A stretch of DNA of 36,412 nt from Candidatus Anstonellales archaeon (GCA_038869735.1 JAWCQO010000003.1:91706-128117); one strand, 5' to 3'. Counted from the stretch's first letter, positions 1 to 36,412 are shown. The notes: generated by a model from the sequence alone, not told the origin. Program-made: numbers and translations.

Positions 1-194
1 CACTTGTTTTATTAGTTGTAATAACTTTTTCACTGTGTATCTTATACTCTTTTCATCTGTAATTTATCCCTCTCTTTACCCAATCTCCCCCCATTCTTCT
101 TATCTTTTATACTCAGATTTCCAATCAGTCGAATACAACAAAAGAGCTAATTCTAAAATGTCCATTTAATAGAAGAAAGAGCTTTTCCAAAAAC

Positions 195-206
195 CTTATA
201 AAATTA
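195..206 (+). promoter_or_regulatory. TATA-box promoter of the first membrane-protein gene
   Basis: The sequence CTTATAAAATTA is centred about 26 nt before the ATG at 226. That is the spacing expected for an archaeal TATA box driving a leaderless or nearly leaderless mRNA, and no Shine-Dalgarno sequence precedes the ATG. The rest of 1-194 shows no gene I can support. Confidence 0.6.
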
Positions 207-225
207 AAAATGCACGATTTCATAC

Positions 226-957
226 ATGGGACTTCTATCCCTATTTGAATACACCTTCAAATCCTATATCTCAGGAATAAGGCTAATCTTGTTCTTTTCG
301 CTTCCATTTCTCATCGCATTCTTTATCCCACTCTTCGTCCAGACCCCTACCTATATTGCCCTTGGAGGGACATTTCTCCGTACAGGGAGCATACCCGACC
401 TTAAAGGGACCGAAATTGCAATAATGATTTTTTCCTTCCTCGCTTCTCTCTTTCTTTTTTCGTTTGGAATAGTCAACATCAACTTAATAATAAAATCCCA
501 ACGTACCGGCGCGCCTATAAAAAGAGAGGTTATAGAAGGAATCGGAAAATACACGATCAATGTTTTTTGGATCTTTCTAACCTTCGAGCTTTTACTGATA
601 ATAATTCAACTGTTGACATCTGAAACGCCTTTTTCATTTCTCGCTCCGCTCTTTGTTTTTGTCATGTCAATTCCAGTCTTTTATGTAGGTCCTGCTCTTG
701 TAATAGACGAGGTACGCCCATGGCGCGCACTTGAAAATTCCACTTGGATGGTTATAAGAAAGTTTCCATTATTTCTTTTATGGATAATACTTGCGTTTGC
801 CCTTAACTCCATCATAAACTTTATATTATTTCTAATACCCGGCTTTAGTCAGTACTCCCCTTATATAGCTCTTATCATCAACTCGTTGCTTGTAATGCCC
901 TTCCTCTTGGTTCTTCAGTCCCAAATTTATATTACGAAATATACTATAATCCGTTAG
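226..957 (+). CDS. Polytopic membrane protein, unknown function
   Basis: The 243-residue product is dominated by hydrophobic segments, about six: residues roughly 15-40, 65-88, 110-130, 137-155, 178-205 and 212-232. The loops are short and polar, and I see no catalytic motif. The motif ALENSTWMVIRKFP before the fifth segment resembles repeats in archaeal membrane proteins of the DUF4013 type, but I cannot confirm that family. Its stop TAG at 955-957 lies 8 nt before the ATG of the next gene, so the two are probably co-transcribed. The start fits the TATA box 26 nt upstream. Function is unknown. Confidence 0.75.
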   Translation: MGLLSLFEYTFKSYISGIRLILFFSLPFLIAFFIPLFVQTPTYIALGGTFLRTGSIPDLKGTEIAIMIFSFLASLFLFSFGIVNINLIIKSQRTGAPIKREVIEGIGKYTINVFWIFLTFELLLIIIQLLTSETPFSFLAPLFVFVMSIPVFYVGPALVIDEVRPWRALENSTWMVIRKFPLFLLWIILAFALNSIINFILFLIPGFSQYSPYIALIINSLLVMPFLLVLQSQIYITKYTIIR

Positions 958-965
958 TGATAGTA

Positions 966-2828
966 ATGGAAGATCTCTCCCCAAAACCAAAATACAAACT
1001 TCTTTTGGGCGAGCATGAAAAAATAGCTTACGATCTCCTAGCTGCCTTTAACAAAAAACTTGAGGAAACAGGCTTGAATGCAACTTCAATCACGCGAAAC
1101 GAAAAATTGAAGCTTGCGCTTGCGGCTTTATCTGATGAGGCTGCATTTCGCCAACTTCTTGAAAAGGCAAACATCCCCTCTGAGAACGTTAGTGCTGGAT
1201 TCGTTCATAGCACTACAAGCACACATGGAGGAGAGCTTGTCGATTCTCGCACATCACGTATAAAACTTATCAAGTTTCTCTATGATTCGGTGACTGAAGC
1301 TCTTGCAAAAGAAAAAGAGATAGCACAGCAATTTGGAGAGCCCCTTTCAACACCACTTCAGCAATTTCAACTCTTCTCCTGGCTTAAGACGCAACAGCAA
1401 AATCAACATTTTTTTGACCCAAGTCAAGAAACAAAAAGTCAAATTCTCCGTCAACCACTAATCGATTCATATCCTAGCAAAGATACCGCTGTCAATACTA
1501 AACCTGACCATACCATTCTTTCTAGTGCAATATCAGAGTTTAACTCGATTTGCACGGAAGGAAGGTGCATTCCAATAGCAAAGGATTTTTTATCCAAAAA
1601 TATTATCGATCAACAATACTTCAAATCATTTGTAGATGCCCTATCTCAGTTGCGCAATAAATTTGATGTCACTAACCCAGCATCAATAGACAACTTTTGC
1701 GAGTCTTTTTTAAATCTAACAAAGGACTTCACAGAGACGGTAACCGAAAATGCACGCAAGCAAGGACTCATAAGTTCATCTGAAAAGATAGACCTATCTA
1801 ACGAACTTTTTACAAATTACCTTGCAGTCATCATTCTGGCTAAAAACGGCCACTCATTCTTTGAAAATGTAAAAAACGCAAAAAGTGAGAGTGAAGTAAA
1901 TCAGTTAGTGGATAATTTTAGAGCTATTGCAACCGACCTTCATTCATCAAATAACGTTTATGAGGTTGTCAAAAAAGCAAAACGCTATAATCTTAACTTA
2001 CCTTCCCCTCAAACTCGTTTTTTCTCGTTTTATTTCCCTTTCATTCTATCAGAAGCTATATCTTTCGAAAATATATTAGGTCAGCAACTTGTATTCCAAA
2101 ACTTCTACGCATACAACCTTCTTATTAACAACAAAAAAGCAGAAAAAGAAACGCTTGACATTCTCAAAAGGGAAAGCTCAACTTATGCTGCAATCCTCTT
2201 CTCTTCAGCATTTTCCTTTCTTTTCAAATCAGGAGAAGCAGACACAAACGAGAGGACGCTAAAGAAACTAGAACAAGAAAAAGAAATCATAGAAAAAACC
2301 ATTTCAGAGAAATACGGCCAGAATGATCCACTCTACCTTTACCTCTCATCTCTTTCGCCAGCTCAATTTCTCGAAGCATCTGCCTATGCGTTTTCTTCTA
2401 CTCTGCCAACAATCCTTGAAAATTCAAAGAGGATAGATGAATTGATTAGCACCGGCGAAAGGCCATCGGTTTTGACAACAGGAGTAGATGAAGCTAAAAA
2501 AGGTGGAGGTGCCGCTCCAATAAAAATAGCGCCTCTTCAAAACCATGCAATCACCGAGCCTCCAGTAAGCTCAATAAAATTTGAGATGGATAACTCATCA
2601 CTCCCACAAAATTTTGGTGCGGCTCTTCCACTGATTCAAAGTTATCTCAATGCTCAGCAACCGGTAGAGCCTCCAGCACTTCTTTATTTTCAAAAAGAGG
2701 ACGGTGTACTCTACTCCATTGCCCAAATCAAGACAGCATTTTCAGAGAGATATTTCATTTTTGAGATAACACCAAAAGGGCAGTTAAACAACGCTGTGGA
2801 GATAGAGCCAACATCTCTTGTACTTTAG
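966..2828 (+). CDS. Large hypothetical protein, helix-rich, no recognised domain
   Basis: This is a 620-residue soluble protein if translation begins at the ATG at 966. A GTG at 957 would add three residues and overlap the previous stop. It has no signal peptide, no membrane segment and no motif I recognise. The sequence is rich in S, N, E, K and F with long predicted helices. A lysine/glutamate-rich, possibly coiled-coil stretch lies near residues 420-450, and a glycine-containing linker (KKGGGAAP) near residue 517 precedes a C-terminal domain of about 90 residues that looks beta-rich. It follows the membrane protein closely and may act with it. Function unknown. Confidence 0.75.
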   Translation: MEDLSPKPKYKLLLGEHEKIAYDLLAAFNKKLEETGLNATSITRNEKLKLALAALSDEAAFRQLLEKANIPSENVSAGFVHSTTSTHGGELVDSRTSRIKLIKFLYDSVTEALAKEKEIAQQFGEPLSTPLQQFQLFSWLKTQQQNQHFFDPSQETKSQILRQPLIDSYPSKDTAVNTKPDHTILSSAISEFNSICTEGRCIPIAKDFLSKNIIDQQYFKSFVDALSQLRNKFDVTNPASIDNFCESFLNLTKDFTETVTENARKQGLISSSEKIDLSNELFTNYLAVIILAKNGHSFFENVKNAKSESEVNQLVDNFRAIATDLHSSNNVYEVVKKAKRYNLNLPSPQTRFFSFYFPFILSEAISFENILGQQLVFQNFYAYNLLINNKKAEKETLDILKRESSTYAAILFSSAFSFLFKSGEADTNERTLKKLEQEKEIIEKTISEKYGQNDPLYLYLSSLSPAQFLEASAYAFSSTLPTILENSKRIDELISTGERPSVLTTGVDEAKKGGGAAPIKIAPLQNHAITEPPVSSIKFEMDNSSLPQNFGAALPLIQSYLNAQQPVEPPALLYFQKEDGVLYSIAQIKTAFSERYFIFEITPKGQLNNAVEIEPTSLVL

Positions 2829-2841
2829 AGTTGATTAATTC

Positions 2842-3651
2842 ATGAGACCGCCAGCAGTTGAAGGCCTGTTTTATCCTTCAGTGAAGGAAAAGCTCTTTGC
2901 AGCAATAAAGAGGTTGTTTTTAAATGTCCAGCCTCATAAGAGCCCTTGCCATGCAATAATATGCCCACATGCCGGATACATCTACTCAGGACATACAGCA
3001 GCCTTTTCTTATGCTGCGGCATCCAATCTAGTAGACGAAGATATCACGGCCATAATCATAGGCCCTAACCATACTGGAAGAGGAGAGCTTATTTCTATAT
3101 CACAGGAAGATTGGCTCACTCCACTTGGAATTTCAAAATGTGACACTGAACTTGCAAACGATATCTTCTCCTTTTCCTATACTGCTTCACTTGATGAAAT
3201 AGCTCATCTCACCGAGCACTCAATCGAAGTGCAGCTCCCTTTTCTCCAAAAATTAAATCCAAAAGCGAAGATAGTTTGCATCTCCATGATGGCTCAAAAT
3301 TTGGAGGCAAGTCTTGACATTGGAAAAGCCATTTTTGAAGCCACCAAAAACCGCAATGTAATTGTTATTGCCTCAAGTGATTTTACGCATTACAAAAGCG
3401 CAGAACAGGCATCAGTCCTTGATGCTTCAGCTTTAGAAAAAATCCAGACGCTTGAAGTTGAAGGCTTTCAAAGAGAAGTCGAATCAAAAAATCTATCTAT
3501 CTGTGGTTATGGTCCAATATCAGCAGCTATGCATTATTCCAAGCTTAAGGGAGCAAAGATGGCAGAGCTCCTAAGGTACTCAAATTCAGGAGAGGTCACA
3601 GGAGATTATTCAAACGTTGTTGCCTACGCAAGTCTTGCAATTAGAAAATAA
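2842..3651 (+). CDS. Memo-family protein (AmmeMemoRadiSam system protein B type)
   Basis: The 269-residue product matches the Memo/UPF0103 family along its length. The N-terminal PAVEGLFYP is typical. It is followed by CPHAGYIYSGHTAA near residues 36-50, IIIGPNHTGRGE near 71, LTEHSIEVQLPFL near 120 and ASSDFTHY near 177. The conserved His, Asp and Cys residues lie in the same fold as class III extradiol dioxygenases. Memo proteins in archaea often occur with an AMMECR1 protein and a radical SAM enzyme, but neither is adjacent here. The radical SAM gene at 32682-33608 looks like PflX rather than the Memo partner. The ATG is 13 nt after the preceding stop, so this gene is probably in the same operon. 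Biochemical role in archaea is unsettled. Confidence 0.9.
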   Translation: MRPPAVEGLFYPSVKEKLFAAIKRLFLNVQPHKSPCHAIICPHAGYIYSGHTAAFSYAAASNLVDEDITAIIIGPNHTGRGELISISQEDWLTPLGISKCDTELANDIFSFSYTASLDEIAHLTEHSIEVQLPFLQKLNPKAKIVCISMMAQNLEASLDIGKAIFEATKNRNVIVIASSDFTHYKSAEQASVLDASALEKIQTLEVEGFQREVESKNLSICGYGPISAAMHYSKLKGAKMAELLRYSNSGEVTGDYSNVVAYASLAIRK

Positions 3652-3908
3652 TTAAACCTCTGAACATAATAATCAAACAAAAATAATCAAACTTTAATGC
3701 ATCTCTGTCTTTTTTGCTTTTTAATGTGAGCATTAATCCTCAATTATTCAAACAAACATTCAAACAAACGACCCACAGCTCAAAAAAAATACGTATCTAC
3801 AAAGAAATATCCCAGAGCCATAGCGGGATTTTAAGATTATCTATACTCTTTTTATTTCCCTTTTATCTTTTCACAGCCAAAGTCCTTTTCGGCCGCTACT
3901 CCTTATTC

Positions 3909-3916
3909 TTTTAAAT
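3909..3916 (+). promoter_or_regulatory. TATA box before the IPP isomerase gene
   Basis: TTTTAAAT is centred about 27 nt before the ATG at 3939 and there is no Shine-Dalgarno sequence, so a leaderless transcript is likely. The 287-nt gap 3652-3938 otherwise contains only a small direct repeat (ATTCAAACAAAC twice, near 3747-3770) and no supported gene. Confidence 0.5.
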
Positions 3917-3938
3917 TCCATCTACCTAAACTCACCAT

Positions 3939-4979
3939 ATGATAAAATCAAAGATGCCTGTATCTGAGCGAATAGCCAAGAGGAAGGACCAACACATCCA
4001 AATATGCCTAACAGAAGACATAACCTATACAAAAAGCGCAGGATTTGAAGATATTGAATTCTTACACAACGCACTTCCTGAACTAAATTTTGAAAAAATA
4101 GACACCTCAATTACTTTTCTCGGAAAAAAGCTTTCATTTCCATTTTTTATAGATGCAATGACTGGCGGTTCCGAAAAAACAGGAGCAATAAATAAGCATC
4201 TTGCACAAGTAGCTGAGGAGCATAAAATAGCTTTTGCTCTCGGCTCCATACGTGCACTAATAGAAAACCCACATCTCAAAGAAACTTTCTATGTTCGCAA
4301 GCAAGCCCCAGAAGTCCCACTTATTGCAAATATAGGAGCAGCACAACTTACTCAAATCCCTTCAAAAAAGATAATCTCCACTGTTGAGTCATTGGAGGCA
4401 GACGCTATACAGATACACCTAAATCCTCTTCAGGAAGTTCTACAACCGGAAGGGGACAAAAATTTCGAAGGCATAGAAGAAGCTATCCGTTCATTTTGCT
4501 TAGATTCACCATTTCCAGTGATTGCAAAGGAGACGGGTTCGGGAATCTCTCGTGAAGTTGCTTTTAGATTAAAAAAATGTGGAGTAACAATGATAAATGT
4601 CTCTGGGGCCGGCGGAACATCTTGGGCAAAGGTTGAGTATAAGCGAGGAGCCGTTATCCCTGGATTTGGAGAGTGGGGAATACCAACAGCAGTTTCTACT
4701 CTTGCCTGTTCAAAAATACTACCGACGATCTCTTCGGGGGGAATAAGAAGTGGCGTTGACATTGCAAAAGCTCTTGCTTTGGGCGCAAAGTGCGCGTCGT
4801 CTGCGCTTCCAGTACTTCGCTCTAAAAATCCAACCTCACTTATAGGTCTATATCACTTGCAGTTGCAAACAGTGATGTTTCTTACAGGGTCAAAGACCAT
4901 TAGCGATCTTTCCAAAACAAAACTCATTATTGGTGGAAGGACCGGCTATCTTGCAAGAACTCTTAATCTTTTGCGCTGA
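3939..4979 (+). CDS. fni: Isopentenyl-diphosphate delta-isomerase, type 2 (FMN-dependent)
   Basis: This enzyme interconverts isopentenyl and dimethylallyl diphosphate for archaeal isoprenoid lipid synthesis, using FMN and NAD(P)H. The 346-residue sequence carries the family motifs in order: DAMTGGSEKTGAINKHLA near 70, ALGSIRALIENP near 100, ANIGAAQLT near 128, IHLNPLQEVLQPEGD near 158, the substrate-binding HLNPLQE/QPEGD block, INVSGAGGTSWAKVE near 221 and ISSGGIRSGVDIAKALALGA near 265 (the FMN phosphate-binding end of a TIM barrel). Length is normal for the family. The GluRS gene starts 5 nt after its stop, so they are probably co-transcribed. Confidence 0.95.
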   Translation: MIKSKMPVSERIAKRKDQHIQICLTEDITYTKSAGFEDIEFLHNALPELNFEKIDTSITFLGKKLSFPFFIDAMTGGSEKTGAINKHLAQVAEEHKIAFALGSIRALIENPHLKETFYVRKQAPEVPLIANIGAAQLTQIPSKKIISTVESLEADAIQIHLNPLQEVLQPEGDKNFEGIEEAIRSFCLDSPFPVIAKETGSGISREVAFRLKKCGVTMINVSGAGGTSWAKVEYKRGAVIPGFGEWGIPTAVSTLACSKILPTISSGGIRSGVDIAKALALGAKCASSALPVLRSKNPTSLIGLYHLQLQTVMFLTGSKTISDLSKTKLIIGGRTGYLARTLNLLR

Positions 4980-4984
4980 TTCAT

Positions 4985-6694
4985 ATGTCTTTGTTGCACG
5001 AGATTATTCGAAAGCATGCCCTCAAAAATGCTTTTGAGTACGGAAAAACCGCCCCCAACCTAATTATTGGAAAAGTGATAAATGAATTTCCTGAGGCAAA
5101 GAGAAACATAAATTCCGTCATGGAACTTGCACAAGAAATATGCAGTCAAATAAACGCAATGGAAAAGGACGCCATAAAAGCTGAAATGTCCTCATACTCC
5201 TATCCTGAAAAAAAGGAAGAAAAAAAAGAAATTGAGCTTCCAGAAGCCATTGAAGGGAAAGTAGTCACAAGATTTCCTCCGGAACCTTCGGGGTACCTTC
5301 ATATTGGACATGCAAAAGCCGCTTTCCTAGATTATCAGGCTGCAAGACGATACAACGGAAAGTTCCTTCTACGTTTTGATGATACTAATCCTGAAAAAGA
5401 ATCCAAGGAATTTGTCGATGCGGCAATCTCTGATTTAAGTTGGCTTGGCATAATTCCAGACCAAATCATATTTGCTTCTGATATGATGGAGAAGTTTTAC
5501 GAGTACGCCTGCAAAATAATTTCAGTGAATCGGGCGTATGTATGCACCTGCAAAAAAGAAGAGATAAAGCAGCGGCGATTTGAAAAAAAAGAGTGCCCAT
5601 GCCGTAGCAGGACTGAAAACGAGAATCAAAACCTATTCTCAGAAATGGTTGCAGGAAACATAGCTGAAGGTTTTGCCTCAGTTAGATTCGTAGGAGACAT
5701 GTCCTCGCAAAATACAGCAATGAGAGACCCAACTCTTCTTCGCATTGTAAGTTCTCCTCACTATAGACATGGAAAAAAATATTCTGTCTGGCCGTCTTAT
5801 GACTTTGAAGTATGTATAGCCGATTCTCTTACAGGAGTTACTCACGCAATGAGGTCCAAGGAATACGAGCTTAGAGATGAACTTTATTTTGCAATTCTTG
5901 ACGCATTAGGACTCCGCAAGCCACTGCTTGTTGAGTTTTCACGACTTAACATAACTGGCATGCCTCTTTCAAAGAGACTGATAACTCCATTAATAAATGA
6001 AGGGAAGGTTGAAGGGTATGATGACTTTCGTCTTCCAACACTAAGAGGCCTTGCAAGAAGAGGGATATTGCCTGAAGCTATAAAGTCATTTGTTCTCTCT
6101 TTTGGTCTTTCAAAAGTTGAAAGTTCTCCAACGATAGATTCCCTTCTTTCGGAAAACAAAAAACTTATAGACAAATCAGCACGCAGGCTTTTCTTTGTGA
6201 AAAATCCCGTCAAAGTTGAAGTAGAAAAGCAACCAAGACATGATTTTGCAGTTATCAGAAATCATCCAACTGAACCAATGGGTGAGCGCAAGATAAAGGT
6301 TGGCTCTTACTTTTATATATCTGATGCTGATGCAGAATTACTCTCTGTTGGCTCTCTCTTCCGCTTAAAAGGACTTTACAATTTAGAAGTAGCCATGATA
6401 TCTAAATCTAAAAATACGCTTTATTGCAAATATGCAGGTTCAGAAGTTGTTGCTTGCCCCAAAATTCAGTGGGTTTCTGATGATTACCTGAAGTGCAAAA
6501 TAAAAATCCCTCTTCCTTTGTTCACCCCCCAGGGAAGGTTCAATGAAGAGAATCTCAGAGTCGATGAAGGTTATTGCGAACCCGAATGCTCTAATCTATC
6601 GGTTGGCTCAATAATACAGTTTGAGCGATATGGTTTTGTTAGACTTGACAAGAAAACGCCAGAAGCTTTAGAGTTCATCTTTATCTCTACTTGA
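4985..6694 (+). CDS. gltX: Glutamyl-tRNA synthetase, archaeal GlnRS-like type
   Basis: The 569-residue enzyme charges tRNA(Glu) and, as in other archaea without GlnRS, presumably tRNA(Gln) for later transamidation. The class I HIGH motif reads PEPSGYLHIGHAKAA near residues 98-112 and is followed by FDDTNPEKESKEF. The KMSKS counterpart is MPLSKR near residue 326. The C-terminal third is a beta-barrel anticodon domain of the GlnRS kind, and an N-terminal helical extension precedes the catalytic core, both normal for archaeal GluRS. Between them, near residues 195-215, a C-x-C ... C-x-C cluster (CTC, CPC) suggests a small metal-binding insertion. tRNA(Gln,UUG) is also in this window at 33633-33705. 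Confidence 0.95.
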   Translation: MSLLHEIIRKHALKNAFEYGKTAPNLIIGKVINEFPEAKRNINSVMELAQEICSQINAMEKDAIKAEMSSYSYPEKKEEKKEIELPEAIEGKVVTRFPPEPSGYLHIGHAKAAFLDYQAARRYNGKFLLRFDDTNPEKESKEFVDAAISDLSWLGIIPDQIIFASDMMEKFYEYACKIISVNRAYVCTCKKEEIKQRRFEKKECPCRSRTENENQNLFSEMVAGNIAEGFASVRFVGDMSSQNTAMRDPTLLRIVSSPHYRHGKKYSVWPSYDFEVCIADSLTGVTHAMRSKEYELRDELYFAILDALGLRKPLLVEFSRLNITGMPLSKRLITPLINEGKVEGYDDFRLPTLRGLARRGILPEAIKSFVLSFGLSKVESSPTIDSLLSENKKLIDKSARRLFFVKNPVKVEVEKQPRHDFAVIRNHPTEPMGERKIKVGSYFYISDADAELLSVGSLFRLKGLYNLEVAMISKSKNTLYCKYAGSEVVACPKIQWVSDDYLKCKIKIPLPLFTPQGRFNEENLRVDEGYCEPECSNLSVGSIIQFERYGFVRLDKKTPEALEFIFIST

Positions 6695-6757
6695 ACCACC
6701 TTTTCATCCCTTTGCACATTCCTTGCATTGCCATCCTCCCTCGATTAAACCTTACAA

Positions 6758-6764
6758 TTTTTTT
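6758..6764 (+). terminator. T-run, probable transcription terminator after gltX
   Basis: Seven consecutive T residues lie about 65 nt after the gltX stop in a gene-free stretch. Archaeal termination commonly uses such T-runs without a hairpin. Confidence 0.4.
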
Positions 6765-6886
6765 AACCTATCTCGCTTTACAGAATAATCCCCCCTCCTT
6801 CTCACAATAAAAAATTTTTTAATCAAATCCATTATCTATAATAATGATATTATATTGTGCTATTGAAGTATGAGAGAATGATTTCT

Positions 6887-7354
6887 ATGAATATAGAGCA
6901 ATTGTTAATCATCTGCTTAATCATCTGCTCGATTATAATTCTTGTAGGCTGCCTTAGCAATCAAGCCCGACAAGAAACACTTTATCAGAACTCATCGCTA
7001 ACTTCCATTTCTTCACCTTCCCCCAAGTTAAATTTTGAAATCCAAAACAAGACTCAGCCTCCTACAAAGAAAGATGATTTTGCTGGCAAATATACTCTAT
7101 GGGACATTTATGCACATGATACGTCAGATAGCTGTTGGGTTTACGCTGGCGACAAAATATTTGACGTTACTTCATATTTCAATAAACATCCGGGGAATCC
7201 TTTCGAGATACTTTCTAAATGTGCAAGTAACGTAACAGAATCATTCTCAAACTTAACCGGACCAGGTGGCGTACCCCTTCTTCAATATTTAGAACTCTAT
7301 CATTACAAGGGACAGCTTATTGAGGGAGACAAAAAATTACATCCAAACGAATGA
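6887..7354 (+). CDS. Lipoprotein with cytochrome b5-like heme-binding domain
   Basis: From the ATG at 6887 the product has 155 residues. Residues 6-21 form a hydrophobic signal ending in the lipobox LVGC, with Cys22 as the likely lipidated residue. A Ser/Pro/Gln-rich linker of about 40 residues follows. The rest resembles cytochrome b5: YTLWDIYAHDTSDSCWVYAG, then KIFDVTSYFNKHPGN and later YHYKGQL. The His of HPG and the His of YHYKG correspond to the two axial heme ligands. HPGG of the family is HPGN here. It is likely an extracytoplasmic, membrane-tethered electron carrier. Upstream in-frame starts at 6857 (GTG) and 6878 (ATG) are possible, but the signal peptide is cleanest from 6887. T-runs and TATA-like sequence before it suggest a separate transcript. 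Confidence 0.8.
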   Translation: MNIEQLLIICLIICSIIILVGCLSNQARQETLYQNSSLTSISSPSPKLNFEIQNKTQPPTKKDDFAGKYTLWDIYAHDTSDSCWVYAGDKIFDVTSYFNKHPGNPFEILSKCASNVTESFSNLTGPGGVPLLQYLELYHYKGQLIEGDKKLHPNE

Positions 7355-7431
7355 GATTAAGGCATGCTCAAAACCTTTTCGTTTCCAATTCCGTGTCCCT
7401 TCTCCCAGAACGTAGTATCTAAAATAAGTCC

Positions 7432-7440
7432 TATATAAAA
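7432..7440 (+). promoter_or_regulatory. Upstream TATA box in the ribosomal operon leader region
   Basis: TATATAAAA at 7432-7440 is a strong archaeal TATA-box match lying about 180 nt before the leader ORF. It may be a distal promoter of the ribosomal operon or of an unrecognised short RNA. No CDS is supported between 7355 and 7610. Confidence 0.45.
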
Positions 7441-7550
7441 GTAGTCTTTAAACCCTTGTTGGTTAGATCCAAATGTGGTCAGATTCAAAAAGAGCTTAAT
7501 TCTTAATTCTAAAACAGCTATACTACAAACAACAGTTCTAACGATAGCTT

Positions 7551-7561
7551 TTTATATTTCG
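7551..7561 (+). promoter_or_regulatory. Proximal promoter of the ribosomal protein operon
   Basis: TTTATATTTCG at 7551-7561 would place the transcription start near 7577 and give a leader of about 90 nt before L3. Exactly the same 11 bases occur at 35893-35903 upstream of the aEF-1A gene, which supports a shared promoter type for highly expressed translation genes. This is inference from sequence only. Confidence 0.5.
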
Positions 7562-7608
7562 GTTATACATATTACCCCCACTTTCTTACTCATTTTTATG
7601 TGAGGTAA

Positions 7609-7662
7609 GAATGACACTCACCGACATTGTGCGGTGAATCATTCCCTTTGTTAGCGAGGAAT
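7609..7662 (+). promoter_or_regulatory. Leader with two mutually exclusive hairpins before rpl3
   Basis: Hairpin A pairs GAATGA (7609-7614) with TCATTC (7639-7644) and, inside it, TCACCG (7618-7623) with CGGTGA (7632-7637). Hairpin B pairs ATTCC (7641-7645) with GGAAT (7658-7662). They share bases 7641-7644, so only one can form at a time. A covers the start codon of a tiny leader ORF, while B covers the GAGGAAT purine stretch that is the only candidate SD of L3. The arrangement fits autogenous or attenuation-like control of the ribosomal operon, but this is inferred from the base pairing alone. Confidence 0.5.
7611..7637 (+). CDS. Possible 8-residue leader peptide upstream of L3
   Basis: ATG at 7611 is preceded at 4-nt spacing by GAGGT (7602-7606), a better SD than the one in front of L3. 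The reading frame is MTLTDIVR and ends in TGA at 7635-7637, 32 nt before the L3 start. The start codon lies within the first stem of the leader hairpin. It could be a regulatory upstream ORF whose translation decides which leader hairpin forms, or a chance ORF. Confidence 0.35.
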   Translation: MTLTDIVR

Positions 7663-7669
7663 GGATTAG

Positions 7670-8599
7670 ATGGGAAAGCGCAACAAACATCGAAAAGGCT
7701 CACTGGCATTCAAGCCAAGAAAAAGAGCAAAAAGTCAGCGGTGCCCATTTTCTGCATGGCCAGCCACAGTGGAAAAAAAGCTCCTTGGATTTGCTGGCTA
7801 CAAAGCAGGTATGACACATATAACTTTCATAGATGATTCGGAATCACCTTCAAAGGAAACAGAGATATCTTACCCTGTAACAATAATCGAAACACCTCCA
7901 CTAAAAGTTTACGGCATCCGCTTTTATGAGAACAAGCGCGTCATCCGTGATATACTCTGTCCTGATGAAAAGGTTCTTTCTCCTCTTGGAATCAAAAAAC
8001 CAAAACACCATTCCCCTCCTTCTTCTTTTGACGATGTTTTTGCTCTCTGTTATGTCCAGTCTCGTCTTGCAGGCCTTCCCAAAAAATCGCCTGAGCCTAT
8101 GGAAATTGCAATAGGTGGCAAGAATCCACAAGAAAAGTTGGAATATGCTCAATCAATATTAGGAAGAGATATCCTTGTCTCTGATATCCTAAAACCCGGT
8201 GACTACGTTGACACACTTTCAGTTACAAAAGGACATGGATGGCAAGGTGCTGTAAAAAGGCATGGCGTATCTCTTCAACACAGAAAGGCAACTGGAAGAA
8301 GAAGGCATGTAGGTACTCTTGGACCATGGCATCCTGCTTATGTGATGTATTCTGTTCCAATGGCTGGTCAACATGGATATCACCGTAGGACCCAACTAAA
8401 CCTGCGGGTGATGAAGATAGGAGAAGGAAAAGAAATAACTCCATCAAGCGGATTTCGTAATTACGGAATTATAAAGACTAATTATATACTTCTGGGAGGT
8501 TCAGTTGCTGGACCACCGAAAAGATTAATACGAATCAGAAAAGCTATACGAAAAAATGAAGCAAAACCACCACGGCTAATCTCAGTTATGGTGAAGTAG
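7670..8599 (+). CDS. rpl3: 50S ribosomal protein L3 (uL3)
   Basis: This is the first gene of the superoperon, encoding a large-subunit protein near the peptidyl transferase centre. The 309-residue product is of archaeal size. Landmarks are the basic N-terminus (RNKHRKGSLAFKPRKRAK), FAGYKAGMTHI near 43, VTKGHGWQGAVKRHGV near 184, GRRRHVGTLGPWHPA near 206 and the conserved GYHRRTQLN near 234. Start ATG 7670 gives the usual MGKRNKHRKG-type N-terminus. L4 begins at the base after its stop codon. Confidence 0.98.
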   Translation: MGKRNKHRKGSLAFKPRKRAKSQRCPFSAWPATVEKKLLGFAGYKAGMTHITFIDDSESPSKETEISYPVTIIETPPLKVYGIRFYENKRVIRDILCPDEKVLSPLGIKKPKHHSPPSSFDDVFALCYVQSRLAGLPKKSPEPMEIAIGGKNPQEKLEYAQSILGRDILVSDILKPGDYVDTLSVTKGHGWQGAVKRHGVSLQHRKATGRRRHVGTLGPWHPAYVMYSVPMAGQHGYHRRTQLNLRVMKIGEGKEITPSSGFRNYGIIKTNYILLGGSVAGPPKRLIRIRKAIRKNEAKPPRLISVMVK

Positions 8600-9391
8600 A
8601 TGAACGTTCCGCTCTATAATACCAATGGAGAAAAAGTAAGTGAGGTAGAACTTCCACCTATTTTCGGCGTTCCAGTGAAGTTTGAGCTTATAAAAAGGGC
8701 AGTTATTGCAGAACAAACTCAGAGATTACAGCCAAAATCTCCCTATAGGTTTGCAGGTATGGAAACCTCTGCCAAATATAGGGGAAGGAAAGATTCCTAT
8801 GGCTCTCTTAAAAATAGGGGCCAGGCAATGCTCCCAAGAGAGGTCCTTCCAAAAGGCAGATGGGGAAAAGTTAGGCGGATTCCATCATCAGTAAAGGGAA
8901 GGCGAGCACATCCTCCAAAAGTAGAGAAAATAATTCACGAAAAGATAAACAAGAAAGAGAGAAGGGCAGCACTAATTTCAGCTCTTGCAGCGACTGCAAA
9001 CCCTTCACTCGTACTAAAAAGAGGCCATAAAATAAACGATTCAACTCCACTTCCAATTGTTGTTGATGACAACTTTGAGGCACTTTCAAAGACAAAGGAT
9101 GTCTTGAAGTTTTTGAGTAAACTCATACCACAGGATATCTTACGCTCAAAGGGAGGAAAGAAAAGAAAAACCGGCGTGAGGAAGAGGTCTTCAAAAGTCG
9201 TGCGCTATCCAAAAAGCGCGCTTATAGTAGCTTCGGAGAATTCAAAAGTTCTTTTGGCCGCAAGAAATCTGCCCGGAATTGATGTGTGTACTCCAAAGAC
9301 ACTCTCAGTTGAACTTCTTGCTCCAGGAACCTATCCGGGAAGACTTACAATCTTTACTCAAAACTCCTTGTCTGAGTTATCAAAATTGTGA
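8600..9391 (+). CDS. rpl4: 50S ribosomal protein L4 (uL4, L4/L1e)
   Basis: The product has 263 residues, the archaeal L4 length. It opens with MNVPLYNTNGEKVSEVELP and has the long internal tunnel loop (near 60-105: KYRGRKDSYGSLKNRGQ ... RRIPSSVKGRRAHPPK). It ends with VCTPKTLSVELLAPG ... GRLTIFTQNSLSEL, the normal archaeal end. It lines the peptide exit tunnel. The ATG directly follows the L3 stop, with the SD inside the end of L3. The stop overlaps the region just before L23. Confidence 0.97.
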   Translation: MNVPLYNTNGEKVSEVELPPIFGVPVKFELIKRAVIAEQTQRLQPKSPYRFAGMETSAKYRGRKDSYGSLKNRGQAMLPREVLPKGRWGKVRRIPSSVKGRRAHPPKVEKIIHEKINKKERRAALISALAATANPSLVLKRGHKINDSTPLPIVVDDNFEALSKTKDVLKFLSKLIPQDILRSKGGKKRKTGVRKRSSKVVRYPKSALIVASENSKVLLAARNLPGIDVCTPKTLSVELLAPGTYPGRLTIFTQNSLSELSKL

Positions 9392-9396
9392 TTTCT

Positions 9397-9648
9397 ATGC
9401 CAGCAATACTATACCCTATAGTGACAGAAAAAGCAATAGCCGCAATAGAGCTTGAAAACAAGCTCGTGTTTATTGTGGACCGCAACGCTTCAAAGAGAGA
9501 AATAAAAAAAGAAGTTGAGGAGAAATATGGAGTGAAAGTAAAAAAACTCAATATTCAAAATACACCAAAAGGAACAAAGAAAGCGTATGTGACTTTACAA
9601 AAAGGCTTTAAGGCAGATGACATTGCAGCAAAGTTAAAAATAGTATGA
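9397..9648 (+). CDS. rpl23: 50S ribosomal protein L23 (uL23)
   Basis: The ATG at 9397 gives 83 residues, a normal archaeal L23. It has the family opening ILYPIVTEKAIAAIELENKLVF and the end VKKLNIQNTPKGTKKAYVTL. An in-frame GTG at 9388 overlapping the L4 stop would add only three residues. The protein sits at the exit of the peptide tunnel and contacts SRP and other nascent-chain factors. Confidence 0.95.
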   Translation: MPAILYPIVTEKAIAAIELENKLVFIVDRNASKREIKKEVEEKYGVKVKKLNIQNTPKGTKKAYVTLQKGFKADDIAAKLKIV

Positions 9649-9674
9649 GGTTTGAGCGTGAGAGTTGAACGAGG

Positions 9675-10421
9675 ATGGGAAAACTTTTAAAACAACAAAG
9701 AAGAGGGAAGGGTTCATTTGCCTATAAAGCCCCTTCGCATCGATACAAGGCTGATATAAAGTACAGAGACTACGATAATATTGAACGAGAATCCTCCATT
9801 TCCGGAGAAGTTATAGAATTTATAGATGATCCCGGACATCAAGCCGTGCTTATGCGCGTGAGACTTGAAAACTCAGAAGAACTAAACTTCATCGCGCCTG
9901 AAGGGATATGTATAGGTGATACTATCACTCTTGGTGCAAAAGGACAGCTTTCTTTGGGTAGCGTAAAACCTCTTTCATCAATCCCAGATGGATTTTACAT
10001 CTATAACGTCGAACTCTCACCCGGTGACGGCGGCAAGATTACTCGAGCTCCAGGCTCATACTCAACTATTGTTTCACGCGAAGGAAATTACGTGCTGGTA
10101 AAGCTTCCTTCAAGAAAGCTTCTAAATCTTCCTGCCCAGTGCAGGGCTCAGATTGGGGTTGTTTGTGGCGGAGGGAGACTTGAAAAACCCCTTCTTAAAG
10201 CAGGAGCCAACTTTTACAAAAAACACGCCCAAAATAGACTCTGGCCAAAAGTTAGAGGAGTAAAACAAAATGCCTATACCCATCCGTTTGGCGGGAAGCA
10301 ACACCATCCAGGAAAACCAACTCTCACTCCTCGGGGAGCGCCTCCCGGAAGGAAGGTTGGGCATCTTGGAGCAAAATCAGTCGGAAGAAAAAAAGCAAAA
10401 GAAAAAGACGAAGCTCAATGA
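9675..10421 (+). CDS. rpl2: 50S ribosomal protein L2 (uL2)
   Basis: The 248-residue protein matches archaeal L2. It opens with MGKLLKQQRRGKGSFAYKAPSHRYK and contains APEGICIGDTITLG near 75-89 and APGSYSTIVSREGNYVLVKLPS near 125-146. The conserved C-terminal peptidyl-transferase loop reads KVRGVKQNAYTHPFGGKQHH near 194-213, including the functionally important His. It ends lysine- and acid-rich. The start has a GAACGAGG purine-rich stretch before it, and S19 follows after 24 nt. Confidence 0.97.
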   Translation: MGKLLKQQRRGKGSFAYKAPSHRYKADIKYRDYDNIERESSISGEVIEFIDDPGHQAVLMRVRLENSEELNFIAPEGICIGDTITLGAKGQLSLGSVKPLSSIPDGFYIYNVELSPGDGGKITRAPGSYSTIVSREGNYVLVKLPSRKLLNLPAQCRAQIGVVCGGGRLEKPLLKAGANFYKKHAQNRLWPKVRGVKQNAYTHPFGGKQHHPGKPTLTPRGAPPGRKVGHLGAKSVGRKKAKEKDEAQ

Positions 10422-10445
10422 CATGCGTGGAGGTAGGAATATAAT

Positions 10446-10850
10446 ATGGTAAGACTCAAAACGTTTCGGGGAAAAACCCAAGAGGAACTTATCAATCTTC
10501 CGTTACAATCTGTACTTAACCTCCTTACTGCAAGGGCAAGAAGAGCTGTAAAAAGGGCTCTTTCTGGTGCAAATCCTAAATTCAGCGCTCTTATAAGAAA
10601 GGTGCGGAAAATAAAGCAGACAAATCCATCCAAAGCAATAAGGACGCACGTTCGCGAGGCAGTTATACTTCCAGAATGGATTGGTCTTACGTTTGCAGTG
10701 CATTCCGGCAAGGAATTCAAACCTGTACAGATTACGCTTGATAAGGTAGGATATCGACTTGGAGACTTCGTTCATACAACGGGAAGAGTTTTGCATTCGG
10801 GTCCAGGAATAGGGGCAACACGCGGTTCAAAGTTTATCCCGCTTAAATGA
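10446..10850 (+). CDS. rps19: 30S ribosomal protein S19 (uS19)
   Basis: The product has 134 residues, typical for archaeal/eukaryotic S15-type uS19. Markers are TFRGKTQEELINLPLQSVLNLLTARARR, the conserved IRTHVREAVILPEWIG near 58-73 and the end LGDFVHTTGRVLHSGPGIGATRGSKF. It binds the head of the small subunit with S13. Spacing to L22 is 9 nt, within the same transcript. Confidence 0.97.
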   Translation: MVRLKTFRGKTQEELINLPLQSVLNLLTARARRAVKRALSGANPKFSALIRKVRKIKQTNPSKAIRTHVREAVILPEWIGLTFAVHSGKEFKPVQITLDKVGYRLGDFVHTTGRVLHSGPGIGATRGSKFIPLK

Positions 10851-10859
10851 AGTGAGAAT

Positions 10860-11396
10860 ATGAAATACTGCCATAAAAAAGTAGAAGGCGAAAGATACGC
10901 ATTTGCTCAGGGAGAAGGCCTGAACGTCTCCTTCAAAGACCTCTCTCAAGTCTGTAAAAACATTTCCGGTAAGACGGTTGAAGAGGCACTTCACTTTTTG
11001 GAGAGGGTAATGAGAGGATTGCAGCCAGTAAGATACTTCTCACATAACAAAAAGTTGGGTCATCGAAAGGAGCTTGGTGGAAAAAAAGGAAGGTATCCTA
11101 TAAAAGCAGCACGTGTAGCTTACAAAATTCTCCAAAACGCACTTGCAAACGCAAATTATCTTCGCTTCTCTAATCCAATAATACACCACATCTGTGCAAA
11201 TAAAGGTGAAATATATCCCCGCCTGCGTTCGAAGGGGAGAGCAGGTAGAAGCGATTACGAAACTGCAAATCTTCAAATAGTCCTTCGCGATTCAGGAGTG
11301 AAAGAGGAAAACAAAACCAATCTTTCAGAACAAAAAACAGAACAAAAAACGGAGGCAGAACAAAAAACAGAACAAAAAACGGAGGCACGAATTTAA
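10860..11396 (+). CDS. rpl22: 50S ribosomal protein L22 (uL22) with duplicated charged tail
   Basis: The archaeal L22 core occupies about residues 1-150: MRGLQPVRYFSHNKKLGHRKELGG near 50, then YPIKAARVAYKILQNALANA and the tunnel hairpin end GRAGRSDYETANLQIVL. The last 25 residues are a Glu/Lys/Gln/Thr tail made by a perfect 30-bp tandem duplication at 11328-11387. The duplication also copies a GGAGG that serves, in its second copy, as the likely SD for S3. The start is ATG 10860, preceded by AGTGAG. Confidence 0.95.
   Translation: MKYCHKKVEGERYAFAQGEGLNVSFKDLSQVCKNISGKTVEEALHFLERVMRGLQPVRYFSHNKKLGHRKELGGKKGRYPIKAARVAYKILQNALANANYLRFSNPIIHHICANKGEIYPRLRSKGRAGRSDYETANLQIVLRDSGVKEENKTNLSEQKTEQKTEAEQKTEQKTEARI
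11328..11387 (+). repeat. Perfect 30-bp tandem duplication at the 3' end of rpl22
   Basis: Positions 11328-11357 and 11358-11387 are identical. Each unit contains two GAACAAAAAAC-type half-units and ends in CGGAGGCA. The unit is a multiple of three and so keeps the L22 frame. Confidence 0.95.
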
Positions 11397-12167
11397 ATGG
11401 AAGCTGAGAAGAAATTTATAGAGGAAGCAATCAATAAATATCAAATCTCAAAGTTCTTGGAAAAAGAGCTTGATAAGGCAGGCTTCTCAAGATTAGAAAT
11501 ACGCCGCACCCCCTTAGTCACGCGCATAGCTGTTGAGGTCACAAACCCAGGTAGAGTGATAGGAAGAAAAGGAAAGACAATAAAGGACTTAACTGATACG
11601 CTTACACGAGATTTTAAGTTGGAAAATCCTCAGATTTCAGTTGTCGAGGTCAAAAATCCATCTCTTGAGCCGCGAATCATCGCAAAAAAGGCCTGCAGAT
11701 ATATAGAAATGGGCAAAAAAGTTCGTGCAATACTCCACTCTCTTCTCCGAGAGATAATGAATGCCGGTGCTCTTGGGGCAGAGATAGTTGCATCTGGAAA
11801 GATAGCTGCCAAAGGCGCAAGAGCAAAGTCTCTCCGAGTGGCAGCTGGCTATATCCCAAAAGCAGGAGAGCCCGTAAAGAGAGTTGATTGGGCTCATGTT
11901 ACAGCTTATCCAAAATCAGGGGCAATAGGTGTCCTTGTAAGAATAGTGCAACCTGGTACTGAGTTCCCTGACAAGAAAGCAGACTCCAAAATAGAACTTC
12001 CAAAAGTCATCTCAGCCGCAGAGGACGTTGAAGCATCAGGTAGCGAGGAAGAGAGCGATGCAGAGAGAATAATTCGCTTAAAGCGGGAAGCTGCAAAGGA
12101 ACAGGCAAAGCTATCAAAGAAAGAGGAGAAACATATTATTGATGAGGACAAAAAAACCAAAGAATAA
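11397..12167 (+). CDS. rps3: 30S ribosomal protein S3 (uS3)
   Basis: The 256-residue product has an N-terminal KH domain (VTNPGRVIGRKGKTIKDLTDTL near 48-69) and the S3 C-terminal domain. The latter includes GALGAEIVASGKIAAKGARAKS near 124 and AGYIPKAGEPVKRVDWA near 150. A Glu/Lys-rich tail of about 50 residues follows. S3 lies at the mRNA entry tunnel. The ATG immediately follows the L22 TAA; the GGAGG at 11381-11385 is the likely SD. Confidence 0.97.
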   Translation: MEAEKKFIEEAINKYQISKFLEKELDKAGFSRLEIRRTPLVTRIAVEVTNPGRVIGRKGKTIKDLTDTLTRDFKLENPQISVVEVKNPSLEPRIIAKKACRYIEMGKKVRAILHSLLREIMNAGALGAEIVASGKIAAKGARAKSLRVAAGYIPKAGEPVKRVDWAHVTAYPKSGAIGVLVRIVQPGTEFPDKKADSKIELPKVISAAEDVEASGSEEESDAERIIRLKREAAKEQAKLSKKEEKHIIDEDKKTKE

Positions 12168-12193
12168 TCAAATAGCAAGAAGAGGAGAGAAAA

Positions 12194-12418
12194 ATGGCAA
12201 TATTAAAAGCAAAAGATGCTCGCCAAATGGACGATGCAACCCTTCTTTCGCGCCTTTCCCAAGTAGAAGAGGAGCTTTTAAGGGAACGAGGACAGGTAAA
12301 GGTTGGAGGAAGAAGTTCAAATCCAGGGAGAATAAAAGAACTTCGCAGAACAAGAGCGAGGATCATTACTATCCTTTATGAGCGTGCTAAACAGAGCCAG
12401 AAGTCAAAAAATAATTGA
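12194..12418 (+). CDS. rpl29: 50S ribosomal protein L29 (uL29)
   Basis: The 74-residue helical protein has the archaeal L29 features DARQMDDATLLSRLSQVEEELLRERGQ and NPGRIKELRRTRARIITI. GAGGAGAG lies just before the ATG as SD. It binds near the tunnel exit next to L23. Gene order S3-L29-aIF1-Rnp1-S17 is the standard archaeal one. Confidence 0.95.
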   Translation: MAILKAKDARQMDDATLLSRLSQVEEELLRERGQVKVGGRSSNPGRIKELRRTRARIITILYERAKQSQKSKNN

Positions 12419-12435
12419 GAGGTGGTTAAAAAAAT

Positions 12436-12750
12436 ATGGCGCTGTGTCCCAAGTGTGGCTTGCCAACTGAAATATGTGCATGCAGTATCCTTGAAAAAGA
12501 AGAAGTTGCTCGCATTCGCATATACTCAACTAAAAAGAGATTCAAGAAACTTGTAACGATAATAGAAGGTTTAGAAAAAAGTAAGATGCACGAAGCTGCA
12601 AAAAAACTAAAAAAAAGCCTTGCATGTGGGGGAACAGAAAAAGAGGGCATGATAATTCTTCAGGGAAATCATGAAGAAAGGGCTGCAGAAATTTTAGAGC
12701 AGATGGGGTATCCAAAAGAAAGCATAAGAAAAGAAGGTTTCAAAGGGTAG
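12436..12750 (+). CDS. Translation initiation factor aIF1 (SUI1 family)
   Basis: The 104-residue protein has an N-terminal CPKCGLPTEICAC putative zinc knuckle and then the SUI1 fold (VARIRIYSTKKRFKKLVTII, KKLKKSLACGGTEKEGMI, LQGNHEERAAEILEQMGYP). The factor monitors start-codon selection on the small subunit. It sits between L29 and Rnp1 as in many archaea, with GAGGTGG as SD (12418-12424). Confidence 0.95.
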   Translation: MALCPKCGLPTEICACSILEKEEVARIRIYSTKKRFKKLVTIIEGLEKSKMHEAAKKLKKSLACGGTEKEGMIILQGNHEERAAEILEQMGYPKESIRKEGFKG

Positions 12751-12761
12751 TGGTGCACGAG

Positions 12762-13028
12762 ATGATAACTCCAAAAAATATTTCAATGCATGAACTCATC
12801 GGTCTTCGGGTAGAGGCAGAAGGCAAAGCATTCGGTTATATCTCAGGAGTTGTTGTAGATGAGACAAAAAATACCTTTGTAATAAGCTCCCAGAAAGGTG
12901 AGAAGCGCATACCCAAACGTGGAGCGACATTCACATTTATTGTCGGCAGGAGAAAAATGACACTTGATGGACAAAAAATTGCTTTTCGGCCTCATGAAAG
13001 GCCAAAGAAGCTTTATGGAAAAATTTAA
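12762..13028 (+). CDS. rnp1: Ribonuclease P protein component 1 (Rpp29/Pop4 homologue)
   Basis: The ATG at 12762 gives 88 residues. ISMHELIGLRVEAEGKAFGYISGVVVDETKNTFVI is typical of the Sm-like barrel of archaeal Rpp29, followed by KRIPKRGATFTF and ending in RPHERPKKLYGK. It is a protein subunit of RNase P, which makes tRNA 5' ends. In-frame GTG codons at 12750 and 12753 are alternative starts overlapping the aIF1 stop. Its place inside the ribosomal operon is normal for archaea. Confidence 0.93.
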   Translation: MITPKNISMHELIGLRVEAEGKAFGYISGVVVDETKNTFVISSQKGEKRIPKRGATFTFIVGRRKMTLDGQKIAFRPHERPKKLYGKI

Positions 13029-13052
13029 ATCAGGAAAGCAGAGGTCAGGAAA

Positions 13053-13355
13053 ATGGTATCAAAAAAGCCAATATCAATACGCGGTCATACCGTAGTGGGA
13101 CAGGTGGTTTCAGACAAGATGAAGAAAACGGTCATTGTAAAGAGGAACCTCGTTAAGTATATCCCAAAATATATGCGTTATGTGCGCTCAACTTCACGAA
13201 TTCCTGCCCATAACCCCGAGCATATAAATGCAAAACTGGGAGATATCGTAAGGATAGGTCAGTGTAGGAAAATTTCAAAAACAAAGGCTTGGGTAGTTAT
13301 GGAAGTTCTATCAACAAAGCAACAGGGAAGAGTTGAAAAAAAACTTAGAGAATAG
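13053..13355 (+). CDS. rps17: 30S ribosomal protein S17 (uS17)
   Basis: The 100-residue product has the OB-fold signature HTVVGQVVSDKMKKTVIVKRNLVKYIPKYMRYVRS and then IPAHNPEHINAKLGDIVRIGQCRKISKTKAWVV, the S17/S11e pattern. GAGGTCAGG precedes the ATG. It binds 16S rRNA helices of the small-subunit body. Confidence 0.96.
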   Translation: MVSKKPISIRGHTVVGQVVSDKMKKTVIVKRNLVKYIPKYMRYVRSTSRIPAHNPEHINAKLGDIVRIGQCRKISKTKAWVVMEVLSTKQQGRVEKKLRE

Positions 13356-13364
13356 TGAGCTAAT

Positions 13365-13763
13365 ATGCGCGGTATTGCTTCAAAGGTAACGAAGGGCCTA
13401 ACCATCTCTTCTATTGTTCAGTGCAACGACAATTCGGGAGCAAAGGTTGTGATGATCATTGGGGCAAAGGGCTACAAAGGAAAGTGGGCAATGTATCCTA
13501 AGGTTGGAATTGGCGACGTTGTGACGGTGGCAGTCAAAAAGGGGACTCCGGAAATGAAAAAAAAGGTTCTAAAAGCAGTGGTAGTTAGGCAGAAGATGCC
13601 ATTTAGAAGGCCCAATGGAATGCGTGTGTTCTTTGAGGATAACGCAGTAGTTATAATAGATGATCAGGGACTTCCAGTAGGAACAGAAATAAAAGGGGCA
13701 ATAGCTAGGGAAGTAGCTGAGCGGTTTCCAAAAGTTGCAGCAATTGCAGCTGCAGTTGTTTAG
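13365..13763 (+). CDS. rpl14: 50S ribosomal protein L14 (uL14)
   Basis: The 132-residue protein carries VQCNDNSGAKVVMII near 18, VGIGDVVTVAVKKGTPEMKKKVLKAVVVRQ near 44-73, FRRPNGMRVFFEDNAVVIIDD near 78 and GAIAREVAERFPKVAAIA near the end, the standard uL14 order. It takes part in the intersubunit face and is a docking site for anti-association factors. Confidence 0.97.
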   Translation: MRGIASKVTKGLTISSIVQCNDNSGAKVVMIIGAKGYKGKWAMYPKVGIGDVVTVAVKKGTPEMKKKVLKAVVVRQKMPFRRPNGMRVFFEDNAVVIIDDQGLPVGTEIKGAIAREVAERFPKVAAIAAAVV

Positions 13764-13781
13764 GTGTTGGGGCTGAGTTTT

Positions 13782-14135
13782 ATGGGCAGCACACGAGCAA
13801 GAAAATCACGAAAAGCAATGTTGAATGCCCCACTACATAAAAAAAGGGCGCTTTTGCATGCAGGTTTGTCAGAAGATCTTGCAAAAAAACTTGGCACGCG
13901 CAGAAGAACAATCCCTGTTCGTAAGGGAGATACGATTAAAATTCTTTCAGGTTCCAGAGCAGATACAGTCGGCAAAGTCATCTCAGTAGATGTAAAAAAT
14001 ACTGCAGTCTATGTGGAAGGTATAACCAAAAAAAATTCTCGAGGGATTGAAAAACTAGTTCCGCTTCATCCTTCATCTCTCCAGATAATAGATGGGGATT
14101 TTTCAGGATGGAGAAAGAAGATAATTGAGCGATAA
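13782..14135 (+). CDS. rpl24: 50S ribosomal protein L24 (uL24)
   Basis: The ATG at 13782 gives 117 residues. The start is close to archaeal L24 (ARKSRKAMLNAPLHKKRALLHA), followed by the KOW motif VRKGDTIKILSGSRADTVGKVISVDVK and YVEGITKKNSRGIEKLVPLHPS. A GTG at 13764 directly after the L14 stop is in frame but would add a non-family peptide. It is an assembly initiator protein of the large subunit. Confidence 0.95.
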   Translation: MGSTRARKSRKAMLNAPLHKKRALLHAGLSEDLAKKLGTRRRTIPVRKGDTIKILSGSRADTVGKVISVDVKNTAVYVEGITKKNSRGIEKLVPLHPSSLQIIDGDFSGWRKKIIER

Positions 14136-14147
14136 AGGTTGATAACT

Positions 14148-14843
14148 ATGGGAATTAAGCACTATGTTAGAATTACCGCCCCTTCAAATATTCCTGTCAA
14201 GATGCGAAAAAGTGCAAAGTGGCTATGCGCACCAAGACCTGGACCTCACAAAAAAAGCCAGTCCGTTTCAGCTCTTGTTCTCCTTCGCGACTTTTTAGGA
14301 GTGGCATCTACTTCTAAAGAGGCAGAATTTCTCATTTCGCGCGGGCGGCTTGAAGTAGATGGAAAGAAGATATCGGATAAAAAATTTCCAATTGGATTGA
14401 TGGATATCATTCACCTACCGCTTGAAGATAAATACTATATCGTCACAATAAAATCCGGAAAGCTATCAGTCCAACCGCTACCAGCCGAGCTTGCTTCCAA
14501 AAAATATTGCAAAATAGTAAAGAAATATACTATTAAAGGTGGACAATTGAAAGCGACAACACACGATGGAAGGTCAATAACAGCTGACAAAGATACAAAA
14601 GTTGGAGACACAGCAGTGTTAGAGATCCCATCTGGCAAAGTTGTTGCTCTTCTAAAAAGGAAAGAGGGTGCCCGTTGCCTTATTACTGCAGGAAAACATG
14701 CAGGCCTAGTAGGCAAAATGGGAAAAATAATCGAGAGAAAAGGCTCAATGGGCTCAGAAGCAGAAATATCTTATGGTAATGGGTCATTCATTACCGTTCT
14801 TGATTACGTTTTTATAATAGACGAAAATTATAGGGCTGAGTGA
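14148..14843 (+). CDS. rps4e: 30S ribosomal protein S4e (eS4)
   Basis: The 231-residue archaeal/eukaryotic-specific protein starts MGIKHYVRITAP and has an S4-like RNA-binding domain (LLRDFLGVASTSKEAEFLISRGRLEVDGKKISD near 45-80). A central beta-barrel and a C-terminal KOW domain (RCLITAGKHAGLVGKMGKIIERKGS) follow. The ATG at 14148 is preferred over the TTG at 14139. GGTTGAT precedes it. Confidence 0.96.
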   Translation: MGIKHYVRITAPSNIPVKMRKSAKWLCAPRPGPHKKSQSVSALVLLRDFLGVASTSKEAEFLISRGRLEVDGKKISDKKFPIGLMDIIHLPLEDKYYIVTIKSGKLSVQPLPAELASKKYCKIVKKYTIKGGQLKATTHDGRSITADKDTKVGDTAVLEIPSGKVVALLKRKEGARCLITAGKHAGLVGKMGKIIERKGSMGSEAEISYGNGSFITVLDYVFIIDENYRAE

Positions 14844-14845
14844 AG

Positions 14846-15364
14846 ATGGACTCCAAAAACCCGATGCAAGAAGTGTGCATAGAAAAAGTTACGCTTAACA
14901 TGGGAGTAGGCTCTAGCGGTGAGCCGCTTCAAAACGCAAAAATTCTTCTGGAGAGGTTATCAGGGAGGAAGGCCATATCTACAAAAGCTCGTACTAGGAA
15001 TCCTACATTCAAAATAAAAAGAGGAGACGAAATAGGGGCAAAAGTTACATTAAGAGGCAAAGAAGCCTATGACTTTCTCAAAAAGGCATTCATAGCAAGA
15101 GGCAACAAACTGTCCTCACGATCAATAGACGGTTTTGGGAACTTTTCTTTTGGAATTCCTGAATATATCGAATTTCCGGGTGCAAAGTACGACCCAAAAA
15201 TAGGAATACTTGGCTTTGAGGTAGCGGTAACAATGAAAAGGCGAGGAGGGGTTAGAATTGCAAGAAGAAAGCGTTGCCGTGCGAAGCTCCCAAAAAGACA
15301 GCATCCCTCCCCCCAGGAAACGACAAATTTCTTACGGCAGAGTTTTGGAGTAAGCATCGAATAA
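14846..15364 (+). CDS. rpl5: 50S ribosomal protein L5 (uL5)
   Basis: The ATG at 14846, two bases after the eS4 stop, gives 172 residues. A GTG at 14840 overlapping the stop is the alternative. [39 protein letters not shown]-like [22 protein letters not shown] and the end [16 protein letters not shown] are the archaeal L5 pattern. It binds 5S rRNA with L18. Confidence 0.96.
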
Positions 15365-15377
15365 TCCGGTGAGTAAT

Positions 15378-15548
15378 ATGAACGAAAAAAAATCCAGAAG
15401 ACCAAAAGAATACAAACTCAAAGGCAAATATCTTCGCATGTGCCGCTTTTGCAAAACAGCTCGTGGTCTTATACGAAGCTATGGGTTAATGATATGTAGA
15501 CGTTGCTTTAGAGAGGTAGCTGAGCAGATAGGCTTTCGCAAATATTAA
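15378..15548 (+). CDS. rps14: 30S ribosomal protein S14 (uS14), zinc-binding form
   Basis: This short gene encodes 56 residues, the usual archaeal S14/S29e size. It reads from ATG 15378 to TAA 15546-15548 and has the zinc site CRFC-x16-CRRC ([20 protein letters not shown] then RRC). GGTGAGTAAT precedes the ATG as SD. It lies in the standard place between L5 and S8. Confidence 0.97.
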
Positions 15549-15568
15549 GTTAAATTAAAGGTGATTAT

Positions 15569-15955
15569 GTGGTAAATGATACTCTTGCAGATGCCCTCAA
15601 TACTATAAAAATATCAGACAGAGTGGGACGGAAGGAATGTAGGGTCCTCCCCTCAAAGATGGTAAGGGAAACTCTCAAAATACTTCAGGCTCAACACTAT
15701 ATCGGAGACTTCGAGTTTGAAGACGCAGGGAGAAAAAGCCGCTTCTTGGTAAAACTTCTTGGAAGAATAAACGATTGTGGCGTCATAAAGCCACGCTTTG
15801 CTGTTAAAAAAACACAATGGAGCTTTTGGGAGCAGAGATATATTCCAGGAGAAGGTTTTGGGCTTCTTATAGTCTCAACCCCACAAGGACTGATGACAAA
15901 TATAAGTGCAAAAGAAAAAAATATCGGAGGCAGGCTGATAGCTTACGTATATTAA
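15569..15955 (+). CDS. rps8: 30S ribosomal protein S8 (uS8)
   Basis: The 128-residue product starts at GTG 15569, preceded at normal distance by GGTGAT; an ATG two bases earlier is out of frame and closes at once. VNDTLADALNTIKISDRVGRKECRVLPSKM and the C-terminal GEGFGLLIVSTPQGLMTN are diagnostic. S8 is a primary 16S rRNA binder and in bacteria autoregulates this operon. Confidence 0.96.
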   Translation: MVNDTLADALNTIKISDRVGRKECRVLPSKMVRETLKILQAQHYIGDFEFEDAGRKSRFLVKLLGRINDCGVIKPRFAVKKTQWSFWEQRYIPGEGFGLLIVSTPQGLMTNISAKEKNIGGRLIAYVY

Positions 15956-15974
15956 AGTTTTTTATGTGGTTAAA

Positions 15975-16478
15975 ATGGAAAGAGTGGTTATTAACATTCC
16001 TCAAGAAGTTTCTCCAAGCCTCAATGGAAATACACTTACACTAAGCGGGAAGGTAGGAAGCATCACTAAAACTTTTGATTTTAAGAATCTCAAGATAGTT
16101 CTCGATAAAGGCGCAATCACCGTAGAGTCAGAATCAAGCGCCTTTCTCAACTCTGCAATTGCGCATATAAAAAACATGATAAAGGGGGCGCAAGAAGGGT
16201 ATTTCAAAAAGATGCGTGTAGTCTACTCTCACTTCCCAATTGCTCTAGAAACAAAAGGAGACACGCTCATAATAAAGAACTTCCTTGGAGAAAAAAAACC
16301 TCGGACATGTAAAATAATTGGCCAGACAAAGATAAGCATTTCCGGTAAGGAAGTTATAATCTCCGGGCCTTCAGTAGAGGATGTAGGACAAACGATTGCA
16401 AACATCCGCGCAGCGACAAAGATAAAGAACCGAGACTCCCGTATTTTTCAAGATGGCATCTACCCTGTTAAAGAGTGA
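15975..16478 (+). CDS. rpl6: 50S ribosomal protein L6 (uL6)
   Basis: The ATG at 15975 gives 167 residues; an in-frame GTG lies at 15966. The two-fold L6 repeat is visible: VINIPQEVSPSLNGNTLTLSGKVGSITKTF in the first half, then YSHFPIALETKGDTLIIKNFLGEKKPR and ISGPSVEDVGQTIANI in the second, and an end IFQDGIYPVKE. It lies near the factor-binding region of the large subunit. Confidence 0.95.
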   Translation: MERVVINIPQEVSPSLNGNTLTLSGKVGSITKTFDFKNLKIVLDKGAITVESESSAFLNSAIAHIKNMIKGAQEGYFKKMRVVYSHFPIALETKGDTLIIKNFLGEKKPRTCKIIGQTKISISGKEVIISGPSVEDVGQTIANIRAATKIKNRDSRIFQDGIYPVKE

Positions 16479-16483
16479 TTCTC

Positions 16484-16828
16484 ATGAAAATTATGAAAAA
16501 GAGACAGCATCCAAGATTTAATGTTCCAAACTATGGAAGAAAAGAAAGGAAACGGATAAAATTACGTTGGAGAAAGCCACGAGGACAAGATAATAAAAAA
16601 CGAAGAGGCTACAAAAATATGGGCGCGTCCCCCTCTATTGGATACAAGAACCCATCCTCAGTTCGCGGTCTTCATCCATGCGGAAAAAGGGAAGCTCTTG
16701 TTTTCAATCCAGCCGAACTTGATACCCTACAAAATGTGGCCGTAAGGATAGGCGCAGGGGTAGGAAAAAGAAAGAGAGAGCAGATAAGGCAAAAAGCAAA
16801 GGAAAAGGGGCTTGAGGTACTAAATTAA
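16484..16828 (+). CDS. rpl32e: 50S ribosomal protein L32e (eL32)
   Basis: The 114-residue archaeal/eukaryotic protein contains RQHPRFNVPNYGRKERK, LRWRKPRGQDNKKRRGYK and IGYKNPSSVRGLHPCGKREA, the eL32 core. The ATG at 16484 has GAGTGATT in front. The ATG at 16493 and a GTG at 16475 that overlaps the L6 stop are alternatives. Confidence 0.95.
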   Translation: MKIMKKRQHPRFNVPNYGRKERKRIKLRWRKPRGQDNKKRRGYKNMGASPSIGYKNPSSVRGLHPCGKREALVFNPAELDTLQNVAVRIGAGVGKRKREQIRQKAKEKGLEVLN

Positions 16829-16854
16829 TTTGATTTAACTTGATGGTGTTATTC

Positions 16855-17310
16855 ATGACAATGAAAACCGCAAAAAGGATTGCCTCGGATATTCTTGGCG
16901 TTGGTATATCGTCTATTAGAATAAAGCCGGAATCCATAAAAAAAGTTTCAGAAGCATTAACCCGAGAGGATATTCGCTCATTGATAAAGGACGGCTCTAT
17001 ATACCGCCTCCCACGAAAGGGAGTTTGCAGAATAAGGGCAAAGAAAAAGCACACCCAAATAAAAAAAGGTAGAAGAAGAGGACTAGGTTCCCGAAAAGGT
17101 AAGCAGACAGCCAGAGAAATGAAGAAAAGGAAATGGATACTCCTTATTAGGGCAGAAAGAAAATATCTGCGCAATCTTCTGTTAAAGAAACAGATAACTA
17201 ACAAGACTTATCGGAAAGTATATCTTATGGCAAAGGGGGGTTTCTTCTCTCGTGGCAGATCTCAAATTCTTCAATATTTGAAAGATAATTCATTGTTAAC
17301 TAAGGTGTAA
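16855..17310 (+). CDS. rpl19e: 50S ribosomal protein L19e (eL19)
   Basis: From the ATG at 16855 the protein has 151 residues, as usual for archaea. KTAKRIASDILGVGISSIRI opens the family. It is followed by DIRSLIKDGSIYRLPRKGVCRIRAKKK and the glycine-rich GRRRGLGSRKGKQTAREMKKRKWI, then a long basic C-terminal helix. The ATG at 16861 is also possible. An SD-like GATGGTG precedes. Confidence 0.95.
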   Translation: MTMKTAKRIASDILGVGISSIRIKPESIKKVSEALTREDIRSLIKDGSIYRLPRKGVCRIRAKKKHTQIKKGRRRGLGSRKGKQTAREMKKRKWILLIRAERKYLRNLLLKKQITNKTYRKVYLMAKGGFFSRGRSQILQYLKDNSLLTKV

Positions 17311-17312
17311 TG

Positions 17313-17897
17313 ATGTCAAAGGCAACAGGTCCAACCTATAGTCTCAAACCAAGGCGCAGGCGCGAGTGCAAGACTGACTTCTCTCGCAGGCTTGCTTTAA
17401 TCAAAGCCGGGCTTCCGAGATTAGTTGTAAGAAAAACAAATAGGGCGGTTATAGTTCAGGTAGTTCAATCGGGAGAAAAAGGAGATTCTACCATAGCAAG
17501 CGTCCATTCATCCATCCTTTCTCGCTTTGGCTGGTATCCAAAGTGTAACTCTCCTACTGCCTATCTCTCCGGTCTCCTTTGCGCACGACAAGCCAAAAAG
17601 AAAGGAGTCGAATCATTTGTTGCAGATTTTGGGTTGCATACAGCTTCTAAAGGCTCAATCCTCTTTGCTGCCATAAAGGGAGCGATTGAGGGAGGCCTAA
17701 CAACTAAATTTTCTAAGGGAATGATCAGGGAAGATGCACTTGACGGCTCGAAAATTTCTTCTTATGCAAAACTTCTCAAGGAGAAATCTCAGGAGGCCTT
17801 TGATAAAAAGTTTTCAGAATATATTAAAAGAAAGATAGACCCGCTTTCACTTCCAAAGATTTTTCTTGAAGTAAAGGAGAAGATACTATCCTCTTAA
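17313..17897 (+). CDS. rpl18: 50S ribosomal protein L18 (uL18)
   Basis: The 194-residue product is archaeal/eukaryotic L5-type uL18. Markers are GPTYSLKPRRRRECKTDFSRRLALIKAG near the N-terminus, RLVVRKTNRAVIVQVVQ and AKKKGVESFVADFGLHTASKGSILFAAIKGAIEGGL. It binds 5S rRNA with L5. Start ATG 17313 (or 17310, overlapping the L19e stop as TAATG). Confidence 0.96.
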   Translation: MSKATGPTYSLKPRRRRECKTDFSRRLALIKAGLPRLVVRKTNRAVIVQVVQSGEKGDSTIASVHSSILSRFGWYPKCNSPTAYLSGLLCARQAKKKGVESFVADFGLHTASKGSILFAAIKGAIEGGLTTKFSKGMIREDALDGSKISSYAKLLKEKSQEAFDKKFSEYIKRKIDPLSLPKIFLEVKEKILSS

Positions 17898-17910
17898 TTG
17901 CGGTGATAAA

Positions 17911-18594
17911 ATGGACGAAAAGAACGACGAAAAAGACGAGAAAACACAGATTCTTGAATCATGGGAACCGAAAACAGAGGTAGGTCGACTTGTAAAGGAG
18001 GGCAAAATAACTTCTATCGAGGAAATATATAAACTTGGCAAACCTGTATTAGAAACACAAGTCATAGAACTTCTTCTTTCGGATTTAAAAGAGGAGACCT
18101 TAGAAATAAAGAGCACACAACGTGTTACTGATTGCGGCCGTAAGGCTCAGTTTAGAACAGTTGTTCTGGTCGGTGACGGCAAGGGTCATTTGGGAATAGG
18201 CGCAGGCAAAAGTGAAGAAGTAAAACCAGCGATAGAATCTGCCATTAACGATGCAAAGCGAAACATTATCTGCGTACCATTTGGCTCAGGAAGTTGGGAA
18301 GATAGAGGTGAATACTACAATTCAATCCCAGTTCGATGTGTTGGCAAGTGCGGAAGCGTAAAGGTTGAGCTTCAACCAGCTCCCAGAGGTCTTGGTCAGG
18401 TCGGAAACCGAATAATCCGCACTATCCTCCAATATGCAGGCATAAAGGATGTTTGGTCAAGGGCCAGTGGCAATACTTCCAACGTTTATAACACAGCAAT
18501 GGCAGTTTTATATGCTCTTGAAAGCCTAAACACGATGCGCGGTGCACGATGGCCTCAGTATCCCAATCCACGTCATAAAAGGGTGAAAATATGA
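17911..18594 (+). CDS. rps5: 30S ribosomal protein S5 (uS5)
   Basis: The 227-residue protein has an acidic/lysine-rich N-terminus and the S5 double-stranded RNA-binding domain (RTVVLVGDGKGHLGIGAGKSEEVKPAIESAINDAKRNII near 87-126). The C-terminal GKCGSVKVELQPAPRGLG and GIKDVWSRASGNTSNVYN follow. GCGGTGAT precedes the ATG. The stop overlaps L30 in an ATGA. Confidence 0.97.
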   Translation: MDEKNDEKDEKTQILESWEPKTEVGRLVKEGKITSIEEIYKLGKPVLETQVIELLLSDLKEETLEIKSTQRVTDCGRKAQFRTVVLVGDGKGHLGIGAGKSEEVKPAIESAINDAKRNIICVPFGSGSWEDRGEYYNSIPVRCVGKCGSVKVELQPAPRGLGQVGNRIIRTILQYAGIKDVWSRASGNTSNVYNTAMAVLYALESLNTMRGARWPQYPNPRHKRVKI

Positions 18595-18935
18595 CACAAG
18601 ATATGTTGGCAGTAATCAGAGTGCGAGCAGGAAGCCCCAATCCAAAAACAAAAAAAACTCTGGAATTACTAAAACTTACAAGAGTCAACCATTGCGTTCT
18701 TGTTCCGTCCACACCCTCATTACGCGGAATGATAGCCGTATGCAAAGACTACGTAGCATACGGCGCTCCAAGCCAGGATATAATAACAAGATTACATGAA
18801 AAGTATGGAAATAAAGAAACTCTCTTTCGTCTTCATCCTCCACGTGGCGGTTGGAAATCAATCAAAAAGCCATATCCGAGAGGGGCTCTTGGCTTTCATA
18901 AAGATATAAACAAAATTTTGAAAAAGATGTTATGA
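18591..18935 (+). CDS. rpl30: 50S ribosomal protein L30 (uL30), short for archaea
   Basis: The 114-residue product starts with LAVIRVRAGSPNPKTKKTLELLKLTRVNHCVLV, the L30 ferredoxin-like fold, and ends with FRLHPPRGGWKSIKKPYPRGALGFH, as in archaeal L7-type uL30. Archaeal homologues usually have about 150 residues, so the middle is shortened here. Its ATG overlaps the S5 stop, suggesting translational coupling. Confidence 0.94.
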   Translation: MTQDMLAVIRVRAGSPNPKTKKTLELLKLTRVNHCVLVPSTPSLRGMIAVCKDYVAYGAPSQDIITRLHEKYGNKETLFRLHPPRGGWKSIKKPYPRGALGFHKDINKILKKML

Positions 18936-18981
18936 ATCCAACTTTAAAGCAATAAATAGAAATACCGAGCGTGTGTTGTTT

Positions 18982-19392
18982 ATGAGAAGGAAAAGAAAAA
19001 AATCTCGCAAATTGCTTGGCCAAAGAACTCATGGTAAAGGAAACACTAAGAATAGAAGAGGAAGCGGAAATAGGGGAGGCGTAGGTAGCGCTGGCTTTTT
19101 TGGTCACAAGTTTTCATACATGCTAAAATATCATCCAGAAGCGTTTTCAAGAAAGGGCTTTCAACCACCAAGAAAGACTTCTATCCCTACTATAAATCTT
19201 TTTGAAATAGAAAATCTAATAAAAAAAGGCAAGCTTTCAGCGCAGGATGGAAAGTATTCCTTCTATTTTGAGGGAAAAATTCTCGGTGAGGGAACGATAT
19301 CCTATCCAGTCATTGTCAAAGCCCATGCAGCATCCAAGTCAGCAGAGGAAAAAATAAAGAAAGCCGGCGGAGAATTTCAAAAAAGCATATAA
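18982..19392 (+). CDS. rpl15: 50S ribosomal protein L15 (uL15)
   Basis: The ATG at 18982 gives 136 residues; TTG at 18973 is in frame upstream. RRKRKKSRKLLGQRTHGKGNTKNRRGSGNRGGVGSAG is the typical glycine/basic N-terminus, followed by the core with PTINLFEIENLIKKG and VIVKAHAASKSAEEKIKKAGG. The 46-nt gap before it contains ACTTTAAAGCAATAAAT, a weak internal promoter candidate. Confidence 0.95.
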   Translation: MRRKRKKSRKLLGQRTHGKGNTKNRRGSGNRGGVGSAGFFGHKFSYMLKYHPEAFSRKGFQPPRKTSIPTINLFEIENLIKKGKLSAQDGKYSFYFEGKILGEGTISYPVIVKAHAASKSAEEKIKKAGGEFQKSI

Positions 19393-19398
19393 GAACAA

Positions 19399-19408
19399 CC
19401 TTATAAAA
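19399..19408 (+). promoter_or_regulatory. Internal TATA box before secY
   Basis: CCTTATAAAA at 19399-19408 lies 24-33 nt before the secY ATG in the 39-nt gap after L15. An AAGGTTGAAC purine stretch follows as a weak SD. It could give secY and the genes after it their own transcript. Confidence 0.5.
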
Positions 19409-19431
19409 TAATCTACTCAAAGGTTGAACAA

Positions 19432-20904
19432 ATGTCAAGCCTCGATTTTCTCAAACCAATTGTCTCAAAGCTTCCAGAAGTTCGCCCGCCACGCTATCCC
19501 CCGACAATAAAGGAAAGGTTTGCTTGGACAGGCATTGCACTAATAACTTTTTTTGTAATGTACAACATTTCTGCTGTTGGAGTACGTGCCGGGGCACCGG
19601 GTTTTGACTTTCTCCAAGTAGTAACGGCCTCCAGAGTAGGCTCATTGGTAACGACCGGAATAGGTCCAATCGTTCTTGCAAGCATTTTTCTCCAGCTTTT
19701 TGCGGGCGCAAAGATAATTAATATAGATTTAACCAATCCGGATCAGCGCGCCCTTTTTCACGGAACGCAGAAGCTTCTTGCAATAATACTTGCTTTTCTA
19801 GAAGCCGCAATCTTCGTTATCTTTGCTAGGCTATCGCTGACTCCCTTATTTCCCTTCCTGGGCGAAAGTATCATTATCAGCGGCGGGATAGAGAAGATTT
19901 ATGCTCCGTATACTACTCTTCTTGTAATTCTACAGATAGCTCTCGGTTCAATAATACTCCTGTTTCTAGATGAGGTAGTTTCAAGATACGGATTTGGCTC
20001 AGGAATCTCACTCTTCATAGCTGCAGGCGTATCCTTTTCAATAATCTCAGGCATCATATTCTTATTCACTGGACCGGGAGGAGTTATAGAGGACCTTGCT
20101 GCAGGAGGAGCGAACGCCATAGCTGCCGTTCTCCTTGATCTTGTCCCTCTTTTCTTTACCCTCCTTATTTTTGCTGTTGTGATATATGCAGAAGGAATGA
20201 AGGTTGAAATTCCACTTGCTTTTGAAAGAGCAAAGGGTCTTGGTGGAAGGTTTCCAATAAAGTTTTTATATATCTCTAACATTCCCGTTATACTTGCCTC
20301 TGCTCTACTTCTTAATATCCAATTTTTTTCTCTTTCGCTCAAAGACGTTTCACTCATGGTTGGGGATTTTAATGTTGCTCACCTAATTGGTTATGTGGAT
20401 TCATCTGGGAGACTTACTGATGGGTTGTTATACTTTCTTTCCCCAATTTATGTAAGCCATCAAATAGATGTTTTTACATTTCTCTCCTCTATGCTTGAAA
20501 CATCAACTCCAATATTTGGGATCCCTCAAATCGTTCACGTGATAACTTATCTTGTATTTCTTATTACGCTTTGCATAATATTCGGATTATTTTGGGTTGA
20601 GACTACTAATATGGGTCCAAAAGAGGTGGCAGCCCAATTAGACAAATCAGGCTTACAAATCCCTGGATTTAGGCGCGATCCAAGAATAGTTGAAAAGGTG
20701 CTTGAACGTTATATTCCAACAATTACGATACTTGGAAGTGCATTCGTAGGGCTCCTTGCTGGTCTTGCTGACCTTACCGGAGCACTCGGAACTGGAACTG
20801 GAATTCTTCTTACAGTAGGTATCCTTTACAGGTTATATGAAGATTTACGCTCCAAACAAGTTTTTGAAACGAGTTCACTATTATCTATGCTTGCTAGAGA
20901 GTGA
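19432..20904 (+). CDS. secY: Preprotein translocase subunit SecY (Sec61 alpha)
   Basis: The 490-residue protein forms the protein-conducting channel. About ten hydrophobic segments are visible. It opens LDFLKPIVSKLPEVRPPRYPPTIKERFAWTG, and the plug region and TM2 follow in archaeal style (GIGPIVLASIFLQLFAG near 81-97). The cytosolic loops include PLAFERAKGLGGRFPIKFLYISNIPVI and, near residue 414, PKEVAAQLDKSGLQIPGFR. The C-terminus is short and cytosolic. Position after L15 is standard. Confidence 0.97.
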   Translation: MSSLDFLKPIVSKLPEVRPPRYPPTIKERFAWTGIALITFFVMYNISAVGVRAGAPGFDFLQVVTASRVGSLVTTGIGPIVLASIFLQLFAGAKIINIDLTNPDQRALFHGTQKLLAIILAFLEAAIFVIFARLSLTPLFPFLGESIIISGGIEKIYAPYTTLLVILQIALGSIILLFLDEVVSRYGFGSGISLFIAAGVSFSIISGIIFLFTGPGGVIEDLAAGGANAIAAVLLDLVPLFFTLLIFAVVIYAEGMKVEIPLAFERAKGLGGRFPIKFLYISNIPVILASALLLNIQFFSLSLKDVSLMVGDFNVAHLIGYVDSSGRLTDGLLYFLSPIYVSHQIDVFTFLSSMLETSTPIFGIPQIVHVITYLVFLITLCIIFGLFWVETTNMGPKEVAAQLDKSGLQIPGFRRDPRIVEKVLERYIPTITILGSAFVGLLAGLADLTGALGTGTGILLTVGILYRLYEDLRSKQVFETSSLLSMLARE

Positions 20905-20912
20905 TGTTATTA

Positions 20913-21452
20913 ATGATAATTGTCATGGGACTTCCAGGAAGTGGAAAATCAACAGTCCTTTCTTACATAAAAAATGCTTCTTATAAGCGCATCAATTATG
21001 GTGACCTGATGCTTGACCTTGCAAAGAAAAAAATGAATATAACTTCTCGCGACGAACTGAGAAGATTGCCTTCAAAAAAACAAAAAGAACTTCAAGCATT
21101 GGCTGCGGATTACCTTTCAAAAGAAAAATCCCCAGTGCTTCTTGATACCCATTGCTCAATATCGACACCAAACGGCTACCTTCCTGGCCTGCCATTTTCA
21201 GTTCTCTCAAAACTTCGCGTTGATCATCTAGTACTTATACGAGCTCCACCGGAGCAGATAATAAAAAGAAGACAGAAAGACAATACCAGAAAAAGAGATC
21301 CTGATGAGAAGGAAAAGCTAGAGGAGCATGAAAAAATTAACATAGCCCTCTTGGCAGCTTATTCTGCGCTCTCAGGCGCGCCTGCAAAAATAATAAATAA
21401 TCTTGATGGAGAAGCAGAAAAGGCGGCAAAGGAAATAGAATCTATCATGTAA
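20913..21452 (+). CDS. adkA: Archaeal adenylate kinase (AdkA)
   Basis: This kinase makes ADP from AMP and ATP. The 179-residue product has a Walker A loop MGLPGSGKST near residues 5-14, NYGDLMLDLAKKK near 28 and LLDTHCSISTPNGYLPGLP near 77-95, the block characteristic of archaeal AdkA. Later it has the IIKRRQKDNTRKRDPD lid region. The family usually shows GVPGVGxTT in the P-loop, so the canonical GSGKST form is a small difference. ATG 20913 is preferred; ATG 20904 overlaps the SecY stop. Confidence 0.9.
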   Translation: MIIVMGLPGSGKSTVLSYIKNASYKRINYGDLMLDLAKKKMNITSRDELRRLPSKKQKELQALAADYLSKEKSPVLLDTHCSISTPNGYLPGLPFSVLSKLRVDHLVLIRAPPEQIIKRRQKDNTRKRDPDEKEKLEEHEKINIALLAAYSALSGAPAKIINNLDGEAEKAAKEIESIM

Positions 21453-21463
21453 CGTGAGGTATC

Positions 21464-21967
21464 ATGACCGAATTACAATCCCCGATCCTAATCATATTCC
21501 TATCTGCCTTTGCGTATTCCCTCCTTTCTACCTATATAACCCGAAAATTTGGAAACTACAAACGCATAAAAGAGATACAAGAGACATTCAGAGCAATTTC
21601 AAAAGAGATAAATGAAGCTTCAAAGTCATCTGATAAGAATCGGCTCGATGAGGCAATTGCCCGCCAAAATGCTGCGATGCCACTCCTCTGGGAATCTATG
21701 GTACTGCAAATAAAACCACTTATATTCCTGCTTCCGGTGCTCTTCATTATCCCCTCTCTGCTTAGAGATAATTTCCCTACTTTTTCCATAAAGCTCCCAT
21801 TTGCTCTTCCAATCTTTATACAGAATTTAGAAAATTTTCCGAATTGGCGCGATACCTTTGGGCCTGTAGGGTGGTTTTGGCTTTCGGTAATTTTTAGCGC
21901 GCTTTTAGTCTCACTTGCCCTTAAGATATACGAAACACATATAAATAAAATCCAAGTTCCAAAGTAA
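21464..21967 (+). CDS. EMC3/TMCO1-family membrane protein (DUF106, YidC-related)
   Basis: The 167-residue protein has an N-terminal membrane segment (about 8-25) and a charged cytosolic coiled coil (residues 30-70, YKRIKEIQETFRAISKEINEASKSSDKNRLDEAI). Two more membrane segments follow (about 85-105 and 135-155). This layout and its place after secY and adkA match the archaeal DUF106 proteins, which are thought to be YidC/Oxa1-like membrane insertases. I infer a role in membrane protein insertion together with SecY. Confidence 0.88.
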   Translation: MTELQSPILIIFLSAFAYSLLSTYITRKFGNYKRIKEIQETFRAISKEINEASKSSDKNRLDEAIARQNAAMPLLWESMVLQIKPLIFLLPVLFIIPSLLRDNFPTFSIKLPFALPIFIQNLENFPNWRDTFGPVGWFWLSVIFSALLVSLALKIYETHINKIQVPK

Positions 21968-21988
21968 TAACTGTTGCGGTGCTTTAAA

Positions 21989-22246
21989 ATGAACCTTCAA
22001 AAAAAGAAAAAAAGGAAATTTCATCTTGCACTATGTCCAATATCCAAAAATAGACTCTTTGGAGTGTCTTTTTCAAGGAGCGTTCCACATTCAAAAAGAA
22101 AACCAAATAGATTATTTGGAGGTCATCTCTCTTCAAAAGTAGTCGACAGAATAATACGCTTCTGCGCACGCATAAAAGCAGGAGAGATTTTTCCATCATC
22201 CGTCCCACTTCGATTAAGAAAATATGTTGAAAGGGTGAAGCTTTGA
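21989..22246 (+). CDS. rpl34e: 50S ribosomal protein L34e (eL34), degenerate zinc site
   Basis: The ATG at 21989 gives 85 residues. The middle shows the eL34 core: CPISKNRLFGVSF then HSKRKPNRLFGGHLSSKVVDRIIRFCARIKAGE. In most archaea eL34 carries a CxxC at each of these two places. Here the first is CPIS and the second SSKV, so the usual four-cysteine zinc site is absent. The position between EMC3 and Cmk supports the assignment. The stop overlaps the cmk start (TTGA). Confidence 0.85.
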   Translation: MNLQKKKKRKFHLALCPISKNRLFGVSFSRSVPHSKRKPNRLFGGHLSSKVVDRIIRFCARIKAGEIFPSSVPLRLRKYVERVKL

Positions 22247-22770
22247 TTATCACGATATCTGGGCTTGTAGGATGCGGAAAGACAACTGTCGGAAAGCTTG
22301 TTGCGCGAGCCCTAAAAATTCCTCTCCTATCTCCTACCTTTAAGGATCTTGCACAGAAAAAGGGTCTGTCTCTTATGAAATTCCAAAAATTGGCTGAAAG
22401 GGACGATAGCATAGATAAAGAGTTTGATGAAAAGCTGAAACGCGAAGTGAAAAAAATAGGTTCATGTGTAGTAGCAACATGGCTCTCACCCTGGATAATA
22501 CAAGATGCAAACCTAAAAGTTTGGCTTGATGCCTCTGAAAAAGTTCGCGCAAAGAGAATTTCGAGACGTGACAACATAAATATCAAGCAAGCTCTTCTTC
22601 ACATCCGAAAGAGAGACAAACAGAACATCTTAAGATACAAAAAAATCTATGGTATAAATATAACAAACCACGATGATTTTGATTTGATAGTAAGGAGCGA
22701 TGAAATGAGCGCAAGAGAGGTAGCCCGTATAATCGTCAAAGCAGCACAGTTTCTAAAAAAAGGGGGTTGA
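22243..22770 (+). CDS. cmk: Cytidylate kinase
   Basis: The 175-residue enzyme phosphorylates CMP/dCMP. The start is TTG 22243, overlapping the eL34 stop and giving MIITISGLVGCGKTTVGKLVA with the P-loop GLVGCGKTT at once. AKRISRRDNI near 104 provides the lid arginines, and RYKKIYGINITNHDDFDLIV near 138-157 is the typical archaeal Cmk end. It sits in the common archaeal position before L14e and Cbf5. Confidence 0.93.
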   Translation: MIITISGLVGCGKTTVGKLVARALKIPLLSPTFKDLAQKKGLSLMKFQKLAERDDSIDKEFDEKLKREVKKIGSCVVATWLSPWIIQDANLKVWLDASEKVRAKRISRRDNINIKQALLHIRKRDKQNILRYKKIYGINITNHDDFDLIVRSDEMSAREVARIIVKAAQFLKKGG

Positions 22771-22774
22771 TCCT

Positions 22775-22942
22775 ATGCCTGCAATCGAAGTTGGAAGGGA
22801 ATGCATAATCACGCGGGGCAGAGAGTCAGGAAAAAGGTGCAAGATAATAAAACTCCTCAACCAAAACTTTGTGCAAATACACGTTGAAGGGTCAAAAAAA
22901 GAACGGCGCATTTCTATACGACACTTAGAGCCGCTTCCATAG
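22775..22942 (+). CDS. rpl14e: 50S ribosomal protein L14e (eL14), minimal
   Basis: This short gene runs from ATG 22775 to TAG 22940-22942 and encodes 55 residues: MPAIEVGRECIITRGRESG, then KRCKIIKLLNQNFVQIHV and KKERRISIRHLEPLP. That is the SH3-like KOW domain of eL14. Archaeal versions usually have 75 or more residues, so the C-terminal part is missing. The position between Cmk and Cbf5 is the normal archaeal one. Confidence 0.9.
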   Translation: MPAIEVGRECIITRGRESGKRCKIIKLLNQNFVQIHVEGSKKERRISIRHLEPLP

Positions 22943-22962
22943 CTTCCCCAAAGTGACTTACT

Positions 22963-23835
22963 ATGGCTTCAATTCAAAAGTTCATTGATTTTTCCCTCTG
23001 CCTTATCGATAAGCCTCCTGGACCAAGTTCACACGAGGTGTCGGCATATGTAAAAAAAATACTCAATGCAAAAAAAACAGGCCATAGTGGGACTCTGGAT
23101 CCGCAAGTATCAGGACTTCTTCTTATAGGAATAGGGCGTGGGACACGATTTCTTCACTATCTCTCCAGACTACCGAAAGAATACGTAGGAATAATGAAAT
23201 TCCACAAAAAGCTTAGCGAAGAAAAAATACGCCTGCTTTTTTCAAGGTTTACAGGAGAAATCGTTCAGACTCCCCCCAAAGAAAGCGCAGTTCGAAGGAT
23301 ACCTCGGAAGAGAAAGGTTTATTATTTTGTTCCGCTTGAAATCATGAACCACCGAGTATTGTTTATGGTAAAGTGCGAAGCTGGTACCTATATCCGAACA
23401 CTCTGTTCTGACATGGGTGCAACCTGTGGCGGTGCACACCTGTGTGAACTGCGCCGCCTTTCTATCGGAAATTTGCATGTAGATAATGCATACACTCTAC
23501 AACAGCTATCCGATGCAGCCTGGCTTTGGAGGGAGAAAGAAGACGGCAACGAACTCAAAAAAATTCTTCGACCGCCTGAAAGCTTCCTTAATGAATTCAA
23601 AAAGATACATATAAAAGATACGGCTCTCCAAAATATAGCTTCTGGCGCCCCCTTATACGCGCTAGGGATAAAAGAAACTGATGAAGGAATAACAAAAGGA
23701 GAGACAGTTGCGCTTATGCATGGTGGACATCTTGTGGCAATGGCCCAAGCAGTTAGAACGTCAGAAGAAATAAGAAAATTAGGTCGAGGAATAGTGGCAT
23801 ATCCAAAGTTTGTAGTAATTAAATCCGGAGGTTGA
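22963..23835 (+). CDS. cbf5: tRNA/rRNA pseudouridine synthase Cbf5 (TruB family)
   Basis: The 290-residue catalytic subunit of H/ACA ribonucleoproteins makes pseudouridine in rRNA and, in archaea, also Psi55 in the tRNA T loop. GHSGTLDPQVSGLLLIGIG near 44-62 holds the catalytic Asp. CEAGTYIRTLCSDMGATCGG near 138-157 and the C-terminal PUA domain (from about 205: IHIKDTALQNIASGAPLYA ... GETVALMHGGHLVAMA ... KFVVIKSGG) follow. It is somewhat shorter than most archaeal Cbf5 at the N-terminus. Its immediate downstream neighbour is a tRNA(Ser) gene interrupted in the T loop. Confidence 0.95.
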   Translation: MASIQKFIDFSLCLIDKPPGPSSHEVSAYVKKILNAKKTGHSGTLDPQVSGLLLIGIGRGTRFLHYLSRLPKEYVGIMKFHKKLSEEKIRLLFSRFTGEIVQTPPKESAVRRIPRKRKVYYFVPLEIMNHRVLFMVKCEAGTYIRTLCSDMGATCGGAHLCELRRLSIGNLHVDNAYTLQQLSDAAWLWREKEDGNELKKILRPPESFLNEFKKIHIKDTALQNIASGAPLYALGIKETDEGITKGETVALMHGGHLVAMAQAVRTSEEIRKLGRGIVAYPKFVVIKSGG

Positions 23836-23850
23836 GATTTCTGTGCATTA

Positions 23851-23999
23851 GCCGGGATCGCATAACCTGGTAGTGCGTACGCCTGGAGAAAGCATTACAC
23901 TTCCTGCAAGCGTATGGCCTTTGCAGGCCTTATGGGTTCAAAAGGTGTTGGCTCTCTTTTTACAAGAAGCCGACAAACCTGTGATTCCCATTCCCGGCG
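23851..23999 (+). tRNA. tRNA-Ser(GGA) with two introns
   Basis: Acceptor GCCGGGA (23851-23857) pairs with TCCCGGC (23992-23998), with discriminator G at 23999 as expected for serine. The D stem is GCAT/GTGC (23860-23863/23873-23876). The anticodon stem is TACGC (23878-23882)/GCGTA (23910-23914), with anticodon GGA at 23885-23887. The variable arm is GGCCT/AGGCC (23916-23929) and the T stem ATGGG (23932-23936)/CCCAT (23987-23991). Intron 1, at 37/38, is about 23889-23908 (20 nt). Intron 2, in the T loop at 59/60, is about 23943-23985 (43 nt). After removal 86 nt remain, a normal type II tRNA with T loop TTCAAAT. Confidence 0.9.
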
Positions 24000-24007
24000 T
24001 TATATAT
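24000..24007 (+). promoter_or_regulatory. TATA-like box and SD before rps13
   Basis: TTATATAT immediately follows the tRNA(Ser) discriminator base. GAGGTGGT at 24023-24030 then gives a strong SD for the TTG at 24034. The box may allow S13 to be transcribed independently of the tRNA. Confidence 0.35.
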
Positions 24008-24033
24008 CTTATGTTCCATACAGAGGTGGTTTT

Positions 24034-24672
24034 TTGGCTGAATCTGAAGAACAAAGCAAAAAGGCAGAAGAAAAAGGTAAACCGTCGCCTCAAAAAACAC
24101 AAACACAAAAAAAGAAAGAACCAACAACTATAGTAAGAATTGCAGGCAAAGACTTGCGGGGGGACCTTCCACTTCCACGCGCCATTTCCTCAATCCGTGG
24201 AATAGGACTTCAGCTAGCAGATATAATTTCAAATTCTCTTTCCCGTGAACTTTCAATTGACATCTCAAAACCTATTGGAGCTTTATCTGAGGAGCAGATA
24301 AAAACGATAGAAGAGAAGCTACAAGATTTGCCTAGCCTTAAAATACCTTCTTATCTTTATAATAGACAAAAAGATAGAGCATCTGGCAAGGATATGCACC
24401 TCATTGGAAATGAACTTGCATTTGCAACGAAACAGGATATAAACTATCAAATTGACCTTTATACTTGGGTTGGATACCGACACTTTTATGGACAGAAGGT
24501 GAGAGGACAGCGAACAAGAACAACAGGCAGAAGCGGTATGACTGTAGGTGTCATCCGCAAGTCAGCAATTGCTAAAGGAGCCGCAGCTCCTGAATCAAAG
24601 CAGACGCCCCAACCTTCACAGGCCCAGCCTTCTCCCTCAAAAAAAGAACAGGAACCAAAAGAAAAAAAGTAA
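24034..24672 (+). CDS. rps13: 30S ribosomal protein S13 (uS13) with charged extensions
   Basis: Start TTG 24034 is chosen because GAGGTGGT precedes it and because every upstream in-frame start would translate the tRNA(Ser) gene. The 212-residue protein has an N-terminal Glu/Lys/Gln extension of about 30 residues. The S13 core follows: IVRIAGKDLRGDLPLPRAISSIRGIGLQLADII, then DLYTWVGYRHFYGQKVRGQRTRTTGRSGMTVGV. The Pro/Gln/Ser/Lys-rich tail has about 35 residues. Both extensions are longer than the usual archaeal protein of about 150 residues. Confidence 0.95.
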   Translation: MAESEEQSKKAEEKGKPSPQKTQTQKKKEPTTIVRIAGKDLRGDLPLPRAISSIRGIGLQLADIISNSLSRELSIDISKPIGALSEEQIKTIEEKLQDLPSLKIPSYLYNRQKDRASGKDMHLIGNELAFATKQDINYQIDLYTWVGYRHFYGQKVRGQRTRTTGRSGMTVGVIRKSAIAKGAAAPESKQTPQPSQAQPSPSKKEQEPKEKK

Positions 24673-24704
24673 TTTAAACATTCAAAAAATGAGTTGAGGA
24701 TTAA

Positions 24705-25229
24705 ATGGGAGATCCAAGAAAATCAAGGAAAAAATATGAAACCCCAAGAAAGATTTGGGATTCCGTGCGCATCAGGGAAGAAAGAGCTCTTGCAAGAGAA
24801 TACGCGCTTAAGAATGTAAGGGAGCTTTGGTCCTCAATATACAAGCTCAAGACGATTAGGAGAAATGCCCGCAAACTTATTGCAGCAGGAGAAAGAGGAC
24901 AGAAGCAAGCAAAGGACGTAATACAAAGATTGGCTCGGCTTGGCTTTGTAAATGAAAACGCAACACTCCCTGATGTCCTCACCATTTCCATAAGAGATAT
25001 CCTCGATCGCAGGTTGCAATCTTTAGTTTTCAAAAAAGGCCTTGCGAATTCCTACAAGCAAGCCCGTCAACTTATTACACACGGGTTTATAGCGGTTGAT
25101 GGAAAGCGGGTTTCTTCTCCTTCCTACCTCGTACCGAAAGCCAGCGAGCCCCATATAACTTATTTCAAAAAAATAGATTTAAGTGGTAGCGCAATCAAAG
25201 ATAAGAATGATAATAAAGAGAACCAATAA
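24705..25229 (+). CDS. rps4: 30S ribosomal protein S4 (uS4)
   Basis: The 174-residue product begins [37 protein letters not shown], the archaeal S4 N-terminus. It contains the S4 RNA-binding domain near 103-140 ([40 protein letters not shown]). It is a primary 16S rRNA binder. GAGTTGAGG precedes the ATG. Confidence 0.96.
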
Positions 25230-25258
25230 CATAAATACAATTAAACGCAGGTGATTGT

Positions 25259-25819
25259 TTGTCAGATGACAAAAAAGAATCAAAAGACATCCCCTCCCAA
25301 TTAGCTCCTTCCAGCCAGCCTTCCTTGTCTAACTCACAACCTCAAGCACCAGAGCCTTTGGCTGTTCCGTCTCAGACTAAATCAGACCCTACTTTAGAAC
25401 CTACTCGCGAGCGAGAGGAGCCAACAAAAAAGCGAGAGCTTCATTGGGGCGTTGCTCATGTGTACTCTTCAAAGAATAACACCCTAATAACGGTTACAGA
25501 TATATCAGGAGCTGAGACAATAGCGAAGGCAAGTGGTGGAATGGTTGTCAAAGCTGCACGAGAAGAAGGAAAACCATATGCAGCAATGCAAGCAACAGCC
25601 AAAGTAATAAACGAATGCAGGAACAGGGGAATAAACGCTCTACATATTCGTATACGCGCCCCAGGAGGTCATGGTCCAAAGACTCCTGGCGCAGGAGCTC
25701 AAGCAGTTGTTCGCTCAATAGCAAGAATGGGAATAAAAATAGGAAAAATAGAAGATGTTACTCCTGTTCCTTCTGATACCACAAAGAGGCCATGGGGAAG
25801 AAGAGGAAGAAGAGTATAA
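25259..25819 (+). CDS. rps11: 30S ribosomal protein S11 (uS11) with long N-terminal extension
   Basis: The start is TTG 25259 after GCAGGTGATTG. Of 186 residues, the first 55 are a Pro/Ser/Gln/Glu-rich low-complexity extension. The core then matches archaeal S11: [70 protein letters not shown] and the end [11 protein letters not shown]. The family usually has about 130 residues. Order S13-S4-S11-RpoD is standard for archaea. Confidence 0.95.
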
Positions 25820-25837
25820 GCGGTGTGGTGGTTTGAG

Positions 25838-26413
25838 ATGAAGGTTAAAGTCGTTTATGAAGATAACGAGAGAATAGAGCTTAAGCTTGAGGACACCAAA
25901 ACATATTTTGCAAATGCTCTTCGGCGCCTTTCAATGACAGCAGTGCCAGTAATGGCAATTGATACTATAACTGTTTATGAAAATACCTCGTCATCATTTG
26001 ACGAGTACATCTCACACCGACTTGGCTTGATTCCCCTAAAAACTCCTTCCAGCTATCCAAAAAATTCTTCATGTACTCTCATATTGCATAAAGAAGGTCC
26101 CTGTACGGTCTACTCCTCTGATTTAAAAAGCAAGGACCAAAGCGTAAAGCCGTCATTTCCAAACATACCCATAATAAAACTTCTCGAACATCAATCAATA
26201 AGGATAGAAGCACACGCTGTTTTTGGAACAGGCTCAAAGCATGCAAAATTTCAGCCATGTCTTGCTTCGTATGAAAAGAATACTGAAAACTCGTTTTCAT
26301 TCTTTGTTGAGTCGTTTCATCAGTTGCCACCAAGGAAGATACTGTTACAAGCAGCTGAATTGCTTGAAGAAAAAGCAGAGGAATTTGAAAAGCACTTATC
26401 AAAAATGAAATAA
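25838..26413 (+). CDS. rpoD: DNA-directed RNA polymerase subunit D, compact form
   Basis: This is the alpha-N-terminal-domain homologue of archaeal RNA polymerase, a partner of subunit L in assembly. It reads KVVYEDNERIELKLEDTKTYFANALRRLSMTAVPVMAIDTITVYENTSSSFDEYISHRLGLIPL, the typical dimerisation fold, and ends FFVESFHQLPPRKILLQAAELLEEKAEEFEKHL. The 191-residue length (ATG 25838; GTG 25823 is an alternative) lacks the cysteine-rich ferredoxin-like domain present in longer RpoD proteins, as in many euryarchaea. Confidence 0.95.
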   Translation: MKVKVVYEDNERIELKLEDTKTYFANALRRLSMTAVPVMAIDTITVYENTSSSFDEYISHRLGLIPLKTPSSYPKNSSCTLILHKEGPCTVYSSDLKSKDQSVKPSFPNIPIIKLLEHQSIRIEAHAVFGTGSKHAKFQPCLASYEKNTENSFSFFVESFHQLPPRKILLQAAELLEEKAEEFEKHLSKMK

Positions 26414-26445
26414 AGTTTATTTAAATGAGATGAAAATATATTAAT

Positions 26446-26473
26446 ATCCGCACCTTATATTATCTGTGCGGAT
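26446..26473. other. Perfect 8-bp hairpin between rpoD and tRNA-Leu
   Basis: ATCCGCAC (26446-26453) is the exact reverse complement of GTGCGGAT (26466-26473), with a 12-nt AT-rich loop. No T-run follows, so it is not a typical terminator. It could be a processing element for excising the tRNA from the ribosomal transcript or a regulatory hairpin. Its stem core ATCCGC/GCGGAT also occurs in the 77-bp repeats at the end of rps2. Confidence 0.6.
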
Positions 26474-26490
26474 GGAGGTATAAAAAATAT

Positions 26491-26703
26491 GCGGAGATGG
26501 CAGAGCCTGGTCAAATGCGCAGGACTGAGGCTCCTGTGACTTTAGTGTCTGCGGGGGTTCAATCCAAGACAGTTCCATTTTATTTCATTTTCGGCATGCT
26601 GACTAAAAATAAACCCACGTCCTCCCTTTCACAGCCTCTTGGAATTCTATCGTCCGGATTACATACGGGGAACTTTCTTGGGCTACACATCCTCCTCTCC
26701 GCA
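26491..26703 (+). tRNA. tRNA-Leu(GAG) with a ~126-nt T-loop intron
   Basis: Acceptor GCGGAGA (26491-26497) pairs with TCTCCGC (26696-26702), with discriminator A at 26703 as expected for leucine. The anticodon stem is CAGGA (26520-26524)/TCCTG (26532-26536), anticodon GAG at 26527-26529, followed by a long variable arm. T stem GGGGG (26553-26557) pairs with CCTCC (26691-26695) with one G-U. TTCAAT at 26558-26563 starts the T loop and the T at 26690 ends it. The insert, about 26564-26689, begins and ends with a 6+6 bp helix (26564-26576/26669-26681). Mature length would be 87 nt. The exact splice points may shift by 1-2 nt. Confidence 0.88.
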
Positions 26704-26724
26704 TCTTTATTTTAGGGTGTATAT

Positions 26725-27159
26725 ATGCTTAGAGAGAAACTCACGATTGATGCAAAAAACACTATACTTGGAAGATTAGCTTCTAAGGTTGCCAAGTATC
26801 TTCTCCTAGGAAGAGAAGTTTTTATAGTGAATGCAGAACAGGCCTTGATTTCAGGGAGTCTCCAAAAGGCAAAGGAAAAATATCTCAAAAGGTTGACTCA
26901 AAAGCACAAGGCCGACCCATCGCGCTCTCCCAAATGGCCCAAAGAAGCCCACAGACTACTAAAAAGAATAATACGCGGTATGCTCCCAAAAAAGACATCG
27001 AGAGGGAAGAGCGCATTGAAACGCCTAAAGGTTTTTATGGGCATTCCAAAAGAGCTTGAAAATGAAAAATTTCTGACTTTCTCTGAGTTCCTAGGCTTAT
27101 CAAAGAGGAAGACCTTTTCCCTACTTGACCTTTGCAGGGAAATAGGATACAAAAAATAG
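26725..27159 (+). CDS. rpl13: 50S ribosomal protein L13 (uL13)
   Basis: The 144-residue protein opens LTIDAKNTILGRLASKVAKYLLLGREVFIVNAEQALISG, the L13 signature. It has archaeal features such as RSPKWPKEAHRLLKRIIRGMLPKKTSRGKSALKRLKVFMG. TTAGGGTGTAT precedes the ATG, 21 nt after the tRNA(Leu) end. L18e, which normally precedes L13 in archaea, is absent here and the tRNA occupies its place. Confidence 0.96.
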   Translation: MLREKLTIDAKNTILGRLASKVAKYLLLGREVFIVNAEQALISGSLQKAKEKYLKRLTQKHKADPSRSPKWPKEAHRLLKRIIRGMLPKKTSRGKSALKRLKVFMGIPKELENEKFLTFSEFLGLSKRKTFSLLDLCREIGYKK

Positions 27160-27168
27160 GTGAAGCGA

Positions 27169-27615
27169 ATGAAGAACGTCTCAGGTAAGAAAAAACGACT
27201 ATCAAAAAAGAAAATGATTGCGATAGTCACACGCGGAAAGAGAAAAGAGAGTATTGCTAGGGCATCCATAAAAAACGGAAAAGGCTTGGTTAGCATCAAT
27301 GGCATTCCCATCAATGCTTATTCAACGCCACTTGCTAGGTCTATAATAACTGAGCCGCTCTCTGCGTTTCCTCAACTATCCCAAAAAGTTGACATAAAAG
27401 TCCGAGTTACTGGGGGTGGGGTAATAGGACAGGCTCAAGCCTGCAGGACAGCAATAGCCAGAGCTCTTTTAAAACATTCAGGGGAAGACCAAACTATTAA
27501 AGCGCAAATGCAGCAGATAGATCGCTTTCTCCTATTGGAAGACTCTCGGAGAGTTGAACCCAAGAAATACAAGGGTCCAAAAGCACGTGCAAGGTTTCAA
27601 AAATCTTATAGATAA
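27169..27615 (+). CDS. rps9: 30S ribosomal protein S9 (uS9)
   Basis: From ATG 27169 (SD AGGTGAAG) the product has 148 residues. It has VTRGKRKESIARASIKNGKGLVSING near 24-49, VRVTGGGVIGQAQACRTAIARALLKH near 84-109 and the C-terminus DSRRVEPKKYKGPKARARFQKSYR, whose conserved terminal arginine reaches the P-site tRNA. GTG 27160, directly after the L13 stop, is an in-frame alternative. Confidence 0.96.
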   Translation: MKNVSGKKKRLSKKKMIAIVTRGKRKESIARASIKNGKGLVSINGIPINAYSTPLARSIITEPLSAFPQLSQKVDIKVRVTGGGVIGQAQACRTAIARALLKHSGEDQTIKAQMQQIDRFLLLEDSRRVEPKKYKGPKARARFQKSYR

Positions 27616-27626
27616 GGTGATATATT

Positions 27627-27824
27627 ATGTACTTTCCAATAAGATGTTTTACTTGTGGTCAACTAATAGCTCATAAATACGAACCTTACCAAAAAAAACT
27701 TTCAGAAGGAAAGAGCCCTGCAAGCACACTTGATGAACTAAACATAAAGAGATATTGTTGCCGCAGGATGTTTCTTTCTCACGTGGAGGTAGCTGATAAA
27801 ATAATAAAATATGAGAAATTATAA
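27627..27824 (+). CDS. rpoN: DNA-directed RNA polymerase subunit N
   Basis: The 65-residue zinc protein matches Rpb10/RpoN: MYFPIRCFTCGQLIAHKY with CxxC, then LDELNIKRYCCRRMFLSHVE with the CC pair, completing the zinc site. GGTGAT precedes the ATG. RpoK, which often follows in archaea, is not found here; the tRNA(Pro) gene follows instead. Confidence 0.97.
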   Translation: MYFPIRCFTCGQLIAHKYEPYQKKLSEGKSPASTLDELNIKRYCCRRMFLSHVEVADKIIKYEKL

Positions 27825-27832
27825 GAATAATA

Positions 27833-27992
27833 GGGGCCATGGGGTAACCTGGCTATCCTTCCGGCTAACTACTGCTTTCTTTCCCGAGAAGGCTGCTGTC
27901 CGGAATGGGGTGCCGGCGATCCGAGGGAACTCTCCGTTGCTTTTAACTTTGGCAAGCGGCAGAGTCCGGAAATTCAAATCTCGGTGGCCCCA
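27833..27992 (+). tRNA. tRNA-Pro(GGG) with two introns
   Basis: Acceptor GGGGCCA (27833-27839) pairs with TGGCCCC (27985-27991), discriminator A at 27992. The D stem is GGGT/ATCC. The anticodon stem is CCGGC (27861-27865)/GCCGG (27912-27916), and the spliced loop TTGGGGT gives anticodon GGG. The T stem is CCGAG (27921-27925)/CTCGG (27980-27984) with intact T loop TTCAAAT at 27973-27979. Intron 1, about 27867-27905 (39 nt), is flanked by CCGG/CCGG. Intron 2, 27926-27972 (47 nt), lies between T stem and T loop, flanked by TCCG (27920-27923)/CGGA (27967-27970) with 3-nt bulges. After removal 74 nt remain, exactly normal. Confidence 0.87.
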
Positions 27993-28012
27993 AACTTCTG
28001 AGGTCGTGTGGA

Positions 28013-28789
28013 ATGGATAGTCTTCTGGTAAAGCAAGAGAAATATCTTGAAAGTGGGATTCATATAGGCACAAAATTAAAAGTGGTCGATATGGAGCCCT
28101 ACATATACCGAAAAAGAAGTGACGGATTATACGTGCTGGACCTTAGAAAAATTGACGAATGCCTTCGCGCGGCTGCAGCCGAAATAGGAAAGTACTCATC
28201 ACAAGATATCCTCGTAGTAGCTTCTCGTACGTATGCAGGTAATGCAGCTGCAAAATTCTCAAAAATAATTGGCTGCAAAGCCATACTAGGTCGCTTTATA
28301 CCCGGAACATTTACTAACGTTTCAAGATCATATTTCCTAGAGCCAAAATTTGTCCTTGTCTGCGACCCAAAAGCAGAGCGCCAGGCAATAGTTGAAGCTG
28401 CACGCATGAATATCCCCGTTGCTGCTTTGTGCGATACTGATAATCCAACAACAGGAGTCACTTTTATTGTACCGTGCAACAATAAAGGTCGCCGTTCCCT
28501 CGCCCTAATCTTCTATATATTAGCGCGTGAGTATTTTATGGCTCAGAAGCGCATTTCAAGCTATGATGAATTCTCCCTTCAGCCAGAGGATTTCGAGTCA
28601 GATGATGCTTATCAAGAAACAAAGGAAGAGACAAAAAAGAGCGATGTACTCTCCGAGCCTCAAGCCCAAGATGGACAAGATGCGGCTGTTAGTGAAACCA
28701 CGGCTCCTAAGAAACAATCCAAAAAAAAGTCACTTGAAAAACAAAAACCCTTACCCCCTCCAGTGCCACAAGAAGAGGTAACCAATTAA
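28013..28789 (+). CDS. rps2: 30S ribosomal protein S2 (uS2)
   Basis: The 258-residue protein has LVKQEKYLESGIHIGTKLKVVDMEPYIYRKRSDGLYVLDL at the N-terminus and ILGRFIPGTFTNVSR near 90. VAALCDTDNPTTGVTFIVPCNNKGRRSLALIFYILAREY near 143-181 is the archaeal S2 pattern. The last 60 residues are a charged, Gln/Lys/Pro-rich tail. The final nine codons and the stop lie inside the first copy of a 77-bp tandem repeat. GAGGTCG serves as SD. It appears to be the last gene of the operon. Confidence 0.96.
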   Translation: MDSLLVKQEKYLESGIHIGTKLKVVDMEPYIYRKRSDGLYVLDLRKIDECLRAAAAEIGKYSSQDILVVASRTYAGNAAAKFSKIIGCKAILGRFIPGTFTNVSRSYFLEPKFVLVCDPKAERQAIVEAARMNIPVAALCDTDNPTTGVTFIVPCNNKGRRSLALIFYILAREYFMAQKRISSYDEFSLQPEDFESDDAYQETKEETKKSDVLSEPQAQDGQDAAVSETTAPKKQSKKKSLEKQKPLPPPVPQEEVTN

Positions 28790-28949
28790 TCCGCCTGGGT
28801 GCGTGCGGATTGCAGAAAATCGACCGTTGAGGACCTCCAGTGCCACAAGAAGAGGTAACCAATTAATCCGCCTGGGTGCGTGCGGATTGCAGAAAATCGA
28901 CCGTTGAGGACCTCCAGTGCCACAAGAAGAGGCAGCCAATTAATCCGCT
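28757..28949 (+). repeat. 77-bp tandem repeat, 2.5 copies, starting inside rps2
   Basis: Copies 28757-28833 and 28834-28910 are identical; a third, partial and slightly diverged copy runs from 28911 to about 28949. Each full copy contains the last codons and stop of rps2 followed by a hairpin, AATCCGC/GCGGATT with a 10-nt loop (28788-28811 and 28865-28888). A further echo of CCAATTAATC occurs near 29020. The remainder of 28950-29161 has no gene that I can support. Confidence 0.95.
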
Positions 28950-29065
28950 CTGCAAGTTTCTAATCTCTTCGGTATTAGGACTATTAGGAAGAAAACCAAG
29001 CAGGGGGGTTGGACGGCCAATTAATCTGCTTGTCTCTTTATTTACCTCTCGTCCCTTAAAATATC

Positions 29066-29072
29066 TTTTTTT
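29066..29072 (+). terminator. T-run, probable end of the ribosomal operon transcript
   Basis: Seven T residues occur about 280 nt after the rps2 stop and before the convergent gene at 29162. This is a typical archaeal T-rich termination site; a further pyrimidine-rich stretch follows. Confidence 0.4.
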
Positions 29073-29161
29073 GGGCTACTTCTTCTCTTCTCTCACTTTA
29101 CCCCCTCTCATTTTCCCCTTTCTTTCATACGTTAAGTCCTTAGATAAATACTGATAAAACT

Positions 29162-30373
29162 CTAATCAAATGCAGATCTGCACATTTTTTGTGCATCCTC
29201 TCTTTCAATTAAGTCGCATATTGACTTATCCTTCTGTGAGACTGCTGCAGAAGTATAACACTTGTTTTTCCACTCCTCAACTAAAACACCCTTGCACCCT
29301 TCTACATTAATCTTTTTTTCACTATGACCAAAGGCTACGGCAGAAAAGCACGAGCTTCGCCCATAAGCCGTCCTTATATTATTGCAATGAGACATATAAC
29401 CATGCTCAATAGCAACTCCTCTATAACATGAATCTTTCTTCGTCTCTGAAAAAATGTTTTCGCATATATGCGCCTGTCCTGAAATTTTTGCATAGTTCAA
29501 GTAGCAATCGTCAGCAAGAATGGTTGTGTCTGACTTTGAACAAAGAGAAGCGTCCTTTAATGCAGTTGAAAGAGCTCTATAGCACTCATTTCTATATACG
29601 GATTTTTCGCTAGCAAAGCTACACCAATAAGAATTATTCGTATAGGTTGCAACAGTTAGATAGCACAAATCTGCGATCGATTTTTGGCTTGCATTTTGGC
29701 ACTCATCACCTTGCTTATCACTCACAATTCCAATGCACCCAAGCTTTCTTGATTCATTTTTAATATTATAACAAGCATCAGAAAGCCTAAATTCTAGCGC
29801 ATAATCAAAAAGACAGTCGTCATCCTCACATCGTTTATAGTCTTTTGTCTCCCATGCAAAACATCTATCTCTTTCGGCTTCACTAACCTCATCACTTAGG
29901 CAAGGAGGCACAAGCAAATTGATACAGTTTTGTCTTTTTTTATCATCTTTTATCTCATTGCACACGGTATCGTTCTTTATTTTTAGTGCATGAAACTCTA
30001 TGCAGGAATCCCTCGTTTCAACGTTTATTATATGCCGGCACGCCGCAAGGCTCAAATTTGCAAACGGATAGAAACATCTTTGCTGTTCATTTTCCCCATA
30101 TATGAATTGACATATGGTTTCGTTTGAGGTGTTTTTTGCAAGCGACAAGAAGCACAAATCTCTGCTTTTAGTAATCGGTATATCCATACAGGGTGCCGAT
30201 TCTTTTTTTTGTGGCAGAGAAGGCACAACTTTGATTGGTTGAGAAGGCTTTTCCTCAACTTCCTCCTCCCCAACAATTATTTTTGGTAATTGCTTCTCCT
30301 TAAGTTTTATGCATCCAAAAAACATAACAGATAACAAAATAAACGCTATAATAACGAATCGTTTTTGATACAT
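29162..30373 (-). CDS. Lipoprotein with repeated cysteine motifs
   Basis: The 403-residue product starts at ATG 30373 with GAGGTAGGT before it. Residues 6-20 are a hydrophobic signal with lipobox MFFGC, so Cys21 is likely lipidated. After a Pro/Glu/Lys linker (30-60), the rest is a chain of about nine repeats of roughly 35-40 residues. Each has a C ... DxCY/F-xx-A pattern (e.g. NETICQFIYG, RDSCIEFHALK, DDCLFDYALE, DLCYLTVATYT, DDCYLNYAKIS, DSCYRGVAIE). Two cysteines per repeat suggest disulfides outside the membrane. I do not know its function; similar cysteine-repeat proteins are in my recollection seen in uncultured small archaea. Confidence 0.8.
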   Translation of the reverse strand: MYQKRFVIIAFILLSVMFFGCIKLKEKQLPKIIVGEEEVEEKPSQPIKVVPSLPQKKESAPCMDIPITKSRDLCFLSLAKNTSNETICQFIYGENEQQRCFYPFANLSLAACRHIINVETRDSCIEFHALKIKNDTVCNEIKDDKKRQNCINLLVPPCLSDEVSEAERDRCFAWETKDYKRCEDDDCLFDYALEFRLSDACYNIKNESRKLGCIGIVSDKQGDECQNASQKSIADLCYLTVATYTNNSYWCSFASEKSVYRNECYRALSTALKDASLCSKSDTTILADDCYLNYAKISGQAHICENIFSETKKDSCYRGVAIEHGYMSHCNNIRTAYGRSSCFSAVAFGHSEKKINVEGCKGVLVEEWKNKCYTSAAVSQKDKSICDLIEREDAQKMCRSAFD

Positions 30374-30388
30374 ACCTACCTCAACTCT

Positions 30389-30420
30389 TTATCCATTAAA
30401 AACCCCTTATCCATTAAAAA
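30389..30420. repeat. Short direct repeat upstream of the lipoprotein gene
   Basis: TTATCCATTAAAAA occurs at 30389-30402 and again at 30407-30420, a period of 18 bp. Read on the - strand it gives TTTTTAAT twice upstream of the ATG at 30373, so a TATA-like element may be duplicated. Confidence 0.7.
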
Positions 30421-30424
30421 ACCT

Positions 30425-31603
30425 TCATATTATCTTCAATTTCCTCCCCACATCTTCAAATGCAGAGATGGCTTTTTCCAAATCCTCTGCAGTCAAACCC
30501 GCATTCATTATTGTCCTTATCCTTGCTCTATCCGGTGCCACCATCGGATATACTATGGGTAGCGCAAAAATTCCTGCTTCAAACAACATTTCAGACATAA
30601 CCTTCGCCTTCTGGCTTTCTCCGACGATCACCGGTGTGATTGGGGTTTGGCTTTCTCCGATATCAAACCCAAGCCCTTTGAGCGCCTTTTTAAATTTCCT
30701 AGTGTTTCTCCAAAGCCTTTTTAAGTGCCTCGGCTCACTTTCCAAAACATCGAGTGCGGCAATACTTGCTGCAACTACGGCTGGTGGATGAGAACCCGAG
30801 AGAAGCCAAGTCCGTGATTTGTTATAAGCAAAGTTTATCAAATCCCTGCTACCGGCTATATAGCCCCCTACTACTCCAAAAGCCTTTGAGAAAGTCCCCA
30901 TCTCTACATCCACTCTCCCTTCCAGTTTATAATGAGATACTATCCCTCGCCCAGACTCACCGAGAACTCCATCCCCATGAGCATCATCTACATAGGTCAT
31001 AGCTCCATATTTTTCCGCGAGCTCTACTATCCTATCCATCTTTGCGATATCTCCATCCATCGAAAAGACACCATCTGTAACTATTAGCTTTCTGCGTGCA
31101 TTTTCTTTTTCCTTAAGCAATCTCTCCAAGTCTTCCATATCCGAGTGCTTATATACGGCTCTTTCAGCTTTTGATAGCCGGACACCATCAATTATGCTTC
31201 CATGGTTTAGCTGGTCACTAATAATTACGTCCCCTTCCCCCACAAGCTGTGGAATAAGTCCAGCATTAACAGCAAATCCAGTCTGGAAGCACAAAGCAGC
31301 TTCGCATCGCTTGAATCTTGCTATCCTCTCTTCCAGCTGAAAGTGAAGGTCCATACTTCCTGCAATAGCCCGAACAGAGCCAGAGCCAACTCCATATTTC
31401 CTTATTGCCGCAATAGCAGCTCTTTTCAGTTTTGGATGATTGCTCAGATTGAGGTAATTATTTGAACAAAGCATAATTACTTCCTTTCCATCGACAATGC
31501 AATGGGGAGTCGATGGCCCCTGCAATACACGGAGTTTCCAATCCAGATTTTTTGAGACCAGTTCTTCATACTCTACCTTAAGAAAGTCCGTAGGCTTTAC
31601 CAT
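30425..31603 (-). CDS. kbl: 2-amino-3-ketobutyrate CoA ligase (glycine C-acetyltransferase)
   Basis: This PLP enzyme of the alpha-oxoamine synthase family would cleave 2-amino-3-ketobutyrate with CoA to glycine and acetyl-CoA. NNYLNLSNHPKLKRAAIAAIRKYGVGSGSVR is typical of the N-terminal region. VDDAHGDGVLGESGRG holds the PLP-contacting Asp and His, and TFSKAFGVVGGYIAG contains the Schiff-base Lys. Start ATG 31603 (392 residues) follows GAGGGTG at good distance; ATG 31630 would add nine lysine-rich residues. BioF-type function (8-amino-7-oxononanoate synthase) cannot be excluded from sequence, but the divergent threonine dehydrogenase favours KBL. Confidence 0.88.
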   Translation of the reverse strand: MVKPTDFLKVEYEELVSKNLDWKLRVLQGPSTPHCIVDGKEVIMLCSNNYLNLSNHPKLKRAAIAAIRKYGVGSGSVRAIAGSMDLHFQLEERIARFKRCEAALCFQTGFAVNAGLIPQLVGEGDVIISDQLNHGSIIDGVRLSKAERAVYKHSDMEDLERLLKEKENARRKLIVTDGVFSMDGDIAKMDRIVELAEKYGAMTYVDDAHGDGVLGESGRGIVSHYKLEGRVDVEMGTFSKAFGVVGGYIAGSRDLINFAYNKSRTWLLSGSHPPAVVAASIAALDVLESEPRHLKRLWRNTRKFKKALKGLGFDIGESQTPITPVIVGESQKAKVMSEMLFEAGIFALPIVYPMVAPDRARIRTIMNAGLTAEDLEKAISAFEDVGRKLKII

Positions 31604-31672
31604 CAAAAACACCCTCTTTTTTTTCTCCATATACCATAAAAATACTATACTTCGTCAATATGCTATGAGATT

Positions 31673-31682
31673 GTTTTATAAC
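31673..31682. promoter_or_regulatory. Symmetric TATA-like box between kbl and the threonine dehydrogenase gene
   Basis: GTTTTATAAC reads as GTTATAAAAC on the other strand, so it is TATA-like in both directions. It lies in the 111-nt divergent spacer, about 33 nt before the + strand ATG. It may be the promoter of the dehydrogenase gene and possibly of kbl as well. Confidence 0.45.
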
Positions 31683-31714
31683 CTTCCTGATGCTTGAAAT
31701 TAAGGGGGTAGACT

Positions 31715-32665
31715 ATGAAGCGCATTTTAGTGATTGGAGCAACCGGTCAAATAGGTTCTGAATTAGTACCGGCTCTCCGTGCAAAATACGGAGGAGAGAA
31801 TGTAATTGCTGTTGGTTCAAAAACACCACCTTCAGACGAACTCAAAAACTCAGGTCCGTTTGAGTTTGCTGATGCATCAAAAAAAGAGGCAATTGAAAAC
31901 CTTGTAAAAAAATACGAAATAGATACAATTTATCATTTGGCTTCTCTTCTTTCAGCGACAGGAGAAAAGAACCCAGACGCAGCTTGGAATCTCAATATGG
32001 ACAGTCTAAAGCATGTGCTTGATGTTGCTCGAGATAAAAAACTTGAGCAAGTTTTTTGGCCTTCGTCTATAGCGGCTTTCGGACCAACTACTCCTCGCGA
32101 GAATACACCACAAAAAACAATTCTTGAGCCATCTACAATGTACGGAATAACAAAAGTTTCCGGTGAGCTTCTAATGAACTATTATTCTCACAAATTTGGC
32201 GTTGATGCACGTAGCCTTCGCTATCCCGGCCTCATTTCATGGAAGACTCCACCAGGGGGTGGAACAACGGATTATGCAGTTGCGATATTCTATGAGGCTA
32301 TACGACAAAAAAGATACACCTGCTACCTAAAACCAGATACCTACCTGCCTATGATGTATATGCCAGATGCAATCAGAGGCACGATAGAGTTAATGGAGGC
32401 TCCATCATATCGTATATCCAATCGCTTTTCCTATAATTTCTCAGCAATAAGCTTCTCACCTGCCGAGCTAGTTTCTGAAATAAAGAAGCATATAATCGAT
32501 TTTGAATGCACCTACTCCCCAGATTTTCGCCAACAAATTGCAGATTCTTGGCCAAAGTCAATTGATGATTCACTTGCAAGGCATGATTGGGGCTGGAAAC
32601 ACGAATATAACTTAGCAAAAATGACACAGGACATGCTCACAAATCTCCGAAAGGTCCTACACTAA
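31715..32665 (+). CDS. L-threonine 3-dehydrogenase, SDR (epimerase-like) type
   Basis: The 316-residue enzyme belongs to the extended short-chain dehydrogenases. ILVIGATGQIGSELVPAL has the GxxGxxG NAD motif, FADASKKEAIENLVKKYEIDTIYHLASLLSATGEKNP follows, and the active site is WPSSIAAFGPTTP with MYGITKVSGE (YxxxK). SLRYPGLISWKTPPGGGTTDYAV is typical of the SDR-type threonine dehydrogenases of Thermoplasma and some bacteria. It would oxidise L-threonine to 2-amino-3-ketobutyrate, the substrate of the divergent kbl product. GGGGGTAGA precedes the ATG. A sugar epimerase is the less likely alternative. Confidence 0.88.
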   Translation: MKRILVIGATGQIGSELVPALRAKYGGENVIAVGSKTPPSDELKNSGPFEFADASKKEAIENLVKKYEIDTIYHLASLLSATGEKNPDAAWNLNMDSLKHVLDVARDKKLEQVFWPSSIAAFGPTTPRENTPQKTILEPSTMYGITKVSGELLMNYYSHKFGVDARSLRYPGLISWKTPPGGGTTDYAVAIFYEAIRQKRYTCYLKPDTYLPMMYMPDAIRGTIELMEAPSYRISNRFSYNFSAISFSPAELVSEIKKHIIDFECTYSPDFRQQIADSWPKSIDDSLARHDWGWKHEYNLAKMTQDMLTNLRKVLH

Positions 32666-32681
32666 TTGTCTAGCCAAACCT

Positions 32682-33608
32682 CTATAATAGGCTAACCTGC
32701 TCTGCACACACTCTTTTAAGTCCCCTTTCTCTTGCATATCTTATTAATTCGATGTATTCTCTTAAACTGACTCTCGTTGAAAGCTCCTGATATTCCTGCG
32801 CCTTATAAGTCGGAAAGTACTGCGCCATTATGTTCAGGTAAGTGTCAGGAGGGAGATTTTCAGCAATAAAGTCAATAACTTCCTTTGATCCGGCAAGCCC
32901 ATTGGGAAGAACAAGATGTCTTATTATAAGTCCTCGGGTTGCTATGCCTCTCTTATCCGTCTTCAATACACCTACCTGTCTGTTCATCTCAATAAGGTTT
33001 TTTTTGCAAATATTCCAATAATTTGAAGCAGCGGAGTACCTAATGGCGTTTTCATCTAAAGAATACTTTGCATCTGGCATATAAATATCAAAAATCCCTT
33101 CAAGCTTCCTGATAATTTCTGGGTCATCATATCCTCCGGAGTTGTATACAAGGGGAAGTCTCAGACCTTTCTTTCTTGCTATAACCAGGGCTTCAAGAAT
33201 CTGGGGGATGACGTGAGTAGGCGTGACTAGGTTTATATTGTGTGCTCCTTGGCTCTGTAGCCAAAGCATCCCATCCGCAATCTCATTTGCACTCATCTCT
33301 TTTCCATTTCCCAGCTGGGAAATATCGTAATTTTGGCAGAAAACACAGCGCAAGTTACAAAATGAAAAGAACACTGTTCCGCTGCCTCTAATTCCAACAA
33401 GCTCTTTTTCCTCTCCAAAATGCCTCTGAAATCCACAAACAACCGCCAGCCTTCCGGTCTTGCAAAAACCACGTTTGTCCTCTAACCTGTTGACTTTGCA
33501 CTTTCTTGGACATAAAATGCACCTTTCTAATATTCCTACAAATTCGTCTCTTAGCTCCGTCAACTTCTCTTGACTCATACGAAGGTATGAGGAAACCACT
33601 TCAAACAT
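32682..33608 (-). CDS. PflX-like radical SAM protein (COG1313 type)
   Basis: CNLRCVFCQNYDIS near residues 89-102 holds the CxxxCxxC cluster motif. GAHNINLVTPTHVIPQILEAL, YNSGGYDDPEIIRKLEGIFDIYMPDAKY and the C-terminal RHLVLPNGLAGSKEVIDFIAENL follow the PflX pattern throughout. An N-terminal CILCPRKCKVNR cysteine motif is also characteristic. ATG 33608 gives 308 residues and has GGGAG nearby; ATG 33578 is possible. Longer upstream frames would translate the tRNA(Gln) gene. It is related to, but distinct from, the radical SAM member of AmmeMemoRadiSam. Substrate unknown. Confidence 0.85.
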   Translation of the reverse strand: MFEVVSSYLRMSQEKLTELRDEFVGILERCILCPRKCKVNRLEDKRGFCKTGRLAVVCGFQRHFGEEKELVGIRGSGTVFFSFCNLRCVFCQNYDISQLGNGKEMSANEIADGMLWLQSQGAHNINLVTPTHVIPQILEALVIARKKGLRLPLVYNSGGYDDPEIIRKLEGIFDIYMPDAKYSLDENAIRYSAASNYWNICKKNLIEMNRQVGVLKTDKRGIATRGLIIRHLVLPNGLAGSKEVIDFIAENLPPDTYLNIMAQYFPTYKAQEYQELSTRVSLREYIELIRYARERGLKRVCAEQVSLL

Positions 33609-33632
33609 CAACTCCCGAATCAAGCTACTTAT

Positions 33633-33705
33633 TAGCCCCGATCGGATTCGAACCGATGTTCCCAGGTCCAAAGCCTGGTGTCCTTGGCCGCTAGACGACG
33701 GGGCT
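33633..33705 (-). tRNA. tRNA-Gln(UUG), uninterrupted
   Basis: On the - strand the acceptor AGCCCCG (33705-33699) pairs with CGGGGCT (33640-33634), with discriminator A at 33633. The anticodon loop CTTTGGA between CCAGG and CCTGG gives anticodon TTG, decoding CAA. The T arm is intact (ATCGG-TTCGAAT-CCGAT). This is the only tRNA in the window without an intron. It lies 5 nt after the second 3' exon copy of tRNA(Leu) on the same strand and just before the radical SAM gene. Confidence 0.95.
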
Positions 33706-33707
33706 GC

Positions 33708-33743
33708 ATGTGCGGGGAGCAGGATATGTGCGGGGAGCAGGAT
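33708..33743. repeat. Perfect 18-bp tandem duplication of the tRNA-Leu(UAG) 3' exon
   Basis: Positions 33708-33725 and 33726-33743 are identical. On the - strand each copy contains AT, the T-stem 3' strand CCTGC, the acceptor 3' strand TCCCCGC and the discriminator A. Both copies could therefore serve as the 3' exon of the adjacent intron-containing tRNA(Leu). Confidence 0.95.
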
Positions 33744-33898
33744 TTTTACACGAGGGTCCAAGCCGCATTAGAAAACTTGGGAAGGACCAAAATTTTAATA
33801 AATCTTCATATCTCATTCAGCGTGTTTTGAACCTGCGCAGACACTAAAGTCACAGGGTCCTAAGCCCTGCGCATTTGACCAAGCTCTGCCATCCCCGC
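33729..33898 (-). tRNA. tRNA-Leu(UAG) with an 83-nt T-loop intron
   Basis: On the - strand acceptor GCGGGGA (33898-33892) pairs with TCCCCGC (33736-33730), with discriminator A at 33729. The anticodon stem CAGGG/CCCTG encloses CTTAGGA, anticodon TAG (CUA). D arm and long variable arm match those of the tRNA(Leu,GAG) in this window. T stem GCAGG (33836-33832) pairs with CCTGC (33741-33737). TTCAAA (33831-33826) plus T (33742) make a T loop TTCAAAT once 33825-33743 is removed. CACG/CGTG inside the intron, TTCA/TAAA as central helix and 3-nt bulges fit BHB geometry with one mismatch. Mature length 87 nt. A second 3' exon lies at 33711-33723. Confidence 0.9.
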
Positions 33899-33933
33899 AT
33901 TCATTTGTCTGCAAAGTCTTTTTTGCAAAATGA

Positions 33934-33987
33934 AGATATAAACCTTAGTCTAAAACTATCAGATATAAACCTTAGTCTAAAACTATC
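33934..33987 (-). repeat. 27-bp tandem duplication carrying the tRNA-Leu promoter
   Basis: Positions 33934-33960 and 33961-33987 are identical. Each unit read on the - strand ends in GGTTTATATCT, a TATA box. The nearer copy is about 40 nt upstream of the tRNA(Leu) start at 33898, so the promoter appears to have been duplicated. Confidence 0.9.
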
Positions 33988-34067
33988 CCAGTTTCATTTA
34001 TTCCAAACTCAGCCAGCCGTCCAAATAAGCATAAAACAAAGACGTAAGAAAAGAAAGAAGAAGAGGT

Positions 34068-34220
34068 TTATTTCTTTGCTCTTATCTCCTTTCTCTTGGG
34101 TCGCAGAGCCTTATATCCGCATTTTCGACAATACTTTGCTCCCCGCTTATTTCGAGCCTTACATTTTCTACATATGAAAATATCTGAAATTAGACTATCA
34201 GCCTCTGGAAATTTGCCCAT
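34068..34220 (-). CDS. rpl40e: 50S ribosomal protein L40e (eL40)
   Basis: This 50-residue gene runs on the - strand from ATG 34220 to TAA 34068. The product reads MGKFPEADSLISDIFICRKC, then KARNKRGAKYCRKCGYKALR and a basic end PKRKEIRAKK. The CRKC ... CRKC pairs form the zinc ribbon of archaeal eL40, and RNKRGAKYCRKCGY is diagnostic. GGTGGTG lies just upstream as SD. It stands alone, 169 nt before the tRNA(Leu) gene on the same strand. Confidence 0.95.
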   Translation of the reverse strand: MGKFPEADSLISDIFICRKCKARNKRGAKYCRKCGYKALRPKRKEIRAKK

Positions 34221-34299
34221 ATCTTAAAACACCACCAAAAAGTCAAAGTCTTTTGTTTGATGCACCTTTAAATTTCTTTGCTAAAAGTTGACATAATAA

Positions 34300-34332
34300 C
34301 TATTTATAGTTTTTTTAGATACTAAAGTATCT
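34300..34332 (+). promoter_or_regulatory. Promoter and palindromic leader of tRNA-Thr
   Basis: CTATTTATAG at 34300-34309 is a TATA-like element about 30 nt before the tRNA start, and it is nearly symmetric. It is followed by AGATACT-AA-AGTATCT (34317-34332), a perfect 7-bp inverted repeat ending 3 nt before the tRNA. This could form a 5' leader hairpin or be a protein-binding site. Confidence 0.5.
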
Positions 34333-34335
34333 TAA

Positions 34336-34443
34336 GCCTCAGTAGCTCAGTGGTAGAGCGGCTGCCTTGTAAGCAGTAGGTCGGGAGTTCAACAAGACCC
34401 AAACACATAAAAAAGAGGTTCTCTGAAAATCTCCCCTGAGGCT
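34336..34443 (+). tRNA. tRNA-Thr(UGU) with a 36-nt T-loop intron
   Basis: Acceptor GCCTCAG (34336-34342) pairs with CTGAGGC (34436-34442); discriminator T at 34443 is typical for archaeal threonine tRNA. The D stem is GCTC/GAGC, and the anticodon stem GCTGC/GCAGT with loop CTTGTAA gives anticodon TGT at 34368-34370. T stem GGGAG (34383-34387) pairs with CTCCC (34431-34435). TTCA (34388-34391) pairs perfectly with TGAA (34424-34427), with 3-nt bulges ACA and AAT, a clean BHB. Excision of 34394-34429 leaves T loop TTCAACT and a 72-nt tRNA. Confidence 0.95.
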
Positions 34444-34474
34444 TTAAATCAATTTACCAACAGAGGTGCAAAAA

Positions 34475-34963
34475 ATGGAATCAAAAGAATCAATCTCTCT
34501 CATGGCGCGTTGCAGAGGATGGGAAGTAATAAAAAAGGCAAGTATAGATAGTGCAACAACCCCTCAAGAAATAGCTTTTACTCTTTCTGGAATGCAGGAA
34601 AGCCTGGACAGAAAAGCCTACGACTTTCTTGGAATAAATACAAATCTGATAGACCAATACTCCCAATCGCTTGCTAAGGGAAAGAAGAAGAGCTTGAAAG
34701 GACTTGGCGAAGTTCTCTCAACTCTTGAGCCATCTGAAATATCCTTTCAGCTCAAAGCGGCCTGTCCCGAAGAGAAGCTTCTCGATGTTGCCAAGACATA
34801 TTTTATCCGCTCTCTTGTAAAGGCATTCGGATTTGATACTCTTCCAAACAGGGAATTATTATCAAAAATTTATCCAGAATTAAAAATACCAAAACCCCGC
34901 GGAAATTTTTCAGGGAAAAAAGCCCCCAAAAATATCCAAAATACCTCTAAGGCAGATTTTTAA
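34475..34963 (+). CDS. Small soluble protein, possibly DUF2666-like
   Basis: The ATG at 34475 is preceded by GAGGTG at good spacing and gives 162 residues. The visible pattern, MARCRGWEVIKKASIDSATTPQEIAFTLSGMQESLDRKAYDFLGI, resembles the archaeal DUF2666 family as I remember it, but I cannot verify this. The second half is helical (LKGLGEVLSTLEPSEISFQLKAACPEEKLLDVAKTYFIRSLVKAFGF), and the last 25 residues are basic and disordered. It has no signal or membrane segment. It starts 31 nt after tRNA(Thr). Function unknown. Confidence 0.7.
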   Translation: MESKESISLMARCRGWEVIKKASIDSATTPQEIAFTLSGMQESLDRKAYDFLGINTNLIDQYSQSLAKGKKKSLKGLGEVLSTLEPSEISFQLKAACPEEKLLDVAKTYFIRSLVKAFGFDTLPNRELLSKIYPELKIPKPRGNFSGKKAPKNIQNTSKADF

Positions 34964-34999
34964 GCTAATGCCCCCATCTTCTATGCAAGGCGACCAAGG

Positions 35000-35608
35000 A
35001 TGAGAGCACTTGTACAAAAACATTGGCATAACATAGTCCTAATCTCATTAATTGGCATATGCTCCATAGCTATTGCACATCTCTTGTTACATCTCTCCCA
35101 CGAACAAATGATAATTCTTGAGCTTTTCGATATCGTCTTTCTTTTTATACTTGCAGTTGACGTCTACTACCGTTTCAAGGCGTCCCATGACAGGATAAAA
35201 TTCTTAAGGAAAAATTGGATAGAAATCATAGTGCTTCTGCCAATAGGCGCGTTTTCTGAGTTATTCAGACTAGGGGAGCTACTAAGATTTGGTGAGCTTA
35301 TAGAATTCGTTCGTGTGTTCAAATTCGCTCAACTATCCGTACATGCGCGAGAGCTTGCCTCGTTCCTTCCATTGTCGTTTTTTAGCATAACACTCAGCCC
35401 CAAAGTCAACAAAAACATCAATAAAAAAAAGAAAAAGTCCCACTATTCAAAGACCAACATACAAAAAGTAAAGAGTCTCGCTAGGCAGTCCAAAAACAGA
35501 AAAAGAAAAGGAACCGCGCGGGATCTACCCCAACTCAAAAGTAGCCACATAAAAAGAACAAATATTTCAACTTATGCCTCCTGGCCATTTTTAAATTTTA
35601 ACCCATAG
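35000..35608 (+). CDS. Voltage-sensor-like membrane protein without a pore domain
   Basis: The 202-residue product has hydrophobic segments near residues 12-32, 38-55 and 70-85. They are followed by an amphipathic S4-like helix (LFRLGELLRFGELIEFVRVFKFAQL). LELFDIVFLFILAVDVYYRF and KNWIEIIVLLPIGAF resemble S2 and S3 of voltage-gated ion channels, with an acidic residue and Asp at the expected sites. After about residue 115 there is no pore loop or S6, only a strongly basic, low-complexity tail of about 70 residues. It may be a truncated channel, a sensor-only protein or a regulator. Confidence 0.6.
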   Translation: MRALVQKHWHNIVLISLIGICSIAIAHLLLHLSHEQMIILELFDIVFLFILAVDVYYRFKASHDRIKFLRKNWIEIIVLLPIGAFSELFRLGELLRFGELIEFVRVFKFAQLSVHARELASFLPLSFFSITLSPKVNKNINKKKKKSHYSKTNIQKVKSLARQSKNRKRKGTARDLPQLKSSHIKRTNISTYASWPFLNFNP

Positions 35609-35938
35609 TCACAATGAGCCTTTTTTGTCATATTTCGGGTTGTTTGAGACTTTGTTTTAATAAGCCCAAGCCAAGCCAGCCAATCCCAACAGTTTCTTTC
35701 TAGTTTAATATCAATTTCTGCTCTTTGATGGTAGGTAGAACTAACTATATCTACTCCATCTAGCTTCTTGCATAATTTAAGAAAATCGTTTATCCTCCAC
35801 AATCAACCAAGCATAATTACACCTTCCTGCGATCCATGGCAGAGAGCAAATCTTTATAAATAGAAACAACCAAATACCCCTGTTTTATTTGATTTATATT
35901 TCGACGACGTATTATGTTCATCTGGAGGTGCGTTAAAC
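35609..35938. other. Gene-poor spacer before aEF-1A with promoter elements
   Basis: TTTATAAA near 35853-35860 and TTTATATTTCG at 35893-35903 are TATA-type elements for aEF-1A; the second is identical to the element before the ribosomal operon. A - strand frame, 35572-35802 (76 residues, TTG start), covers part of the spacer and overlaps the end of the previous gene. I see no domain in it and do not call it. Confidence 0.45.
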
Positions 35939-36412
35939 ATGGCAGAAAAAGAACACCTAAATTTGATTTTCATAGGTCACGTTGACCATGGAAAATCAAC
36001 TACCGTCGGGAGAATCCTTTATGATACCGGCGCATTATCTGAGCAAGAACTTCGCAAGCTAAAAGAAGAGGCTGAAAAACTAGGGAAGGCTACATTTGAG
36101 TTTGCCTTTACTATGGATACTTTAAAAGAAGAGAGAGAACGAGGAGTCACAATTGACCTTTCACACAAGGAGTTTCAGACTCAAAAGTATTACTTCACTA
36201 TAATTGACGCTCCCGGCCACCGTGACTTTGTAAAAAACATGATTACGGGTGCCTCTCAAGCTGACGCCGCAGTTTTAGTAGTCTCAGCAAAAGAAGGCAT
36301 GCAGCCACAGACCAAAGAGCACGCTTTCCTTGCAAAGGTTCTTGGAATAGGCCAACTAATAGTAGCCGTCAACAAAATGGATGTAATAAACTATGACAGA
36401 GTCAAGTTTGAC
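35939..36412 (+). CDS. tuf: Translation elongation factor 1-alpha (aEF-1A), 5' part
   Basis: The gene starts at ATG 35939 after TGGAGGTG and runs off the window end, so only 158 codons are present. [10 protein letters not shown] (G1) is followed by the switch I region with [41 protein letters not shown] (G3) and VNKMD (G4). It delivers aminoacyl-tRNA to the ribosomal A site. The sequence has the archaeal/eukaryotic form, with the long [18 protein letters not shown]-like insertion after G1. Confidence 0.97.

Follow-up and report, generated by a model that had tools for sequence, protein, structure and literature searches.

Introns at non-canonical positions of archaeal tRNA genes have been described for the Thermoproteales and other Crenarchaeota. 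The intron sites 53/54, 56/57 and 59/60 are already listed (PMC4090602), T-loop introns have been named (PMC6379350), and Pyrobaculum calidifontis carries 71 introns in 46 tRNA genes (PMC8450103). The introns analysed here are similar in the sites used, in the presence of several introns per gene, and in the bulge-helix-bulge (BHB) or relaxed motif at the junctions (PMC4090602, PMC6379350, PMC8450103), but the crenarchaeal introns are described as being spread over many positions. In the present DPANN lineage, which has a splicing endonuclease of predicted epsilon2 type, the T arm prevails among the non-canonical sites. According to the main text of PMC11291895, introns are present in 92-95% of the tRNA genes of three Asgard genomes, and those of Atabeyarchaeia and Freyarchaeia are likewise often non-canonical and multiple; these are Asgard archaea, and no share of T-arm introns accompanies these figures. 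The intron sites and the type of enzyme have been known before, and a heavy load of introns is by itself no novelty. A literature search, with most older primary papers outside its range, gave no description of Micrarchaeota T-arm introns or of a T-arm-dominated set, and no link of T-arm introns to a dispersed repeat; the silence on T-arm dominance is weak evidence of novelty.

The window, that is, the whole stretch of 36,412 nucleotides analysed from Candidatus Anstonellales archaeon (GCA_038869735.1 JAWCQO010000003.1:91706-128117), carries six tRNA genes, five of which are interrupted in the T arm, as claimed by the original prediction. The genes were identified by reading and by our own intron-allowing finder, which demands the acceptor, D, anticodon and T arms and permits T-arm as well as 37/38 introns; their scores in this finder were high. 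At a cut-off of 46 the reversed window gave no calls, and neither did 20 two-base-block shuffles, scanned on both strands at a cut-off of 42, and therefore chance is excluded for the tRNA calls. The sole window tRNA with an uninterrupted T arm, Gln(UUG) (33633..33705, minus strand), was detected by both ARAGORN and Rfam and serves as the internal control. Upon removal of the inserts, all five interrupted genes give canonical T stems and T loops of 7 nt. With a probability of about 0.93, as judged from the sequence, these inserts represent archaeal BHB tRNA introns sited in the T arm, and would be excised from the precursors.

The insert lengths of 43, 126, 83, 36 and 47 nt were as predicted, and so was their location, four being within the T loop and that of tRNA-Pro(GGG) between the T stem and the T loop. 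The predicted geometry, a four-base exon helix with two bulge bases and one further base from the 3' side, was perfect only in tRNA-Thr(UGU) (34336..34443, plus strand; own finder and Rfam), of which the 36-nt intron at 59/60 (34394..34429) forms the helix TTCA:TGAA. The unconstrained minimum-energy fold of this gene is a cloverleaf plus a textbook BHB at the T loop, with both bulges present. The same geometry is imperfect in tRNA-Leu(UAG) (33729..33898, minus strand; own finder), in which the central helix TTCA:TAAA of the 83-nt intron at 59/60 (33743..33825) contains one mismatch (3 of 4 pairs), and in tRNA-Ser(GGA) (23851..23999, plus strand; own finder), in which the helix of the 43-nt T-loop intron (23943..23985) includes a U.U mismatch and a wobble pair. 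The Ser(GGA) intron was placed at 59/60, the 56/57 register being also possible, and its removal leaves the loop TTCAAAT, identical to that of the uninterrupted Fermentimicrarchaeum orthologue. In tRNA-Leu(GAG) (26491..26703, plus strand; own finder and Rfam), the 126-nt T-loop intron (26564..26689; 59/60 or 58/59) has no good central helix in any register, and the junction is loop-like in the fold, representing a relaxed motif only; the spliced form is 85% identical to the uninterrupted Leu(GAG) of another Micrarchaeota genome. The arms of tRNA-Pro(GGG) (27833..27992, plus strand) were assigned from the sequence by eye, and its 47-nt intron at 53/54 (27926..27972) has the central helix TCCG:CGGA.

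Two of the five interrupted genes carry two introns each, the second of which was overlooked in the original prediction. In tRNA-Ser(GGA), a 20-nt intron at 37/38 (23889..23908, plus strand) must be removed for the anticodon stem TACGC/GCGTA to close, and all the arms, including the variable arm, are complete once the gene is spliced. In tRNA-Pro(GGG), the stem CCGGC...GCCGG around TGGGGT requires the removal of an anticodon-arm intron of about 39 nt near 31/32 (about 27866..27904, plus strand; junction approximate), and TCCGG is paired with CCGGA in the unspliced fold. The anticodon label 'AAC' given to Pro(GGG) by the finder was an artefact due to this second intron.

The source genome (referred to as G000) is a draft Micrarchaeota MAG of 884 kb in 15 contigs with 96.85% completeness. 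A total of 44 tRNA genes were found by combining Rfam tRNA hits, targeted stretches, our own finder and one direct search, with Gln(CUG), Val(CAC) and Thr(GGU) assigned by eye, and 17 of these genes (39%) carry a T-arm intron. Sixteen are interrupted in the T loop, i.e., iMet, Thr(UGU), Leu(UAG, GAG, CAA), Ala(UGC, GGC), Ser(GCU, GGA, CGA), Val(UAC), Arg(UCG), Asp, Tyr, His and Gly(CCC), while Pro(GGG) alone is interrupted at 53/54. The earlier statement that T-loop interruption is almost the rule is thus valid for the window and for a sister genome described below, but not for this genome as a whole. A call for Arg(CCU) (L023) was removed as an artefact of a long 37/38 intron. Splicing yields full cloverleaves in which the T stems are 5 bp long and the T loops mostly TTCRAAT, and the spliced exons show 65-93% identity to uninterrupted tRNAs with the same anticodon in other Micrarchaeota.

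T-arm introns are present in every Micrarchaeota genome examined, and their dominance is limited to some lineages. In CG1_02_47_40 (G001), the only other genome of the same family among the relatives searched, 33 of the 38 tRNA genes detected have a T-arm interruption (30 identified by script, with one artefact already removed, plus Trp, Arg(UCU) and Val(GAC) by eye). In this genome a call for Arg(UCG) (L197) was also an artefact of a long 37/38 intron and was removed. Other families of the same order have interruptions in 10 of the 15 tRNAs solved for G010 and in 12 of the 18 for G004, and among the weak hits, the sole hits examined there, seven were found in G002 and five in G005. Of the farther relatives, Fermentimicrarchaeum has 3 among 32 and G050 has 4 among 24; these cross-genome counts rest on hits of an intron-blind model, by which multiply interrupted genes are missed. 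Among all the genes read, one first labelled 'GCA' (L155) was recognized by eye as Val(UAC) with a D-loop intron, still being interrupted in the T arm. A pattern scan of 245 genomes of the phylum gave 572 matches, many single ones not being tRNAs, against 174 for the reversed-pattern control, and hints that T-loop introns are widespread in Micrarchaeota.

For the source genome, the splicing signal was examined with all cuts set at 59/60. Watson-Crick pairs link exon bases 54-57 to intron bases -6 to -3 in 46 of 68 cases (one intron entered twice); the rate is 26% at the other offsets along the intron, and the adjacent registers upstream give 18-19 of 68. The peak is exactly at the predicted 59/60 register. 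Among a total of 88 T-arm introns read across eight genomes, 49 were assigned to 59/60 (helix TTCA:TGAA or TTCG:CGAA), 18 to 56/57 (GGGT:GCCC), 16 to 58/59 (GTTC:GAAC), and five to 53/54, where the helix is the T stem itself (TCCG:CGGA or TCTG:CAGA); all five at 53/54 are in tRNA-Pro, from four genomes. The central helix is usually of 4 bp, and base 57 covaries with its intron partner (A:U 28, G:C 13, G:U 4, A:C 0), the eight-genome helix counts leaning upward as the best register was picked among equivalents, by which the fixed-register count of the source genome is unaffected. The covariation is significant in a four-cell table (Fisher P = 3e-8), of which the rows are not phylogenetically independent. 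Where runs of A meet, the cut may shift by as many as three bases. The Thr(UGU) intron is cut at 59/60 in the source genome and at 58/59 in G001, with C59 kept and the loop TTCAACT in both. More than half of the introns of the source genome have at least one mismatch or wobble pair in the central helix, and such imperfect helices, together with the absence of a good helix in Leu(GAG), indicate that splicing should depend on relaxed specificity.

The original prediction expected non-canonical BHB introns to be served by an endonuclease of broad specificity, and an enzyme of the predicted kind is encoded. The single PF01974 gene of the source genome (G000:C6:50458-51636, minus strand) codes for a protein of 392 aa, which aligns collinearly from end to end with the epsilon2 endonuclease of ARMAN-2 (Micrarchaeum; PDB 4FZ2 and 9W2K) with E 1e-130; residues 1-392 align to 1-387 of 4FZ2, three fused units in one chain of about 390 aa. 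In the ARMAN-2 enzyme Y236, H251 and K282 are catalytic, and Y160 and K161 are the ASL residues (PMC12397907). All five are retained as Y237, H252, K283, Y161 and K162, and thus the protein is by its sequence an endonuclease of the epsilon2 type, with the catalytic triad and both ASL residues conserved. The epsilon2 enzymes take canonical as well as relaxed motifs (PMC6379350, PMC12397907). The substrates in the ARMAN-2 structure paper are the Ile(UAU) and Cys(GCA) precursors, while a T-loop substrate is what we propose for the present enzyme, and no published test of such a substrate was found in the literature. The RtcB ligase is also encoded in the source genome (E 7e-170). Aenigmatarchaeota possess epsilon2 enzymes as well. 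The sequence features by which archaeal BHB tRNA introns are recognized are therefore present: a standard tRNA upon removal, a BHB or relaxed motif, and an encoded endonuclease with RtcB.

In the proposed mechanism, bases 54-57 (TTCR) of the 5' exon would pair with four intron bases ending 3 nt before the 3' splice site, leaving two three-base bulges, both of which would be cut by the epsilon2 tRNA endonuclease, and RtcB would then join the exons. The alternative registers would employ GTTC:GAAC at 58/59, GGGT:GCCC at 56/57, or, in tRNA-Pro only, the T stem itself at 53/54. Since bases 54-57 are paired in the precursor, splicing should precede formation of the T-loop/D-loop elbow and modification of the T loop. 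We infer that the T arm is favoured because GTTCRA is common to nearly all tRNAs, so that one kind of intron 3' end could fit almost any tRNA.

It is very improbable that insertions have turned the interrupted genes into pseudogenes while functional copies exist elsewhere. The draft state of the assembly and the failure to find Cys and Arg(GCG) tRNA genes therein, the latter also by a direct search, leave some room for this idea, but as many as 17 different isoacceptors exist only in interrupted form with intact stems, many of the same isoacceptors are interrupted also in G001, and iMet, His, Tyr and Asp are single, interrupted copies in a genome of 97% completeness. Intact second copies had been named beforehand as what would speak against the T-arm introns; searches of the 96.85%-complete genome found none for any T-arm-interrupted tRNA, and the pseudogene explanation is thereby largely refuted. 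Equally improbable are split or permuted tRNAs and self-splicing introns. The permuted tRNAs of Thermofilum pendens and of red algae (Cyanidioschyzon) are joined at the same 59/60 site (PMC3218864), but the exon order is swapped there, whereas the exons are in normal order in all five window genes, 36-126 nt apart; these lengths are too short for group I or group II introns, and no self-splicing intron in the window was matched by Rfam at E<=1. The usual integration target of viruses and plasmids is the 3' half of tRNA genes, which T-arm introns do disrupt, and it is conceivable, but unlikely, that the introns are kept for breaking this target.

An origin of the introns as copies of a mobile or dispersed repeat, landing in the T loop and tolerated by virtue of splicing, is compatible with BHB splicing, and is a possibility that we regard as rather doubtful. 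In G001, many T-loop introns have a common repeat body (CCCATA-GGGGG...CCCCC-TAAGGGYTTCA...) starting within 3 bases of the 5' splice site, with 98.9% identity over 89 nt between the introns of Asn and Ser(UGA). At 37/38, the introns of Ser(CGA) and Ser(UGA) contain this body too, and those of Arg(CCU) and Arg(UCG) begin similarly; further copies lie outside tRNA genes. G019 has 13 occurrences of a related repeat, some of them directly 3' of tRNA genes. The spread of similar introns between tRNA genes of Thermoproteales (Fujishima 2010, as cited in PMC4090602) is echoed by G001, in which the intron body is in addition a dispersed genomic repeat. Against this origin, no similar introns were detected within the source genome at E 1e-3, which has no such repeat family, and the 3'-terminal 20-35 nt of the G001 introns are for the most part not common to the copies, indicating that the repeat may have invaded older introns instead of founding them; in most of these 3' tails, four bases match the exon of their own tRNA. 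Extended to the family, the tentative proposal is that the T loop might be a standard tRNA splice site, where a palindromic repeat dispersed through the genome multiplies in the form of T-loop (and 37/38) introns, with GTTCRA as a near-universal landing and splicing site. If this is true, nearly every tRNA would need splicing before elbow folding, T-loop modification and the action of elbow-reading enzymes.

With the inserts taken as BHB introns, an intron position that is normally rare or occasional ranks first among the non-canonical ones in this lineage, which pairs T-arm introns with an enzyme type whose broad specificity is already structurally explained. It hereby becomes testable whether most tRNAs can be spliced before the elbow forms and the T loop is modified, and in what way introns multiply between tRNA genes. 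As had been foreseen, standard finders miss these genes: ARAGORN recovers one of the six window tRNAs and Rfam two at the gathering score. At E<=1, neither Ser(GGA) nor Pro(GGG) is detected by Rfam, and the other three interrupted genes appear only as tRNAs in which the T-arm part is skipped. Such genomes appear tRNA-poor to standard models.

The tRNA-Ile(UAU) gene is present both in the genome holding the window (G000, locus L013) and in the same-family genome CG1_02_47_40 (G001, L157), and its intron at the canonical anticodon-loop site 37/38 is conserved. Apart from Ile(UAU), the search of these two genomes did not reveal another Ile-like tRNA, one with the anticodon CAU, so the AUA codon may be read by the UAU tRNA.

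The T loop of tRNA-Thr(GGU) starts with TGCAA, and not with TTCAA, in both G000 (L039) and G001 (L138), and thus, with G at position 55, formation of Psi55 is impossible in this tRNA of the two genomes. The T-loop intron of G001 tRNA-Trp (L199) is surrounded by the T loop TCCAAAT with C55. Within the window, a Cbf5/TruB-type pseudouridine synthase gene was identified by Pfam at 22963-23835, and the T-loop-interrupted Ser(GGA) gene is located directly downstream.

Introns are also present in the D loop of G000 tRNA genes. In the tRNA-Val(CAC) gene (L025, contig C10, about 7070-7180), the D-loop intron is roughly 35 nt long and is flanked by the 6-nt direct repeat AGTCGA, which resembles a small insertion-site duplication. 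The tRNA-Gln(CUG) gene (L022, contig C6, 22263-22375) contains two introns, one in the D loop and the other at 37/38.

A palindromic repeat, CCCATA-G-run...C-run-AGGGYTTCA, is dispersed in G001 (L189-L194, L366-L369) and in another genome, G019 (L203, L219, L227, L231). It occurs at intergenic sites, and in G001 it also makes up the body of many tRNA introns; in G019, two of the copies inspected sit immediately 3' of tRNA genes.

Elsewhere in the window, a 403-aa cysteine-rich, lipoprotein-like ORF (29162-30373, minus strand) gave no match in the Pfam search, and a repeat of three copies with 77-bp spacing (28766-28945) starts in the last part of the gene for ribosomal protein S2 and continues into the downstream spacer.
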